From: Sporocytophaga sp.
GTDB taxonomy: Bacteria > Bacteroidota > Bacteroidia > Cytophagales > Cytophagaceae
Length of the DNA stretch: 64,000 nucleotides
Assembly (NCBI RefSeq): GCF_017745095.1
Contig: NZ_JAGHZZ010000003.1
Location: 310,001 to 374,000, forward strand
Direction of reading: 5' to 3'
This document shows, piece after piece, positions 1-64,000 of this stretch (position 1 is its first letter; each line of letters starts with the position of its first letter). A program made the translations under genes and the position numbers. Below the pieces are notes generated by a model, which was not told where the DNA came from, ran no database searches, and worked only from the letters and a program-made list of their open reading frames with translations.

Positions 1-1926
1 AAAATCTGCATTTGAAGACGCGGTGCAACCAGAACAACCAATATCAATATCTTCCCTTACAATTAAACTATCACTGTTGTCTATTATATATGAAACACCA
101 TTTCCGGGAATCCGATTGCCATTAATTTTCAGATTACGACAGGTAACTTTACCCTGTTGTTTAATTTGAGTTCCATTTGCCTGCGCCATAATAGAACAGT
201 TGTAATTATACCCAGGAAGATCCTGTGCTTGTGCTCCATTAAAAATCAGATGAGAAAGAGTAATCACACTTCCGTTTGTGATAGACAATGGATTACTATC
301 ATATAAATAAATATTTCTTAAAGGAGCGTCCAGTGTTCCTCCATTAAATGTTAAAAGCCTGCCCACTCCAAAACCACTGGTCAATTTAATCGTATTTTCA
401 GGCGAAGCAATACTGAGATTATAAAACCTTCTATAAGAAGTATCGGCGGCAGCATTTGTTCGGATTGTTGCGCTACTTGTTATCACAACCGTTCCTTGCC
501 TATAAAGAAAGTGATCTGTTGCTTCATTGTTATTATCAAAAAAAGCATGACCACTAAGATTGCTGCCTGTCAAAGTCATGGTACGACCATCGTTTACATC
601 GCCTGTAGAACTTACATCAAATGTTTTACCAGCATCAATATATAAGCTGAGAAGTCGAAAATTTCCAGAACTGGAAGGTCTAAGAGTTATATTCACACCG
701 CTTGGTCCTGAAACTTTAAAATTCGGAAGAGTATCATTGGGAAATGGAGTAAATGTATAAGATTCAGCTACTGAGGATGTGGTCGTTCCGAATTGAACTG
801 TTCCTCCTGATGAATTAACAGTTCCATTAGTACCGCATACAGCAAAGTCGGATCTGTTTAGTCCATTATTATGTCTTCCAATAGATATAATTCCTCCTGA
901 CATACTAAATGAACTGTTAGCAACATCAGTAATTCTGAAAGTTTCCCTAGTTGGTCGAGAGGAACCTGTATTTAAAGTTACCGTTCCTCCAGTCATGTCA
1001 AATTGGAAACGAGAAGTATTATCATCAGCAAAGGAATTTATCCCTTGAAATGAATTTAAAAATCCTCCTGTAATATTAATATATGGAATATTTACAGATT
1101 GCCTATATCTCAAACTATTAGGAGAGTTACCATTTGTATTCCCAACATTAACAATCCCCCCCGTAATTTCTAGTCCACCTTCAAGCACAAGTTCGTTTCC
1201 GCTAGGAGCAATATTTAAAGTACCATTTCCGACTCTAACAATAGTATTGGTATTAATAGTAAAATTTCCGGATCCGGGAAGATTCAAAGTCTGGGCGTTA
1301 TTATGAAAGTAGGTTCCCTTAGTAAGTGTCCAGGCTCCTGAATTAAAGTTTGTAAAAAACTCAGGAGCCTGAACTTCAAAGGCTACATCTTTTGTATCCT
1401 TGTTCATTACAATACTATATAGATTCCAAACCCCGCCGCCAGATACTACTGTATTAGTATTACCATTGAAATGCATAACGACATTGCTTGTAGTACTCTT
1501 CCAGAAATCAACCGATCCATTATTGGTAAATGATCCTGCAACTTTAAGTATATGTTGTAAAGTCCCCGCTACCACCTGAAAAGTTCCTCCGGAATTTACA
1601 ATTAGATTTCCGTAAACTGTCAAATCACTGGCTGTAGATGCTGCAAAACTCAGATTTCCCCCATTATTTATCGTAAGATTATTTACAGTAACCGTTGAAT
1701 TGAGGATAACTGCAGCACAAATAAATACATTGTCGGTAGACTGGGGAATTGAGGAAGCTGTCATTGAACCACCACAAGCATCGGTTACCCAATTTGAAGG
1801 AGTTTCCCAATTCCCTCCCGAAACAAAATAAAAGTTTGCCCCTCTTGCGTTGGAAACAAGAAAAAAGAAAATAAGAAATGCCAGACCGACTGGCTTCGAT
1901 ATTTTAGTACATACCAAAGCTTTCAT
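1..1926 (-). CDS. Secreted beta-helix-like adhesin, partial (3' end outside window)
   Basis: Seen: the reverse strand is open from an ATG at 1926 to base 1, 642 codons without a stop. The ORF track misses it because the stop is off the window. The N-terminus is a signal peptide (MKALVCTKIS, then a hydrophobic run LAFLIFFFLVSNARG). The mature part opens with YFVSGGNWETPSNW and then carries many short glycine/asparagine/threonine-rich strands with recurring GG turns (ITGGIVNV, MTGGTVTL, MSGGIISI, SSGGTVQF). Known: this composition is typical of right-handed beta-helix surface proteins of Bacteroidetes, usually exported by the T9SS. Inference: a surface adhesin or matrix protein whose sorting domain would lie left of base 1. 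It sits downstream of the sensor kinase on the same strand, but a hairpin at 1987-2025 separates the two. The exact ligand cannot be told. Confidence 0.8.
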   Translation of the reverse strand, partial: MKALVCTKISKPVGLAFLIFFFLVSNARGANFYFVSGGNWETPSNWVTDACGGSMTASSIPQSTDNVFICAAVILNSTVTVNNLTINNGGNLSFAASTASDLTVYGNLIVNSGGTFQVVAGTLQHILKVAGSFTNNGSVDFWKSTTSNVVMHFNGNTNTVVSGGGVWNLYSIVMNKDTKDVAFEVQAPEFFTNFNSGAWTLTKGTYFHNNAQTLNLPGSGNFTINTNTIVRVGNGTLNIAPSGNELVLEGGLEITGGIVNVGNTNGNSPNSLRYRQSVNIPYINITGGFLNSFQGINSFADDNTSRFQFDMTGGTVTLNTGSSRPTRETFRITDVANSSFSMSGGIISIGRHNNGLNRSDFAVCGTNGTVNSSGGTVQFGTTTSSVAESYTFTPFPNDTLPNFKVSGPSGVNITLRPSSSGNFRLLSLYIDAGKTFDVSSTGDVNDGRTMTLTGSNLSGHAFFDNNNEATDHFLYRQGTVVITSSATIRTNAAADTSYRRFYNLSIASPENTIKLTSGFGVGRLLTFNGGTLDAPLRNIYLYDSNPLSITNGSVITLSHLIFNGAQAQDLPGYNYNCSIMAQANGTQIKQQGKVTCRNLKINGNRIPGNGVSYIIDNSDSLIVREDIDIGCSGCTASSNADF

Positions 1927-1986
1927 GCTTGTATGATTATTTTCCAATCAGTTAAAATGTGACTTAAATATAAATATTTGAAAATA

Positions 1987-2025
1987 ATTAAGATCTGTAT
2001 TGAGCTAGTCAGTACAGATCTTAAT
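1987..2025 (-). terminator. Hairpin terminator after the sensor kinase
   Basis: A perfect 13-bp inverted repeat, ATTAAGATCTGTA / TACAGATCTTAAT, with a 13-nt loop, followed on the minus strand by TATTTTC. It lies about 60 nt after the stop of the kinase gene (2087) and before the adhesin start (1926), so it probably separates the two transcripts. Confidence 0.6.
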
Positions 2026-2086
2026 ATTTATTAATCAGTTCATGGAATAGCTGAAGTATGCCCCATCCCAGTTTCCGAGCCTGATT

Positions 2087-3964
2087 TTAATTTAGAACCA
2101 ATTCAGCAGTTTTTTTAAATTCAAGTACGAAAACAGACCCCTTATTCAATTCGCTTTCTACTTTTATAATACCGCCAAGTCTTTCAACATTGTATTTGAC
2201 TATATATAAGCCAAGACCTGAACCTGCTGAGTTTTCGCTTATTTTATAAAACATATCAAATATCTTAGGCAGATGCTCGGGCTCAATCCCCATCCCGTTA
2301 TCCTCAAATCTGAACTCAGTCTTTTCATCATCTGAACTGGCACTTATTTTAAGGTATTTATCGCCTTTGCTGTTGTCAGCATATTTGATCGCATTCTCCA
2401 CAAAATTCTGAACTACAGAATAAAACAGGTTATAATCAGAAGTGAAGTCGATTGTATCAGGAATATCAATATCAATATTTACATTTCCATATCCCTCAAT
2501 GTTTTTATAGCTATTCACTACCTCCTGCACCAATCCGCCTACATTAATTTTTGAGTTATTAATTTCAACCTTCTTCGCCTTCGATAGGAACAATAGATCT
2601 GAAACCAGCTTATCCAGTTTGGTAATACTCTTATGAATGTGTGTAAATAACTCCAATGAATTTTCATCTTTCACACTGGTAAGCCCCAGTTTAGAAAGAC
2701 CAAGAAGTGATTTCAAAGGACCTTTGATGTCATGAGACGCTTTGTACACAAACATGTCTAGCTGCTGATTCTGCTCCTCTATCATAGCTTTCTGTTTATC
2801 ACTTTCTATTAATTTCTCAGACAGCGTATCTTTAATCTTACCCAATTCTTCATTGGATATTTCAAGTTGTCTTTTCTGCCTTCTCATCTTCCTTGCAATT
2901 GAATAGAATACCACAGCAAGCAATAGTAAGGCAACTGCAATAATACTGGAAATTATGATCGTTCTTTTGGCCTTCTTCTCTGCCTGTATTCTCTGCCTCT
3001 CAGCGGCCTGAAGTTTCTTTATCGCAATGTAATTGATAGAATCCTTCTGCATGATGATAAACTTAAGGCGCTCAATAAAAGACATTGTCTTTTCTTCGGC
3101 CTTATTGTAGGCAAGAGAGTTTTCAATAAGAGATCTTTCAAGCTTACCTACATATTTCTGTAATTCCTGTCTTTGTTCATCGGTCAGATTTTTCTCATTT
3201 CTCAGTTTGTTGGTTATATGATCAATCTCATCCCTGATTTTGGTATTGCTTTCAACTAGTCTCCTGCGCTCTTCAACTATTTCAGCAGATATCTTTTCAA
3301 ACTCTTCTTTATACTGATCAAAAATTAAAGAATCCAACTGCTCCTGGGTTAGAGTCATGATGGTCTCAATAGTCATTGTGTCTTTAGTATTGTCAGCTAA
3401 AATAGTCTTTGGCTGTTCAACAACTTCAGGCTTCAAGGTTAATACATAAATCTGTTCCTTTTCCGCGAAGTTTATTTTATCGAGGTTATAACCATCAACA
3501 ATGAAATCTTCAGGGACAAACCTCTTTTTAGGAATTCTGGCAATTCCCTTTTTATCAGTGTGATATTCCTCCCCGGCATATTCAAGTATGTGACTTGCCA
3601 TAACGGAGCCGGAATCATTTAAAAGTTTTACGACAAGTTCCTTTAGGAAATATTCATTCTTCTTAACCCTTATTTCAATTTCTTTATCTTCTTCGTAAAA
3701 AATAAATTCATCAATGACAAAGCCTGCTTTGTCAAGAACAACCTTAATAGGCATTTCAAGCTCCTTAGCGGGCCTGAATTTGAATATTCCGGATTTATTA
3801 GTTAAAAAAAATCTGCTTCCTTCGATTGAGACTTTAGCAGCTGAAACAGGTTTATCCTTCTCATCAATCACAACAACTTTTACGGAATCCACGGGCAAGG
3901 CATATACATATCCAATACTGCCTATAAGTGAAATCAGAAAAGCTATCAAAACAATCTTTCTCAT
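2087..3964 (-). CDS. Membrane sensor histidine kinase with periplasmic carboxypeptidase-like domain
   Basis: 625 aa. Seen in order: signal peptide (1-22); a beta-rich extracytoplasmic part (about 25-180) resembling carboxypeptidase-regulatory-like repeats (VVIDEKDKPVSAAKVSIEG); a long charged coiled coil (205-330); one membrane helix (335-357); a second coiled coil; a HisKA domain with phospho-acceptor H411 in YKASHDIKGPLKSL; and a HATPase_c domain with N-box NFVENAIKYA (521-530), DNGMGI (555-560) and GSGLGL (581-586). It autophosphorylates on His in response to an unknown envelope cue. There is no attached receiver and no adjacent response regulator, so it is an orphan kinase here. It is divergent from the ArsR gene at 4128. 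The ORF in the other frame (3714-4013) is a shadow. Confidence 0.88.
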   Translation of the reverse strand: MRKIVLIAFLISLIGSIGYVYALPVDSVKVVVIDEKDKPVSAAKVSIEGSRFFLTNKSGIFKFRPAKELEMPIKVVLDKAGFVIDEFIFYEEDKEIEIRVKKNEYFLKELVVKLLNDSGSVMASHILEYAGEEYHTDKKGIARIPKKRFVPEDFIVDGYNLDKINFAEKEQIYVLTLKPEVVEQPKTILADNTKDTMTIETIMTLTQEQLDSLIFDQYKEEFEKISAEIVEERRRLVESNTKIRDEIDHITNKLRNEKNLTDEQRQELQKYVGKLERSLIENSLAYNKAEEKTMSFIERLKFIIMQKDSINYIAIKKLQAAERQRIQAEKKAKRTIIISSIIAVALLLLAVVFYSIARKMRRQKRQLEISNEELGKIKDTLSEKLIESDKQKAMIEEQNQQLDMFVYKASHDIKGPLKSLLGLSKLGLTSVKDENSLELFTHIHKSITKLDKLVSDLLFLSKAKKVEINNSKINVGGLVQEVVNSYKNIEGYGNVNIDIDIPDTIDFTSDYNLFYSVVQNFVENAIKYADNSKGDKYLKISASSDDEKTEFRFEDNGMGIEPEHLPKIFDMFYKISENSAGSGLGLYIVKYNVERLGGIIKVESELNKGSVFVLEFKKTAELVLN

Positions 3965-4106
3965 CTTAAATTTCAGGGTCTTCTCTTTCTTTACCTCTTT
4001 ACGTAATTTCTAAATGCTAGATACATCAAAAAATAAATTTCTGCTAGTCAACTTTTTATATTTAATCGAAAAGATCATCGTTATATTCAATTAGCGTCCT
4101 TTTATT

Positions 4107-4114
4107 TAAATTTG
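4107..4114 (+). promoter_or_regulatory. Bacteroidetes -7 element upstream of the ArsR gene
   Basis: TAAATTTG matches the TAnnTTTG -7 consensus of the Bacteroidetes primary sigma factor and lies 13 nt before the ATG at 4128, giving a very short leader. No clear TTG -33 box is seen at the expected spacing. Confidence 0.4.
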
Positions 4115-4127
4115 TATTTTAAAATTT

Positions 4128-4529
4128 ATGATTCGTCTTAAACATTTTGACCTCAAAATCGGCGCCGAAATATTCAAAGCCTTCAGCGACGAATCCAGAA
4201 TCCGGATCATGAATCTCATATTCAGGAATAAAGAAATGTGCATTTCAGATCTGGAACTCATTCTTGATTTTACTCAAACCAAGACCAGCCGTCAATTAGG
4301 TACCCTTAAGAATTCCGGAGTGCTGAGATACAAGAAGGTAGACCAGTGGGCATATTATTTCATCAATGAAACTTACTATGAAATAATTGCTCAGCTATTT
4401 ACTTTTCTTGAAAAAGACCCATTGCTTCTTAAAGATCAGGAGGAATACAGAACGCTCTACTCCAACAACGAACTTGCAGTCAGGAAATTACACAACAAGC
4501 TAAAAATATATCACCTGCCTGAACTTTAG
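4128..4529 (+). CDS. ArsR-family winged-helix transcriptional regulator
   Basis: 133 aa. Seen: the core IFKAFSDESRIRIMNLI (residues about 15-32) is the classic ArsR opening helix. It is followed by CISDLELILDFTQTKTSRQLGTL, the recognition helix-turn-helix, and a beta-wing VLRYKKVDQWAYYFI. There is one Cys (CISDLE) but no ELCVCDL-type metal site, so metal sensing is not supported. Known: ArsR proteins are dimeric repressors. It is followed at 86 bp by the ferredoxin gene and then by a tight (+) run, so it may control that set or itself. The target is inferred only. Confidence 0.85.
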   Translation: MIRLKHFDLKIGAEIFKAFSDESRIRIMNLIFRNKEMCISDLELILDFTQTKTSRQLGTLKNSGVLRYKKVDQWAYYFINETYYEIIAQLFTFLEKDPLLLKDQEEYRTLYSNNELAVRKLHNKLKIYHLPEL

Positions 4530-4615
4530 AAGACAAATTTTATTTATTTTATTGATTATCTTCCACAAAAAATAAATTTCTAAAAAAACAACTCCTAAAA
4601 CAGGATTATACCGGG

Positions 4616-4921
4616 ATGAAATATAAAAAACATATATTTATTTGCACCAACCAGAAAGAAGAAGGAAAAAAATGCTGCGGCGAAAAACGCGGAATGGAAC
4701 TGGTTGAAGAATTCAAAAAACTTGTAAAAGACAATAAACTCAACTCTGAAGTAAGAGCTCAAAGAGCCGGATGTTTTGACGTTTGCGCTTTCGGTCCAGC
4801 AGTAGTGGTTTATCCTGAAGGTATTTTTTATGGCAATGTTCAACCTGAGGATGTTAAAGAGATATTTGAAGAGCATATTGTAAACGACAGGCCAGTAGAG
4901 CGTCTTAAGTTAAACTTCTAA
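4616..4921 (+). CDS. Thioredoxin-like [2Fe-2S] ferredoxin
   Basis: 101 aa. Seen: cysteines C10, C20 (with C21 next to it), C53 and C57 (AGCFDVCAFGPAVVVYPEG). This is the C-x9-10-C...C-x3-C spacing of the thioredoxin-fold [2Fe-2S] ferredoxin family (the NuoE C-terminal-like family). The small alpha/beta protein fits the family length. Role: a soluble electron carrier with an unknown partner. It is followed at 7 bp by the YjjG-like gene and 11 bp later by pruA, so the three are probably co-transcribed. The minus-strand ORF 4595-4876 is a shadow. Confidence 0.85.
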   Translation: MKYKKHIFICTNQKEEGKKCCGEKRGMELVEEFKKLVKDNKLNSEVRAQRAGCFDVCAFGPAVVVYPEGIFYGNVQPEDVKEIFEEHIVNDRPVERLKLNF

Positions 4922-4928
4922 ATACTTT

Positions 4929-5624
4929 ATGAATCACCTGAAACACATTTTTTTCGATCTGGACCATACCTTGTGGGATTTCGATAAAAATTGTTTTGAA
5001 ACATTAACTGAGTTGTATGAACTGCATCAGATGCATTCATTCAACTCCTTCTCCTGTAATGATTTCTTTGAAGCCTATACGGAGATCAACGAATCTCTCT
5101 GGAAAGACTATAATGCAGGCATTATAACAAAGGAAATCATCAGGGATAAAAGATTTATTCTGACTTTTAATAAATTAGGGCTTTCTGAGAAATTTGTTCC
5201 TGAAAAAATCAATGAACAATTTCTTTCTATTTGTCCTGCCAAGGGAAATGTCTTTCCATTTGCCCTCGAAGTTCTTGAATATCTTAAAAATAAATATCAG
5301 CTACATATAATCACCAACGGTTTCAAAGAAACGCAGCATATAAAGCTGGAAACCTCAGGGCTTAGCAAATATTTCCCGATTGTCATTAATTCAGAAATCT
5401 GCGGATTTAAAAAACCTGATGTGAAGATTTTTGATTATGCATTTAAAGTAACCAGTGCAACCAATAGCGACAGCATTATGATCGGTGACGATTGGGATGC
5501 TGATGTAACAGGAGCAATGAATGCAGGGATGGCTTATATTTGGTTTAATCCTAAACAAAAATCCAATTCATTTGTACCTGAAAACGAAATTGCCTGCCTA
5601 AGCGAGCTTTATAAAGTTTTATAA
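4929..5624 (+). CDS. yjjG: YjjG-family HAD hydrolase (noncanonical pyrimidine nucleotidase)
   Basis: 231 aa. Seen: HAD motif I FFDLDHTLWD (nucleophile D10, acid/base D12), motif II in HIITNGF, the lysine in CGFKKPDVKIF, and motif IV IGDDWDADVTGAMNAG. The W after DHTLWDF and the cap-domain sequence (WKDYNAGIITKE) match the YjjG subfamily of 5'-nucleotidases, which act on noncanonical pyrimidine nucleotides. Length is normal for the family. It is the middle gene of a tight (+) run with ferredoxin upstream and pruA downstream. The exact substrate is inferred from family membership. Confidence 0.85.
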   Translation: MNHLKHIFFDLDHTLWDFDKNCFETLTELYELHQMHSFNSFSCNDFFEAYTEINESLWKDYNAGIITKEIIRDKRFILTFNKLGLSEKFVPEKINEQFLSICPAKGNVFPFALEVLEYLKNKYQLHIITNGFKETQHIKLETSGLSKYFPIVINSEICGFKKPDVKIFDYAFKVTSATNSDSIMIGDDWDADVTGAMNAGMAYIWFNPKQKSNSFVPENEIACLSELYKVL

Positions 5625-5635
5625 AACCTTATACT

Positions 5636-7270
5636 ATGGAAACCTTTGATCTTGAAAACTACATTGCTATTAACGAAAGCGTCTATGACTACGAACCCGG
5701 CTCTCCGGAACGAGCGCGATTGATAGAGGCAATCAAGGACGCAAGAGCCAAGGTAGTGGACATTCCGATGATTATCGGAGGCAAGGCCTTTAAAACCGAT
5801 ACGAAGAAGAAAATTTCTCCTCCTCACGATCATCAACATACACTCGGTTATTTTTACGAGGGTTCAAGCGATCATGTCAACAAGGCTATAAAATCTGCCA
5901 TGACAGCGAAGGAAAGCTGGGCAATGAGATCTCCTGAAGAACGTGCTCAGATATTCCTTAAAGCCGCCGACTTAATCTCTGGTCCTTACAGGGCAAAGCT
6001 AAACGCTGCTACCATGCTGGGGCAATCCAAAAATGTCTACCAGGCAGAGATAGATTCTGCCTGCGAAATGATTGACTTTTTGAGATTCAATGTAACTTTC
6101 ATGCAGGACATTTATAAGGTCCAACCTTTTTCCCCTGAGGGTGTAAAAAATCATATCGAATACAGACCACTAGAGGGTTTTGTATTCGCACTTACTCCTT
6201 TTAATTTTACAGCAATAGCCGGTAATCTTCCGGCAGCGCCTGCTTTGATGGGGAACACGATAGTTTGGAAACCTGCCTATACTCAAATATATTCTGCAAA
6301 TGTTCTTATGGAAATCTTCAGGGAAGCGGGTCTTCCTGATGGGGTGATTAACATGATCTTTGTAGATGGACCTGTAGCGGGAGAAGTAATATTTTCTCAC
6401 CCTGATTTCGGAGGTATTCATTTTACAGGCAGTACAAAGGTATTTCAGACTATATGGAAAACGATAGGAGAAAATATCGGAAGATATAAATCTTATCCCA
6501 GAGTAGTTGGTGAAACCGGTGGAAAGGATTTTGTAATAGCACATTCTTCCTGCAATACAAAGGCACTCACAACTGCACTTGTGCGAGGGGCTTTTGAATA
6601 CCAGGGACAAAAATGTTCTGCGGCATCCAGGGCTTACATTCCTGTAGAGTTGTGGCCAGAGGTAAAAGGCTTTATGGCAAAAGACCTGGCTGAAATTAAA
6701 ACAGGACCAGTAGAAGACTTTACCAATCTTATCAATGCGGTGATTGATGAAAAAGCTTTTGACAAAATAACTTCATTTATCACAAAGGCAAAGAAGAGTG
6801 ATGAAGCTGAAATCGTCTTTGGCGGCACGTTCGACAAATCGAAAGGATATTTTATTCAGCCAACGGTGATTCTCGCCCAAAATCCAAAATATGTAACCAT
6901 GTGCGAAGAGATCTTCGGACCTGTACTTACTATTTATCTTTATGAAGGCAGCAAGTATGAGGCCATACTTGAAACTGCTAATTCAACATCACCTTATGCA
7001 CTCACAGGCGCTGTGTTTGCTGAAGACAAGAATGCAATTAACCTTGCCAAAAAGGTCCTTTATAATGCCGCAGGTAATTTTTACATTAATGACAAACCTA
7101 CAGGAGCAGTAGTAAATCAACAACCTTTTGGAGGCGCAAGGGCTTCAGGGACCAATGATAAAGCAGGTTCTATGCTTAACCTTGTTAGATGGGTTTCTCC
7201 AAGAGTGATTAAGGAGAATTTTAATCCGCCGATAGATTATAAGTATCCATTTATGGAGGAGAAGAATTAA
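5636..7270 (+). CDS. pruA: L-glutamate gamma-semialdehyde (1-pyrroline-5-carboxylate) dehydrogenase
   Basis: 544 aa. Catalyses NAD+-dependent oxidation of glutamate semialdehyde to glutamate, the second step of proline breakdown. Seen: aldehyde-dehydrogenase fold with ALTPFNFTAIAGNLPAAPA (active-site Asn), cofactor-site FTGST (263-267), general base E293 in GETGGKDFV, and catalytic C327 in EYQGQKCSAAS. The length and the N-terminus (NEPxxxYxPGSPERA-like) fit the stand-alone group 1 enzyme of eukaryotes and Bacteroidetes rather than bifunctional PutA. No proline dehydrogenase gene is in the window. It is the last gene of the (+) run starting at 4128. Confidence 0.95.
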   Translation: METFDLENYIAINESVYDYEPGSPERARLIEAIKDARAKVVDIPMIIGGKAFKTDTKKKISPPHDHQHTLGYFYEGSSDHVNKAIKSAMTAKESWAMRSPEERAQIFLKAADLISGPYRAKLNAATMLGQSKNVYQAEIDSACEMIDFLRFNVTFMQDIYKVQPFSPEGVKNHIEYRPLEGFVFALTPFNFTAIAGNLPAAPALMGNTIVWKPAYTQIYSANVLMEIFREAGLPDGVINMIFVDGPVAGEVIFSHPDFGGIHFTGSTKVFQTIWKTIGENIGRYKSYPRVVGETGGKDFVIAHSSCNTKALTTALVRGAFEYQGQKCSAASRAYIPVELWPEVKGFMAKDLAEIKTGPVEDFTNLINAVIDEKAFDKITSFITKAKKSDEAEIVFGGTFDKSKGYFIQPTVILAQNPKYVTMCEEIFGPVLTIYLYEGSKYEAILETANSTSPYALTGAVFAEDKNAINLAKKVLYNAAGNFYINDKPTGAVVNQQPFGGARASGTNDKAGSMLNLVRWVSPRVIKENFNPPIDYKYPFMEEKN

Positions 7271-7340
7271 GTTAGTTATTCTCATTGTATATAAAACCTT
7301 ATGTGTTCAACACCAGTAACATTATAGTCTAATGTACTAT

Positions 7341-7372
7341 TTTGTGTAAAAAAATTTCCGGCAGTATATTTG
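7341..7372 (+). promoter_or_regulatory. Consensus Bacteroidetes promoter
   Basis: TTTG at 7341-7344, a 20-nt spacer, then TATATTTG at 7365-7372. This matches the TTG-N19-21-TAnnTTTG promoter of Bacteroidetes and is the best match I found in the window. It ends 28 nt before the ATG of the outer-membrane barrel gene. Confidence 0.7.
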
Positions 7373-7400
7373 TTTCAGAATCATTTTTAAAACTAATCTC

Positions 7401-8099
7401 ATGAAACAAATACAAACTTTTTGCTTATTACTTTTCTTATTCATTTTTAATTCAATACTGAGCAAAGGTCAAGACGACAAAAAAGGGCTTTATATTGGTA
7501 TAACCGGATCGCCTGATTACTGCAACCTCAGAGTTAGTGGGAGCGACAAAGATTTTATTAACTCATTTAATGATATGCAGTCATCTAAAATGAGTTATTC
7601 CGGAGGTATAGGATTATTATACAGGATAAATAACTTGATAGCGATAGAATCTGGCTTGTTATACTCTAATAAAGGATTTACATTAAAATTCATTACCAGG
7701 ACTATCGATCCCGATCCCCTTTATCCAGATGGTTCGACAATAAAAGACCGTTATAACTTTCATTATCTGGATATTCCTCTAAAAGTGAATATTTATTTAT
7801 TGAAGAAAAATGTTCAATTATTTGTGTCAGGAGGAATTGCCGGTAATATATTACTTGATGTCAAAGAAGTTACCAAAATTCAGAATCGAAAATATGTTTT
7901 CGATAACACTTCCTACTATAAGTCATTCGGAGTTAGCATGCTTGCATCTGTAGGAGTGGATCTGCCATTAAGTCCAAAAACTTCAGTCAGAATAGAGCCT
8001 ATATTTCGAAGAAGTTTAACGCGGGCTAATAAGGATGGAGAAGTAAAATGGTATTTGTATAATACAGGTCTTAATCTAGGTCTTTACTATAAACTATAA
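7401..8099 (+). CDS. Outer-membrane beta-barrel protein (PorT-like OMP family)
   Basis: 232 aa. Seen: signal peptide (MKQIQTFCLLLFLFIFNSILSKGQ), then alternating amphipathic strands such as GGIGLLYRINNLIAIESGLLYSNKG and YNFHYLDIPLKVNIYL, ending in an aromatic strand (NTGLNLGLYYKL). The FHYLDIPL motif is characteristic of the small eight-stranded OMP_b-brl_2 family of Bacteroidetes. Role: outer-membrane barrel of unknown ligand. It is a single gene with its own promoter (7341-7372) and a hairpin terminator five bases after its stop. Confidence 0.8.
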   Translation: MKQIQTFCLLLFLFIFNSILSKGQDDKKGLYIGITGSPDYCNLRVSGSDKDFINSFNDMQSSKMSYSGGIGLLYRINNLIAIESGLLYSNKGFTLKFITRTIDPDPLYPDGSTIKDRYNFHYLDIPLKVNIYLLKKNVQLFVSGGIAGNILLDVKEVTKIQNRKYVFDNTSYYKSFGVSMLASVGVDLPLSPKTSVRIEPIFRRSLTRANKDGEVKWYLYNTGLNLGLYYKL

Positions 8100-8103
8100 A
8101 AAA

Positions 8104-8141
8104 AAACATTAGTCAGACTCAAATGAGTCTGACTAATGTTT
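8104..8141. terminator. Bidirectional terminator overlapping the murF stop
   Basis: Perfect 17-bp stem AAACATTAGTCAGACTC / GAGTCTGACTAATGTTT with an AAAT loop, between convergent genes. The murF stop (TGA, complement of 8119-8121) lies within the stem and loop edge, so the last murF codons are part of the hairpin. Confidence 0.75.
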
Positions 8142-9402
8142 CAAGCCCCATACCTCTTGATCCTTTAATCAAAACAGTAGAGTCCTTTAGTTTATTTTTT
8201 TCTACAAACTTTTCCAACTCAGCTTTCTCCGAAAAATATTTTGCTGATTTAAATTCTTCTGAAGCATACTGCATCATCTTGCCACAAAGAAATACAGAAT
8301 CAAATTGAAGAGATCCTATAAGCTTCCCTAAGTTTCTATGTTCTCCTTCACTTTGTTCTCCCAATTCAAACATATCTCCCAATACCATAACCTTCTTATT
8401 TGAAGTAGACATTGCTGCAAAGTTTTCTATAGCTGCTTTCATACTAGATGGATTAGCGTTGTAAGCATCTAATATGAGAGTAAGATCTTCCTTCTTTATT
8501 ACCTGAGAACGATTGTTTTCAGGATTATAAGAGGCAATAGCTTCATTTGCCGCATCAGCAGGGACCTTAAAATACTTTCCTATACAAAGCGCTCCGGCAA
8601 TGTTGGGGAAGTTATAAGCACCCAAAAGCTGCGTATTTACAATTGTGCCATCCTCTGTCTTAAAACTTATAAAAGGTGAGGCGTCTATAAGTGAGCATTC
8701 ATAAAAGTTACCTTTGTTTGGATAAGTAACAGGAGCTGAAAACTTTGAAATGCTTTTCAATATTTCATCATTAGTATTAAGGAAGATATTTTTTCCAGAC
8801 TTCAATAGATAATCATACAATTCTCCCTTTCCCTTTTTAACACCTTCCTCACCTCCAAATCCTTCCAAATGCGCCTTCCCTATGTTGGTAATCAAACCAA
8901 AGTCTGGCTCTGCAATCTTGCAATATCCTTCAATTTCTTTCTGATGGTTGGCCCCCATTTCTACTATTCCCAATTCAATGGTTTCATCCATAGCAAGAAG
9001 TGTGAGAGGAATCCCTATATGATTGTTTAGATTGCCTCGCGTTGCATAAGTTTTATATTTTTTAGCAAGCACTACATTGACAAGCTCTTTAGTCGTTGTT
9101 TTTCCATTTGAGCCGGTTATCGCAATGATTGGTATACCCAATTGCTTTCTGTGAAAATTAGCAAGCTGCTGCAATGCTATCAGTACATCCTCTACAAGGA
9201 TAAATCTGTCATCCTTTCTGAATTGAGCTTCATCAATCACTGCATATTTTGCACCTTGCCTCAAGGCTTCTTCAGCAAAAGAATTACCGTTAAAATTGGG
9301 ACCTTTAAGGGCAAAAAACATGCAATCCTTTTCGATCTTCCTTGTATCTGTAGAAACAGAACTTGTTTCTTTATATTTCTGATAAATTTGATTTATTTCC
9401 AT
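8119..9402 (-). CDS. murF: UDP-N-acetylmuramoyl-tripeptide--D-alanyl-D-alanine ligase
   Basis: 427 aa from the chosen start. MurF adds D-Ala-D-Ala to the UDP-MurNAc-tripeptide, the last cytoplasmic step of peptidoglycan precursor synthesis. Seen: N-terminal substrate domain (SVSTDTRKIEKDCMFFALKG), ATP loop ITGSNGKTTTKE (about 95-106), TRGNLNNHIGIPLTL, EMGANHQKEI, and the C-terminal Mur ligase domain with LDAYNANPSSMKAAI, a MurF hallmark. Start choice: the track starts at 9414, but a TAGTTTTG promoter element overlaps that codon (9412-9419). ATG 9402 (MEINQIY) is therefore preferred. The gene is convergent with the barrel protein. Confidence 0.93.
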   Translation of the reverse strand: MEINQIYQKYKETSSVSTDTRKIEKDCMFFALKGPNFNGNSFAEEALRQGAKYAVIDEAQFRKDDRFILVEDVLIALQQLANFHRKQLGIPIIAITGSNGKTTTKELVNVVLAKKYKTYATRGNLNNHIGIPLTLLAMDETIELGIVEMGANHQKEIEGYCKIAEPDFGLITNIGKAHLEGFGGEEGVKKGKGELYDYLLKSGKNIFLNTNDEILKSISKFSAPVTYPNKGNFYECSLIDASPFISFKTEDGTIVNTQLLGAYNFPNIAGALCIGKYFKVPADAANEAIASYNPENNRSQVIKKEDLTLILDAYNANPSSMKAAIENFAAMSTSNKKVMVLGDMFELGEQSEGEHRNLGKLIGSLQFDSVFLCGKMMQYASEEFKSAKYFSEKAELEKFVEKNKLKDSTVLIKGSRGMGLETLVRLI

Positions 9403-9411
9403 ATCTTCTAA

Positions 9412-9419
9412 CAAAACTA
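9412..9419 (-). promoter_or_regulatory. -7 element of murF
   Basis: Minus-strand TAGTTTTG (plus CAAAACTA) matches TAnnTTTG and ends 9 nt before the ATG at 9402. It decides the murF start against the longer track ORF. Confidence 0.45.
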
Positions 9420-9589
9420 AAAAGGCAAGTTAGGCAAAAACGGGATTTAAAATTACTTTGTTTTCAATTTGACAGGGATTTAGCATTAAAAAAATATATC
9501 AATATAAAAACAATGCATTGGGCTAAGTAAAGCGACTGATTTAATGATAAACAGGATCTCCAAAAGCTCATAATTAAGTTAGGTTCACC

Positions 9590-10006
9590 ATGAATACAAT
9601 TATATTCTTTTCAATTTCTTCTGGTCAGGATTTTCAATATGAAAATACATTACTAACCAGCCTTAAAGAACAATTCTCCTCTGCAGCTTTTTTTGATTTT
9701 GACAATTACAGTGACACCATACTATATGGTTACTTTTCGAAAATTCTAGAGGAGAATAAGAAAGAGCATAAAAATACTTTAGTAATTATACAGGCTTTGG
9801 ACAATACTTCTAAAGGAGTTATTCCCTTCTGCGAGACATTGCTGAGATCAAAAGAACATCTTTCAGTGAGTCTCATTGGAGAACATGCAATCGTTGAAAA
9901 AATGCTGACCACTTTGAAATCTTTCATTAAAGTTAATAATCCTTATGATCAGGATTTATTTGCCTTCATTCAAAGCTCAAGCTCAAATGAATCGGCATCT
10001 AAATGA
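9590..10006 (+). CDS. Hypothetical protein
   Basis: 138 aa that I do not recognise. Seen: a soluble, Ser/Phe-rich alpha/beta sequence starting with a strand (MNTIIFFSIS), a central strand NTLVIIQAL, and a low-complexity tail SSSSNESASK. There is no signal peptide. The pattern strand-helix-strand with LIGEHAIVEKMLTTL suggests a small Rossmann-like domain, but this is only an impression. Its 3' end overlaps the 3' end of the omega-amidase gene by 37 bp, tail to tail. No promoter or terminator is evident. Confidence 0.55.
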   Translation: MNTIIFFSISSGQDFQYENTLLTSLKEQFSSAAFFDFDNYSDTILYGYFSKILEENKKEHKNTLVIIQALDNTSKGVIPFCETLLRSKEHLSVSLIGEHAIVEKMLTTLKSFIKVNNPYDQDLFAFIQSSSSNESASK

Positions 10007-10749
10007 GCAGGGAATTTTTGTCTGAATGCATTTAAATGCTCTGCCTTTAATGTTATGGTTTTAACCTCCTCATGATCATGAAACTCTTCAATATATTCTC
10101 CAACAGGACCAATCACTGCGCTATCTCCTGAATATTCCAAATCTTTTCCGTCTGTCCCTATCCTGTTTACTCCTGCCACATAAGATATATTTTCGATTGC
10201 CCTTGCCCTTAAAAGAGTCTTCCATGCTACATTCCTGGCTGCTGGCCAGTTTGCAACATATATCAAAAGGTCATATTCATTTTCTTTATTCCTGCTAAAT
10301 ACAGGAAATCTAAGGTCATAGCAGACTAAAGGAAAAATTTTCCAGCCTTTTATTTCTTTGATGAGTTTTTTGGTCCCAGCTGTGTAAACGTTGTCTTCAC
10401 CAGCCATTCTGAAAAGATGCCTTTTGTCATATACATCATAACTGCCTTCTGGCTCCATCCAGATCAGGCGATTATAGAATTTATCTCCCTCCTTTATTAT
10501 AACACTTCCGGTAATGACAGCTTTCTTTTGCGCAGCCATCTGCTTCATCCATTTAAAAGTAGTCAGGTTCATTGGTTCAGCAAGTTCTGCCGCATCCATT
10601 GAAAAACCAGTGGTAAACATTTCCGGAAGGATAATAAGATCAGATTGATCTTTCATCTGCCAGAGCTTTTCTTCTATCATAGCAAGGTTAGCCCCACTGT
10701 TTTTCCAGAAAAGAGGTGTTTGAACAAGAGTTATCTTCAGATCCTGCAT
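9970..10749 (-). CDS. Nitrilase-superfamily omega-amidase (YafV-like)
   Basis: 259 aa. Seen: the carbon-nitrogen hydrolase triad, E43 in LPEMFTTGFSM, K109 in YDKRHLFRM, and C143 in PLVCYDLRFP. These contexts (especially FTTGFSM and KRHLF) match the omega-amidase/YafV branch, which hydrolyses alpha-ketoglutaramate and related omega-amides. Length is normal. Its start overlaps the end of the upstream aminotransferase by 13 bp, so translation is likely coupled. Inference: it removes the alpha-ketoglutaramate formed when that enzyme uses glutamine, pulling the transamination forward. Confidence 0.9.
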   Translation of the reverse strand: MQDLKITLVQTPLFWKNSGANLAMIEEKLWQMKDQSDLIILPEMFTTGFSMDAAELAEPMNLTTFKWMKQMAAQKKAVITGSVIIKEGDKFYNRLIWMEPEGSYDVYDKRHLFRMAGEDNVYTAGTKKLIKEIKGWKIFPLVCYDLRFPVFSRNKENEYDLLIYVANWPAARNVAWKTLLRARAIENISYVAGVNRIGTDGKDLEYSGDSAVIGPVGEYIEEFHDHEEVKTITLKAEHLNAFRQKFPAHLDADSFELEL

Positions 10750-11888
10750 AGCTTTTTAGCGGCTTTTTCAAGGGTTTCATCTTCTTTAGCAAAGCAAAAC
10801 CTTATTATGCTGTCATCTTTTTTGGTGTGATAGAAAACTGAAATCGGTATACAGGCAACACCAAATTCTCTTGTAAGTCTTGCCGCAAAATCTACATCTG
10901 ACTCTTCAGAAATATCTCCGAAGTTCATCAATTGAAAATATGTTCCTGATGATGGTATTCCTTTAAACCTGGAACCACTCATCAAATTCAGAAATAAATC
11001 TCTTTTTCTTTGGTAAAAATCAGGCAGGCCAAGATACTCTTCTTTTTTCTCCAGAAAATCAGCTATGGCATATTGCATGGGTGTAGGGACACTGAATGTG
11101 TTGTACTGATGTACCTTTCTGAATTCAGCCGAAAGATGCTCTGGTGCAATACAATATCCCATTCTCCATCCGGTAGTATGATAAGTTTTACCAAAAGAAC
11201 TGATCACGAAACTTCTTTCTTGCAATTCCGGATATTTCAGAAAACTATGATGTTCAGCTTTGTCAAATATTATATGCTCATATACTTCGTCGCTAAGTAA
11301 TATGATATCCGTATCTCTGGTAAGTTCCGTTAAAGCTTTAATGTCTTGTTTTGATATTATTGCTCCCGTAGGATTATGCGGGGAGTTTATTATAATCAGA
11401 GAGGTTTTCCCAGTGATCTTTTTCCTTACGAGCTCCCAGTCTATTTTGTAATCAGGATATTGTAATTCAACAAATACAGGTTTGCCGCCAGAAAGCTGAA
11501 TTGCAGGGATATAACAATCAAATGCTGGTTCGAAAATGATCACTTCATCTCCTGGCTTTACAATCGACGTAATAGCTGTATAACATGCCTCCGTTGCTCC
11601 GCAGGTGAGTGTGACTTCCTTATCCGGATTCACATTGGCTCCATACAACTCTTTAGACTTAAGAGCTATTTTTTCTCTTAAGGTGTGAATACCCATCATT
11701 GGAGCGTACTGGTTGAAGCCCTTTTTCATGTACAAGGTGACCAAATCGACCAATTCGTCTGAGCATTTAAAATCCGGAAAACCTTGAGCAAGATTAATAG
11801 CATTATAATCTCTTGACATCTGAGACATTATTGTAAAAATTGTCGTACCGATGTCGGGTAATTTGGATTCCGGACTTTTGGTGATCAT
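10737..11888 (-). CDS. PLP-dependent methionine/glutamine aminotransferase (YbdL/KAT type)
   Basis: 383 aa. Seen: class I/II aminotransferase fold with NLAQGFPDF, NQYAPMMGIHTLREKIA, NSPHNPTGAI (NPTG 172-175), DEVYEHIIFD, PLP lysine K234 in SSFGKTYHTTGWRMGY, and a late Arg (SIIRFCFAKEDETL). GFPDF plus YAPMxG are typical of the YbdL/kynurenine/glutamine transaminase K subgroup, which prefers methionine, glutamine and aromatic amino acids. It is preceded by def at 1 bp and followed by overlapping omega-amidase. The trio suggests recovery of N-terminal methionine or of ketomethiobutyrate, the latter being the established function of the transaminase/amidase pair. Confidence 0.9.
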   Translation of the reverse strand: MITKSPESKLPDIGTTIFTIMSQMSRDYNAINLAQGFPDFKCSDELVDLVTLYMKKGFNQYAPMMGIHTLREKIALKSKELYGANVNPDKEVTLTCGATEACYTAITSIVKPGDEVIIFEPAFDCYIPAIQLSGGKPVFVELQYPDYKIDWELVRKKITGKTSLIIINSPHNPTGAIISKQDIKALTELTRDTDIILLSDEVYEHIIFDKAEHHSFLKYPELQERSFVISSFGKTYHTTGWRMGYCIAPEHLSAEFRKVHQYNTFSVPTPMQYAIADFLEKKEEYLGLPDFYQRKRDLFLNLMSGSRFKGIPSSGTYFQLMNFGDISEESDVDFAARLTREFGVACIPISVFYHTKKDDSIIRFCFAKEDETLEKAAKKLCRI

Positions 11889-11889
11889 G

Positions 11890-12438
11890 TTATTTTTTTA
11901 CTGGAAACTTCATTTTATAAGAAACATCTACAATACCCTTACTGATATTAGTAAGCTTATTTTTCATAAGTCTCTTTTTGATTGAAGAAAGATGATCTAC
12001 AAACAGAACACCTTCTATGTGATCATATTCGTGCTGGATTATCCTTGCTCTGATTCCCTCATAAGTTTCTTCATGCTTTACCCAGTTTTCATCAAAATAG
12101 CGAATAGTTAACTGAAATGGTCTGAAAACCTCCGACCTGACTCCTGGGATACTCAGACAACCTTCATCGTATGGCCAATCTTCACCTGTTTCTTCTAGAA
12201 TTTCAGGATTTATGAAGGCTTTTTTGAAATCATCTAATCCCTCTTCCATCGGACTTCCGTCAACTACAAATATTCTTTGATTAAGCCCAATTTGCGGACC
12301 AGCCAACCCAACTCCGTTAGCGTTATACATAGTCTCAAACATATCAGCAACTAATTGCTTCAAATCAGTTCCTTTTTCAAAATCAACAGCCCGCTTCTTC
12401 AGTACCGGGTCACCGTATGCTACTATAGGGTATATCAT
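11890..12438 (-). CDS. def: Peptide deformylase
   Basis: 182 aa. Removes the formyl group from the N-terminal Met of new proteins. Seen: all three family motifs, GVGLAGPQIG (42-51), EGCLSIP (metal ligand C94), and QHEYDHIEG (H136, E137, H140). Length fits type I enzymes. It is the first gene of a (-) run; the aminotransferase begins 1 bp after its stop. A TATATTTG element lies 19 nt upstream. Confidence 0.96.
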   Translation of the reverse strand: MIYPIVAYGDPVLKKRAVDFEKGTDLKQLVADMFETMYNANGVGLAGPQIGLNQRIFVVDGSPMEEGLDDFKKAFINPEILEETGEDWPYDEGCLSIPGVRSEVFRPFQLTIRYFDENWVKHEETYEGIRARIIQHEYDHIEGVLFVDHLSSIKKRLMKNKLTNISKGIVDVSYKMKFPVKK

Positions 12439-12456
12439 AAATTATTAATGCAAAAA

Positions 12457-12464
12457 CAAATATA
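12457..12464 (-). promoter_or_regulatory. -7 element of the def operon
   Basis: Minus-strand TATATTTG (plus CAAATATA) fits TAnnTTTG and lies 18 nt before the def ATG at 12438. Confidence 0.45.
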
Positions 12465-12568
12465 ACCAAATCCATCATAGAATTCCCTGGGAAATTCTTT
12501 TTAGAAAACAACAATTTATAAATTTTAAAAATTCTCAATTGAAGTTGGTGGTATACTTTGCATAAAAC

Positions 12569-12601
12569 AAAGCAGGCAGTCGGGAGAAGACTGCCTGCTT
12601 T
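12569..12601. terminator. Strong hairpin in the divergent def/Rrf2 gap
   Basis: Perfect 13-bp stem AAAGCAGGCAGTC / GACTGCCTGCTTT with a 7-nt loop. On the minus strand it is followed by TTTGTTTTATG, a weak U tract. Neither flanking gene ends here, since both point away, so the hairpin is unexplained by the annotated genes and may end an unannotated transcript. Confidence 0.5.
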
Positions 12602-12842
12602 AGCTACTTTTTTACCTGGGGACCTTGCGATTAAAGTAAACTTGAATCTTCAAATTTTGTTTGAGAAAATAGCAAGATTCAACCTTCAAATTAAATAATA
12701 AATCTGAAGAAATTCAGAATAGTTCCCTTATTTTCCTTTTTTAATAGATATATAGTTTAAAAAAATCGACAGTCGACCTGAACAATCATAAGTTTTTTTT
12801 GCATTTTTGGAATTATAATAAAGCATATAGAGTTTATAGATA

Positions 12843-13274
12843 ATGCTATCCAAAAAGACAAGATACGCTATCAAGGCCCTCACCAAACTAGCAAAAGAGT
12901 TCCAGAAAGGACCGATTCTTATTAGTGACATTTCAAAAACTGAACGTATTCCTCAGAAATTCCTAGAGGCTATACTTCTAGAGCTCAAAAATGCGGGCAT
13001 TTTAAATAGCAAAAAAGGAAAAGGCGGTGGCTATTATTTAATAAAAAAACCTGAGGAGGTAGATCTTGCTAATATTATTCGTTTGTTTGACGGAGCCATT
13101 GCACTTCTTCCCTGTGTAAGTATTAAATATTATGAAAGATGTGATGAATGTGTGGATGAAACTTTATGTGGATTCAGAGACATTATCAGAGAAGTAAGAG
13201 ATAATACTTTAAAAATTTTAAAAGAGAGTACCTTACAAGACATCATCCAAAGAGAAGACAGTTTAAAAGTTTAA
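12843..13274 (+). CDS. Rrf2-family transcriptional regulator with four cysteines
   Basis: 143 aa. Seen: the Rrf2 winged-helix N-terminus (LSKKTRYAIKALTKLA), IPQKFLEAILLELKNAGILNSKKGKGGGYYL (recognition helix and wing), and a downstream cluster C91, C100, C103, C109. IscR/NsrR-type members use three Cys to hold an Fe-S cluster. The spacing here is not identical, so cluster binding is plausible, not shown. Role: a redox- or Fe-S-responsive regulator with unknown targets. It is a single gene with a good terminator. Confidence 0.88.
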   Translation: MLSKKTRYAIKALTKLAKEFQKGPILISDISKTERIPQKFLEAILLELKNAGILNSKKGKGGGYYLIKKPEEVDLANIIRLFDGAIALLPCVSIKYYERCDECVDETLCGFRDIIREVRDNTLKILKESTLQDIIQREDSLKV

Positions 13275-13299
13275 ATTTTCCTTATTTCTAAAAGAAAAA

Positions 13300-13335
13300 A
13301 GAGGCAGCCTGAAATTTCAGACTGCCTCTTTTTTT
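13300..13335 (+). terminator. Rho-independent terminator of the Rrf2 gene
   Basis: AGAGGCAG-C-CTGAAA pairs with TTTCAG-A-CTGCCTCT (14 pairs, one mismatch) and is followed by TTTTTTT. It begins about 25 nt after the stop codon. Confidence 0.8.
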
Positions 13336-13411
13336 ATATCCACCTCAAGACTATTTCAAGCTCTATATTGAAGAAAAGCCCGATTAACAATATAATGGTT
13401 CTCCATTTTGT

Positions 13412-13708
13412 TTATGCATGTTTTAAACTATAAGGGTGATATAAGACCTCTTTCAAGTTTTTATGATTTACCAAAAACTCCTGAACAGAGAGGCAGGTTG
13501 CCCTTATCTTAATATGATTAGCTTTTACAAAATCGAGTACATAATTCAGGAGAATCTCTTTTCCAGATTCATCCATTTCAGTAGTCGGGGTAGTGGTGTA
13601 ATAAAAATCCCAGAATTTATGCCCCAGCATTCTATAGCTAGTTGAAAATTCCTTTCCATCGAAGGTGAGGACAAATTTATGCTGGATATGATCGTGAATT
13701 AATTCCAT
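13412..13708 (-). CDS. Small YjdJ-type GNAT-like protein
   Basis: 98 aa. Seen: a compact alpha/beta sequence with strands KFVLTFDGKEFSTSYRML and KFWDFYYTTTP, then helix ILLNYVLDFVKANHIKI and strand/helix ATCLSVQEFLVNH. The end pattern (a helix, K-I-x-x-x-C, then xxFLxxH) matches the small GCN5-like acetyltransferase family (YjdJ/NATD1, about 90-100 aa). The usual acetyl-CoA loop (R/QGxGxA) is replaced by DESGKEI, so activity is doubtful. Family assignment is moderate. It is a single gene, convergent with the Rrf2 regulator. Confidence 0.6.
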   Translation of the reverse strand: MELIHDHIQHKFVLTFDGKEFSTSYRMLGHKFWDFYYTTTPTTEMDESGKEILLNYVLDFVKANHIKIRATCLSVQEFLVNHKNLKEVLYHPYSLKHA

Positions 13709-13957
13709 AGAAGATTGATATTTTTAGTTCCGTTATGTAAGTTATAGGCTTAAGTTCCCTTCGTTTTCTCCCAAAACATTAAATAAATTTTGTTAGTTCG
13801 GCGTGACTCAAATCCTCATGTTGTGGTATTTTTCAACGGATTTTTCTGTCAGCTCAAACTCAAAAACCCTCATAAACAACACCATAAAAAGTTGGCATAT
13901 TTTTCTAATATCTGTTTGTCATTAATTTATTTATTACCCTTAAAACCTTTAATTATT

Positions 13958-14146
13958 ATGAAAAAGTTAACTGCCCTAGCTTTCGTTGTTGCATTCTCTG
14001 GTGTTGTATTTTTAAGCAAAGCTCAGAATAGCGGAAGCCTTAAAGGACAATCAGGTATTTTAACTGATACAACTAAGAAAGAACAAAAAGCTAAGCCTGT
14101 AGCGAGCAATCCTGAGGTAAGTGACACAACTAAGTCTAAAAAATAG
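13958..14146 (+). CDS. Small secreted protein, 62 aa
   Basis: The track ORF starts at 13790, but the in-frame ATG at 13958 begins an evident signal peptide (MKKLTALAFVVAFSGVVFLSKAQ), so that start is chosen. The mature part is about 40 residues, hydrophilic and Lys/Thr/Ser-rich, with a repeated DTTKK/DTTKSKK motif. Function unknown; I do not recognise a family. It is followed at once by an element (14145-14208) duplicated after the next small ORF. Its leader may run from a near-consensus TAAATTTTG at 13784. Confidence 0.65.
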   Translation: MKKLTALAFVVAFSGVVFLSKAQNSGSLKGQSGILTDTTKKEQKAKPVASNPEVSDTTKSKK

Positions 14147-14208
14147 TTTTTTAAGTCCCCCTTTAATTATGATTAAATAAAGTCATCCATGGATGGCTTT
14201 ATTTTTTT
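14145..14208 (+). terminator. Duplicated 3' element, copy A (terminator)
   Basis: Begins at the stop of the 62-aa gene: a T-run, AGTCCCCCTTTAATTATGATT, then hairpin AAAGTCATCC/GGATGGCTTT and a T-run. About 60 nt closely resemble 14558-14624. Confidence 0.7.
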
Positions 14209-14401
14209 CATTAAAATTAGTTTTTTTCCGAATGAATACTTTTCATGCATCTCCCCAAATTGTATTAAAACTCCACAGATTGTGGTTTTTTTCCACACAT
14301 TAAAATTCGATTAGAAATACAACAAACTGACTAATAGATTCTTATAATTATGGCACGCTTTTTCTAAAGTAGTACAACAAGGCCTTTAAAATAAATATCC
14401 A

Positions 14402-14560
14402 ATGCTGGCATCAAGTGTAGTTGCAGCCTTTTCGTTTGGAACTATGTTAAGAAGAATTCAAGTGAAAGAGAGCTATAAGAAACAGCAGATTATTTTAAAG
14501 TGCAATATTGAACCCAAAGAAGTTAAAGTCAGACCAGAAATGGTGAAGGCTCAAAGATAA
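14402..14560 (+). CDS. Small ORF, 52 aa, hypothetical
   Basis: Too short for the track. ATG at 14402, TAA at 14558-14560. The N-terminus is mildly hydrophobic (MLASSVVAAFSFGTML); the rest is basic (RRIQVKESYKKQQ...). No family is recognised. Support is positional: it ends directly at copy B of the duplicated 3' element, just as the 62-aa gene ends at copy A. It could be a real small membrane or secreted peptide, or a degraded copy of something longer. Confidence 0.4.
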   Translation: MLASSVVAAFSFGTMLRRIQVKESYKKQQIILKCNIEPKEVKVRPEMVKAQR

Positions 14561-14624
14561 TTTTTTTAGTCCCCTTTAATTATGATTGAATAAGGCCATC
14601 CAAAGTGATGGCTTTATTTTTTAT
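14558..14624 (+). terminator. Duplicated 3' element, copy B (terminator)
   Basis: TAATTTTTTTAGTCCCCTTTAATTATGATT followed by hairpin AAGGCCATC/GATGGCTTT and TTTTTT. It nearly repeats 14145-14208. The track start of the next kinase (14586) lies inside this hairpin and is therefore rejected. Confidence 0.7.
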
Positions 14625-14681
14625 CAGACACAAGAGAGGAAAAAATTAAGTAACTTTAAACTTGACCAATCTTCATCTACT

Positions 14682-17276
14682 ATGGATGCCAAAAAATTTA
14701 AATCATCCATTCGTACAAAAATTCTTTTAGGATTCGGGTCGGCAGTTATAGTCGCGTTAATTGCCGGAATCATCGTATTTCAGTCTTTTAAAGACCTTAC
14801 ATATTCTCTAAACTTCTTATCAAAGCCAGACACTAAGATCATAAAGCTTAATGATATCCTGGCCGACCTTTCCGGCATAGAAAACAATATTAGAGCTTAT
14901 TCTGTAACCAAAGACAGTACATATCTTGACCATTATTCCAACTATTGTAAAGAAGTTGAAAATGATCTGGACTCTCTTAAAAGCCTCAGTCAAGCTCTAA
15001 GTGTAGAAGAGGCAGATCTTAACAACATGACTTTTTTATGGGAAGAGAAAAAAAAGCATCATCAGAAACTAATAAAGCTTTTTGAAAAAAAACCAGAAGC
15101 AAGCATACCTGCCAGCCTTCTTCGTAAATTATATGCAAATCCTGACAGCCCGCAATATATAGTTACAAAGAAAATAGTTACCACTAAAATCATTCAGCAA
15201 GCAGCACCAAATGAAGAAGCGGCAGAAAAGGAGCTCGAAATAAAGGAAAATGAAGCAGGTAAAAAATCTTTGTTGAGTTCTGTAAAAAAAATTTTCCGAA
15301 GAAAAGTAAAAGAAGATACGCTCCCGGTAATCTCCCAAACCCCTACTGTATTCAGGGAAACCAATACTATTATTGATACTATTAAAAATGAAAAGGAGCC
15401 TAGGCTCCAAAAACAAGAGACAGTAGTACAAATAATTTCTCATCTCAAAAATGAAGATTTAAAATCTCAGCAATTACTTGCACAAAATGAATCAGAAATT
15501 ATTGAAAATGACAATTTACTCATTGAAAAAATTCGTGAAATCATTATAAACCTGAAAAACAAAGAACAGAAACGAACCGATACAAATATTACTAAAGCAA
15601 AAGGAGTAGTAAAAGAATCTCTGATAAAGATATTTTCATTGGGCATTATAGGTATTGTCTCCATTTTGATTTTCAGCTTAATGATTATGGGTGATGTTAA
15701 AAGAAGTAATTTTCATAAGAATCAACTTATGGATGCAAAGACACAGGCAGAAGACCTTGCCCGCACAAAAGAACTTTTCCTTGCAACCATGAGCCATGAA
15801 ATCAGAACACCTCTGAACTCTATCTTGGGTTTTACAGAACAGCTTTCTCAGACTAACTTACTTAACAGACAGAAATATTTTCTTCAGGCAATCAACAATT
15901 CCACCTCGCATCTCTTGCTGCTGGTAAATGATATACTTGATATTTCAAGAATAGAGTCAGGGAAGATAGAGTTTGAAAAAACTGTTTTCAATCTAAAAGA
16001 TATCATTGAAAATGTTTATGATTCTTTCTTTTTAAAAGCTGCAGAGAAAGAGCTCTTATTTTCCTTTAATGATGAAAATATTAATTACCCATTTCTCAAT
16101 GGCGATCCCTTAAGATTGAAACAGATAATTTACAATCTGGTAAGCAATGCTCTTAAATTCACAGAAGAAGGCAAGGTTCAGTTACATTGCTCAGCTTTGG
16201 CTCTGGAAAACAATATCTGCAGAGTAAGTATAGTTGTTACTGATACCGGTATAGGAATATCTCCTGACAAGATAAATTCCATCTTTGAATCGTTTAACCA
16301 GGGAGATTCAAGCATTACAAGGAAATTCGGAGGATCTGGCTTAGGACTCGCTATTTGCAAAAAACTAGTGGAAATGCAAGGAGGACAAATCAGTGTTAAA
16401 AGCGAACTGGGATCAGGGTCAGAATTTCATTTCTTTATTGATTATGAGATTTCCGCAGAGGAGTATATCCAAGTTACAAAGCCCAAGTTTACTGCTTTCA
16501 ACAGCTTTAAGGATCTGAAAATACTGATAGCCGAAGATGATGAGTTTAACCTATTGCTCTTTCATACCATTATTTCAAAATGGAATATGAAAGCCAAACT
16601 TGTGTCTAACGGAGAGGAAGCCTTCTCTGCTGCCCTGCTGGAACCATTTGACATTATCATTACAGATGTGCATATGCCTGGTATGAGCGGTTTTGATCTT
16701 GTAAAAAAATTAAAGAGTCATAAAGACCTGAAAAATATTCCTGTTATTGCCACTACTGCCAATGTAGTAAAAGATGCACTCCAGAAAGCCCAAAGTAGTT
16801 TTGATGCAGTAGTTCTTAAACCTTTCAAGGAGGATGAGCTGGCTGAGGCAATTTATCAGTTTATTCCGCATTCAGAAAAAGAGAACCCAATATCTAAAGA
16901 AGAGGGATTAACAGACAATCAGGAAAACATTCTTGAAGATTTTATTAAGTTTTCTGATGGAGATATACAAGCTCTTTCTGTAATGATAGATACCTTCATT
17001 CAATCGGCCTCATCACAGATAGAAAATCTCGAAGGATATTCAAAAGATAAAGATTGGGGAAAAATAAAATTCGCTGCTCACAAAATGATTCCTGGCTTTG
17101 GCCACTTGAAAAATCAGGAACTTACAGAGCTACTCAAAGAACTTGAAAACTACCTTGAACTAAAAGAGCGTCCGGATGAAATTTTGGTAGAGGAAATGGT
17201 AAATAAAATTCATTACAAAGGGAAAAAACAAATAGATAATTTACTTAAAGAAAAGGCAAAATTGATCCAATCTTAA
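14682..17276 (+). CDS. Hybrid sensor histidine kinase (HK-REC-Hpt)
   Basis: 864 aa from ATG 14682. The track start 14586 reads through a terminator and is not used. Seen: TM1 (14-34); a helical extracytoplasmic sensor (35-313) with a basic Pro/Lys stretch; TM2 (314-337); HisKA with H372 (ATMSHEIRTPLNSILG); HATPase_c with NLVSNALKF, DTGIGI (521-526) and GSGLGL (551-556); receiver with E618/D619, phospho-acceptor D662 and K713; and an Hpt domain with H800 (FAAHKMIPGFGHL). It can thus run a complete His-Asp-His relay and pass phosphate to a separate regulator. The facing NtrC-type gene, sharing the TTAA stop bases, is a natural candidate (inference). Confidence 0.92.
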   Translation: MDAKKFKSSIRTKILLGFGSAVIVALIAGIIVFQSFKDLTYSLNFLSKPDTKIIKLNDILADLSGIENNIRAYSVTKDSTYLDHYSNYCKEVENDLDSLKSLSQALSVEEADLNNMTFLWEEKKKHHQKLIKLFEKKPEASIPASLLRKLYANPDSPQYIVTKKIVTTKIIQQAAPNEEAAEKELEIKENEAGKKSLLSSVKKIFRRKVKEDTLPVISQTPTVFRETNTIIDTIKNEKEPRLQKQETVVQIISHLKNEDLKSQQLLAQNESEIIENDNLLIEKIREIIINLKNKEQKRTDTNITKAKGVVKESLIKIFSLGIIGIVSILIFSLMIMGDVKRSNFHKNQLMDAKTQAEDLARTKELFLATMSHEIRTPLNSILGFTEQLSQTNLLNRQKYFLQAINNSTSHLLLLVNDILDISRIESGKIEFEKTVFNLKDIIENVYDSFFLKAAEKELLFSFNDENINYPFLNGDPLRLKQIIYNLVSNALKFTEEGKVQLHCSALALENNICRVSIVVTDTGIGISPDKINSIFESFNQGDSSITRKFGGSGLGLAICKKLVEMQGGQISVKSELGSGSEFHFFIDYEISAEEYIQVTKPKFTAFNSFKDLKILIAEDDEFNLLLFHTIISKWNMKAKLVSNGEEAFSAALLEPFDIIITDVHMPGMSGFDLVKKLKSHKDLKNIPVIATTANVVKDALQKAQSSFDAVVLKPFKEDELAEAIYQFIPHSEKENPISKEEGLTDNQENILEDFIKFSDGDIQALSVMIDTFIQSASSQIENLEGYSKDKDWGKIKFAAHKMIPGFGHLKNQELTELLKELENYLELKERPDEILVEEMVNKIHYKGKKQIDNLLKEKAKLIQS

Positions 17277-18625
17277 ATCTCTATATTAAAAAGTTTAAGT
17301 TTATTATAGAGTGTCTTTCTGTCTATATTTAATATTCTGGCAGCGCTCGATTTATTATATTTAACTTTTTCCAGGACGCTGAGAATGTACTCCCTTTCCT
17401 GTTTTAGACTTGCAGCCTTCAGATCATATCCTCCAAAGGTATGTTCAGAGGAAATCCCCGATGCAACTCTCAATTCATAAGGAATAATTTCAGGAGACAC
17501 TTCAGATAGACCAGCAGAATCCGTCATCAAAACGGTTTTCTTTACGACATTTTTTAACTCTCTTAAATTTCCCGGCCATGAATATTTTACCATTATATCC
17601 ATTGCTTCCTTTGAAAAACCTTCAACAGATTTTCCCAATTCTTTATTAGCATCCTTCATAAATTTGAGTATGAATCCTTCTATATCTTCCTTACGTTCTC
17701 TAAGAGAAGGTACTAAAACTGAGAATTCATTTAATCTATGATATAAGTCCTCACGGAATAAACCTTTGGCTACCGAATCTTTAAGGTTGTCGTTGGTTGC
17801 TGCTATAATTCGAACATCTATATCCTGGCTCTTTCCTGCCCCTACTCTTCTTATCTGTCTTTCTTGAATTACACGAAGCAACATAACCTGAACTTCAGTG
17901 GACAAATTGCCAATTTCATCAAGAAAAATGGATCCGCCATCTGCCAACTCAAAATGGCCCGTTTTATCAAAACCGGCACCAGTAAATGCCCCTTTGACAT
18001 GACCAAACAATTCACTTGGACCCAGTTCCGCAGACAATACTCCACAATCAATTGCTACAAAAGGTTTTTTACTTCGTTTACTCCTTGCATGAATTAACCT
18101 AGCAGCAAATTCTTTTCCTGTCCCGCTTTCTCCATTAATAAGCACTGAAAGATTGGTAGGAGCGACAAGTTCTATTGCTTTTAATGTTTCAAGAGATGAC
18201 TTACTTTTCCCATAATGGTAAAATGATGTATCCCCTATCGTTGATGTTTCTTTGACAGCTTTATCTTCAGACTTTAAAGCTGATTGAATGGCTACAATCA
18301 ATTCATCTGTATTAACAGGTTTTGTAATATACTCATAAGCGCCAGACTTTATTGCTTTTACAGCAGTTCTGACATCTACAAAACTTGTCATTAAAATTAA
18401 AGGGAGGTCTGGTGTCAGATTTTTTATCTCCTTAAGGAGCTCAAGACCATTGATATCGGGCAATCTTAGATCTACCAGACAAAGGGAAAAAAGTGTTTTT
18501 TTTATAGTTCTAAGGGCATCAGAAGAAGTGCCCACAGAAGTAACTAAGAAATTATTCTTGGTAAGAAATGTTTCCAGCATTATGCGGAACACAGGATCGT
18601 CATCTATAACCAGTATGTGTTTCAA
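17273..18625 (-). CDS. NtrC-family sigma-54-dependent response regulator
   Basis: 450 aa. Seen: receiver (1-120) with D52 in CLVDLRLPDINGLELL and K102 in YITKPVNTDEL; AAA+ domain with Walker A GESGTGKE (165-172), sigma-54 contact loop GAFTGA (212-217), Walker B FLDEIG (234-239) and arginine-finger region REDLYHRLNEF; and a Fis-type HTH (424-446, SSAARILNIDRKTLYNKL). Role: activates sigma-54 promoters when phosphorylated. It is convergent with the hybrid kinase; the two stop codons overlap by 4 bp (TTAA). Target genes are not evident. Confidence 0.95.
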   Translation of the reverse strand: MKHILVIDDDPVFRIMLETFLTKNNFLVTSVGTSSDALRTIKKTLFSLCLVDLRLPDINGLELLKEIKNLTPDLPLILMTSFVDVRTAVKAIKSGAYEYITKPVNTDELIVAIQSALKSEDKAVKETSTIGDTSFYHYGKSKSSLETLKAIELVAPTNLSVLINGESGTGKEFAARLIHARSKRSKKPFVAIDCGVLSAELGPSELFGHVKGAFTGAGFDKTGHFELADGGSIFLDEIGNLSTEVQVMLLRVIQERQIRRVGAGKSQDIDVRIIAATNDNLKDSVAKGLFREDLYHRLNEFSVLVPSLRERKEDIEGFILKFMKDANKELGKSVEGFSKEAMDIMVKYSWPGNLRELKNVVKKTVLMTDSAGLSEVSPEIIPYELRVASGISSEHTFGGYDLKAASLKQEREYILSVLEKVKYNKSSAARILNIDRKTLYNKLKLFNIEI

Positions 18626-18879
18626 ACCAATTATTAGTCTTTAATGATCTTTAAATTTAAAAAAAAATATCAAATTAGGAAAAGGTTAAGACACTATAAG
18701 CATAGCACTTTAAATCGAAATCACTTAACCTCCTGATATAAGATACGATAAGGCTTTTTACATATTGTATTTTGTCAATAATCTTTTAGGAATTGGCCGG
18801 ATTTTTAACAAAAATTTTAACAATCAAATCCCTGAGGGTACATTTAAAGTATCTATCTGCTTTTTTATAAAATACTTCT

Positions 18880-19650
18880 ATGAGAACACAATTACTTCTG
18901 TTTGCATTGTTTTTTACTTCGCTAAATCTTTCTGCCCAACAAATTGAAAATTCAAATTTTGAAATTTGGGTATTTGATGACAATTCTGGTAGAAAAAAAC
19001 CTAGTGGAAATTGGATGGCATCTACAAGTTGTTTCAACCCTGAAGAAGTCTGCTCCGGTTTCATTCTAAAAGATGATCAAGGGAAAACTGGAGCTGGAGC
19101 ACGAATTATTGGAAGAGGTCTACTCAAGTATAATGCGCCCTTTTCTGCAAAGCCATCCAAAATATCTTTTTGGTATAAGGGCAATGGTGGGAAAATTGAT
19201 GTAAATGTACTTTCATTAGAAACATATGAGGCCGTGAACCCAAGTGATATCATTGGACATGGCAGCTCCTTTTTAGTTGACGCAGGTTCATTTACTAACA
19301 TAGAACTTCCACTAACTTATGATAATCTAGAAGAAGCTAAATCGATACAAATAGAATTTGCAGGACAGAACAACAGCGATTTTTCTTTTGACGAACTTGA
19401 ACTTATTTATGAGGTGAATGCAATAACTGATATAAAGATCGCTGAAATTTTAGGAAGTAATATCGTAACCTCTTCACTGATTCTAAAGAATAATGTAGAT
19501 GAGCTTTCTGTCTATAATACTTTCGGAAAGCGTCTTCTTTCAGCTACCCAGGTCCGGGCTATTGATATAACGAATTTACCGGAAGGGCTCTATATCGTGG
19601 TTTTGAGAAAAGACAATTTTATAGGGACAATTAAAGTAATAAAAAATTGA
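18880..19650 (+). CDS. Secreted protein with T9SS type A sorting domain
   Basis: 256 aa. Seen: signal peptide (MRTQLLLFALFFTSLNLSAQQ); a beta-sandwich-like middle beginning IENSNFEIWVFDDNSGRKKPSGNW, a lectin/carbohydrate-binding style opening found in Bacteroidetes secreted proteins; and a C-terminal sorting domain (VYNTFGKRLLSA ... LPEGLYIVVLRKDNFIGTIKVIKN) of the T9SS type A kind. Role: cell-surface or secreted, possibly glycan-binding (inference). It is a single gene, divergent from the NtrC-type regulator. Confidence 0.8.
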   Translation: MRTQLLLFALFFTSLNLSAQQIENSNFEIWVFDDNSGRKKPSGNWMASTSCFNPEEVCSGFILKDDQGKTGAGARIIGRGLLKYNAPFSAKPSKISFWYKGNGGKIDVNVLSLETYEAVNPSDIIGHGSSFLVDAGSFTNIELPLTYDNLEEAKSIQIEFAGQNNSDFSFDELELIYEVNAITDIKIAEILGSNIVTSSLILKNNVDELSVYNTFGKRLLSATQVRAIDITNLPEGLYIVVLRKDNFIGTIKVIKN

Positions 19651-19717
19651 TCTGCCCGGCAATAAGGTAAAACCACTTTTGATTCCAGAAATAGCAGGAC
19701 CCTATAATTAAAATAAT

Positions 19718-19745
19718 GGAGTTGCAGGTCGAGCCTTGCAACTCC
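19718..19745 (-). terminator. Hairpin terminator after the DUF2167 gene
   Basis: Stem GGAGTTGCA / TGCAACTCC (with GG/CC inside the loop), about 20 nt after the DUF2167 stop. On the minus strand it is followed by ATTATTTTAATT. It may also serve the convergent T9SS cargo gene. Confidence 0.55.
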
Positions 19746-19767
19746 AAAATACCCGGAGACAGTTTTT

Positions 19768-20715
19768 TTAAGATAGATTTGGTTGTCCGTTGTTCTCTGG
19801 TAGTTCGTCAACTTTATTTTTCCTTCTTCCTGTAAAAAACTTCCAGATAAAAGTTAAAGCAGCTCCGATACCAAGAATAATTACTTTACCAAACTTTGCC
19901 AAAATTCCGAAGAATCCAACTTTCGCAAGGACTTTTCCTGCAACCAGCCCTCCAATTCCATAAGCCGCAACTTTATCCATTTCCGGATTAAAGTCAGAAT
20001 ATTTATATCCTTCCGTAAACTCAACACTCGCAAGCACCTTATCGATATCTTTATTAATGGCTCCAAGCTGAGACATGCCTCCTATAGCATTAAGCATCAG
20101 ATATCCTTTTCTCCCTAATATCCTAATATTGTAATTTAGCGTGTTCACCCCTGTGGCACTGTCTCCAAACTGGATTTCTTTTGCCCAATGAAGTTTTTTA
20201 TTTTCTGCATCATAATAAGGTTTTGCAGCCCAGCCAATCAAATGTATAGGTTCATAGCCACCTTGAACGCGTCCGGGATTGGCAGATTCCGCATCCTTTT
20301 TCATTTCTGTCAACAACTCATCGTAGTCAATATCTTCTGCATCATCATCGTCTATATGTCCCTCTTCGGAATATTCTACAGAAATTGCCCAGCTATCCGG
20401 ATGCATTGGACCCATATCTTCAGGAAAAAGCAATCCAAGAATGGTAGGATCTTCCGGATTGCCCCATAAAGAATGTAATACATAAATACTTTGTTCTGCA
20501 TCGAGAAATTTAAAACCTGCCGGCACTTTTATCGTAGCATAATCTTTAATTTTCACCAGACCAGTCTGATATTTAAAGCTATTTTCAAGACTGTCAAGAT
20601 AAAGCATGGTCGAAAGTGTGTCTTCCATCGCCTCTTCCTCTTCTTCCGGAGAAATGGAGAAGGTCAGAAAGGGAAACAAGAAACAGATAAAAAAAAGAAA
20701 GTAAAGTTTTCTCAT
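19768..20715 (-). CDS. DUF2167 membrane protein
   Basis: 315 aa. Seen: signal peptide (MRKLYFLFFICFLFPFLTFS); an extracytoplasmic domain (about 50-230) with the DUF2167 hallmarks ATIKVPAGFKFL, WAISVEYSEEGHIDDDDA and GWAAKPYYDAENKKLHWAKE; and C-terminal hydrophobic segments (about 252-292) ending in a basic tail. Known: DUF2167 proteins are of unknown function and occur in many Gram-negatives. The membrane-proximal Ala/Gly-rich helices suggest inner-membrane anchoring. It is a single gene; the (+) ORFs over it are shadows. Confidence 0.85.
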   Translation of the reverse strand: MRKLYFLFFICFLFPFLTFSISPEEEEEAMEDTLSTMLYLDSLENSFKYQTGLVKIKDYATIKVPAGFKFLDAEQSIYVLHSLWGNPEDPTILGLLFPEDMGPMHPDSWAISVEYSEEGHIDDDDAEDIDYDELLTEMKKDAESANPGRVQGGYEPIHLIGWAAKPYYDAENKKLHWAKEIQFGDSATGVNTLNYNIRILGRKGYLMLNAIGGMSQLGAINKDIDKVLASVEFTEGYKYSDFNPEMDKVAAYGIGGLVAGKVLAKVGFFGILAKFGKVIILGIGAALTFIWKFFTGRRKNKVDELPENNGQPNLS

Positions 20716-20869
20716 AATGGATATGTTTATAAAAATGGTTTACGAAAATTCATGATGCACAAAGGAGAAAAAATGTAAAAAGTTAATCTCTGAGATTAAA
20801 AGGAACTGATTTTCACCCAAATACAGAGATTTGCAAAAATAATTTTTCCCAAACAAAATTGGGCTATTG

Positions 20870-21565
20870 TCAAATTTTATTTTCTATTGACTGTAAATAT
20901 TTTGAGTTCAGATCATAAAGATATTTCCCTAAAAATCCACTACCTGCAGCAGATGCTACGTGCCAAAGCCAGTGAGTTCCCATCGGCAAAAGGGTAAAGT
21001 TTCCGGAATCCGCTCCCCTAAAATAAAGAGCCAGAATCATTAGCAGACAAGATAAAATTAAATCTGTAATGCCCACAAATTTAGTTTTTATCAATAATAT
21101 CAAGCAAGGCAAAAATATCATTACTCCGGTCACAAAATAATTCAGATTAATAAGGTCATGGCCAGAAAGTTTTACAAGCTTATATACAAAAAGTCTTATC
21201 AGAATAAATGGAGCCATGGCAAGAGCTATTTTCCACCACGTCTTTAAAATCCTGTACCAGAAATATACACTGACAGAAAATGTCAGCAATACAATCGGAA
21301 GAACATCCAGCTGAAGTAAAAGAGAAGAAGCTCTGAAAGCATGAAACAGAGTGCTTCCTAGTCCTCCCAAAAATAGGAGTGGCAGACAAAAAGTAAGAAA
21401 TGCATGCTTTTTGTAATTCCCCTGAATCCTTATGAGCCATATAACGACGGGAATCAGAAACGCCAGTGAAGAAAGTGCGTTCCAAGGTTCAGCAATAATG
21501 TTGCTCAGGTTGGTTTCTGCATAAACCGGACCTCCATCCGACAATATTTCGTGAAAGTTTGGCAA
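20870..21565 (-). CDS. Ceramidase-like (CREST superfamily) membrane hydrolase
   Basis: 231 aa, about seven hydrophobic segments. Seen: EPWNALSSLAFLIPVVIW, GLGSTLFHAFRA, an Asp in LLQLDVLPI, and C-terminal PMGTHWLWHVASAAGS. The S..., GSxxFH, D and HxxxH pattern matches the alkaline ceramidase/CREST superfamily of zinc-dependent intramembrane amide hydrolases. The bacterial substrate is unknown; sphingolipids do occur in many Bacteroidetes, so a ceramidase role is possible (inference). It is a single gene. Confidence 0.78.
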   Translation of the reverse strand: MPNFHEILSDGGPVYAETNLSNIIAEPWNALSSLAFLIPVVIWLIRIQGNYKKHAFLTFCLPLLFLGGLGSTLFHAFRASSLLLQLDVLPIVLLTFSVSVYFWYRILKTWWKIALAMAPFILIRLFVYKLVKLSGHDLINLNYFVTGVMIFLPCLILLIKTKFVGITDLILSCLLMILALYFRGADSGNFTLLPMGTHWLWHVASAAGSGFLGKYLYDLNSKYLQSIENKI

Positions 21566-21908
21566 AATATTTAAGTCCTTTAATTATTCAGAATATTAAA
21601 CATTAATCCTGGAAAGATTATTTCCTTTTTATTAAATTTCCTTACGATTATTTTTTCCAACGGGCTATTTTACGGCATTTTTCCATTTATTTTTAATCTA
21701 ATTAATTATAGACTATTGAAAAACTCTGTCTATCCTTAAATCCATTTCTTAATTTAAAAACACATATTTTGATTTGCCTAAAGCATTTTAAATGTCCAAT
21801 CCCAGTTAATTTTAAACAGCACCTCTGCTTTTCAAATCAATATTTTTAACTTCACAGCTGTAAATTGGTTTGACCCGATATTGAAGTTTCACTTAAAAAA
21901 ATTCTTTC
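21566..21908. other. 343-bp intergenic region
   Basis: AT-rich spacer between divergent genes (ceramidase-like and PCD). I see no ORF, clear hairpin or full promoter in it. Confidence 0.4.
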
Positions 21909-22142
21909 ATGTGGCAGGAAAAAGACAACAAACTGGAACAGACCTTTACTTTTAAAAACTTCTCCGAAGCTTTTGCCTTTATGGCACGAGTGGCACTTGT
22001 GGCGGAAAAAATGGATCATCATCCGGACTGGTCCAATTCCTGGAATAAAGTACATATTCAGCTGACCACACACAGTGCGGGAAATAAAATAACTGAAAAA
22101 GACAGAAAACTTGCCGAAGCTATAGATCGGCTTAATAATTAG
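21909..22142 (+). CDS. Pterin-4a-carbinolamine dehydratase
   Basis: 77 aa. Recycles 4a-hydroxytetrahydrobiopterin (PCD/DCoH family). Seen: [29 protein letters not shown], with the signature DHHPDW (36-41), and [25 protein letters not shown], all at the right spacing. Short by a few residues at the N-terminus compared with the family. Its stop (TAG) is directly followed by the rsmI ATG with no gap, so the two are co-translated. No aromatic amino acid hydroxylase is nearby. Confidence 0.93.
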
Positions 22143-22832
22143 ATGGAAGAAAAAGAGGGAAAATTAATTTTAGTACCCACCCCAATAGGCAACCTTGAAG
22201 ATATTACTTTGAGAGCCTTAAGAATTCTTAAAGAGGCTGATATTATCCTTGCAGAAGATACCAGGACAAGTGGCCACCTATTAAAACATTACGAAATTAA
22301 TAATCGACTCCAGAGTTATCATATTTTTAATGAGCATAAAGCTGTTGAAGGTATAGTAAATAAAATAAAAGAAGGTCAAATTGTAGCACTCATTTCTGAT
22401 GCTGGTACACCTTCTATATCCGATCCTGGTTTTTTACTAGTAAGAGAATCGCTTAAGCATGGCATAGATGTAGAATGCCTTCCCGGACCTACTGCTTTTG
22501 TACCGGCCTTAGTCAAATCAGGACTTCCATCAGACAGGTTTACCTTTGAAGGTTTTCTTCCACATAAAAAAGGAAGACATACCCGTCTGCAAAGCTTGAT
22601 TCCCGAAGAACGCACAATGATTTTTTATGAATCTCCTCATCGTTTATTAAAAACTCTTGAGCAATTCGAAGAAGTGTTTGGACCGGAAAGAAAAGCTTCC
22701 GTATCCAGGGAACTTACAAAATTATACGAAGAGACAGTGAATGGAACTTTGCAAGAAATAAAGCAACATTTTTCTCAAAAGACAGTGAAAGGCGAAATTG
22801 TAATGATTGTTGCGGGAAGAGAATATGAATAA
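22143..22832 (+). CDS. rsmI: 16S rRNA (cytidine1402-2'-O)-methyltransferase
   Basis: 229 aa. Methylates C1402 of 16S rRNA, in the decoding centre. Seen: tetrapyrrole-methylase fold with VPTPIGNLEDITLRALRIL, AEDTRTSGHLLKHY, ISDAGTPSISDPG, LPGPTAFVPALVKSGLPSDRFTFEGFLP and FYESPHRLL, in the order typical of RsmI. Slightly shorter than E. coli RsmI, lacking the C-terminal extension, as is common in Bacteroidetes. It abuts PCD and is convergent with hemH. Confidence 0.96.
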   Translation: MEEKEGKLILVPTPIGNLEDITLRALRILKEADIILAEDTRTSGHLLKHYEINNRLQSYHIFNEHKAVEGIVNKIKEGQIVALISDAGTPSISDPGFLLVRESLKHGIDVECLPGPTAFVPALVKSGLPSDRFTFEGFLPHKKGRHTRLQSLIPEERTMIFYESPHRLLKTLEQFEEVFGPERKASVSRELTKLYEETVNGTLQEIKQHFSQKTVKGEIVMIVAGREYE

Positions 22833-22837
22833 AAAAT

Positions 22838-22879
22838 AAGGATTGGATAATTATTTATTTTTATAATTATCCAATCCTT
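22838..22879. terminator. Bidirectional terminator between rsmI and hemH
   Basis: Perfect 17-bp stem AAGGATTGGATAATTAT / ATAATTATCCAATCCTT with an 8-nt loop, just after the rsmI stop and just after the hemH stop on the other strand. Confidence 0.8.
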
Positions 22880-22893
22880 CTGAAACAATAGAT

Positions 22894-23919
22894 TTAATTA
22901 TTCAGGATCAGATCCTCCATACATTCAATCCACATCGGATGATTGTTCAGGCTCTCCACCAACTGCCAATGCTCTCCTCCATGCTCTTTAAACATATCTC
23001 TGTATTCAACGCCACCTTCGATAGTTGTTTCCAAACAGTCTGCAACAAATGAAGGAGAAAATGCCAATACCCTTTTTACTCCTTTCGCTCCCAGCTCTTT
23101 TATAAGATCATCTGTATATGGCTTAATCCATGGAGTCTTCCCTAGTCTTGATTGAAATGCAACTGAGTAAGTCCCTTCTTCAAGACCAAGTTCCTTCACC
23201 AAATGACGTGTTGTTTCATAGCATTGCGCCCTGTAACAGTAATAATTCTTGGAATGGTATTTTGAGCAGCATTTATCGTTCAGCTGACAATAACTCTGCA
23301 CTGCTGATTTTTTAATTTGTCTTTCAGGAAGTCCATGGTAAGTAAAAATGACATGATCAAACTTATCCTTTTCCAGATATTTTCTTCCGATTTCAGCAAA
23401 GCCCTTAATGAACAATGGATGATTAGGAAAATTTGCTACGATTTTAATTTCCGGAATAACTTCCCATTTATTGATGTATTCCATTGCTTTTTCCACGGCT
23501 GAACCTGTAGATGCGCTGGCATATTGAGGGAAAAGAGGCAGAATCACAATCTTTTCAAAGCCCTTCCCTTCCATTTCTTTTACAGCCTTTTCTATCGATG
23601 GGTTTTGATACCTCATTCCAAAAAAAACCTGGAAATTTTCATTCAACTTCGCCTGTAAAAGCTTTTGAGCTTCAAGACCGTAAGTTAATAAAGGTGACCC
23701 TTCATCTGTCCATAGTTCCTTGTAAACTTTTGCAGATTTGGGCGCTCTGAAAGGAGCAATTATAAAATTAATCAGGAACCAACGGTTAAGGAAAGGAATA
23801 TCAATTACCCTTCTATCCATCAAAAACTCCCTTAAATATTTTCTGACATCGGGAACCGACGGACTATCAGGTGTTCCCAGGTTGATTAGGAAAACTGCTG
23901 TTTTCTTTACTTTATTCAT
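22894..23919 (-). CDS. hemH: Ferrochelatase
   Basis: 341 aa. Inserts Fe2+ into protoporphyrin IX (or coproporphyrin III), the terminal heme step. Seen: VFLINLGTPDSPSVPDVRKYLREFL; catalytic-His region HVIFTYHGLPERQIKK; SVAFQSRLGKTPWIKPYTDDLIKEL; and SPSFVADCLETTIE with the metal-site Glu. Length fits. A Cys-rich stretch (CQLNDKCCSKYHSKNYYCYRAQC) lies in the middle and could hold an Fe-S or other metal site, an observation not shown to matter. A TATTTTTG element sits 5 nt before the ATG, so the leader is very short. Confidence 0.96.
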   Translation of the reverse strand: MNKVKKTAVFLINLGTPDSPSVPDVRKYLREFLMDRRVIDIPFLNRWFLINFIIAPFRAPKSAKVYKELWTDEGSPLLTYGLEAQKLLQAKLNENFQVFFGMRYQNPSIEKAVKEMEGKGFEKIVILPLFPQYASASTGSAVEKAMEYINKWEVIPEIKIVANFPNHPLFIKGFAEIGRKYLEKDKFDHVIFTYHGLPERQIKKSAVQSYCQLNDKCCSKYHSKNYYCYRAQCYETTRHLVKELGLEEGTYSVAFQSRLGKTPWIKPYTDDLIKELGAKGVKRVLAFSPSFVADCLETTIEGGVEYRDMFKEHGGEHWQLVESLNNHPMWIECMEDLILNN

Positions 23920-23923
23920 GCGG

Positions 23924-23931
23924 CAAAAATA
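23924..23931 (-). promoter_or_regulatory. -7 element of hemH
   Basis: Minus-strand TATTTTTG followed by CCGC then ATG. It fits TAnnTTTG with an almost leaderless start. Confidence 0.4.
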
Positions 23932-24073
23932 CTAAAAGCAGGGAATTTCGAAGGATTTTATTCCCATCCCATAAAAATCTCTTCTGCTTCCAAAAAAAAT
24001 TGCTTTCAATTGTTTTATTCAATTTCAGGGCTTAACAGCATTTTACTATCTCAGAAAATAAAGGAGACCATTT

Positions 24074-24387
24074 CGCGAGATGTTCCCGAGATATTCAGGG
24101 GGCTCCACGGAAGTCCCATGGGAGTCCCTGAGGTGCTGGGAGAACTCCCGGCTCTTCCGTGGAAAAATCACTCCCATCTGTGGGGGCCCACTGATTACCT
24201 GTGGGTGCTTCCAGAGCGACCGTGGGTATTTCCGGACACCTGTGGAAACTCCGTGTTCTTCCGTGGAATGTTCCGAATCCTGCGTGACACTCTATAAATC
24301 TCTCGTGGGAACCCACTGACCATTCGTGGGAACTCCTCAAAATCCCTTGAGAATATCCAGAGCTTCATTAGACACTCCTGAGTCATT
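24074..24387. repeat. Degenerate 21-bp tandem array, about 15 units
   Basis: Read by eye: from 24158 to 24387, eleven consecutive units are each 21 bp (one is 20), most starting YGTGG: TGTGGGTGCTTCC, CGTGGGTATTTCC, TGTGGAAACTCC, CGTGGAATGTTCC, CGTGGGAACCC, CGTGGGAACTCC. Four more diverged units lie at 24074-24157. Approximate consensus: YGTGGGAAnTCC followed by 9 variable bases. Many units contain a small dyad (GGAA-n-TTCC). The stretch is much more GC-rich than its surroundings. The minus frame reads as heptads (FPRxxxx), since 21 bp is 7 codons, but a 20-bp unit breaks the frame and no ORF spans the array. It ends about 180 bp before glyS. No known element matches. Confidence 0.8.
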
Positions 24388-24554
24388 TCTCCTTCCTTCC
24401 GAATTTCTGATAAAGAGAAACTTGTCCTTCCAGCATTTTCCGGAACTATTAATTTAAAGGAGAAGTCTTATGTAGGGAAAGCTGAAGGAAATTCTTAACA
24501 GATTACTATGAAAAATCTGTAAAATTGAATTTCCTATAATACAAATCATTTACA

Positions 24555-24562
24555 TATCTTTG
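24555..24562 (+). promoter_or_regulatory. -7 element of glyS
   Basis: TATCTTTG followed by CAGCT and the ATG. It fits TAnnTTTG; the leader would be nearly absent. Confidence 0.45.
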
Positions 24563-24567
24563 CAGCT

Positions 24568-26046
24568 ATGGAAAAAGTAAGCGCGCAGGTAGAAAACACC
24601 TTTAAAAATATCATTTCACACGCAAAAGAATACGGATTTGTATTTCCTTCAAGTGAAATCTATGACGGACTTCAAGCTGTTTATGATTACGGACAAAATG
24701 GAGTTGAGCTAAAAAACAACATCAAAGCTGCATGGTGGAAAGCCATGACTCAGATGAATGATAATGTGGTAGGTATAGATGCTGCAATATTCATGCATCC
24801 GACTACATGGAAAGCATCAGGTCACGTAGACGGCTTTAGCGATCCGATGATCGACAACAAAGATTCCAAAAAGAGATATAGAGCTGACGTCCTTATTGAG
24901 GATAAAGCAGCGGAATATGAAAAGAGCGGAGATAAAGCCAAAGGTGATGCTTTAGTGAAATCACTTGCTCGCCTTCTTGAAGCAAATGATCTGAAAGGCG
25001 TACAGGATCTTATCATAGCAGAAAAAATAAAATGCCCGGTATCTGGAACATCTAACTGGACCGAAGTAAGACAGTTCAACCTAATGTTTTCAACTCAGGT
25101 TGGTGCAGTTGCTGATGATTCAAGTACCATTTACCTTAGACCTGAAACAGCTCAGGGTATATTTGTAAACTTCCTGAATGTTCAAAAAACCGGAAGAATG
25201 AAAATTCCTTTTGGTATTGCCCAGATCGGTAAAGCTTTCAGAAATGAAATTGTTGCTCGTCAATTTACCTTCCGTATGAGGGAATTTGAACAAATGGAAA
25301 TGCAGTTTTTCATTCGTCCGGGCGAAGAGATGAAATGGTATGAAGAGTGGAAACAGGTGAGATTGAAATGGCATAAAGCGATCGGCTTACCTGAAGGCAA
25401 GCTGAAATTCCACAATCATGAGAAGCTTGCTCACTATGCTAATGCAGCGGTAGATATCGAATATGAGTTTCCTTTCGGATTTAAAGAAATTGAAGGTATC
25501 CACTCCAGAACAGACTTCGATCTTGGCAATCATGAAAAATATTCCAAGAAAAAGCTTCAATACTTCGACAATGAACTGAATAAAAACTACGTGCCATATG
25601 TAGTTGAAACTTCAGTCGGAGCAGACAGAGCATTCCTGGCAGTACTTTGCAATGCATATACAGAGGAAACAGTGGGCGAAGGCGAAAATCAGAAAGAAAG
25701 AGTTTATCTGAAATTACACCCGGCATTGGCTCCTGTAAAAGCAGCTATATTCCCTCTTGTTAAAAAAGATGGTCTACCGGAGAAAGCTCAGGAAATCTTC
25801 AAAGAGCTTAGAATGGATATGAATGTTATCTATGAAGAAAGAGATGCAATCGGAAAAAGATACACTCGCCAGGATTTGATAGGAACTCCATTCTGCATTG
25901 TAGTAGATTATGACACATTGAATGACAACATGGTGACTATCCGTTACCGTGATACAATGGAGCAAGAGAGAGTTCCGATCAGCGAATTAAGAAAGAAAAT
26001 AAGAAAAGCCACTTCATTCAAGAGAATTCTTGAGCAATTGGTGTGA
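24568..26046 (+). CDS. glyS: Glycyl-tRNA synthetase (dimeric, class II)
   Basis: 492 aa. Charges tRNA-Gly. Seen: class II core with motif 2 region FGIAQIGKAFRNEIVARQFTFRMREFEQMEMQFF, LRPETAQGIFVNFLN, WYEEWKQVRLKW, VVETSVGADRAFLAVLCNAY (motif 3), and a C-terminal anticodon-binding domain (LAPVKAAIFPLVKK ... GTPFCIVVDYDTL). This is the single-chain alpha2 type, as in Bacteroidetes and archaea, not alpha2beta2. It is a monocistronic gene with its own promoter and a terminator at 26078. Confidence 0.96.
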   Translation: MEKVSAQVENTFKNIISHAKEYGFVFPSSEIYDGLQAVYDYGQNGVELKNNIKAAWWKAMTQMNDNVVGIDAAIFMHPTTWKASGHVDGFSDPMIDNKDSKKRYRADVLIEDKAAEYEKSGDKAKGDALVKSLARLLEANDLKGVQDLIIAEKIKCPVSGTSNWTEVRQFNLMFSTQVGAVADDSSTIYLRPETAQGIFVNFLNVQKTGRMKIPFGIAQIGKAFRNEIVARQFTFRMREFEQMEMQFFIRPGEEMKWYEEWKQVRLKWHKAIGLPEGKLKFHNHEKLAHYANAAVDIEYEFPFGFKEIEGIHSRTDFDLGNHEKYSKKKLQYFDNELNKNYVPYVVETSVGADRAFLAVLCNAYTEETVGEGENQKERVYLKLHPALAPVKAAIFPLVKKDGLPEKAQEIFKELRMDMNVIYEERDAIGKRYTRQDLIGTPFCIVVDYDTLNDNMVTIRYRDTMEQERVPISELRKKIRKATSFKRILEQLV

Positions 26047-26077
26047 AAATAATTAGGTAATACGTTTTAAGTGGAAG

Positions 26078-26102
26078 GGAGGCATTTAATGCCTCCTTTT
26101 TT
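26078..26102 (+). terminator. glyS terminator
   Basis: GGAGGCAT-TTA-ATGCCTCC hairpin followed by a T-run, 32 nt after the glyS stop. Confidence 0.8.
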
Positions 26103-26131
26103 TATTATTACGCAATTAACCAAATACCTGT

Positions 26132-26155
26132 AGAGACGCCATGCATGGCGTCTCT
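26132..26155. repeat. Palindromic repeat, copy 1
   Basis: AGAGACGCCATGCATGGCGTCTCT is a perfect 24-bp palindrome. The family GTAGAGACGC...GCGTCTCTAC is a common dispersed hairpin repeat in Bacteroidetes and cyanobacteria. A related copy lies at 26284-26301. Confidence 0.7.
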
Positions 26156-26283
26156 CTATCTGCCTCCCATAAAAATTATTTATCCATAATTATAGTCACA
26201 TTTTATTCCAATTCCTGAAATTTTCACTTGAAATGAGCATTACTTTCAGCAAAATCTAGATTATAGCACATTATCACGATTTG

Positions 26284-26301
26284 AGACGCCACACATGGCG
26301 T
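26284..26301. repeat. Palindromic repeat, copy 2
   Basis: GACGCCA-CACA-TGGCGTC, preceded by TTGA and followed by ACTACAG. This is a diverged copy of the repeat at 26132-26155, 130 bp away. Together they occupy the otherwise gene-free 26047-26525 gap. Confidence 0.6.
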
Positions 26302-26525
26302 CACTACAGAAAACCCGCCAAAACTTCACTTTTCGACCAAAAGTTTCTCCTTTTCATAGAATAGAGTTAAATTATATCAGATTAAAACAAGGTTAATTCC
26401 AAAAGAGCATAGATTCGAATTTAAAGTAGCTTTTAAAAGAGATATCAGCTTTAAGCATTCAGCTCTTTTCAGCTTTTAAACAAAAACTCGCGTCTGCGGG
26501 TCTTATTAACTTAAAGGTTTAAGAC

Positions 26526-27473
26526 TTGGAAACATATATAACTGTTACCTTTTATATACTAGGCATCGCAGTATTTTTATTTGGTACGTTTAGTCTCGGC
26601 TTGTATGCACTTATCATAAATCCTTTCCTGGAGACAGTCAGCATTAATAAGAGACTTACAAGAAAACAGCGAGATATTCTTCTTAAAAACTTCAAATATT
26701 ATAGAGATCTATCCGGAAGTCAGAAAATTGATTTTGAGAAAAGAGTACGGAATTTTCTTATTCATAAAGAATTTATTCCCAAAGGGATTCCGCAGGTTAC
26801 AGAAGAAATGCAAATACTTATAGCAGCTTGTGGAGTTCAGTTGACTTTCGGCTTTGCACCGGTAAGATTTGTAAGCTTTCCTAAAATCCTGATATACCCT
26901 TCACACTATCTTTCTTCAAATGGCAAAAGGCACAAAGGCGAAGTGAGCCTTAGCGGATTTATAGCTTTTTCATGGGAAGACTTTCTATATGGTTACAAAA
27001 GGCCTGAAGATGGGTTCAACCTGGGATTGCACGAAATGGCTCATGCATTAAAGATTGAAGATGCTCTTCATCATCCTCAAGAAGAAATACTTGATCATGA
27101 AAGCTTGAAAGAATGGGGAAAAATAAGTCGTCAGGAATTAAAGAAAATTAAAACGAGCAAAACCAGATTTCTCAGACCATACGCTTTTAATAATGAAGAT
27201 GAGTTCTTTGCTGTATGTGTTGAATATTTCTTTGAAAAACCCGAGGAGTTCAAAATGCAGCTTCCAGGACTTTATACATCACTTTCAAAATTACTGAAAC
27301 AAGACCCAGGCAAGGCGCTTCAGAATGCGAAATTCTATTTCTATCCTCCGGAAAACAGAAAGCTGATGCTTTTGCTTAATCAGGCAATAAAAGAATTGCC
27401 AAACCTTAAAACATTAAAGGCTAAAGCTTCTTTTACCAAAAGCCTTTTTGTAAAAGGCAGGAAAATTAGTTAA
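26526..27473 (+). CDS. MtfA-like zinc metallopeptidase, paralogue 1
   Basis: 315 aa. Seen: one N-terminal membrane helix (about 7-31); helical domain IINPFLETVSINKRLTRKQRDILLKNFKYYRDL; then the metallopeptidase core with zinc motif HEMAH (169-173) in NLGLHEMAHALKIED, and a likely third ligand Glu in NNEDEFFAVCVEYFFEKPEEF (about 224-226). Known: MtfA (M90) is an aminopeptidase-like zinc enzyme linked to glucose regulation via Mlc in E. coli; here no Mlc or PTS gene is nearby. The membrane anchor is unlike soluble E. coli MtfA. It starts a (+) series ending with a paralogue at 32318. Confidence 0.85.
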   Translation: METYITVTFYILGIAVFLFGTFSLGLYALIINPFLETVSINKRLTRKQRDILLKNFKYYRDLSGSQKIDFEKRVRNFLIHKEFIPKGIPQVTEEMQILIAACGVQLTFGFAPVRFVSFPKILIYPSHYLSSNGKRHKGEVSLSGFIAFSWEDFLYGYKRPEDGFNLGLHEMAHALKIEDALHHPQEEILDHESLKEWGKISRQELKKIKTSKTRFLRPYAFNNEDEFFAVCVEYFFEKPEEFKMQLPGLYTSLSKLLKQDPGKALQNAKFYFYPPENRKLMLLLNQAIKELPNLKTLKAKASFTKSLFVKGRKIS

Positions 27474-27625
27474 ATTTATACAAATCATAAAAAACTTGTA
27501 TTTTTGTGATTAATTCTGAACAATCTTCTAAAAAAAGGCTTGCAATCTTAGTCCAATTTCAACCGGATATATTCAGATTAGAAATCTTCACAAAGTTGCC
27601 AACATTAAATATTTTAAAATAAATT

Positions 27626-28081
27626 ATGGGTAAATCTCAAGAAACATTTAACAAAAAAGAAGTAGAAAAGAAAAAACAACAAAAGAAGAAAGAAAAGGAA
27701 GAGAAAAGTAAAGAACGTAAAGCTCATTCCAATAAAGGTCAAAGCCTTGAGGATATGATGGCTTATGTTGATGAAAATGGCAACATTACATCAGTTCCTC
27801 CTGACCCGAATAAAAAGAAAACAGTCATTAATCAGGATGATATACAGATCGGTGTAGCAAGAAACCTGAATCGTGATGAACCAAAACCTTTGAGAAAAGG
27901 TAAAGTAACCTTTTTTAATGAGTCCAAAGGATATGGATTTATCAAGGATCTTGAAACCCAGGAAAGTATATTTGTACACATCAATGGCATAAAAGAACCA
28001 ATAAAAGAAAACGACAGAGTTACTTTTGAAACGATAAATACTCCAAAAGGCCTGAACGCTGTAAGCGTAAAAAAATCATAA
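27626..28081 (+). CDS. Cold-shock-domain protein with a lysine-rich N-terminal extension
   Basis: 151 aa. Seen: residues 1-40 are almost all Lys/Glu/Gln (KKEVEKKKQQKKKEKEEKSK), probably a charged helix; a linker follows; residues about 90-151 form a cold-shock domain with RNP1-like KGYGFIKD and RNP2-like SIFVHI. Known: CspA-fold proteins bind single-stranded RNA/DNA and act as RNA chaperones. The long basic tail, typical of Bacteroidetes Csp-like proteins, may add nonspecific nucleic acid binding (inference). The paralogue CspA at 29067 lacks it. Confidence 0.9.
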   Translation: MGKSQETFNKKEVEKKKQQKKKEKEEKSKERKAHSNKGQSLEDMMAYVDENGNITSVPPDPNKKKTVINQDDIQIGVARNLNRDEPKPLRKGKVTFFNESKGYGFIKDLETQESIFVHINGIKEPIKENDRVTFETINTPKGLNAVSVKKS

Positions 28082-28210
28082 ATCCGGTTTTGAGATATTT
28101 ACCCAACTGCTTCTACTTTGCCGGTTTAGGCGTTCAGATTTATTTCCCTGAGAAAAGAAAAGTACAATCAGGCTTGAATTTTGCGGATGAGCTGCTCATA
28201 AAAATGTTTT

Positions 28211-28960
28211 ATGAGTAAGCTTTTTCAGCTAGTGTTACTACTACTATTAGGTATCAGCTGTTCTGTATTTGGCCAGGGCCAATCTTCAGACAAAATCAAA
28301 GTTTATATCTCTGGAAATAAAGAGAACAATACTCCAAGCACTTCCAGCGGCACTGTATCTGGTGGAACTTTGATCAACGGAAAACTATTCCCTTTTCAGG
28401 GAACCAATTACCAATACTTTGATACTACCAGTTATATCAACAACCGCGCATTCCTAAATGATAAGATAAGAACTGTTGTGATAGCTTCTTATAAGCATCT
28501 AGAGAAAGAAATCCCGGATAGAAAATTTTTCATCATGGAATGCAGTAATAAAAATGGTGGTAAAATTTTCCCACACAGAACACATCAAAATGGCTTAAGC
28601 ATAGATTTTATGATGCCTTTAGTTAAGGGCAATAAGGTTTTTTATGGGCTCGATACGATAGGATCAAGCCATTACTGGCTTGATTTTGACAATGAAGGCA
28701 AATACAGCGGAGACAAGAGCATTTCCATTGATTTTGATCTGGTTGCCCAACAAATTCTCTCCCTAGAAACATCCGCAAGAAATAATGGATATAAAATTCA
28801 GAAAGTAATTATCAAAACTGAATTTAAAAGTCTTATTTTTGCCACCCCTCACGGGAAAAAACTAAAACAAAGTAATATTTACCTCGTCAATAGCCTTACC
28901 CCTTTGATTAATAGTCTACATGATGATCATTTTCATATAGATTTTGAGATCCTGAAATAA
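28211..28960 (+). CDS. MepA-like murein endopeptidase (M74)
   Basis: 249 aa. Seen: signal peptide (MSKLFQLVLLLLLGISCSVFG; a Cys in SC could make it a lipoprotein, but there is no clear lipobox). The zinc-site motifs of the LAS/MepA superfamily follow: H125-x6-D132 in PHRTHQNGLSIDFMMP and H240-x-H242 in HDDHFHIDFE. Known: MepA is a penicillin-insensitive D,D-endopeptidase that cuts peptidoglycan cross-links. Length and motif order match. It probably acts in the periplasm on the cell wall. Confidence 0.87.
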   Translation: MSKLFQLVLLLLLGISCSVFGQGQSSDKIKVYISGNKENNTPSTSSGTVSGGTLINGKLFPFQGTNYQYFDTTSYINNRAFLNDKIRTVVIASYKHLEKEIPDRKFFIMECSNKNGGKIFPHRTHQNGLSIDFMMPLVKGNKVFYGLDTIGSSHYWLDFDNEGKYSGDKSISIDFDLVAQQILSLETSARNNGYKIQKVIIKTEFKSLIFATPHGKKLKQSNIYLVNSLTPLINSLHDDHFHIDFEILK

Positions 28961-29066
28961 AGCGTTTGAACGGTTTTAAAATTTAATTACAGTAAAAGAA
29001 AAAAATGTAAGCACATTTTGAACATTTTACCGTTGAAAATGTTTTTAATTTCATAAATACATAATA

Positions 29067-29258
29067 ATGCAAGGAACAGTTAAATTTTTTAATAACTCAA
29101 AAGGTTTTGGGTTTATTAAATCAGCAGAGTCCGGTGAGGACATCTTCGTTCACTCTTCAGGTCTTATAGACGAGATTCGTGAAAACGATCAAGTTAAATT
29201 TGATCTAGAAAAAGGTAGAAAAGGCATGAATGCCGTGAACGTTCAATTAGTAAACTAA
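29067..29258 (+). CDS. CspA-family cold-shock protein
   Basis: 63 aa, a single cold-shock domain. Seen: MQGTVKFFNNSKGFGFIKS (RNP1 KGFGFI) and EDIFVHSSGL (RNP2). The usual CspA length is 65-70, so it is near full size. It lies downstream of a long leader (28961-29066), common for Csp genes, and is followed by a terminator at 29309. Confidence 0.93.
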   Translation: MQGTVKFFNNSKGFGFIKSAESGEDIFVHSSGLIDEIRENDQVKFDLEKGRKGMNAVNVQLVN

Positions 29259-29308
29259 GAAATCCCCTTAAAGGAATATATTCTTTAAAGCTTTAGTAAT
29301 TGTAGGAG

Positions 29309-29338
29309 AAGACCAACCTAATAAGTTGGTCTTTTTAT
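29309..29338 (+). terminator. cspA terminator
   Basis: AAGACCAAC-(7 nt)-GTTGGTCTT hairpin followed by TTTATTTTTATT, about 50 nt after the stop. Confidence 0.75.
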
Positions 29339-29542
29339 TTTTATTAGTATAAATTTTCCATTGGACTACCAGAAGCAGTTCTTTTTTGATTCTCAAACAA
29401 TTAACATTGGCCATACCGAATCTCTCGCCCACATTTGGTTGCAACCTCTTATTTATTTTTCTTGTCTGTGTAACTTTTGTAACTGAGGAATATTTTAATT
29501 CTCTCTTCATTAGCATAAAATTTTCAACTAACCATATTTATT

Positions 29543-32113
29543 ATGCTAAAAGCTATTCCAAAACTACTGCCGGAAAGCAATCCTACGGCTCTGGCAAAAA
29601 AATTTCTCTTATCCCTTTCAATCTTCAGTGCTTTCTCTCTCGCAAATGCACAGAACAAAGAAAATGAAGGAACATTCGTTGGTTCCGTATCTGAATTTCA
29701 ACAACAATTGAAGTCGGCTAACAAGAAAAGAAAAAATAGTCCAACTTTACTTCCATTGTCTAATGGCAAGAAGCTTACAGTTGATATACATTACGACAAG
29801 ATATCAGGTACCTCTAATACAATTGCAGGTAAAATTAAAGACAATGCAAAGTCTACCTTTAACCTGACATTCGAGGAAAATAATCTGAAAGGTGAGGTAC
29901 TCATACTTAATGAGAAAAAAGCTTATGAGTATTATACTAAAAATGAAAATGTGTATGCAAAAGAAGTCGATATAAATAAAGTTGTTTGTATAGAAACGCC
30001 AGTCCCTGCAGAGGGTGGCCCTCAAACTTCTTCATCTTTTGTAGCTCCTTTTGGATCATACGTATACAATTTACAAAGCCTTCCTTCTTCAGAATATGTT
30101 GTATACCTTGACTTCGACGGACAATATGTCGTTGATCCATACTGGAATGGAGGCCTTCCCATAGATGCATTACCTTCCGAACTTAATGAAACAGAAATAG
30201 AACAAGCGTGGAGATTAATAAGTGAAGATTACAGACCATTTAACCTCAACATCACCACCGATTCCGCAGTGTTTTTAGCTACTCCAATAAACAAAAGAGT
30301 ACGGGTCATATTCACTCCGACCAACGATGCTGCTCCGGGATATGGAGGGTATGCCCGCATAGGTTCTTTTCCTATGAATGTTGATACCCCATGTTGGGTT
30401 TTCTTAGCAACTTCAAAATATGCTGGGGAAGCCGGTTCCCATGAAATAGGTCATACATTAGGATTATATCACGATGGGGTGAACAATCCATATGAGGAAT
30501 ATTATGGAGGACAGGGAAATTGGGCCCCGATCATGGGTGTAGGTTATTCCAAAGATCTTGTACAATTCAGCAAAGGCGAGTACAACAATGCCAACAATTC
30601 ATATCAGGACGACATCAATATTATTACTTCATATAATGGATTTTCATTTAAAACTGACGAAAGTGGTAATATACCTTCTTTGGCAAAGCAGCTTGTTTAT
30701 AGCAGCTCTGGCTTTGTTTCTTCGTCAGACAACAATGGTGTCATAGAAAAGAGAGATGACGTTGATTATTTCTATTTTAATACCTTAGGTGGAAGCGTGA
30801 AGATAGCTGCAAATCCTGACCCATACTATCCTAACCTTGATATTTCCCTTACACTTAAAAACTCTGCAGGCAATACAATAGCAGTATCTGATCTGGAAGG
30901 GCTAAGTGCTTATATCGATACATTGGTACCTGCAGGAACTTATTTCCTTATAGTAGATGGCGTTGGTCATGGGGATCCTGCAATTGATGGATATTCTGAT
31001 TTTGGTTCGCTAGGATACTATTCTCTGGTAGGAAGTATAAGCAACTCCGTAAATAACAAAATACCTACAATTTCTATAACATCTCCTTCAGAGGGCGCTG
31101 ATATCCTTATCGGAACTCCTATCACTATTTCAGCTATTGCGAGTGATCCTGACGGTACTGTAACCAGAGTTGATTTTTATGACGGAGCAACATTACTCGG
31201 CTCTGATATTAATGCACCATATTCCTTTGTGTATAGCAATGCTCCGGGTGGAACCAGGATATACAAAGCTATAGCTTTTGACAATCAAGGAGGGCAAAAT
31301 TATTATGAAATAACTGTACTTGTTGCCCCACCCAATCAGCTGCCTACGGTTTCTGTGACCTCTCCTATCAATGGTGCTATTCTAGATCCGGCAATTTCTA
31401 CAGTAGTAACAGCTAATGCTTATGATAATGACGGAACAATTACTGCTGTTTATTTCTATAAAGACAATACAATAGTTGGTGTTGACTATACTGCTCCTTA
31501 TTCAGTCTATATCGATACTTACATAGCTGGTATTTATAATATAAGAGCAGAGGCTGTAGACAACAGAAATGGCCGCACTTTTTCCGCCGTTAATTCATTT
31601 ACAGTAAAATCATATGGATTGTCAGGACCTTCGTGTGCGATTAAAGGAATACCTTATAATTTTCGGGTTTATGCAGAATATTCTAATCCTGTAAACATCA
31701 CTGCATACACCAATTCGGATGCAACCATTTCTTTTGATTATTATGACAGAAGATACTTCGATGTTACGTTCAATCAATATGCCGCTTCATCGGTAACGGT
31801 AACTGCTCTACTAAGCTATACGGCTTACCCTTACAATGTAGAATATACTAAAGTGATATCTACAAATGGTTGCGGTACAAGGGCCTCAGTGATGGCTATT
31901 CCACTTCCAGACGCAAGTCAGACTGCTGTTTCATTGGATACAAAAGAAACAATTTCATCTTTCAAAGTGATCGATATGACAGGTAGAGAAGTAGCTTCAG
32001 GAGAAGGACAGAATGTTACTGAAGTTATTGTGGGAGAAAATCTAAAAAACGGAATCTACATCGTAAACATTATAGCAGAAAGCGGAAGCTATATACACAA
32101 AATAGTTAAATAA
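29543..32113 (+). CDS. Secreted metzincin-like metalloprotease with Ig domains and T9SS sorting tail
   Basis: 856 aa. Seen: signal sequence with an extended n-region, hydrophobic part at 20-36 (KFLLSLSIFSAFSLANAQ); pro-domain (about 45-175); catalytic domain (about 180-370) with HEIGHTLGLYHD (300-311), an HExxHxxGxxH/D zinc motif, and a Met-turn candidate M331 (APIMGVGY); a PPC-like beta domain (400-500); two Big-like repeats (505-595 and 600-690, each SVTSP...DGTxTxVxFY); a beta domain; and a T9SS type A tail (780-856, VIDMTGREVASG...NGIYIVNII). Role: secreted protease, target unknown. The start is the track ATG; a shorter start near residue 20 is possible. Confidence 0.88.
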   Translation: MLKAIPKLLPESNPTALAKKFLLSLSIFSAFSLANAQNKENEGTFVGSVSEFQQQLKSANKKRKNSPTLLPLSNGKKLTVDIHYDKISGTSNTIAGKIKDNAKSTFNLTFEENNLKGEVLILNEKKAYEYYTKNENVYAKEVDINKVVCIETPVPAEGGPQTSSSFVAPFGSYVYNLQSLPSSEYVVYLDFDGQYVVDPYWNGGLPIDALPSELNETEIEQAWRLISEDYRPFNLNITTDSAVFLATPINKRVRVIFTPTNDAAPGYGGYARIGSFPMNVDTPCWVFLATSKYAGEAGSHEIGHTLGLYHDGVNNPYEEYYGGQGNWAPIMGVGYSKDLVQFSKGEYNNANNSYQDDINIITSYNGFSFKTDESGNIPSLAKQLVYSSSGFVSSSDNNGVIEKRDDVDYFYFNTLGGSVKIAANPDPYYPNLDISLTLKNSAGNTIAVSDLEGLSAYIDTLVPAGTYFLIVDGVGHGDPAIDGYSDFGSLGYYSLVGSISNSVNNKIPTISITSPSEGADILIGTPITISAIASDPDGTVTRVDFYDGATLLGSDINAPYSFVYSNAPGGTRIYKAIAFDNQGGQNYYEITVLVAPPNQLPTVSVTSPINGAILDPAISTVVTANAYDNDGTITAVYFYKDNTIVGVDYTAPYSVYIDTYIAGIYNIRAEAVDNRNGRTFSAVNSFTVKSYGLSGPSCAIKGIPYNFRVYAEYSNPVNITAYTNSDATISFDYYDRRYFDVTFNQYAASSVTVTALLSYTAYPYNVEYTKVISTNGCGTRASVMAIPLPDASQTAVSLDTKETISSFKVIDMTGREVASGEGQNVTEVIVGENLKNGIYIVNIIAESGSYIHKIVK

Positions 32114-32139
32114 AGTTTTACCAATTTAATTAATTCCTG

Positions 32140-32172
32140 AAAGGGCTTTTTGTAATGAAAAGCCCTTTTTTT
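32140..32172 (+). terminator. Terminator of the metzincin-like gene
   Basis: AAAGGGCTTTT-(7 nt)-AAAAGCCCTTT hairpin followed by TTTTT, about 27 nt after the stop. Confidence 0.8.
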
Positions 32173-32317
32173 ATTCCAACAAACAAAATTATAAATTACT
32201 GTTTTTGAACAAGTTTAACGAAAGGAATATGAGACAAATTCTAACTCAAACATTTCTAATTTCTTTTTTCTTAAATAAAAAAGATAGGCTCTGAAAGATA
32301 GCACAGAATTCCCTATC

Positions 32318-33178
32318 TTGAAGGAAATCTTTATGGTCTTGGCGGCTTTATTTATAATTATATTTCTGATTACAACATGTATCTTTCTATATGAGACAAT
32401 AGGAGGTAAAGTATTGAGTCTTGGAGAATGGATCTTAACAAGGTTTGTAAAACTTAATCCCATCCAGATTCATATTTTGGAATTCAACTTTCGGTACTAT
32501 CAAAGGCTTTCTCCGGAAAACAAATTAAAATTTCAAAGGAGGGTAAAGTTTTTCCTGTTAAATAAAAGATTTTACCCTCAGGGAGGCATGAATATTACCG
32601 AAGAAATGAAAATTATGATCGGTGCCTGCTTTGTTCAGCTAACCTTCGGACTTCGTCCCGTTAAGCTTAGACATTTCAGTCGGTTCTATATTTATCCAAC
32701 ACGATATTTTTCAAAAATCACCAACTTACAGCATGTAGGTGAAGTGCAAACTGACGGAGCTATTGTATTGTCATGGCAGCATTTTCAGAAAGGTTATGAA
32801 ATTCCCGATGACGGCCTGAATGTTGGCCTTCACGAAATGGCACATGCCATAAAACTTGCAGACATGTTTGACGATGACGATGATTTTGAAGGGAATAGCC
32901 TTTTTGACTATAAAGATCTTGTGCGTTTTTTCAAGATAGGAAAAAGTGAAATAAACGAGATCAAGAAAGATAAAACCCATTTCATCCGCAAATACGCGGC
33001 AACAAACATTGAAGAGCTATTTGCTGTTTCTATAGAATATTTTTTCGAAAAACCCGAAGAATTCAGAATAGAAGTTCCACAGCTATATCAGATTCTTGTA
33101 CAACTTTTAAAACAGGATCCAACCAATTCAAATTCTGTAGAATTCAGAGAAAATAAAAAAAATGAAAGTACTAATTGA
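32318..33178 (+). CDS. MtfA-like zinc metallopeptidase, paralogue 2
   Basis: 286 aa. Same architecture as 26526-27473: N-terminal membrane helix (about 5-26), helical region, HEMAH (172-176) in NVGLHEMAHAIKLAD, and IEELFAVSIEYFFEKPEEF with a likely Glu ligand (232/233). An Asp-rich loop (FDDDDDF) follows the HEMAH motif. The shared YFFEKPEEF, MTEEM and VQLTFG stretches show a gene duplication. The two genes are 5 kb apart in the same direction. Confidence 0.85.
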   Translation: MKEIFMVLAALFIIIFLITTCIFLYETIGGKVLSLGEWILTRFVKLNPIQIHILEFNFRYYQRLSPENKLKFQRRVKFFLLNKRFYPQGGMNITEEMKIMIGACFVQLTFGLRPVKLRHFSRFYIYPTRYFSKITNLQHVGEVQTDGAIVLSWQHFQKGYEIPDDGLNVGLHEMAHAIKLADMFDDDDDFEGNSLFDYKDLVRFFKIGKSEINEIKKDKTHFIRKYAATNIEELFAVSIEYFFEKPEEFRIEVPQLYQILVQLLKQDPTNSNSVEFRENKKNESTN

Positions 33179-33365
33179 CGTACTACTACTAAAAATCAAT
33201 AATTTAATCTCACACCGACCCAGTTATTTTAAATTTCCCTTTCATTTATCTTAAAAGTTATTTCTTAAAAGATATGTGCATTGCATAAACGCACCATTTT
33301 AACCGGAAAATGGTTAAAAATTATGATCAATTCTGACCAAAAAGCCCATTTAATCTAAAATTGAT

Positions 33366-33373
33366 TACCTTTG
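33366..33373 (+). promoter_or_regulatory. -7 element of ileS
   Basis: TACCTTTG, a TAnnTTTG match followed by CGGTTC, as at many Bacteroidetes housekeeping genes. It implies a leader of about 185 nt before the GTG start at 33565. Confidence 0.45.
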
Positions 33374-33423
33374 CGGTTCTTCAAAACTTGGTTATATATA
33401 ACTGATCCCGAAGATGTAAGAGT

Positions 33424-33521
33424 ATGCAAAATCCAATAATCGGACAAATGCATTTATTTACAATGAGTTGCTGTTTTGCAGCACATTGAAAAATGCCTGA
33501 AAATACAGGTAAATGTCAGGC
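33424..33521 (+). promoter_or_regulatory. ileS leader: 21-codon ORF then hairpins
   Basis: 33424-33489 encodes MQNPIIGQMHLFTMSCCFAAH with two Ile codons (ATA ATC) in tandem. Right after it, GCCTGA (33495-33500) can pair with TCAGGC (33516-33521), or CCTG with CAGG (33506-33509). The arrangement resembles a leader peptide with alternative stems. Two Ile codons alone are weak evidence. Confidence 0.3.
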
Positions 33522-33564
33522 TCCTGAATTATAATTTTTAAGAATTAAAGAAATAATTAACAAA

Positions 33565-36500
33565 GTGAAGTACAGGGAATACAAGAACGTCGATCTTGCA
33601 AAAGTAGGAGAAGAAGTACTTTCTTACTGGAAGCAGCACAAGGTTTTCGAACAATCCGTAACGAGCAGAGAAGGTGCTCCAAGTTTTACATTTTATGAAG
33701 GGCCACCTTCTGCAAATGGTACTCCCGGTATTCACCACGTAATGGCAAGAACCGTAAAGGATATTTTCTGTCGCTATAAAACATTAAAAGGATTTCAGGT
33801 AAAAAGAAAAGGAGGCTGGGATACGCACGGCCTTCCGGTAGAGCTTCAGGTTGAGAAAGAACTTGGTATAACCAAAGAAGATATCGGCAAAAAAATATCT
33901 GTAGAAGAATACAATCAGAAATGCCGCGAAGCTGTGATGAAGTATAAATCGCAGTGGGATGATCTTACTGAAAAGATGGGTTATTGGGTTGACCTTGACA
34001 ATCCTTATATCACATTTGAAAAAGAATATATAGAGTCTGTATGGTACCTATTGAAAGAGCTTTATAAAAAAGGCTTTTTGTACAAAGGATATACCATTCA
34101 GCCATACTCTCCTGCTGCGGGTACAGGACTTAGTTCTCACGAGCTAAATCAACCAGGCACCTATAAAGATGTAAGAGATACATCGGCTGTTGCTCAGTTT
34201 AAAGTAGCGGATAGCTCTAAAGAAAAAGTAAAAAGTCTTCTAGGGATATCCGATGCAGAAGTGGATCAGACTTACTTACTAGCATGGACGACCACTCCTT
34301 GGACGCTTCCTTCAAACAGTGCACTTGCAGTTGGTGAAAACATTACCTATGTAGCTGTAAAAACATTTAACCCATATACGTTTAAGCCAGGTATTGTTAT
34401 CCTTGCGAAAGATCTTGCAGGAAAATACTTCAATGCTAAGAATGCAGAGTTGAAGCTGGAGGACTTTAAAGAGGGAGATAAAAATATTCCTTTCCAAACT
34501 TTAAAAGAAGTTAAAGGAAAAGAACTTGTTGGTATCAGATACGAACAGCTTCTGCCTTATGTGCAACCGGAAGAAGCAGACAAGGCCTTCAGAGTAATAC
34601 CTGGAGACTTCGTTAGTACTGAAGATGGTACAGGTATCGTTCACATTGCTCCTACTTTTGGTGCAGACGATGCCAGAGTTGCAAAACTTGCAGGTGTACC
34701 TGCAATTACCGTTAAGGACGAAGAAGGTAATCAATTACCACTTGTAGATAAAAGAGGAAAATTTGTAATTGAAGTAACAGATTTCCCTGGAGAATTTGTA
34801 AAAGAAGCTTACCTGTCTGAAGCTGAAAAAGAAGAAGAGAGAAAGAAGCAAGGCCGCGACAAATATTTATCGGTAGACGAAAGATTAGGTATCAAACTTA
34901 AAACTGAAAACAAGGCATTTAAGGTTGAGAAATACGAGCACTCCTATCCACACTGCTGGAGAACAGACAAACCTGTTCTTTACTATCCGCTTGATTCCTG
35001 GTTTATCAAAACAACTGCTGTAAAAGACAGACTTGTTGAGTTGAACAAAACCATCAACTGGAAACCAGCAAGCACTGGAACCGGACGTTTTGGTAACTGG
35101 CTTGAAAACCTTGTAGACTGGAACCTTTCCAGATCGAGATATTGGGGAACTCCCCTTCCTATCTGGAGAACAGAAGATGGTAAAGAAGAAAAATGTATCG
35201 GTTCCCTTCAAGAACTGAATGAGGAAATCCAGAAAGCAAATAAAGCACTTAACATCACTGCTGGTACTCTGGCTCAGAAAGAAAAAGAATTTAACACAAA
35301 GATCTACAATCTTAAATCGATTGAAGATCTACACCGTCCTTATGTTGATCAAATTGTACTAGTGAGTGAATCTGGCAAACCGATGATCCGTGAGACAGAC
35401 CTTATAGATGTGTGGTTTGATTCAGGTGCTATGCCTTATGCACAGTGGCACTATCCATTTGAGAATAAAGATGTATTTGACAATAACTTTCCTGCAGATT
35501 TTATCGCTGAAGGCGTTGACCAGACAAGAGGATGGTTCTTTACATTGCATGCAATAGCAGTGATGTTGAATGATTCTGTTGCATTTAAAAATGTAATAGC
35601 CAATGGTCTTGTATTGGACAAAAACGGCGCTAAGATGTCCAAGAGAGTTGGAAACGTCATCAACCCGTTTGAGACCATCGGTCAGTTCGGACCAGATGCG
35701 ACAAGATGGTACATGATCGTTAACGCACCTCCATGGGACAACCTGAAATTTAATATTGACGGGGTAACTGAGGTTCAGAGAAGATTCTTCGGGACGCTTC
35801 AGAACACTTATTCCTTCTTTGCTTTATATTCAAACCTTGACAACTTTACCTTTAAAGAAGCAGAAGTTCCTTTAAACAAAAGAACAGAAAGCGACAGATG
35901 GATCATTTCAAGGCTTAATACTCTTATCAAAAAGGTGGATGAAGCCTATGCTGAATATGAGCCAACCAAAGCGGGTAGAGAGATCCAGGACTTTGTTGTT
36001 GATGATCTGAGCAATTGGTATGTACGTCTTAACAGAAAACGTTTTTGGAAAGGCGAATACAACGAAGATAAGATAGCTGCTTATCAGACACTTTATACTT
36101 GTCTTTTGACGATTGCAAAACTATCTGCATCTATAGCACCTTTTTATTCCGAGAAAATATTCCTTGATCTGAATGAAGTAAGTGGAAAAGAGAAAGTTGC
36201 AAGTATTCACTTGAGCAAGTTCCCTGTTGCTGATGACAAACAGATTGATCTGGATCTTGAAGAAAGAATGTCATTGGCACAAAGGATTTCTTCGCTTGTT
36301 CACTCTTTGAGAAAAGGTCATACAATAAAAGTAAGACAACCACTTTCAAGATTGTTGATCCCAGTATTAAATCAGGAATACAAAAACAGAATAGTTGCCG
36401 TTGAAGATCTGATCCTTTCTGAGGTTAATATTAAGAAGATCGAGTATATCGAAGATACATCAGGAGTTGTAGTTAAAAAGATCAAGCCTAACTTCAAGAA

Positions 36501-36993
36501 ACTTGGAAAAGAATACGGTCCGAGATTGAAAGAAGTTGGAGCTGCAATCTCTGCAATGACCCAGGATGATATTCAGAAGCTCGAGAAAGAAAATGCTTTC
36601 AAAATAAAGCTTACCGGTGATATTGTTCAGATAACTTTAGAAGATGTAGAAATCTCTTCTGAAGATATTCCAGGATGGTCTGTGGCAAGTGAAAATGGCG
36701 TTACTGTAGCCCTTGATATTATCATCACAGAAGAACTGAAAAAAGAAGGTATTGCCAGAGATGTTGTGAACAGAGTGCAAAACATGAGAAAAGACATGGG
36801 CCTTGAAGTTCAGGACAAAATCAAAATCACTATTCAGAAAAAAGATGAGCTTATAGATAATGCTTTGCTGGCAAACAAAGAATATATCTGCAGTGAAACC
36901 CAGGCCTTATCTCTGGTGCTTACAGAAAATCTGAAAGATGGCAAGCTTGTTGATATGGACGAGCATCAGCTTGTAATGAAAATCGAACTTTAA
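33565..36993 (+). CDS. ileS: Isoleucyl-tRNA synthetase, type 2 with GIHH motif
   Basis: 1142 aa, GTG start (33565). Seen: Rossmann core with the HIGH-motif region NGTPGIHHVM (G55 I56 H57 H58) instead of HxGH; WDTHGLPVE; CP1 editing domain (about 180-420) with TTTPWTLPSN and GTGIVHIAPTFGADD; WFxSRxRYWGTPLPIW; DVWFDSGAMP; KMSKR (690-694) in NGAKMSKRVGN; and an anticodon-binding region after 800. Known: the eukaryote-like type 2 IleRS is mupirocin-resistant, and a subset carrying GxHH shows hyper-resistance. The sequence agrees with that group. The gene is followed 15 bp later by lspA, a widespread operon. Confidence 0.97.
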   Translation: MKYREYKNVDLAKVGEEVLSYWKQHKVFEQSVTSREGAPSFTFYEGPPSANGTPGIHHVMARTVKDIFCRYKTLKGFQVKRKGGWDTHGLPVELQVEKELGITKEDIGKKISVEEYNQKCREAVMKYKSQWDDLTEKMGYWVDLDNPYITFEKEYIESVWYLLKELYKKGFLYKGYTIQPYSPAAGTGLSSHELNQPGTYKDVRDTSAVAQFKVADSSKEKVKSLLGISDAEVDQTYLLAWTTTPWTLPSNSALAVGENITYVAVKTFNPYTFKPGIVILAKDLAGKYFNAKNAELKLEDFKEGDKNIPFQTLKEVKGKELVGIRYEQLLPYVQPEEADKAFRVIPGDFVSTEDGTGIVHIAPTFGADDARVAKLAGVPAITVKDEEGNQLPLVDKRGKFVIEVTDFPGEFVKEAYLSEAEKEEERKKQGRDKYLSVDERLGIKLKTENKAFKVEKYEHSYPHCWRTDKPVLYYPLDSWFIKTTAVKDRLVELNKTINWKPASTGTGRFGNWLENLVDWNLSRSRYWGTPLPIWRTEDGKEEKCIGSLQELNEEIQKANKALNITAGTLAQKEKEFNTKIYNLKSIEDLHRPYVDQIVLVSESGKPMIRETDLIDVWFDSGAMPYAQWHYPFENKDVFDNNFPADFIAEGVDQTRGWFFTLHAIAVMLNDSVAFKNVIANGLVLDKNGAKMSKRVGNVINPFETIGQFGPDATRWYMIVNAPPWDNLKFNIDGVTEVQRRFFGTLQNTYSFFALYSNLDNFTFKEAEVPLNKRTESDRWIISRLNTLIKKVDEAYAEYEPTKAGREIQDFVVDDLSNWYVRLNRKRFWKGEYNEDKIAAYQTLYTCLLTIAKLSASIAPFYSEKIFLDLNEVSGKEKVASIHLSKFPVADDKQIDLDLEERMSLAQRISSLVHSLRKGHTIKVRQPLSRLLIPVLNQEYKNRIVAVEDLILSEVNIKKIEYIEDTSGVVVKKIKPNFKKLGKEYGPRLKEVGAAISAMTQDDIQKLEKENAFKIKLTGDIVQITLEDVEISSEDIPGWSVASENGVTVALDIIITEELKKEGIARDVVNRVQNMRKDMGLEVQDKIKITIQKKDELIDNALLANKEYICSETQALSLVLTENLKDGKLVDMDEHQLVMKIEL

Positions 36994-37008
36994 AAACTAT
37001 TAAGAGGC

Positions 37009-37635
37009 ATGGCCCTTCAATATAAATACTTTAAGTACTACTTCCTGACTCTGGGAGTTATCGCGCTTGATCAGATCGTAAAGCTTCTGGTTCATTTCAA
37101 AATGGACTTCGGCTATCCAGGCCAGATCCATATATTTGACGACTGGTTCAAGCTATACTACACTACTAACCCTGGTATGGCTTTCGGCTTTGAATTAGGT
37201 TCTCCTTATGGAAAGCTTGTTCTGAGTTTATTCAGAATCATCGCCATGATTGCTATTTCAGTGTATTTATATCGCCTGGCCAAGAAAGACATGGCACCAG
37301 GATTGCTTTGGTGCATCGCTCTTATTCTTGGTGGTGCAATTGGAAACGTAATAGACAGTACTTTTTACGGAGTATTTCTGAACAACGCTCCTGACGGTGC
37401 AAGCACACCTTGGTTTCATGGACAGGTAATAGACATGTTCTATATTGATATCTGGGAAGGCAGACTTCCTGAATGGATTCCGATATTCGGAGGAGAGCAC
37501 TATGCATTCTGGCCTATTTTCAATATCGCTGATGCAGCTATCTTTGTTGGAGTATGTATTATACTGATTTGGCAGAAAAAGTTCTTTAAAGATGCCGGTA
37601 AAGAAGAATCTTTGACGGAGAAAGCGGAGAATTAA
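37009..37635 (+). CDS. lspA: Lipoprotein signal peptidase (signal peptidase II)
   Basis: 208 aa. Cleaves prolipoprotein signal peptides. Seen: four membrane segments; YTTNPGMAFGFELGSPYGK; LGGAIGNVIDSTFYGV; QVIDMFYID (catalytic D142) and PIFNIADAAIFVGV (catalytic D175). A longer loop between the motifs (NNAPDGASTPWFHG, WEGRLPEWIPIFGGEHYAFW) is usual in Bacteroidetes. It is cotranscribed with ileS, with a 15-bp gap. Confidence 0.95.
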   Translation: MALQYKYFKYYFLTLGVIALDQIVKLLVHFKMDFGYPGQIHIFDDWFKLYYTTNPGMAFGFELGSPYGKLVLSLFRIIAMIAISVYLYRLAKKDMAPGLLWCIALILGGAIGNVIDSTFYGVFLNNAPDGASTPWFHGQVIDMFYIDIWEGRLPEWIPIFGGEHYAFWPIFNIADAAIFVGVCIILIWQKKFFKDAGKEESLTEKAEN

Positions 37636-37655
37636 ACGCTGAAAATATTTTAATA

Positions 37656-37693
37656 AAAAGCCCTGGAGGAAATTAACTTCGGGGCTTTTTTAT
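37656..37693 (+). terminator. ileS-lspA terminator
   Basis: AAAAGCCCTG pairs with CGGGGCTTTT (one G-T pair) across a 14-nt loop, followed by TTTTT, 20 nt after the lspA stop. Confidence 0.75.
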
Positions 37694-37812
37694 TGAGGTT
37701 GGTTAAATCCCGCAAATTTTTAATTATTTTTATAAGATATGTGCGAGGCTCTATATCTGTGGATAGCTAACACTCTTATGACTTGCACCAGCAACAAACC
37801 TAATACAAAAAA

Positions 37813-38403
37813 ATGGAATTCAGATATTTTAAAGGACCTAAAGAAGATATGAGCCAACTAATAATTGGAACTCATATTTGTTCAATTTGTAATAAGGAAA
37901 GTAATGAATGCTTTTCCCTTGAATATACTCTTACAGATAAATTTAGTCAAGAAGAAACTGCAGATAAAGTAGGATGTTCCGATTGTTTAAAAAAGGGAGA
38001 ATTTGAATTTTGGCATGACACAGAGTATGGTATGTTGGATGAAAATGGCCTAAAGAAAGTTTATAAACATAACATGGCAAATCCTCCTTCTGTAGACAAC
38101 AAAATTTTAGTTGAATTAAGAAGAACACCACAGATTGTTACATGGCAACAAGAACTATGGTTAACCCACTGTAATGATTTCATGGTTTACAAGGGAACTT
38201 GGACTCCTGAAGATTTTAACAAGTACAGCAAGAATAGCGATGGTAGGCAATTATTCCTTGAAATGACAGATGATGAATGGAATCACTTATGGGACGAATC
38301 ATTAGAAGAAGGTGAGGTTGAACTAAAGGAATGGTATGCAACTTATTATGTTTTTGAGTGTAGCCATTGTGGAAAGCTTAGAGGAAATTGGGATTGCGAT
38401 TAA
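37813..38403 (+). CDS. CbrC-family protein
   Basis: 196 aa. Seen: YFKGPKEDM opening; two CxxC-like pairs, C22/C25 (HICSICNK) and C55/C58 (VGCSDCLKKGE); then the CbrC/UPF0167 hallmark RRTPQIVTWQQELWLTHCNDFMVYKG; and a further CxxC near the end (ECSHCGKLRGNWDCD). This suggests zinc or other metal binding. Known: CbrC proteins are linked to colicin E2 tolerance in E. coli, with little biochemistry. It is a single gene. Confidence 0.82.
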   Translation: MEFRYFKGPKEDMSQLIIGTHICSICNKESNECFSLEYTLTDKFSQEETADKVGCSDCLKKGEFEFWHDTEYGMLDENGLKKVYKHNMANPPSVDNKILVELRRTPQIVTWQQELWLTHCNDFMVYKGTWTPEDFNKYSKNSDGRQLFLEMTDDEWNHLWDESLEEGEVELKEWYATYYVFECSHCGKLRGNWDCD

Positions 38404-38615
38404 GTATATACAACCTTCCAGCAATTAGGTTTCGTTTGGCTGTCCGAGGTGGAATTCATCAAGCTTTGGAATATGCTTACAATAATGATATTCCCCATGA
38501 CGATCATCTGCTGTCAAGCGCTTGCAACCATAGTCATCAGGCTAAGCGTGTCCTCTTTTCAGAGGAAGTTCCATATTTTTATAATGCCCACGCCGGACTC
38601 CAGCTGTTAATGTAA
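38388..38615 (+). CDS. Uncertain small ORF, 75 aa
   Basis: The ATG lies inside the end of the CbrC-like gene. From about residue 13 the sequence looks protein-like (FRLAVRGGIHQALEYAYNNDIPHDDHLLSSACNHSHQAK) with many His/Ala/Asn, but I recognise no family. No promoter is seen. It may be the 3' remnant of a lost gene rather than a functional one. A 15-bp hairpin starts right after its stop. Confidence 0.3.
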   Translation: MGLRLSIYNLPAIRFRLAVRGGIHQALEYAYNNDIPHDDHLLSSACNHSHQAKRVLFSEEVPYFYNAHAGLQLLM

Positions 38616-38652
38616 CTTCCAATTGGTTCGACAATGCCGAACCAATTGGAAG
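38616..38652. repeat. Perfect 15-bp inverted repeat
   Basis: CTTCCAATTGGTTCG-(7 nt)-CGAACCAATTGGAAG, with no T-run on either side. It looks like a dispersed hairpin repeat rather than a terminator. Confidence 0.65.
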
Positions 38653-38730
38653 AATACGTCTAATCAATTTGTTCGAACTGATGCCAAAAGGACAATCTAC
38701 ACATTATCTATCATTCCGTAATTGAATATA

Positions 38731-38846
38731 ATCCCGAAGGGATTTAATATTTATAGAAAAATGTTAGTGTATTGATGCGACCCCATCGGGGTCGTATGAT
38801 ATTTCCAGGTATTATTATCTATAAACATCCGACCTCTACGGGGTCG
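38731..38846. repeat. Cluster of REP-like hairpins before the MATE gene
   Basis: Three GC-rich mini-palindromes in AT-rich DNA: ATCCCGAAGGGAT (38731-38743), CGACCCC-ATC-GGGGTCG (38778-38794), and CGACCTC-TAC-GGGGTCG (38830-38846). The last two are near copies 52 bp apart. Such repeats (AAGGGAT, GACCCCxxCGGGGTC) are dispersed in many Bacteroidetes genomes. Confidence 0.65.
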
Positions 38847-38860
38847 ATTTTGGGGATAAT

Positions 38861-40210
38861 CTATACCAACTCCTTCGACTTCTTCTCAAACCTATAATAC
38901 AGCAATACCGCAGCAACAGTAAGCCCTATTAAAAGTCCATACCACACTCCTTCAACACCCATATTAAGCGGAAATGCAAGTAGATATCCTAAAGGCAAGG
39001 CTATAACCCAATACGCCAGCAAGGCAATAGCTGTAGGCATCTTCACATCTTCCAATCCACGGAGGGCTCCAAGGTAAACAACCTGAATACCGTCAGACAA
39101 TTGAAAAAAAGCACTGATCAATAAGAGCGATGCAGCCATTCTACAGATAGGCTCTTCATTGATATAAAACCAAGGAAGCTCATGTCGGAACAGCACAAAC
39201 ACCAAAGCACAGAAGCTCATGTAAACCACTACAAGGTGAAATGCAGCTTTTCCTGCATTTCTAACTGCATGATAATCTTTTCTTCCCAATTCATTTCCAA
39301 CACGCACAGTCGCTGCAGCTCCTATTCCAGTTGCACCCATATAACTTACCGCTGCCATATTTAATGCAATGTGATGCGCAGCCATTTCCGATGCACCCAA
39401 CCAACCAATCATAATAGCAGCCATTCCGAATGCTCCTGTTTCAAAAGCAAGCTGTGAACCAACAGCAATACTTACCCTGAACAATCTTTTAAATTCTTGA
39501 AAGGAATAGTTAATCTTTTGCATTCCTTTGATGAAAATATTGGTTCGGGAATATTTGATAACGAATATAAAAATCGTCACGGCCATGAATATCCTTGAAA
39601 TAAGCGTAGCTATAGCCGCGCCGTTTGTTCCAAGCTTTGGAAATCCATAGTGGCCATGAATCAATAAATAGTTAAGCGAAAGGTTCAGAACATTGGCAAT
39701 TACAGTGATATACATGGCCTGTTTGGTAATCGCAAGACCTTCAGCAAATTGTTTCCAGATCTGAAATAAAATCAAAGGAACTAATGACCAGACAAGAATT
39801 TTAAAAAAGGGGATTGCCAGTGAAACCACTTCCTGTGGCTGTTGAAAATATTGTAAAAGCGGAGCCGCGAATAGCAATGCTCCTGCAAGTATTATGGCCG
39901 CTATTATATTCAATACAATACTGTGCTTCAGAACCTTTCTGATTTCTTCTTGATTCTGCTCACCATCGGCTTTGGCTACCAAAGGTGAAATTCCATAGGT
40001 CAGGCCAATAGCAAACATCATAAATGGGACGAATACACTGAAGGCAAATGTCGCTGATGCAAGTGGAATACTGCCTAGCGAACCAACCATTATGCTATCT
40101 GCCACCCCTACTGCTATATGTCCGAACTGACTCAAAACTACCGGGTAAGCTATTCTTATTGTGTCTTTATACTCCTTGAGGTTATCCCTGAACCAACCGC
40201 TGAAAATCAT
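38861..40210 (-). CDS. MATE-family multidrug/toxic compound efflux transporter
   Basis: 449 aa, about twelve membrane helices. Seen: opening KEYKDTIRIAYPVVLSQFGHIAVGVADSIMVGSLGSIPLASATFAFSVFV, typical of NorM-like MATE proteins, and the second half repeat VGSQLAFETGAFGMAAIMIGWLGASEMAAHHIALNMAAVSYMGATGIGAAATVRVGNELG. Role: cation-coupled export of cationic compounds, with unknown substrate. It is a single gene on the (-) strand. Confidence 0.93.
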   Translation of the reverse strand: MIFSGWFRDNLKEYKDTIRIAYPVVLSQFGHIAVGVADSIMVGSLGSIPLASATFAFSVFVPFMMFAIGLTYGISPLVAKADGEQNQEEIRKVLKHSIVLNIIAAIILAGALLFAAPLLQYFQQPQEVVSLAIPFFKILVWSLVPLILFQIWKQFAEGLAITKQAMYITVIANVLNLSLNYLLIHGHYGFPKLGTNGAAIATLISRIFMAVTIFIFVIKYSRTNIFIKGMQKINYSFQEFKRLFRVSIAVGSQLAFETGAFGMAAIMIGWLGASEMAAHHIALNMAAVSYMGATGIGAAATVRVGNELGRKDYHAVRNAGKAAFHLVVVYMSFCALVFVLFRHELPWFYINEEPICRMAASLLLISAFFQLSDGIQVVYLGALRGLEDVKMPTAIALLAYWVIALPLGYLLAFPLNMGVEGVWYGLLIGLTVAAVLLYYRFEKKSKELV

Positions 40211-40346
40211 ATTTATATTTGAAAGGCTGCAAAATTAAGATTTGCATATAAAGAAACGTCTAAAAATCGATTAAAGTTTATAGCGATCATTAACAAGAAA
40301 AATGTCTTATATAAACCTAAAAATTGTATTAAAACATTGGTCAGCA

Positions 40347-40772
40347 CTAAGCTACAGCATTTATCTCCTTCATTTTGCCTTTGAAAAAGAATAATTCACC
40401 AAGGAATGATATCCCTATTCCCAAAGTATAAGCAAGAATATCGCTCCACAAAAAGGCAAAACCAAGGATAAGGGCGCCAATTCTGGTATGTCTTATTTCA
40501 TCAATCCAAGGGGCGTGATAAAACTGACTTATTTCGATACAATAGCAAAATGCCAATGAAAGCATTGCAATAAAGGACAAGCTGCGTCTATTAAAAATAA
40601 AGGCTATACCAAAATAAATCATTGCAGCCCAGATAGCGTCACCCAGGTAAACATTGATCAAATCAGGCAAATAAGTCTGCCACTTCCTTGCAGCCAAACC
40701 CAAACTAATGAGAGCTATGATAATACAGAAATACAAAATTCTATTCCGTTTCATAATTATTTCTTGCGCCAT
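40347..40772 (-). CDS. DUF2809 membrane protein
   Basis: 141 aa, four hydrophobic segments. Seen: GLAARKWQTYLPDLINVYLGDAIWAAMIYFGIAFIF and a conserved EISQFYHAPWIDEIRHTRIGALILGFAFLWSDILAY, both hallmarks of DUF2809. Function unknown. Start: the track ATG (40772) overlaps the antiporter by 16 bp; ATG 40754 (MKRNRILYF) follows its stop by 2 bp and is a good alternative. It is probably co-transcribed with the antiporter. Confidence 0.85.
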   Translation of the reverse strand: MAQEIIMKRNRILYFCIIIALISLGLAARKWQTYLPDLINVYLGDAIWAAMIYFGIAFIFNRRSLSFIAMLSLAFCYCIEISQFYHAPWIDEIRHTRIGALILGFAFLWSDILAYTLGIGISFLGELFFFKGKMKEINAVA

Positions 40773-42889
40773 TTTATAACTCCTTTCAAAAGCTTACCAA
40801 TTTTATTAAACCTCTGTAAGTCTTCCCTTATCATTGTAGTAGTCATTCCATCCAGCTGAAGGTTCCTATTTTCAGGATCTTCACTGAATTGTTCAGGATA
40901 TACAAGCATGAAGTTATTCTTTTCAAAATGTCTTTGCAAAATTTTAGGAATAGAATCCATAAAGATTGTATGTGATAAAGTGGCCTTTCTTGCAGTAATA
41001 GCAATAAAAAGATCATCCTCATTTATTTGACCGGAGAAAAATGGAAAATCATCCCAATCAGAAAAGCCCTTATAATCTGCCTCTATTCCTGGCTTACTTT
41101 CATTTACTGCTTTTTTCAAATGTTGTAAGGACTCTGATACGCCAAAGAAAATCACTTGACTGTTAATCTGTTTGGATAACTTTTTCACCATATGAACCCA
41201 TCTTTTGAAACCAATCTCCAATTCCGCATTTGGAGGAACCATTACGAAGATTTTACTAATCGTATTTAAAGGCTGCAGTGTACGGGATACTACGATCATC
41301 TGGTCGGTCCGTTCTACAAGGTTTTCAAGCACAGTACCAAACAGCTTTTCAGTAGTTGTATTCTTTTCATGCCAGCCGATAATAACCTCAGTAATCATCA
41401 GCTCTTTTACTGCACGGGCTATTCCGTTCGCAATATTCAAATCTATCCTGGAAACAACCTCTAGTTTATTCTCTGCTGAAGCGGCATGCTTGATGGCCCT
41501 TTCCACCATCTTCTTATTTTGAATGAGCTTGTCTCTAGCTTCCTCATCATCGTTCACAACTGAAACCGCATAGATAGGCTGTGACTTATCCGATTCCTTT
41601 AACATTGCAGCCATATCAATTTTAGATTCAATGCTTGCAGGATTTGTTATCGCTATTAATATTCTTTCTTCAATTTCGTTATATTCTTCTCCACCTTTAG
41701 ATTCTGCTATTGCCAACTTCCTCCCTGCACTTTCCGTGACAAATGAGCTGACCATACAGGTAACAAGAATAAGTAGTATGGTTCCGTTAAGTATAGCTTC
41801 ATCAAATAGCTTCAAGTCAAAGCCCACAAGTATTACAGCAAGGGTGGCTGCTGCGTGTGAACTGCTTAATCCGAATATTAAGTTTCTTTCTATAGATGAA
41901 AACTTAAATATCTTCTGAGTGATAAATGCCGCAGCCCATTTGCTAAATAATGCAAGTACAATTAATACACCTGCAACAAAAAGAGCCTGATAGCCATTGA
42001 ACAATACTTTTACATCTACTATCATTCCCACGCTGATAAGGAAAAAAGGGATAAACAGCGTATTGCCAATGAACTCAATTCTATTCATCAATGGAGATGT
42101 ATGAGGAATCAGTCTGTTGAGAGCGAGACCGGCCAGGAAGGCTCCGATAATAGGCTCTACGCCAGCAACCTCTGATAAAAAAGCCGCAGCGAATACAATG
42201 CCTAATACAAAAATGTATTGCGCACCGCCGTCCCCCTGAACATTTTTAAAAAACCACTTGGTAACTTTTGGAAAGACAAAGAGTACTACAAATCCAAATA
42301 TTACCAGAGAAATAGACAGCTTAACCCAGAAGGCAGTGTCAAGGTTACCACTTACAGAACCGGTAATAACTGCCAACAATAACAATACCGCTGTATCCGT
42401 AATGATAGTACCTCCAATGGCAAGGGTAACCGCTTGCTTTTTGGTAAGACCGAGCTTACTTGCTATAGGATAGGAAACCAGGGTATGAGAGGCAAACATA
42501 CTAGCAAGCAAAACAGAACCTTGAATATTCAAATGGAGGATATAATAAGAAACAAACGTGCCTAATGTTAATGGAATGAAGAAGGTAAACCCTCCGAATA
42601 TCAAACTTTTATTTCTGTTCTTTTTAAAATCATTCAGATCTATCTCCAGTCCGGCGAGGAACATGATATATAATAGCCCAACAGTACCAAAAAGAACAAT
42701 GCCCGAATTTCTCAATAAAAGATTAAAACCATTGGGACCAACAATCACACCTGAAAGAATAAGCCCTATGATGCCTGGTATCCTGAACTTCTTAAGTACT
42801 AAAGGGGCAAAAAATATGATAAACAATACCACTGAGAACACTAATACAGGGTCTTTAAATGGCAATGAAATATCAAATAAAAACATCAT
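40757..42889 (-). CDS. CPA2-family cation:proton antiporter with C-terminal Usp-like domain
   Basis: 710 aa. Seen: about twelve membrane helices (1-400) with the CPA2 pattern: FAPLVLKKFRIPGIIGLILSGVIVGP, FLAGLEIDLNDFKKNRNKS, ASMFASHTLVSYPIASKLGL, VAGVEPIIGAFLAGLALN; then a soluble half (about 415-680) resembling two universal-stress-protein-like units (MIVVSRTLQPLNTISKIFVMVPPNAELEIGF). Role: monovalent cation/proton exchange, with ATP/nucleotide regulation possible. It is the first gene of a pair with DUF2809. Confidence 0.9.
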   Translation of the reverse strand: MMFLFDISLPFKDPVLVFSVVLFIIFFAPLVLKKFRIPGIIGLILSGVIVGPNGFNLLLRNSGIVLFGTVGLLYIMFLAGLEIDLNDFKKNRNKSLIFGGFTFFIPLTLGTFVSYYILHLNIQGSVLLASMFASHTLVSYPIASKLGLTKKQAVTLAIGGTIITDTAVLLLLAVITGSVSGNLDTAFWVKLSISLVIFGFVVLFVFPKVTKWFFKNVQGDGGAQYIFVLGIVFAAAFLSEVAGVEPIIGAFLAGLALNRLIPHTSPLMNRIEFIGNTLFIPFFLISVGMIVDVKVLFNGYQALFVAGVLIVLALFSKWAAAFITQKIFKFSSIERNLIFGLSSSHAAATLAVILVGFDLKLFDEAILNGTILLILVTCMVSSFVTESAGRKLAIAESKGGEEYNEIEERILIAITNPASIESKIDMAAMLKESDKSQPIYAVSVVNDDEEARDKLIQNKKMVERAIKHAASAENKLEVVSRIDLNIANGIARAVKELMITEVIIGWHEKNTTTEKLFGTVLENLVERTDQMIVVSRTLQPLNTISKIFVMVPPNAELEIGFKRWVHMVKKLSKQINSQVIFFGVSESLQHLKKAVNESKPGIEADYKGFSDWDDFPFFSGQINEDDLFIAITARKATLSHTIFMDSIPKILQRHFEKNNFMLVYPEQFSEDPENRNLQLDGMTTTMIREDLQRFNKIGKLLKGVIKWRKK

Positions 42890-43126
42890 AATTTTTCACT
42901 TAAAATTTAACATATAAATTCTACTAGACCTTCTTCCCTCCGCTCTTTAAATCCTCCAATGCTCAAGAAGGACAAATACAACAGACATCATGCCAGATCT
43001 GGTCTGTAAAATGATGAAGTTATTAGAATAAGATTAGAATTACTAAATTCAGCACTGACCTATAAAAGCACAAGTAAATAAAATAGTTTTATTCATTGAA
43101 AAAATCTATAAAAAATTAAAAAAATA

Positions 43127-43154
43127 TCTGATCATGTTAAGAAACATGATCAGA
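43127..43154 (-). terminator. Terminator overlapping the porP stop codon
   Basis: TCTGATCATGTT-(4 nt)-AACATGATCAGA hairpin, followed on the minus strand by ATATTTTTTTAATTTTTT. The PorP stop (TGA, complement of 43150-43152) is inside the stem, like the murF case. Confidence 0.8.
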
Positions 43155-44190
43155 ATTTAGGACATGGAAGTCTTTTGTATATTTTTCTTTTTAGTGGCAG
43201 AGGATAAATGTACGTAAGGTTAAATTCATGAGAGCCACCAGTGCGAGTATTATTCAGCTTAGATATAGTAAAATCATAACTATAAGAAACAACTAATCTG
43301 TTTATCCTCCAGCCCAAAAGCACTACCATGGATTCATTATTCTGAAGGTTTCTTTCATAATGTTTTATAGGAATGCCTCTATACCAGAATCCCAGCATCA
43401 GATCTTCGCGCATTCCGTAAACACCAAGGTCCAGCTGATCGGATTTACCTTGCATCTTATAATAAAAAGTCGGAGTCAGAGTATACTTACTGGTTTTATT
43501 TGCATTATTTACCCCTCCACCATCAAATTCTATTTTATAACCTCCTACAATTCCAATTTTTACAGGCAATCTGCTTACTTCATTGTAAAAAGACTGATTG
43601 GGATTATTGATATGATGTGCGGAAATTCCGAGCCATAGGTTATCCGAATATAGAACTGTTCCAGCTGAAAGATCAAAGAAATTCTTTCGATTCATTCCAA
43701 AATCTTCCGAAGTGCCAAGGCCTGAATATCCACCATCTGTATACTGATCCGGAAATGTCAACTGAGCATAGTTGATATTTCTTGAAACATATGTTCCCTG
43801 CAAACCAAACCTCATTGAAAATTTTGATGAAAAATCTACTTCCTGAGCATACTGAAGCGCAATGTCTGTAGAGCTTATTGTATTTGCGCCTTGCCAATCC
43901 TTCATGACTATTAAACCGATTCCACCTTTTGTTTTCTTGATGTAGGTATCAAGGCTAGCAGAAGACGTTATATATTTAGCTTCAAGTTTCGGCCATTGAA
44001 TTCGCTGATGCAGTACTCCCCTCAGATCATGAGTACTTCCTGCGAATGCGGGATTCAAATATAAAGTATTAGCATAAAACTGAGAAAATTGAATATCCTG
44101 AGCTGCTGCATTATCTATGACAACAAGCAAAATTACCACTGTAATCAATGCCCTCAATGATAAATACAAATATCTTACGACCAACTTCAT
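43150..44190 (-). CDS. PorP/SprF-family outer-membrane protein (T9SS-associated)
   Basis: 346 aa. Seen: signal peptide (about 1-30, ends NAAAQ), then DIQFSQFYANTLYLNPAFAGSTHDLRGVLHQRIQWP, the PorP/SprF N-terminal signature, followed by barrel strands (GGIGLIVMKDWQGANTISSTDIALQYAQEV) and a C-terminal aromatic tail (HEFNLTYIYPLPLKRK). Known: PorP/SprF partners hold and export a cognate type B T9SS cargo. Its cargo is the preceding gene in the same operon, with a 14-bp gap. Confidence 0.92.
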   Translation of the reverse strand: MKLVVRYLYLSLRALITVVILLVVIDNAAAQDIQFSQFYANTLYLNPAFAGSTHDLRGVLHQRIQWPKLEAKYITSSASLDTYIKKTKGGIGLIVMKDWQGANTISSTDIALQYAQEVDFSSKFSMRFGLQGTYVSRNINYAQLTFPDQYTDGGYSGLGTSEDFGMNRKNFFDLSAGTVLYSDNLWLGISAHHINNPNQSFYNEVSRLPVKIGIVGGYKIEFDGGGVNNANKTSKYTLTPTFYYKMQGKSDQLDLGVYGMREDLMLGFWYRGIPIKHYERNLQNNESMVVLLGWRINRLVVSYSYDFTISKLNNTRTGGSHEFNLTYIYPLPLKRKIYKRLPCPKF

Positions 44191-44204
44191 TTTGCTTAAG
44201 ATTA

Positions 44205-47200
44205 TTATCTAACAATTGTAACGCTTCCTTCCATTTTATAGGGACCTTTGTATTCTTCAGAATCACCCTCATAAGTAATCACCCAGGGATAAACGCCTAT
44301 AGGCATAGGCTCTCCTCTGTATTGACCATCCCATACCTCATTCCGATCTCTGCTTTCGAAAATTATTTCTCCCCATCTATTAAAAATCAACATTCTAAAA
44401 TTTGTAAAATTTGCACCAAAGACATCATAAGTGTCATTTTTCCCATCCTTATTTGGGGAGAATGAGTTGGATATGTATAGCCTCGGAGGACACACTTCAC
44501 GCACATCAGTAGCATCTTCTATGGTACAACCCGATTCATTGGTGATTAAAACAGAATATTTTCCAGGCAATGCAACATTTATTGACCGGCTCGTGTCGCC
44601 TGTCCCATACCAGAAGTATTTTTTTCCTGGTCCTGCTGTAAGCTCATAGAATTGAACGCCTTCCTTGCAAAATTTCACTGATTCAGGAAGTGACCTGGTG
44701 GGCGCTGAGAATGCTTTTACTGAAACAGATTTTTGATCGTAACAACTTCCTATTTTAACTGAAACCTTATAGTTTCCGGCAAAAGAAGCATTATAAACAG
44801 TATCATGAATTTCCGTAAGCTGACCGTTTTCATACCAAGTATACTCAACTGGAAGACCCATAAAATTATATGTATTCTTGACAATAGGATCCAGCACAAC
44901 ATCTTTACCTGGGCAGATTCCTGTATCTTCTGCTATTATCTTTGGTATCGGGATTCCTACCAGCACGAGACTGTCTTTGTCCATGCAGCCATGACTATCC
45001 TTTACCTCTATAAAAAATCTTTGAATTATATTGGAAGAAATTGCCTCGATAGATGAAGCAGTAGAAGGTAATTTTATTCCATCAATGGTCCAGATATAAG
45101 AGACATTTTCAATCTGATTAGCAGATAAAACAACTTTTGTATTTTCACATTCAATAATCGAATCAGCCATAGTCAAAGCCGGAGGAGCCCATACCACAGT
45201 CTTTCCGGAAGCCTTGCAATTCCCGTTTTGAAAATCTACTTCATAAACTCCGGATTCATTTATATTAATAACAGATGTGTTTTTGTTAAGCAGAACCACT
45301 CCATCTTTTTTCCAGATATAAATTCCCGCAAAAGAAGATGATTGAGGAAGAGCATTGAGCTTTAAAGTATCGCTCAGGCAAATGTCTGGCGGAAGACTCA
45401 ATACAGGACCAGAATTCACTATGAGCCTTACCGTATCAGAAGCAGAACATCCTTTATTATCTTTTCCAACAAGAATAAATGTACGGTCTCCGGAAGAAGT
45501 AACTTTCAGTGTAGCCGCATTACCAATTACTATACCTTTTTCATCTATCCATTCATAAGAATAAGAAGGAGAAGGAGAAGGAGAAGATTTTGCTTCGAAG
45601 ATAGCCACATCACCTGTACAACTATTTAAATCATCACCAGCGCTTATATCAGGCAATGGATTAACCGAAATTTTAATTTCATCAGAAACAGATATACATG
45701 GAGCTGCTCCCTCTGCCCTTAAGCTAAGGGTTATGTCACCAGCCTTCTCATCTGGTTTTATCCTGTAATAGGTTTGCGCTTTTGTATCATCTGAAAAGCT
45801 GCCTTTCCCCCCAGTCCATTTTAAGCCAGTAGCATTCAAACTACTTCCGGATAGGATAATAGAGTCTTTATCTGCACAAACAGAGATTGGCAAACCTGCT
45901 TCAACAGTGGGTGCATGCTTATAGATAATCTTAATATTATCAAATACCTCAGGGCATGGTGAAGCGTTCGCAGAAGTAAGCCTTAACAGAAATGAATTTG
46001 ATTTTAATTCTGCAGCAGAAGGTGTATATGTTGTTGCAAGTTTATTCTTATCCCCAAAAACACCATTACCTCCTGACCAAATGCTACCTGTAACATTTTT
46101 AACAACACCAGTGAGATTAATAATTTTTGTCGTTTCGCATAAAACAAGAGAATCACCCGCCTCTGCTTCAGGAAGCTTTTTGAAAAGGATCAGCATGGAA
46201 TCTATTGCTGAAGGGCAATTAACCTGAGCATCTGATCTTAAATATAATTTAACAGATCCGGAATTTCTTTCCTCCGCTGTAGGTGTATATTCAGGGGTTA
46301 GAGCAACTCGAGAAACATTAAACACACCATTACCTCCTGTCCACTGAGCACTTGAGGCATTTGTTAAAGTGCCACTAAGCTGAAAAGTGGAAATGTTTAC
46401 ACAAACAAGAGTATCATTAATCTCACCTGGTTTATTTCTAGATTCTGCATCAACTTTGGGAAGAGAGACTAAATAATCAACTTTCTCCTTTACCATTCGG
46501 GCATACCACCAGGTATTGATTGTTTCAGGACATTCTTTTTTGCAATCGTCGGTTCCTCTGTCTTTCCATTGATGACAACCAGCAGCATTGGAACATCCGG
46601 TCAGGTTGGCAAGTCCATCAATTGCAGTTCCTCCTTTGAGTTGACTATCATCCCAAAATAATTGAGGCTTGGGGCCTATCGGTCTTACAAGATCTACAAT
46701 GTAACCATTCTTATGGTGCTCAACGTCATACAGCGGAAGATGCGTTATTCCATTCCCATAGCTTAATTCTACTTCAACAGATGCTCCAGGAGGGACAATA
46801 TTTCCTTTGCCATCTCTTGTATTCCATTTAATACAATTCTGCCCCTTTACCACGGAAGCTGAGATTATTCTATCCGTGGTATTGGATTGATAACCATCCT
46901 GGCCATTTATATCCAGCAATACCTCAATATTTCCAGGCTTATCTACATTTATATTGATGCATCTATTATCAGGATCACAACCACTTATAAATGGCTTTTG
47001 CAAAAAATTACCAAAGGTGCCTGTTGGATAACAAGTAGGATCAGGGTCATTAAGAAAAATTTTATACTCTGGATAAGTTACATTCCCTACTCTACTGACT
47101 CTGTCATTAATAGCGATTCCGGTACTTGTGCACCCTTTGGAATTTGCGCTGATAGTAGCACCGAAAGGCTGTATCCCATTGAAATCTATAGATGTAACAA

Positions 47201-47840
47201 TACTATCCGTTGAGAGCACATACATCTTTCCGTTAAAAGCATAGTTAGCGGCGGTTGTATTGATGTCCCAAGTATAAGACCATAGCCGTCCAGGCTTGGC
47301 TATATTCCCCTCGGCTACAGTTATATCAAACAAATTAAAGTATCTTTTGGAATCTGTTTTAGTTGTCGGAGAAACAGGATTAAATTCTATATAATAATCA
47401 CCATCTGTAAGAGACGTATATGACAAAGCATTATAACCACCAGCAGATAATTGTAAAGGACCAGCCACCGCCTGATTGTAGTTTGCAATAAAACCAGCAC
47501 CAGAGGCAGGTATTAATGTTGGCCCCATCACCACAGTGCCATCCGGACTTTTAAGCTTGAAGTAAACGTCTTCATCCGGTTGATTAAAACCGAAATAAAT
47601 AATTTCACCAGCTTTGCAAATGTGAATATTAAGTCGGTTTTCCTTTGGAGCATCGTACGTCATAAACAATCTTGAACGATCGAATATCTGAACAACTCCA
47701 TGATCAGTGGATTTAGGCATTAATTCCTTTGTGCCTTCAGCCAATACAGTAACTATGGATAAGACACAAAGTAATATAAATGCATATACCCACTTGCCCC
47801 TATCAAAAAACAAAAGACGAAACGGATATTTGCTTATCAT
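44205..47840 (-). CDS. Giant secreted protein with gliding-motility-associated (type B) C-terminal domain
   Basis: 1211 aa. Seen: signal peptide (about 15-35); a beta-rich N-part (50-475) with paired Cys in HQWKDRGTDDCKKECPETINTWWYAR; three Ig-like repeats of about 80 aa (roughly 478-555, 564-642, 651-728) each with LSG/LTG-xxxNxxxxxW[TS]GG[NK]G; further PKD-like domains (730-1110); and the CHU_C tail: PRLYISNSFSPNKDGKNDTYDVFG ... FNRWGEIIFE ... WDGQYRGEPMPIGVYPWVITY. Role: cell-surface structural or adhesive protein exported by the T9SS, in pair with the PorP-like gene. Confidence 0.9.
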   Translation of the reverse strand: MISKYPFRLLFFDRGKWVYAFILLCVLSIVTVLAEGTKELMPKSTDHGVVQIFDRSRLFMTYDAPKENRLNIHICKAGEIIYFGFNQPDEDVYFKLKSPDGTVVMGPTLIPASGAGFIANYNQAVAGPLQLSAGGYNALSYTSLTDGDYYIEFNPVSPTTKTDSKRYFNLFDITVAEGNIAKPGRLWSYTWDINTTAANYAFNGKMYVLSTDSIVTSIDFNGIQPFGATISANSKGCTSTGIAINDRVSRVGNVTYPEYKIFLNDPDPTCYPTGTFGNFLQKPFISGCDPDNRCININVDKPGNIEVLLDINGQDGYQSNTTDRIISASVVKGQNCIKWNTRDGKGNIVPPGASVEVELSYGNGITHLPLYDVEHHKNGYIVDLVRPIGPKPQLFWDDSQLKGGTAIDGLANLTGCSNAAGCHQWKDRGTDDCKKECPETINTWWYARMVKEKVDYLVSLPKVDAESRNKPGEINDTLVCVNISTFQLSGTLTNASSAQWTGGNGVFNVSRVALTPEYTPTAEERNSGSVKLYLRSDAQVNCPSAIDSMLILFKKLPEAEAGDSLVLCETTKIINLTGVVKNVTGSIWSGGNGVFGDKNKLATTYTPSAAELKSNSFLLRLTSANASPCPEVFDNIKIIYKHAPTVEAGLPISVCADKDSIILSGSSLNATGLKWTGGKGSFSDDTKAQTYYRIKPDEKAGDITLSLRAEGAAPCISVSDEIKISVNPLPDISAGDDLNSCTGDVAIFEAKSSPSPSPSYSYEWIDEKGIVIGNAATLKVTSSGDRTFILVGKDNKGCSASDTVRLIVNSGPVLSLPPDICLSDTLKLNALPQSSSFAGIYIWKKDGVVLLNKNTSVININESGVYEVDFQNGNCKASGKTVVWAPPALTMADSIIECENTKVVLSANQIENVSYIWTIDGIKLPSTASSIEAISSNIIQRFFIEVKDSHGCMDKDSLVLVGIPIPKIIAEDTGICPGKDVVLDPIVKNTYNFMGLPVEYTWYENGQLTEIHDTVYNASFAGNYKVSVKIGSCYDQKSVSVKAFSAPTRSLPESVKFCKEGVQFYELTAGPGKKYFWYGTGDTSRSINVALPGKYSVLITNESGCTIEDATDVREVCPPRLYISNSFSPNKDGKNDTYDVFGANFTNFRMLIFNRWGEIIFESRDRNEVWDGQYRGEPMPIGVYPWVITYEGDSEEYKGPYKMEGSVTIVR

Positions 47841-48191
47841 ACCTATTATATTTTACAGACTATAGAACTAGTCAGTAAAAATATTATTGCCAACAATTTA
47901 TTTACCCATTCAGAGTTACAGGATGTATTTAATATGGAATTGTATTAATAAGAACATTAAGGAGAATAATTTGCCTGTACCTAATAAAAAAAGGATTAAT
48001 AAGAATATTAATCTGAACCAGAACAGAAAATTGATTGACTATTGCATTCGCAAACTGTGCAATACATTTTAAAAAAAATCCTGACAGGTGACAAAGGATC
48101 AGTAAACTGAGGCTTGTCATCTGTCAGGGGCAAAAAATCGCAAAGTAAAAATTAACCAATAAAGGTTCCAGGTAAAAAATTAAAATCTTAT
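47841..48191. other. 351-bp divergent spacer
   Basis: AT-rich region holding the DyP-operon terminator at 48080-48128 and presumably the promoter of the CHU_C gene. No convincing ORF is present. Confidence 0.4.
48080..48128 (-). terminator. Terminator of the DyP operon
   Basis: CCTGACAGgTGACAA pairs with TTGTCAtCTGTCAGG (14 pairs, one mismatch) and is followed on the minus strand by ATTTTTTTTAAAA, about 64 nt after the DyP stop. Confidence 0.75.
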
Positions 48192-49727
48192 TTAATAAAT
48201 TGATAACCCTATATCAATAAATGATTTTCCCTCATTCATGCTTATGCCTTCTAAAGATTCCTTGTGCGCCAGATATCTGATAGCATTTAGACCAGGCATA
48301 AAAAAATAGGCTCCCCCTACAACTGTTACAAAATTCTTTTGCAACTCTAGTCTTTTTCTAAATGGATGATCAGGAATAGAAAATGTTTTACCATTTACAG
48401 GAAGACTAGCAACCAAGGGATCGGGATCATTATATAATCCTAGAAATTTGGGGTTATTTATCCAATTTTGCTGAATGAATTCAAATTGCTGAGAAATGTC
48501 AGCATTAAAACAAATGAAGTTCAGGCCCCTACTGCCTTTATCTCCAGAAGAAGCAGCTATTGCATCTTTTATGAAGTCCTTCATATCTTGAGCATCACTT
48601 ATTCCCGTACCGTATGATCTGCCCCTGCGTATGATTCTATGATTGCGTACCGCCTTCAAAGATTCTTCAGGTTTATCCTGGATCATTGAATCACGGGGAT
48701 TAGACCTTCGTACATGAGATGCGAAAGGACATTTTAACCCATCAGGGTCTTCCTTTACAAAACCACGGATATTTTCATCTTTACTTATAAAAGATGTACC
48801 ATCTGGCATGCGGCCTACCATTTTAGACGCAATGTATTCGGCATCCATCTCCATTATGTTTGATGCTTTTGCTTGCTGGTCTGCATAGCTCCAGAAAGCA
48901 CTTACATCCTGCTCCAGTTGCCTGAAGACAAGATAGGTGCCATTCTTCCCAAAATCACTTTTAAACGAAGCATGTGAGTCCGATTTACAGGGTGAAAGGT
49001 ATTTACTTTCGGACTTTACAAGAGGACTTCCAGATTTCTCATCATATTCATTTATACAACCTAAAAGAACTTCTCCATCTTTCAGTACATCTTCACGATG
49101 GATATCCCAGAATTTAGCTTTACCACTATGTTCATTATCTGGATGCCTGTTCAGATAATGGTTTAAAAAACCTTCTGTAGTGACATCAGTAATTCCATCG
49201 CGAAAGCCAAAATGTTCTTTTTCTCTGAAAGAAGAATCTACTCTATAAGCAAGGTTAATATGAGCACTATTAAGTTCAAGGCTATCTATTTTCCTTTCAA
49301 GAGCAGCAGGGTCTTTTCCAAAGACCATCAAAAGCATATCAACAGCACTATCCTCCTTTTCATTTCCCCATTTCCAGTTTGAAGGATCATTTTGTTCAAA
49401 GTCTCCAAGAATTTTTTGCCTTGCTATCATTCCCTCAATGAAAGGAATAGAGAATGTATGCAATTCATCATTATCAACGCCAAGCTTTACAAGCCCTTCT
49501 TTTGTGAAAGCAATATTTAAAGCGCTCTCTCCATGACCTTTATCTAGGGTTTGAATAAAATTTAAATTATGCTTTAACCATTTTCTAGTTTCTTCAATAG
49601 CTTCATTCTTAAATCTGCATAACAAGTATGCCGAAGATTTAAGGTCTCTATAGCCCAGATAAATGAAGGATTGAATATCTTCAACTTGAAACTGTGAACT
49701 AGTAGTATTATCCGTCATAAGATTCAT
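48192..49727 (-). CDS. DyP-type heme peroxidase
   Basis: 511 aa. Seen: the DyP signature FGFRDGIT (GxxDG, catalytic D177), SHVRRSNPRD with H338 as the plausible heme-ligand His, NHRIIRRGRSYG with the conserved Arg pair, and FICFNADISQQFEFIQQNW in the C-terminal ferredoxin-like half. No Tat or Sec signal is seen, so it is probably cytoplasmic or exported by other means. Known: DyPs oxidise dyes, phenolics and Mn with H2O2, and some are encapsulin cargo; no encapsulin gene is nearby. It is the last gene of the operon (8-bp gap). Confidence 0.93.
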   Translation of the reverse strand: MNLMTDNTTSSQFQVEDIQSFIYLGYRDLKSSAYLLCRFKNEAIEETRKWLKHNLNFIQTLDKGHGESALNIAFTKEGLVKLGVDNDELHTFSIPFIEGMIARQKILGDFEQNDPSNWKWGNEKEDSAVDMLLMVFGKDPAALERKIDSLELNSAHINLAYRVDSSFREKEHFGFRDGITDVTTEGFLNHYLNRHPDNEHSGKAKFWDIHREDVLKDGEVLLGCINEYDEKSGSPLVKSESKYLSPCKSDSHASFKSDFGKNGTYLVFRQLEQDVSAFWSYADQQAKASNIMEMDAEYIASKMVGRMPDGTSFISKDENIRGFVKEDPDGLKCPFASHVRRSNPRDSMIQDKPEESLKAVRNHRIIRRGRSYGTGISDAQDMKDFIKDAIAASSGDKGSRGLNFICFNADISQQFEFIQQNWINNPKFLGLYNDPDPLVASLPVNGKTFSIPDHPFRKRLELQKNFVTVVGGAYFFMPGLNAIRYLAHKESLEGISMNEGKSFIDIGLSIY

Positions 49728-49735
49728 GTATTAGA

Positions 49736-51037
49736 TCAAGCAAACAACTTTAACCATTGATGAAACTCGGCAGCATTCATTTTTTCCTTTTGTATGCCAT
49801 CAGAGATAGATGCATTTCTCAATTTATCTTTCATTACAACATCCGTATATCCGGAATACCAGAACGGGCATTCTATCTGATTCTTTCTTACCAAAGGCTT
49901 AAATGATGTACCTGAAGAAGCTCCCCCTCCAAAAGCAAAAGAAACTTTAGGATACCCTCTCATATTGGAAAAATTGAAATTGATAGCCTGCGCTCCCCTG
50001 TCAATAAAGTCACTGATGTAGCTTTCCCATGTACCGTCATAATCACTTAAAAAAAGGCAGTGAAATATTTTTTCCTTCTTGTTCCCTGGATGAATAAATT
50101 TATTAGGAATAATGAGCCATTTTACAAAATGAATACTCTCAATCCCTGCAAGTTTTCCGGTTCGCTTACGCCCTCCAGAAAACCTGGCAATACTGAGTGA
50201 TACTTGAAACTTCCAATACCATAACCATGTTGGAGAATTTTTCAATATACCATGAACACTTAATTGATTTTGAAGTACATTATTCTCTTCCTTACTTATT
50301 TTCTTATAATGATCATAATTAACCTTCGACGGTTTTGCATTCCCCTCCCTCATGATAAACTGTCGGTATAAAGAAAAAAGTATTCCCACTGGAGCGAATG
50401 TAATAACAAGTACCAAACACACTAAAAGTCTCCATGTCAATTTTAAGGCCCATACCGCTTTATACCATGGATGAGATTTATAAGTAGTCTCCTTGTATTT
50501 TCTTCGAATGAACTCAGCTTTCTCTGGAAAATCCGAAGGATCAAGCATACTTAATTCCCTTTCAACTTCAGAACGAAGATTTCTTTCATCTATAATCCTT
50601 TTAACCGACCAGCCTGGCTTTCCTACCCAGAATAAAGACTCCGTAACTGCATTCGAATTTATATAGCTAAGAAAGGCTTTGCTATCAGATTCACTTGAAT
50701 ATCCATAGCAAAGCGAATAGACCTTATCTATAAAGCTCCCAAGTAATTTATAGAGATTTAGCAGAACAGCTTCTTTATCTCCATCAAAATTCATTGAGAA
50801 TACCAGATAACTCTTTTCCAGATCAGGTTTGGAAGAACTTTCAAACTCATCAAGGACAATATTTTCTCCTGTGATCAGAAACCATCGAAAAAAATGAATA
50901 TCTAAATTTAGGGATCCTGAAACCTTTTTCATTCCCAATTCAAGCAATGCTTTCAGTCCCTCCTCCCTGCCATGCATTATTTCCGTAACAGCATTGAAAG
51001 ACTTTTGACTTGACAATTTATAATCAATGTCTTTCAT
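49736..51037 (-). CDS. Uncharacterised membrane protein with internally duplicated domain
   Basis: 433 aa, family not recognised. Seen: a first half with IHFFRWFLI (47-55) and YLVFSMNFDGDKEAV (77-91), a membrane segment (about 200-224, WRLLVCLVLVITFAPVGILFSL), and a second half with IHFVKWLIIP (302-311) and CLFLSDYDGTWESYISDFID (327-346). The two halves repeat the same order of an [IS]HF-x-[RK]W strand and an LFS/LFLS-x-x-DG strand, so the protein is an internal duplication. Gly/Ser-rich FAFGGGASSGTSF lies near the end. It overlaps the upstream catalase-like gene by 4 bp (ATGA). Its place between two heme-type proteins suggests a shared function (inference). Confidence 0.75.
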   Translation of the reverse strand: MKDIDYKLSSQKSFNAVTEIMHGREEGLKALLELGMKKVSGSLNLDIHFFRWFLITGENIVLDEFESSSKPDLEKSYLVFSMNFDGDKEAVLLNLYKLLGSFIDKVYSLCYGYSSESDSKAFLSYINSNAVTESLFWVGKPGWSVKRIIDERNLRSEVERELSMLDPSDFPEKAEFIRRKYKETTYKSHPWYKAVWALKLTWRLLVCLVLVITFAPVGILFSLYRQFIMREGNAKPSKVNYDHYKKISKEENNVLQNQLSVHGILKNSPTWLWYWKFQVSLSIARFSGGRKRTGKLAGIESIHFVKWLIIPNKFIHPGNKKEKIFHCLFLSDYDGTWESYISDFIDRGAQAINFNFSNMRGYPKVSFAFGGGASSGTSFKPLVRKNQIECPFWYSGYTDVVMKDKLRNASISDGIQKEKMNAAEFHQWLKLFA

Positions 51038-52053
51038 ACCAATTTCAGGTCTTTCTCTTTACTCTCCTTCTTTAACTGGCGTTCGCGTATATTTCTTCTA
51101 TACTCTGAAAGTTTCTCATAAATAACATGTCTTGCCCAGTTCATTGCACCAAAATATTTATGTTCGGGAAGACTGTTTCCGACATTGAATTCCATATCTT
51201 GCCCTTCCTGCACTCTTTCCTTGGTATCAAATACCTGCTTAGGAATTCTGATTGTGGCGACATGGGTCAGAGGTCCATTCCAATCAATAACAGGATCTTC
51301 CGGTTTGGTATCATCACTCGTCTGAAACTGAAGATAAACGTCAAGAATAATCTTTTGACCAAACTGCAGACTCTGAAATCTTTTCTTCATAACATTTTTC
51401 AGATAATCTTCATGATCAGGATCAGGGTAGTTCAAAAATTCATATACTTCTTTAGGTTTAACAACATATTTAACAAGCGTATTCTCATTTCCAAATGTGT
51501 ATGCAGTCTGACTGTAAAAAGGAATATTAAAAAGGTCCACTGTTTTCTTTCTTGATTTAAGAGCCATTAGGGCAATATAGGGCCAGGTTATAACACCTAA
51601 AAGTATCATCAATCCACCACTGAAAAGAAACTTAAGTCCGTAATACGTTTGCTTAACTGTTCTTGATCTGAAATGAGGAGAACTTCCTAGTAAGAAATCC
51701 TGATTCATTCCTCGATCCTTGTGAAAGACGCGCACAGCAAGGGTCCTCACATCCTTCTTGAGCATTTTGTTTTTTCTGTAAGCACTTGCATAACGCATTT
51801 TAGCGACAAACTTCTCGCCAGGATTTTCAAATAAACCAACCCTTAACTCCTGAGGAAGGTTAGTATCAACAACAAATTCAGCTTCAAGGAATCCATGCAT
51901 CATCGGGCTGAATACCCTTCTGGAATAATCTTGCTTAGATAAGCTGCATAACTCTTTTTCCAGCAGTGCTACGAGTTTGTAGGTATACTTGATATCATCT
52001 TCTGTATACTTTTTTTTCTCGTCATCTCTTAAGTATTCCTCTTTGCTTTCCAT
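51034..52053 (-). CDS. Membrane-anchored catalase-fold protein lacking distal His/Asn
   Basis: 339 aa. Seen: a catalase-like pattern SRRVFSPMMHGFLEAEFVVDTNLP, LRVGLFENPGEKFVAKMRYAS, DVRTLAVRVFHKD, DFLLGSSPHF, YSQTAYTFGNENTLVKYVVKP, and a C-terminus EHKYFGAMNWARHVIYEKLSEYRR. In true catalases the first motif has RVVHA (distal His) and the fourth NNTPVF (distal Asn); here they read RVFSP and GSSPHF. A hydrophobic stretch at about 140-165 suggests membrane insertion, unusual for the family. The tail may still hold heme. Role unknown. It is the third gene of the operon, 37 bp after LytTR. Confidence 0.78.
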   Translation of the reverse strand: MESKEEYLRDDEKKKYTEDDIKYTYKLVALLEKELCSLSKQDYSRRVFSPMMHGFLEAEFVVDTNLPQELRVGLFENPGEKFVAKMRYASAYRKNKMLKKDVRTLAVRVFHKDRGMNQDFLLGSSPHFRSRTVKQTYYGLKFLFSGGLMILLGVITWPYIALMALKSRKKTVDLFNIPFYSQTAYTFGNENTLVKYVVKPKEVYEFLNYPDPDHEDYLKNVMKKRFQSLQFGQKIILDVYLQFQTSDDTKPEDPVIDWNGPLTHVATIRIPKQVFDTKERVQEGQDMEFNVGNSLPEHKYFGAMNWARHVIYEKLSEYRRNIRERQLKKESKEKDLKLV

Positions 52054-52090
52054 TGTTAAGTAACGTTAAAGGTTCGAATGAAAAATTTTG

Positions 52091-52792
52091 CTAAATAGAT
52101 TTCAAAAATTCATCTTTTTTTCTTCTGGATATATCGATACAAGTTTCGTCTGACATTACTGCAATTCCGGATTTCCCTTTAATATACCTGACTACATAAT
52201 TGCTGTTTATAAGGTGTTTGTTGTGTACTCTTATAAAATCATATCCTTTAAGTTTAACCTCATATATACCCAAAGTTTTTGTAGTCAGATATTGACCTTT
52301 TACAGTAAAAACTTCAGTATAGTTGCCACTTGCTTGAAATCTTATTATATCAACAATGGGAACCACATAAAAACCTTCGCTATCGGGAATTCTGATTCTT
52401 CCTTTGGAAATAAGAACATCAGGATCAGCAGATGCTTTCTTTTCACAGACGCGTTCAACAGCCTCAATCAGTTTGTCAACCTCAAAAGGTTTTAGCAAAT
52501 AATGTATGGCTCCATTAGAGTATGCTTCAGGACCATATTCTTTATGTGCAGATATTATTACTACGTCAAAGTTTCTGGTAGCTTTTTTCAGTAATTCAAA
52601 TCCTGAAAGCCCAGGCATTTTTATATCGAGAAAAATCAATTCGGGAGATAATGTTTCAATCATTTTCATCGCCTCCAAAGGATCAGAGGCCGTACCTGAA
52701 ATTTCAAGATCTTTACAGTGCTCCTTAATCAAGTCACTCAGTATATCTATTACTTCCTCCTGATCATCGATTATGAGTGTTTTAATTTTCAT
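52091..52792 (-). CDS. LytTR-family response regulator
   Basis: 233 aa. Seen: receiver (1-115) with D56 (ELIFLDIKMPGLSGFELL) and K101 (YLLKPFEVDKL), then a LytTR DNA-binding domain (about 130-233) with IIRFQASGNYTEVFT and FIRVHNKHLINSNYV. Known: LytTR regulators bind direct repeats and activate nearby genes. Its ATG overlaps the end of the giant sensor gene by 11 bp. Probably the sensor, with its Hpt-like end, phosphorylates this regulator (inference). Confidence 0.93.
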   Translation of the reverse strand: MKIKTLIIDDQEEVIDILSDLIKEHCKDLEISGTASDPLEAMKMIETLSPELIFLDIKMPGLSGFELLKKATRNFDVVIISAHKEYGPEAYSNGAIHYLLKPFEVDKLIEAVERVCEKKASADPDVLISKGRIRIPDSEGFYVVPIVDIIRFQASGNYTEVFTVKGQYLTTKTLGIYEVKLKGYDFIRVHNKHLINSNYVVRYIKGKSGIAVMSDETCIDISRRKKDEFLKSI

Positions 52793-55700
52793 TTGTTTGT
52801 TTCATTAAATCAGAAAATGATTCTCGCAGCTTACCACATTCTGTGTAAAGCAAACCGGTCAAAGCCTCAGTATTCTCAAACACTTCTTCAGTCTTTTTTA
52901 GCTGATCGTTAAGGTTCTTGATATCAAGCGCATTTAAAACATTGTATATACTATGTATAGTCAATGCAAGAGCTTTAAAAGCTATCTTATTGATATTATC
53001 AGAAAAAGTCTCAGTATATAATTCTAGTTTACCAATGTGTTTGTTCAGATGTTTGTTAAAAATATCCCGATCCTGGAAGATGGATGAAAGATAAGGAAAG
53101 GCACTGCCTTCATCATCATGGATCAATTCAGTCAGATCATCATCGAGCAACTCAGAATGTCCGATTAATTTACAAATTGCTGACACTAGCTCAGCTGCAT
53201 TTACCGGCTTGTATACTACATCATTCACTCCTGCCTCTTCAGCAAGTATATCTTTTTGTTTAAAAATATGAGCCGTAAGTACAAGAACAGGTATCTGGTT
53301 TTTAGGAAATGACAAACTCCTTCTAATGAACTTACACAAATCTGCTCCACTCATTTCAGCCATTTTCAGATCAGTAACCACGATATCATAATCATGATTC
53401 TTAATCATTTCAATAGCTTGAAAGCTGCTGACAGTCGAAGAGACTTCAGCTTCTCTTTTCTTCAGAATCTCTCCTGCCAGTTCAAGATTTAAAGGTTCAT
53501 CATCTACAAGTAAAATTCTCTTTCCTCTGAGAATGCCTGAATTAGTATTAAATGTTTTTCCTCTGCTCTTACCTGAAAGCCATTTAAGTTTTATATTAAA
53601 TGTAAAAACAGAACCTTTATTAAAAGCGCTTTGAACCTTTATATTCCCATCATATAACTTGATCAATTTTTGTACTATAGCTAATCCTAATCCACTTCCG
53701 CCATAATTTTTAGAGATATTGCTCGAGGCTTGCGTAAACTCTTGAAATATCACATCAAGCTTATCCTCTTCAATTCCGATTCCTGTATCTGACACTGAAA
53801 ATTCAAGGTAAATGAACTCTTCTGAAACTTTCACCGTGCGGACATCTACTTCTATTTTTCCTTTATGAGTAAATTTTACTGCATTGCCAATAAGGTTGAT
53901 CAGGATCTGATTCAGCTTGTTTTTATCTCCGCAGATATCATGAGGAACTGAAGGATCCATATTAAAAATAAACTCCAGTCCCTTGTTTGTAATCATGTCA
54001 TGAAACATGAGCCGCACTCCCATCATTAGTTCATGAAGATCAAAATCTTCTTCAACAAGCCTTATTTTGTCTGAACCGATACGCGCAGAATAAAGGATAT
54101 CATTAATAAGAGACTGTAAAGTACTTGTGGCTGTTTTAATTTTCCTGATATTGTCATGCAAAGGCCCGGAAGATTTGTCCAGCATAAGTAAATCAGTAAA
54201 CCCAAGAATCACATTCAAAGGAGTAAGTATTTCATGGCTCATTAAAGAAAGGAAATCTTCTTTAACTTTTAATGATTCCTCAGCCCTGTCCCTTGCTTCT
54301 TTAAGTAATGTATTCTGCTTAAAAATCTCTTCTCCCTGCTTGGTTAAAAGTAAATTGGCATCCGTGAGCTCTTTGGTTCTTGCCAGTACCTCTCCTTCCA
54401 ATGCTTCATAAAATCTCGAGTTTCGTAAAGATATGGTCAATTGTCCAGACAATATTTTTAAAAATTCAGTAGTTCTTGCTGAAAATATGTTTGCAGTGAG
54501 ATTATTCTCCAGATACAACATACCTTCCAGCTTACCTTGATCAATCAGAGGGAATACAATAATGCTTTTTGGCTGGAATTTTAAAATATACAGATCCTTA
54601 CTGAACAGCACATCGGTGCACGCATCTTTAAGAATAACAGTTTCCTTTTTTCTTGACGCAAATCCTATGATTCCATCCGGGAATAATTCATTGCGATTGA
54701 ACACTAATCCGCTGGTATCGACTTCATATTTATCCATATCACCAAATGCAACCAGCTTCAATTTTTCCGGAGTATTGATAAAAAATCCAGCTTTATGAGC
54801 CCCTCCGTGCTCCATAATAATTTTTATAAGCTTCCTGAAAAGTTTTTCCTGAACAATCTCTTCAGAAAGAACTGATGCAGATTTCAAAAGACTATGCAAA
54901 GTAAGCTTTTCATTTTCCAAAGAGAATAATTCCTTTGTGTCCTGAAACTTAGTATCTGCACTTTTGCGCAATGCACTTACTTTAGATTTTGCTCCCCACA
55001 GACTGTAAAGATCAATGGCCTTTGCAAGGAAGCTTTCATAAAAAATATAGTTTTTGGATCTGTAATAAAATTTAGCCAACAGTTCATAACCCAGCGCTTC
55101 TTCATTAAGGTATCTGTTGCTTTTAGCAAGCTCTATAGCCTTTTGATAACATCCTATCGCATCTTCAGGCCTCCCTTTTAACTTCAGAAGTTCCGCTTTT
55201 ACAAGATAATATTTATGAAGGCCATTCATCGGCGCATTATCAGCGATGGCTTTCAACTTTTTGAGGTTTGAATTCAAAGCCCCCAATAAGACTGATTTAC
55301 TGTTATAGCCAGAAATTTCCAATGCTGCGGCAATACTCAGAGAATCATAAAAATAAAAAATGAGATTGAGCGAACTCCCTATTACATTCGACAACCTCAT
55401 CTTCGCTTCATGCGCGTGTCCCCTTGATTCATTTATGTTACCAAAAAGGTAATGCAGGTACATCTTGCAGAGATGAAATTCAAAAAGTGATGTTTCAACT
55501 TTCTCCGAGTATAAAAGACTTAGCATCTCCTTCTCATTAAAAAACTCGCCTTTAAATTCGAGAGGATTTGCGTCATTGCTGATCAGATTAACAACAGTCT
55601 GAGTATATATCCCATGCTGAATGATGGGCATCTTATGTTTTATACTCTGAACTATACTAAAATTATCCAGCATTATCTTCTTCAACTCATCCAATTGAAG

Positions 55701-58700
55701 GCCGCAAAAAAAAGCATTGAAATTATATACAAAAATACAATAAGCAGAATACTCCGTATCTCCAGTTTCTAATCCTATCTCAGAACTTTCAGCTAGAGGT
55801 TGAAGAGATTCGCGTAAATGATGCTTCCAGTGCATCACAAAATTATGCATTAAAAAAACAGTCTTACATTTCAGAACATTATTTCCATGTTTCAGCAATA
55901 ATGGCCCTGCAGAATTTCCAATTTTATAACCGAAGTTGATTTTACCCAATCCACCAATGAGCAGAGAACCGAAACTTGCACATATAAACCCTGAATATTC
56001 ACAGTGCCCGTTTCTGATTATCAATTCAAATGCTTTACAGGAAAGTAGTGCATATAAGTTAGGGTCTGAATTATAAGCAGCCGCCCCTACAGAACAGATG
56101 ATTCTTATTGCAGAATATATTCTTTCATCATTCAGATGATGCTTATCTGTTAAGAGGTCCTCTCCGGAAATTTTCAGATAGGCTACCACCTTCACAAGTT
56201 CCGCAAGTACCTTTAGTTTGTTAGGCGTACCTGGTATTTTAATATCAAGCATCCCCAATACATATAAACCTATATCAATTGCTTCCCTCAACCTTGATTG
56301 GGCGATATAGGCCAGGATGCGAATTTCATATACCTTTATCTTTTTATCCTGAAATTCATAATTAGCAAGAATTTCTTCTATTGCTATCTCCATCTCTTCA
56401 AAATTCCCTGTGAGATAAGCAGCTTCTGCATATAGTGAATAAATATCTGCAGTATGAGGCGCATTGACCTTCCATTTGTCGGTAAACAAAAGTAGTGTTG
56501 CATTTCGGGAAAATTCATAAAAAGGCTGAAACGCCGCACTGGTCTTCATTTTCTTTGCAGCTTTGTAATTCTGCTGAGAGAGAAAAAATTTTTCATCTTC
56601 ATCAAATACAAGTTGCATTGAAAAGTTATAGTGGTATACCAAATCCAATAGATGACTTTCCAGCTCTTCAGAGTTCATTCTTGCTTTGAAGCTTCTGGCA
56701 ATCTGCAGATGCATTTTCTGAGGATCTGTTATCAATGCATTGGCAGCTTGTTGAATGCCATCATGGGAAAAGCGGTAATCATTGCCTGATTTGATAAGCA
56801 GGTTTTCTTCAAAAGCCATATCCAGCTTGCTTTTTATCCTTTCGAGGGACATCGGCAGGATAATCTGTAATATGCGAGGATTAAATTTACTTCCAAGGCA
56901 GGATGCTATCTGTAACAACCGGCTTGTATCATCCGGCAATCCTTTTAATTTTGATTCTATAAATTTTACTGCATTGTCAGAAATTTTGATAGACTTAATT
57001 TCGTCCAGATCCCAAACCCACTTTTTATCAAAGCATAATAACTTCTGTTTAACAATGGACCTTAAAAATTCACTTGCAAAAAAAGGATTACCTGAAGTCT
57101 TTGCATATACTACCTGAGCAAGGCTGGCAACTTCTGTAACGGGAAGGTTTAAAGTCGTAGCCACATATTCTTCAATCGCAGTATTGCTTAAATCTGCAAT
57201 GGGGATCAAGTGGTACTCCTCATTAATTTCACTCAGTTTAAAAAGTAAATTGTTTCTTACCTCTCTTGGCTCTTCTTCACGGACTGCCCCAATGAATATT
57301 ATATTATTGATATCCTTTTCACTCAACACTTCCATCAAAAGATCAAAAGAAGATTTATCCAGCCATTGAAGGTCGTCAAAGAAAACAATCACTTTTGTCA
57401 CATCAGCAGAAATAATTTTGAAGAATTTTCTCATTGTATAAGAAAATCTTTTTCCGCTTTCTGCCATTGGCAATGTTGTCACCTCTTGTTGTTTGCCTAT
57501 AATCAATTCAAGTTCGGGAACAAGATCTGTAAGAACCTTGCCCGAACTTCCAATCTGGTCCCTGATTTTTGAACCATAACTTTTTATGACTGATTCATTT
57601 TCCCTAAGGACTGCATTAACAAAATCTGTGATAATCTGAATGAAAACAGAGTATGGATAATTCTGATCAAACTGGTTGGATTTAGCCTGGAGAAAAAATC
57701 CAGATTGAATATGTCGTTCATGAATATGCTTGATAAGACTGCTCTTCCCACTCCCTGACATACCTGAGACCAGGCATATTACTTTCTCTCCATTACTTGC
57801 CTGTTCCAGTAGATTCTTAATTTTATTGATCTCTGTTTCACGGCCAAACAATTGATCTGGCAACTTGAGTACTACATCATGGCTTCCAATTAAAAAAGAT
57901 TCTATAAATCCGTTTTTCAATTCATTATGACATCTTTCAAGATCATATCGTAGCCCAATAGCAGTTTGATATCTACTTTCCTGATCTTTACTTAAAAGCT
58001 TTTGGACGATCTGTGACAAGGATTCAGGAGTACCATTAACCAATTCATTTAGAGGAACAGGCCTTTTGGCAAGATGAAAATGTATCATCTGATATGGATC
58101 TTCCGAATAAAAAGGACTCACCCCGCTGAACAACTCATAAAACATTACTCCCAGAGAATATAAATCACTTCTGTAATCAGCCAGTTTACCTACTTTACCT
58201 GTAAGTTCTGGCGAAATATAACTCAGGAAAGTGGAGTCATTTATTCTACTATTGTGCTGATTCTGCTCACTATAAAAAGTGGCATTTGAAAAATCAAAGA
58301 TCCTTGCTTCTTCAAAATCAGCAGACAATAATATATTATATGGTGCAAAATGATTGTGTATGATTTTATTGTCGTGAATTTTCTCAAGGAGCTTTGAGAG
58401 GCTAATGCATATTTTAATCTTTTCAGCAATATTGGTAGAGGCAAATAAATTCTGAAGTAGCAAAGTTAGTCCATTAAAGTACTCCAATACTAAAAGTACT
58501 TGGCCATCAGCCTCATCTATAGTTGGTAATGAAGATTGAGAACCGTCTACCAGAGAAAAAAAATCCAGTTCTTTACTTCTTTCCTTTGGGGCCAAAGCAT
58601 TTCGTTGTAACAAAACACGTTTGTTATCTTTAATTCTGCATGCTTCCCAAAGAGAGAAATTAAAGGAAGCATGAATAAGTTTTATGTCCTTATAGCCCAA

Positions 58701-58709
58701 AATATCCAT
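52782..58709 (-). CDS. Giant kinase-AAA-TPR-GAF-hybrid histidine kinase sensor
   Basis: 1975 aa. Seen in order: protein-kinase-like domain (1-270) with HNHFAPYNILL (118-128) where HRD is expected, DFS (139-141) and SPEL (166-169); AAA/ATPase with Walker A GMSGSGKSS (316-324) and Walker B VFFDDLQW (442-449); a long helical, TPR-like region (700-1260); GAF (about 1280-1430); coiled coil; HisKA with H1492 (MSHEILTPLNV); HATPase with DTGIGI (1641-1646) and GSGLGL (1671-1676); receiver with D1780 and K1834; and an Hpt-like tail with H1919. The kinase part lacks the catalytic Asp (H120) and the usual Lys (VLLQ), so it is probably a pseudokinase. Known: the same domain order occurs in trifunctional Ser/Thr kinase-ATPase-HK proteins. 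It is the first gene of the operon. Confidence 0.9.
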   Translation of the reverse strand: MDILGYKDIKLIHASFNFSLWEACRIKDNKRVLLQRNALAPKERSKELDFFSLVDGSQSSLPTIDEADGQVLLVLEYFNGLTLLLQNLFASTNIAEKIKICISLSKLLEKIHDNKIIHNHFAPYNILLSADFEEARIFDFSNATFYSEQNQHNSRINDSTFLSYISPELTGKVGKLADYRSDLYSLGVMFYELFSGVSPFYSEDPYQMIHFHLAKRPVPLNELVNGTPESLSQIVQKLLSKDQESRYQTAIGLRYDLERCHNELKNGFIESFLIGSHDVVLKLPDQLFGRETEINKIKNLLEQASNGEKVICLVSGMSGSGKSSLIKHIHERHIQSGFFLQAKSNQFDQNYPYSVFIQIITDFVNAVLRENESVIKSYGSKIRDQIGSSGKVLTDLVPELELIIGKQQEVTTLPMAESGKRFSYTMRKFFKIISADVTKVIVFFDDLQWLDKSSFDLLMEVLSEKDINNIIFIGAVREEEPREVRNNLLFKLSEINEEYHLIPIADLSNTAIEEYVATTLNLPVTEVASLAQVVYAKTSGNPFFASEFLRSIVKQKLLCFDKKWVWDLDEIKSIKISDNAVKFIESKLKGLPDDTSRLLQIASCLGSKFNPRILQIILPMSLERIKSKLDMAFEENLLIKSGNDYRFSHDGIQQAANALITDPQKMHLQIARSFKARMNSEELESHLLDLVYHYNFSMQLVFDEDEKFFLSQQNYKAAKKMKTSAAFQPFYEFSRNATLLLFTDKWKVNAPHTADIYSLYAEAAYLTGNFEEMEIAIEEILANYEFQDKKIKVYEIRILAYIAQSRLREAIDIGLYVLGMLDIKIPGTPNKLKVLAELVKVVAYLKISGEDLLTDKHHLNDERIYSAIRIICSVGAAAYNSDPNLYALLSCKAFELIIRNGHCEYSGFICASFGSLLIGGLGKINFGYKIGNSAGPLLLKHGNNVLKCKTVFLMHNFVMHWKHHLRESLQPLAESSEIGLETGDTEYSAYCIFVYNFNAFFCGLQLDELKKIMLDNFSIVQSIKHKMPIIQHGIYTQTVVNLISNDANPLEFKGEFFNEKEMLSLLYSEKVETSLFEFHLCKMYLHYLFGNINESRGHAHEAKMRLSNVIGSSLNLIFYFYDSLSIAAALEISGYNSKSVLLGALNSNLKKLKAIADNAPMNGLHKYYLVKAELLKLKGRPEDAIGCYQKAIELAKSNRYLNEEALGYELLAKFYYRSKNYIFYESFLAKAIDLYSLWGAKSKVSALRKSADTKFQDTKELFSLENEKLTLHSLLKSASVLSEEIVQEKLFRKLIKIIMEHGGAHKAGFFINTPEKLKLVAFGDMDKYEVDTSGLVFNRNELFPDGIIGFASRKKETVILKDACTDVLFSKDLYILKFQPKSIIVFPLIDQGKLEGMLYLENNLTANIFSARTTEFLKILSGQLTISLRNSRFYEALEGEVLARTKELTDANLLLTKQGEEIFKQNTLLKEARDRAEESLKVKEDFLSLMSHEILTPLNVILGFTDLLMLDKSSGPLHDNIRKIKTATSTLQSLINDILYSARIGSDKIRLVEEDFDLHELMMGVRLMFHDMITNKGLEFIFNMDPSVPHDICGDKNKLNQILINLIGNAVKFTHKGKIEVDVRTVKVSEEFIYLEFSVSDTGIGIEEDKLDVIFQEFTQASSNISKNYGGSGLGLAIVQKLIKLYDGNIKVQSAFNKGSVFTFNIKLKWLSGKSRGKTFNTNSGILRGKRILLVDDEPLNLELAGEILKKREAEVSSTVSSFQAIEMIKNHDYDIVVTDLKMAEMSGADLCKFIRRSLSFPKNQIPVLVLTAHIFKQKDILAEEAGVNDVVYKPVNAAELVSAICKLIGHSELLDDDLTELIHDDEGSAFPYLSSIFQDRDIFNKHLNKHIGKLELYTETFSDNINKIAFKALALTIHSIYNVLNALDIKNLNDQLKKTEEVFENTEALTGLLYTECGKLRESFSDLMKQTNEN

Positions 58710-59504
58710 AGATTTTTTTCAGATAGAAAATATTAATACCGAAAATAAGCTGGTTTATACAATACAAAGCATTATATGAAACCAACTTTTCTCGTCCCCC
58801 TGAATATTTTATTAGAATACACTAAGAATTTTATTCAAGTAATACCAGTTATACGTCTCCCCTTCATATAACTGGATATACTTTTGAACAAAAAGTAAAA
58901 TCGGATATTGAAGTACTTCAAAGATTAAACAAGGAATTCTTATGCAATCAAAATTTTTGTACGCAGTGGCACATAAAATCTGACATTAATTTCCCGCTTT
59001 TAAGTGAGATTTCAAAGATATATTTACGATTTTTAAGAATCAATACACCTAAAAATCAGACAATTACCAGGTAATAAACTATAATATCCAGTTATCTCCC
59101 ATACTGAACCAGATAATAAATCTGGGTTGAATCCGAATAAAAAAATGCAGGTAATATTATTATCAAACTTATATTATAAATGTATTTAGAATATAAAAAC
59201 GGAAAATAACAATGCTCACCAAAGTGGTACCTATAACCCCAAAAAAAACAATAATTCCTTTTGCCTTAAGTATTAAACCCTTATCTTTCCAATGTCAGTA
59301 TTCAATCGCATGTGCGGTATCGGGTTTGGTCCGAAAAGAGAATACACCATCTTTATAAAGTTGAATAATGAGTCTCTCGTATGTTAACTGTAGTTATTAG
59401 AAGGAGCACTTCTGTTTATCACTGGCCGAGCCTGGCTCGTTTGGGGTTCTCAGAGTTTCTTTGAAAGGCGAAAGTGAGTTATAGAACATATTTCTCCCTA
59501 AAAG
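58710..59504. other. 795-bp divergent gap, no gene
   Basis: Mostly AT-rich, with no ORF worth calling. The right part (59271-59500) is less AT-rich and contains the odd palindrome CGAGCC-T-GGCTCG (59427-59439) within GGCCGAGCCTGGCTCGTTTGG. This could be a structured leader before 59505, but no known riboswitch is recognised. Promoters of the giant sensor and of the SelU-like gene must lie here. Confidence 0.4.
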
Positions 59505-60149
59505 ATGTCTTTTTTTTCATTTAATATGATTGTTCTGGCTGGACTGACCGGTACAGGCAAAACCCTTTTATTAGAACGTTTTGCACAATACAATTATCCA
59601 ATAATTCATCTTGAAAAGCTTGCAGGTCACAAAGGATCTGTTTTTGGTGATCTAGGTATCGACTCACTTCCGCCTGATCAAAAAACCTTTAATGCTTCCC
59701 TTGAACTAGTTTATCAACAATACAATGCCTCTCCTATAGTTTTTACTGAACATGAAGCTCCTGCTATCGGCAAACGGCGAATTCCTGAATGGTTCTACAA
59801 TCTGATAGAAAATGGATTTATCATTTACATCGATCTGCCTAAAAGTGAACGAATAAAACTATTAAAAAAAGAATATGGCCATTATGACCCATATCTTGTT
59901 AGCAAAGCGGTTGATAAATTAAGCGACAGAATTCCTGCAGTAATAGTAACCAAGTTAAAAGAATATTTATTCCATAATGATTTTGACCAGTTTACTGATT
60001 GCATTTTGAATTATTACGATCAATCTAATCATTATGTGACTATCCGGAATAAAGCTAAAATTTTGCTTGAGTTCCCTGAATTTAATCCTGAAGAAATAAC
60101 AAGCAAAATTTTAAATATGCTTAAACAATTCAACTTTCCTGTTCTTTAG
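59505..60149 (+). CDS. Stand-alone MnmH/SelU-like P-loop protein
   Basis: 214 aa. Seen: P-loop GLTGTGKT (13-20), IIHLEKLAGHKGSVFGDLG (the LExLAxHKGSxFG motif of tRNA 2-selenouridine synthase), LPPDQKTFNASLE, and TEHEAPAIGKRRIPEWFYN. These match the C-terminal P-loop half of MnmH/SelU. The N-terminal rhodanese half with its catalytic Cys is absent. Start 59505 is the track ATG; ATG 59526 (MIVLAGLTG) is an alternative. It is convergent with the next gene, with a 20-bp overlap. Full MnmH makes 2-selenouridine and geranylated tRNA; whether the lone half works is open. Confidence 0.82.
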   Translation: MSFFSFNMIVLAGLTGTGKTLLLERFAQYNYPIIHLEKLAGHKGSVFGDLGIDSLPPDQKTFNASLELVYQQYNASPIVFTEHEAPAIGKRRIPEWFYNLIENGFIIYIDLPKSERIKLLKKEYGHYDPYLVSKAVDKLSDRIPAVIVTKLKEYLFHNDFDQFTDCILNYYDQSNHYVTIRNKAKILLEFPEFNPEEITSKILNMLKQFNFPVL

Positions 60150-62004
60150 GAACAGCGGTCACAGTATCGTATTGAAGACCACTTGAACCTTCTCCTCTGC
60201 CAACTTGCTTTCTATAACCATACCAATTAATTACAGATCCATTGTACCACCTGGTTCTCTGGAAAGTAGCCTTTAACTTAACTCCTGCTCTCGGAACTTC
60301 TTCTTCATGTATAAAATAGGGGGTTACCTGAACATCATCTAAACCTATTCCCTCTCGCATTAATTGAGTTCTGGGTCTTATATGCGTATATTCTCCTTTA
60401 AATAGTCGTGGCATAGATGCCCGCTGTAATTGAATTTCGCGGTTGCTGCCAGACTTGTGAACAGGCAAAAAAGGTATCCAGTTTTCAGGCACCGAATTCG
60501 CAAGCATATAATTAAACATAGTACCCTGCACTTGGTCAACAACTTGAGGTGCTCCTCTGAATTTATTAAGTTCCTCCGAAAAGATATTCGCAAAACGATG
60601 TCCGTCCAAACTACTTCCAAGGCTATCTGGGATTTTGGATTCTATTGCCCACACCGTATTGGTCATTTCATCTCTCAATAAATGTACTTCTTCTATCGGT
60701 TCGCTTTCCATGTTTTTAACAACTACAGGTGGTATAAATAATCGAGTATCAGCGGGCACTTTTCTATCTCCTTCATTACTTATAGTGCTTAAATTATACA
60801 TACCCCAACCTGACCAGTCATCCGTTTCCCCCTGAATTGCCGATGTTACAAAAGTTTGTTCTCCAAAAACATCTGTTACAACTATACCCTTTACATCACA
60901 AATGCGGCCAACAGGAACCCGATACGGTACGAGGAGCCAGTCATTATTATAAAGCAAAGCATATTCGGTAAATATAAGTTTTGCAATATCTGTTGTTTGA
61001 GCGTTAATATTACCAAAGTCCACTTTACCATTTTCAAACTGCCACCACCTTGAATTAGGTGCTCCTGAAAATTTAGCCTCTGTTGGAATTATACTAATAA
61101 CTTCTTTTCTGTATTTCATTAACTCTTCTGAAGTAGCATTGCCTGAAATGCCTGGCACACCTTCTGATTTGTTAACATCAAAATTATACCAGTCCAGATC
61201 TCCGGAATAATATTCCGTAGCTCTGACCACAGTATTGGTACCATCTTCAGATGGCACCGCACAATCAAAACTATATTCAAGTTGATTAGGAACCCATGAG
61301 CTGGAAACATTAACATTATAATTTTTTGGTATCCAATTAATATAATCACTAATTGCCTTATTTAGTAACGAGAGATGCGAAGGATTATCTTCAAGTAAAA
61401 GAGTAATTGTACCATTAAGATCACTGACAAACGCTTTATATAGTGAAATTCCATCAAAGTATCTGTTTGCTGAAGCATTTACAAGAGAGTAATAATTTGA
61501 ATTGCAAAAAGCCTCAGTTTTATCAAATATTTGTTTATTGGAATCCCCATCCAATATTGATTGAACGGGTTCAATAGGACACATTTTCTTTAACTTGCTT
61601 TTGTAGACCTTTCTACTGAAATCAACTACTCCCCATTGAGAGGCAAGCTTTTCAAGGATATTCAGAAAGATCATACCTGATTCTAGTCTGGATTTAAAAT
61701 CAATTTTTTTAGGTATACTCTCTATTCGTTCCTCCAAGGGGGTAAAATCAGAGTAAGCTTCTACACTACCATCAGCAGTTTTCAATTTACTAACAGATGT
61801 AGTATGCATTAATATTTTGGAGAAAATAGCCGATCCGGTGTCTTCACCCTGAAACTCTCCAAATTGCCATTGTCTGGTTAACATCCACAATGGATCAAAC
61901 ACTCCACATTCCAGTACATTATCAAACTCAGATGTTCTGGGTCTTGGTTCCAGACGGTTCCATGCCCTGAATGGTTCACATGAAACAGTATCTACTCTTG
62001 CCAT
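60130..62004 (-). CDS. Large hypothetical protein (DPLWMLxRQWQFGEF family)
   Basis: 624 aa. No family name recognised. Seen: an N-terminal block WNRLEPRPRTSEFDNVLECG then FDPLWMLTRQWQFGEFQGED, which I have the impression is conserved in other bacteria; a middle alpha/beta region with WVPNQLEYSFDC and WYNFDVNKSEGVPG; a region RWWQFENGKVDFGN; YALLYNNDWLLVPYRVPVGRICDVKGIVVTDVFGEQ; and a basic C-terminus. There is no signal peptide or membrane helix. It lies 4 bp after the next gene (62009), so the two probably form one unit. Function unknown. Confidence 0.72.
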   Translation of the reverse strand: MARVDTVSCEPFRAWNRLEPRPRTSEFDNVLECGVFDPLWMLTRQWQFGEFQGEDTGSAIFSKILMHTTSVSKLKTADGSVEAYSDFTPLEERIESIPKKIDFKSRLESGMIFLNILEKLASQWGVVDFSRKVYKSKLKKMCPIEPVQSILDGDSNKQIFDKTEAFCNSNYYSLVNASANRYFDGISLYKAFVSDLNGTITLLLEDNPSHLSLLNKAISDYINWIPKNYNVNVSSSWVPNQLEYSFDCAVPSEDGTNTVVRATEYYSGDLDWYNFDVNKSEGVPGISGNATSEELMKYRKEVISIIPTEAKFSGAPNSRWWQFENGKVDFGNINAQTTDIAKLIFTEYALLYNNDWLLVPYRVPVGRICDVKGIVVTDVFGEQTFVTSAIQGETDDWSGWGMYNLSTISNEGDRKVPADTRLFIPPVVVKNMESEPIEEVHLLRDEMTNTVWAIESKIPDSLGSSLDGHRFANIFSEELNKFRGAPQVVDQVQGTMFNYMLANSVPENWIPFLPVHKSGSNREIQLQRASMPRLFKGEYTHIRPRTQLMREGIGLDDVQVTPYFIHEEEVPRAGVKLKATFQRTRWYNGSVINWYGYRKQVGRGEGSSGLQYDTVTAVPKEQES

Positions 62005-62008
62005 CTGT

Positions 62009-64000
62009 TTATTCTTGTTTAGTTTTTACATTTGAAAAATCCATTACCACCTGTACCCCTAAAGGATTATTTATTTCATCGGCAATTTGAGGAGGCACAA
62101 CTTCTGCAGCAATGGCTGGTAAAACATGATTTAGAAATGAATTATCCAAGTGATCCGGTTCAACGGCTCTGTTCTTTGCTAATTCCATTGTATCGATAAT
62201 TGTATATACTAAATCATCCCACTCCCACTGATTGGTTATACTTGGAGTAACAGCAAGCAATACCGATTGGGGAGCGGAAGCATTCGGCTGATTATAATTA
62301 AATACTATTCCACTCGTAACTTCTTTATCCGGTATTACTTCATGCCATTCGTCAATTATTAATCCGCAAACAGGCACAAGGCCTGTTACATTTAAAACAG
62401 CATCGTTAATTAGGATTAGTGATAGCTTATCTCCATTTGCTATATAATTGGAGGGATATTCCTGCCCCATCCAGAAATCTCCTGGTTGATATGGAAGTTG
62501 AACAGGCTCAATTGTAGCTGACGAATTATCATATATATCTGCAATCTGTCTCCACATTTGAACATCATACATTTTCTTTCTTACCCTTGATATACTTCCA
62601 ACCCATTCTTCAATTGCCAATAAGCCTTGGTGTCTTGTAATTCTGGAGTCGGGGGCAAGGGTTAATTGTTTGACAATATCTGTTGTATCATATGCTGTGA
62701 ACTGTGGAACTGCATGAAACGTTTTTCCAAAGATCACTTTTGCTAATTCTCCCAGTTTTTCTATTTTAATCTTTGCAACCGGATAAGCTGGCAATTTATC
62801 CTCAAGCTCCCTTGCTGATTTTCCTCTGGTTAATGCCTCTTTATATTTTAAAATAAGGTGTTGGAGAGCAGCCTGCTTTTGAGAAAATATATTCGTCTGA
62901 TCTTCCTTCTTCAGAGGAAAAGTTACAGACAAGGCATTTGGAATACCAAGAAAAAAAGCATGATAAAGTAAGTTAAATATACTGTCGTACTCCTGATCTG
63001 TTAATTCCACATCAGCTATTGCGACGTCACCTTTGAGAACTGCATCTACTATAGGTTCGTTCTCTACAGTACCAATAAAGGTTCTGAGAGATTGCAAGCC
63101 TATATCAATTCTCTCTTCAAATTCCGGAAGATTAAAATTTCCCGGATTCTGTCTATCGGATTCATCATTTGCCATCTGTAGATCATTAGACCCACAATAT
63201 CTGGAATTCCCAAACATGTTTACGATAGGCTTTATAAGTAAAAATATTTCGGCTATACTTCTGTCTTCTGAACTCCAATCTTCCCCGCGTTCATTTGTAT
63301 CCAATACAACAGCATTAGAATATTCATTTCTAATCCGTCTATATAAACTAACCAGTAAGTCCTTCAATTCTTCCTCTCCTCCAGGCAAACAGAAAAGATC
63401 TATTGGTTGAATCCCTAAAGAAGTTAGATCAAATCTCTCTCTTGTAACGGTCCCTCCATTTTGGATTACAGAAATAAGATATTTAATTTTTGAAGCCTCT
63501 CCAATGCTATCTCCCAGCCATTTATTAAAAGAGGGTTCGGTTTGATATCTTATTGAATTAGTCGACTCCCAGCCATTAGGTAAAACAGAAGGACTTATAG
63601 CAGCAAAGTTTAGTACAACTCTCTGTGTGACAACAATCCCAGTTCTATTGGTTTCTATCACTTGAGGATCCGGAATATTTTTCCCTTCACCCAAGGCTGA
63701 CAGAACTGCAGCAGCTCTCACGTGATTGCCTTGTACCATTTGATAAACACTTTCTGATATTGCAATATCACCAAGTGCATCATATGCATCTGCCATCCGA
63801 TCTATCTCATCAATTATAGCATTGTATATCTTATCTTTATTATCGTCGGTTGTCAGGGCGTTATCTATAGCAGCTTTAATTTTAGCAGGAAGAGCAGCAA
63901 AATTATTTTCTTTTAATGAGTCTCCTACTGTTTTGTCATTCAACTGGCCGGGAACAGGTTCAAGCCATTTTATTACCTCATAGACTTCATCAAGTATCAT
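62009..64000 (-). CDS. Large hypothetical protein, probably partial (runs to window edge)
   Basis: At least 663 aa; the ORF begins exactly at base 64000 with ATG, so the true start may lie outside the window. No family name recognised. Seen: helical N-part with YDALGDIAISESVYQMVQGNHVRAAAVLSALGEG; NRTGIVVTQRVVLNF; a central helical part; and near the C-terminus GLIIDEWHEVIPDKEVTSGIVFNYNQPNA followed by APQSVLLAVTP and WEWDDLVYTIIDTMELAKNRAVEPDHLD. These are strongly patterned, so the protein is real and conserved in style. It is paired with 60130-62004. Soluble, with no signal seen. Confidence 0.72.
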   Translation of the reverse strand: MILDEVYEVIKWLEPVPGQLNDKTVGDSLKENNFAALPAKIKAAIDNALTTDDNKDKIYNAIIDEIDRMADAYDALGDIAISESVYQMVQGNHVRAAAVLSALGEGKNIPDPQVIETNRTGIVVTQRVVLNFAAISPSVLPNGWESTNSIRYQTEPSFNKWLGDSIGEASKIKYLISVIQNGGTVTRERFDLTSLGIQPIDLFCLPGGEEELKDLLVSLYRRIRNEYSNAVVLDTNERGEDWSSEDRSIAEIFLLIKPIVNMFGNSRYCGSNDLQMANDESDRQNPGNFNLPEFEERIDIGLQSLRTFIGTVENEPIVDAVLKGDVAIADVELTDQEYDSIFNLLYHAFFLGIPNALSVTFPLKKEDQTNIFSQKQAALQHLILKYKEALTRGKSARELEDKLPAYPVAKIKIEKLGELAKVIFGKTFHAVPQFTAYDTTDIVKQLTLAPDSRITRHQGLLAIEEWVGSISRVRKKMYDVQMWRQIADIYDNSSATIEPVQLPYQPGDFWMGQEYPSNYIANGDKLSLILINDAVLNVTGLVPVCGLIIDEWHEVIPDKEVTSGIVFNYNQPNASAPQSVLLAVTPSITNQWEWDDLVYTIIDTMELAKNRAVEPDHLDNSFLNHVLPAIAAEVVPPQIADEINNPLGVQVVMDFSNVKTKQE

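Follow-up and report, generated by a model that had tools for sequence, protein, structure and literature searches.

A widespread, apparently undescribed oxidative gene module pairs a DyP-type peroxidase with a new protein family and adjoins a giant pseudokinase sensor in Sporocytophaga

A five-gene operon in Sporocytophaga sp., located in a 64,000-nucleotide stretch of contig NZ_JAGHZZ010000003.1 (the window), contains a widespread and apparently undescribed oxidative module, in which a DyP-type peroxidase is accompanied by an obligatory partner of predicted DABB type (here called MEM) and often by a third heme protein, either a catalase-fold protein (CAT) or a cytochrome P450. We regard the existence of this module as a conserved unit as practically certain, and it is highly probable that MEM and DyP act together.

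The five open reading frames all lie on the minus strand (Table 1), with intergenic distances along the operon of -11, +37, -4 (ATGA), and +8 bp. The locus of a sister species repeats both the gene order and the gaps exactly, with protein identities of 88 to 98% for the LytTR regulator, CAT, MEM, and DyP. The hairpin that follows the DyP gene folds at -25 kcal/mol (z = -5.5 against shuffled sequences) and ends in a U8 tail; it had been missed by a simple terminator scan because its loop exceeds the limit of that scan. The operon is real, and the first-pass annotation, which had proposed from the letters alone five minus-strand genes with these gaps and a single terminator past the last of them, agrees with coordinates, spacing, identical spacing in the sister species, and the hairpin.

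Table 1. Features of the Sporocytophaga operon, listed in gene order with positions in the window
Feature	Positions	Strand	Basis
SENS: 1975-aa pseudokinase-AAA_16 (STAND-type)-TPR-GAF-HisKA-HATPase-REC hybrid sensor	52782..58709	-	Pfam, kinase motifs
LytTR-type response regulator, 11-bp overlap with SENS	52091..52792	-	Pfam; overlap also in sister species (L017)
CAT: catalase-fold protein (catalase-related/AOS-like family)	51034..52053	-	Profile, AF2 model and Foldseek, alignment
MEM: new family, predicted two ferredoxin-like (DABB-type) domains and hydrophobic segment	49736..51037	-	AF2, Foldseek
DyP-type peroxidase, best solved relative DrDyP	48192..49727	-	Pfam DyP_N and DyP_C, motifs
Intrinsic-terminator-like hairpin with U8 tail, after DyP	48070..48128	-	Fold versus shuffles

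The product of the last gene, earlier read as a DyP peroxidase, is one by sequence: it matches the Pfam domains DyP_N and DyP_C, finds its best solved relative in 8re3 (3.6e-40), and carries all key motifs of the type, namely GFRDG (with Asp177), proximal His338, and the distal Arg in IIRRG at 365, residues that change little or not at all across ten relatives. Encapsulin-packaged DyPs likewise have a dedicated partner, but the partner of the module DyP is MEM. A role as encapsulin cargo was not supported, since PF04454 is absent from the window genome and from 8 of 9 other module genomes (hence from 9 of 10 overall), and the encapsulin gene that is present in Archangium lies far from the module.

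Judged from its predicted structure, MEM is a new family made of two DABB-type domains plus a hydrophobic segment. The AF2 model (pLDDT 85, pTM 0.86) contains two ferredoxin-like units and a long hydrophobic helix (residues 191 to 229), and its best Foldseek match is the ABM/SchA-like WhiE-ORFI (9lmn; E = 8e-6, TM only 0.37 to 0.44). Among 54 members checked, none had a convincing Pfam family, and the hydrophobic segment recurs in all 54 full-length MEMs; this family without a Pfam entry occurs in no fewer than nine phyla. Deinococcus, alphaproteobacteria, and Acinetobacter have single-domain relatives, whose one domain matches each of the two halves and which do not have the hydrophobic segment. 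The earlier description as a duplicated membrane protein was apt in that both the duplication and one hydrophobic segment were seen. Each half also carries one invariant His, which would suit a different assignment, in which MEM is a heme-binding carrier that supplies DyP and the second hemoprotein; several ferredoxin-barrel proteins do bind heme (PMC4835899), and a hemA gene stands upstream of the module in Sinorhizobium. We consider this assignment improbable, because the D. radiodurans DyP (DrDyP) is already heme-loaded when produced alone in Escherichia coli (PMC10820274) and because heme delivery would leave the hydrophobic segment and the patatin and START-like neighbors of the module unexplained.

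CAT had no Pfam match from its sequence alone, but its family profile matches solved catalase-fold proteins (3e4w, 1e-15; catalases; coral AOS 1u5u, 2e-5), and its AF2 model (pLDDT 85.6) matches catalase-related 3e4y (2e-13) and 1u5u (1e-11) in Foldseek. By both profile and fold, its closest solved relative is the MAP-2744c-type catalase-related protein (3e4w/3e4y), although the two share only ∼17% identity. CAT has the fold of a monofunctional heme catalase and retains the proximal Tyr312 and Arg308, both invariant in the family alignment, but not the distal His/Asn: Ser49 occupies the distal-His position in this lineage, and the distal-Asn region of the window copy is replaced in the alignment. 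The window copy is also a fold relative of catalase-related AOS and hydroperoxide lyase, enzymes for fatty acid hydroperoxides with a distal His/Thr/Asn set, of which it lacks the His. A catalase fold without distal His, as proposed in the first-pass annotation, thus describes this copy and not the family, nearly all members of which keep the His, and the accompanying idea of a membrane protein was not confirmed, since the family as a whole does not share the hydrophobic stretch of this copy. Relatives of 520 to 530 aa were also considered as ordinary catalases; they proved to be CATs with a fused START-like lipid-binding domain.

To place the operon in a wider context, we scanned GTDB genomes of all species with a MEM alignment led by a central member, which returned 207 relatives; the window MEM as a single-sequence query of genome contigs had found nothing. 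Neighborhoods of up to 10 kb on either side were studied for the best 80 of the 207, loci that are not independent of kinship and that come from Bacteroidota, Myxococcota, Gammaproteobacteria, Gemmatimonadota, Acidobacteriota, Armatimonadota, Chloroflexota, Actinomycetota, and others. MEM lies directly before DyP or is fused to it in 75 of the 76 testable loci among these best 80, across at least eight phyla and with a median gap of 10 bp, and the same adjacency or fusion was found in all 10 plasmid loci examined (by annotation there or by profile). Of 59 related genomes, the 10 that have MEM are also precisely the 10 that have the DyP clade, at 13 one-to-one places; the chance of such an identical pattern at the genus level is ∼4e-8. 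The CAT gene follows less strictly (7 of the 59 genomes, 6 of them MEM positive), and 5 of its 6 genera are among the MEM-positive genera (p = 1e-4). The genes beginning at 51034, 49736, and 48192 therefore do co-occur elsewhere, which had been set beforehand as the test that could overturn the proposal.

The third partner is exchangeable. Within the best 80 of 207, a same-strand adjacent or fused P450 occurs in 18 of 79 loci and CAT in 10; a further 16 have a P450 or CAT elsewhere in the locus or on the opposite strand, and 35 have neither nearby. The core idea of linked genes stood, but the catalase-like partner of the original proposal is replaced by a P450 in many genomes. P450, MEM, and DyP are joined into single proteins on plasmids of Pararhizobium, Novosphingobium, and Sulfitobacter, and DyP-P450, CAT-MEM, and MEM-DyP fusions were also found. 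A check for a peroxygenase signature in the P450 I-helix found the acid-Thr pair kept in most and the acid lost in the three triple fusions. The distribution of the module is patchy, with no other carrier among 395 other genomes sampled over the Bacteroidota phylum. A phage origin was dismissed, there being no match in phage genomes. The first-pass suggestion that no described system has this gene set is consistent with the literature available for search, which yielded no description of MEM-DyP pairs or P450-DyP fusions, an absence that is not proof given that subscription literature lay mostly outside the search.

A version of the module in Deinococcus radiodurans connects it to characterized proteins. 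There, a MEM-half gene, a DyP gene, and a catalase-family gene stand in a row, and the MEM-half gene stops a single base short of DyP. The DyP of this row is DrDyP, whose structure has been solved (DR_A0145; PDB 8re2/8re3). DrDyP is the closest solved protein to the window DyP and shares its position between a MEM-type and a catalase-family gene, but its locus differs in having a single-domain MEM without hydrophobic segment and no adjoining giant sensor, and Met rather than Gly closes its GXXDG motif. DrDyP was reported to be low spin and inactive at pH 7.5, and its authors propose that other proteins govern it (PMC10820274); a text search of that paper found no mention of an operon. A conserved gene directly precedes that of DrDyP, and the product of this gene is an obvious candidate partner. 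From locus-tag order, the catalase-family neighbor is presumably DRA0146, which is reported to have no catalase activity (PMC7247583, PMC7775534), and both DR_A0145 and DR_A0146 rise under UVC/vacuum (PMC5731708). DrDyP was reported without a known partner or substrate; the module ties these two orphan enzymes, DR_A0145 and DRA0146, together and makes their partners and substrate testable.

Recurrent neighbors offer clues to the substrate. A patatin phospholipase occurs in 13 of 79 module loci (from the best 80 of 207), with its motifs intact in 10 of the 11 inspected by script; the 16 sensor-only control loci have no patatin. Patatin stands immediately before MEM in Archangium (patatin-MEM-DyP-P450) and directly before it in five Bacteroidota loci, while the genes of Sphingomonas naphthae run catalase-like, MEM-half, peroxidase, thioesterase, patatin. 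Some module P450s are fused to a GST domain. Together, the patatin, the START-like domain on CAT, the GST-P450 fusions, and the hydrophobic segment of MEM lead us to favor, with some reserve, a hydrophobic substrate, which is probably a lipid and may equally be an isoprenoid or carotenoid; DyPs have been reported to be active on beta-carotene (PMC10820274). Four of the patatins adjoin a TIR-SIR2/nSTAND pair and may belong with that pair instead. Lipoxygenase was sought as a supplier of hydroperoxide and set aside, as none was found in 9 of 10 genomes checked, that of the window included. Most Bacteroidota are not known to contain polyunsaturated fatty acids, and given this and the absence of lipoxygenase, the classical oxylipin route is unlikely as such.

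A substrate among environmental aromatics (phenolics, lignin fragments, or pollutants) seems very improbable. Such compounds are DyP substrates in vitro (PMC10820274) and some carriers come from oil-contaminated soil, but DyP and CAT have no obvious signal peptide (by eye) and the recurrent neighbors are lipid-type rather than aromatic-catabolic enzymes. A more serious competitor, though still an unlikely one, is defense against lipid peroxides, in which the phospholipase would excise and the heme peroxidases reduce membrane lipid hydroperoxides while the sensor reports peroxide stress. The patatin, GST, and START-like neighbors would serve such a role as well, and the closest solved relative of CAT, 3e4y, is an organic-peroxide peroxidase. 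The D. radiodurans DyP and catalase-like proteins, moreover, rise under UVC/vacuum (PMC5731708). However, DrDyP performs poorly as a peroxidase at neutral pH (PMC10820274), the alternation of P450 with CAT and the P450-MEM-DyP fusions look biosynthetic, and the patchy distribution (0 of 395 other sampled Bacteroidota) is unlike that of a general stress defense.

We therefore retain assisted oxidation of a hydrophobic substrate as the working model, although substrate class, order of reactions, and an activating role for MEM are all inferred in it. As a pseudo-dimeric barrel, MEM would provide a docking site for DyP, which in many lineages would lie at the inner face of the membrane by way of the hydrophobic helix of MEM, and it would either put DyP into its active state or feed it the substrate. 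DyP would then oxidize a fatty acyl chain or a polyene/isoprenoid, and the CAT or P450 partner could convert the resulting (hydro)peroxide, by analogy with dioxygenase-P450 or lipoxygenase-catalase-type pairs elsewhere; we give slightly less than even odds to a DyP-made peroxide being the substrate of CAT or P450.

The exchange of CAT for P450 recalls fungal, Nostoc, and coral enzyme pairs, but the likeness goes no further than the logic. Fungal linoleate dioxygenase-P450 fusions (LDS/AOS/EAS type) likewise combine a peroxidase-type heme protein with a P450, and Nostoc 10S-DOX with its separate catalase-related hydroperoxide lyase likewise forms a heme-peroxidase-type/catalase-related pair (PMC13049297). 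The module differs from both in that DyP is not a COX/An_peroxidase relative (no Pfam match to an An_peroxidase/COX-type dioxygenase domain, the mark of the fungal enzymes, was found in the operon or the fusions), in its added obligatory partner of predicted DABB type, and in that any reaction with lipids is so far a prediction. Coral AOS-lipoxygenase and hydroperoxide lyase-lipoxygenase also couple a catalase-fold heme protein to another oxidizing enzyme (PMC5617202), and CAT is related to coral AOS 1u5u by sequence profile and fold. Unlike the coral systems, the module has no lipoxygenase in the operon (nor in the 9 of 10 genomes above), and the distal His, which is common to coral AOS and catalase (PMC5617202), is missing from this CAT.

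The remaining two genes of the operon encode a signaling pair. SENS matches Pkinase, AAA_16, TPR (weakly), GAF, HisKA, HATPase_c, and Response_reg in Pfam, and its kinase domain is a pseudokinase, with HNH in place of HRD and without the VAIK Lys; the chain of domains first read from the translation thus holds except for a C-terminal Hpt, for which there was no Pfam match. The regulator matches Response_reg (6e-20) and LytTR (1e-15). Like the HstK-type Ser/Thr-His dual kinases of cyanobacteria (cbSTKIII, PMC2176072), SENS unites a kinase fold, GAF, and a His kinase in one giant protein, but in SENS the kinase lacks the catalytic residues of a competent HRD/VAIK, a REC is added, and the protein is tied to a heme module.

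SENS relatives adjoin MEM-DyP in ∼23 of 79 loci (from the best 80 of 207 MEM relatives), upstream or downstream and in either orientation. The suggested link between sensor and module therefore extends beyond this genome, but the sensor is not universal: most module loci are without it, and the sensor family also occurs without the module. In 9 of 10 linked genomes outside Sporocytophaga, the linked sensor is the only one of its kind, while the two Sporocytophaga genomes have a second. Across these proteins, a constant input half is combined with varying outputs (HK-REC in the window; HisKA_3 kinase, SpoIIE phosphatase, or adenylate/guanylate cyclase elsewhere). The kinase catalytic Asp is lost in 20 of 22 linked versus 4 of 15 unlinked sensors (Fisher p = 9e-5, ignoring kinship); these counts are not independent, because a single clade of the sensor tree holds 17 of the 21 linked rows; on this tree the linked label needs at least four changes overall.

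That the sensor controls this operon is reasonably likely. The opposite case, in which the trio is the true module and the sensor/LytTR pair is here a chance neighbor or regulates something else, could draw on the occurrence of the SENS family without the module and on the placement of the window SENS outside the main linked clade. Against it stand the overlapping or closely spaced genes, whose spacing is conserved in the sister species, and the related sensors linked in other families, with the at least four label changes; we think it improbable. If SENS does exert control, this giant pseudokinase-STAND-GAF hybrid histidine kinase would presumably perceive the substrate, the product, or an accompanying stress and act through the LytTR regulator on the operon. 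Our best explanation as a whole, MEM-assisted oxidation by DyP with a CAT/P450 step under SENS/LytTR control, we judge to be evenly balanced between right and wrong. A bolder version, speculative and rather unlikely, is that MEM-DyP-(CAT/P450) is a new multi-heme oxidase complex of many phyla, in which the DABB partner would turn an inert low-spin DyP into a specific membrane-lipid/isoprenoid oxygenase, yielding a bacterial lipid mediator read by a dedicated pseudokinase-STAND-GAF sensor clade with interchangeable outputs. Should the lipid reading be true, bacteria would oxidize and sense lipids using protein families that are not related to plant, fungal, and animal lipoxygenases and cyclooxygenases. 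As a separate observation on the sensor family, three unlinked sensors adjoin carotenoid-oxygenase-like (RPE65) genes.

In the operon's counterpart in the sister species (G002, locus L017), the reading frame of the sensor gene is disrupted between its kinase and AAA portions by a run of seven T that aligns with six T in the window; the run may be a phase-variable tract, a sign that the gene has decayed, or a sequencing error. Members of this giant-sensor family also occur away from the module, and in L119, L120 and L132 they adjoin carotenoid-oxygenase-like (RPE65) genes, which is another terpenoid/lipid-oxidising enzyme beside this sensor type.

Each of the four Sporocytophaga genomes also has a second, distinct MEM-DyP pair (L020, L022, L023, L024, L036); a LytTR protein is encoded downstream of it, and upstream lie genes for two conserved uncharacterised proteins (∼640 and 694 aa). 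The P450 protein that follows DyP in L083 is similar in size to the GST-P450 fusions of other loci. A small membrane protein 3′ of DyP, carried by Chloroflexi, Agaribacillus and Aquimarina, is a further recurrent partner of the module. On a Sinorhizobium plasmid (L150), hemA lies upstream of MEM-half (a single-domain MEM relative) and DyP, and a NIPSNAP gene lies directly 3′ of them. Near the module in L045, patatin adjoins proteins of the SIR2-TIR and nSTAND ATPase kinds; the trio is defence-like, and its families recur in L061, L082 and L105.

Coordinates of features in the compared loci and the window
Feature	Position	Context
Frame break at 7-T run	L017:2195-2214	sensor gene
GST-P450 fusion, ∼700 aa	L103:7802-9895	directly 5′ of MEM
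GST-P450 fusion, ∼700 aa	L091:7628-9742	directly 5′ of MEM
Small membrane protein, ∼200 aa	L058:3222-3809	after DyP
Small membrane protein, ∼200 aa	L071:5398-6006	after DyP
Small membrane protein, ∼200 aa	L077:12657-13247	after DyP
hemA, MEM-half, DyP and NIPSNAP genes	L150:3357-8140	plasmid
Patatin, SIR2-TIR, nSTAND	L045:14424-19124	near MEM-DyP
Two large uncharacterised genes, 624 and >660 aa	window 60130-64000	spaced 4 bp

Beyond the operon, the two large genes adjoin its divergent neighbour.
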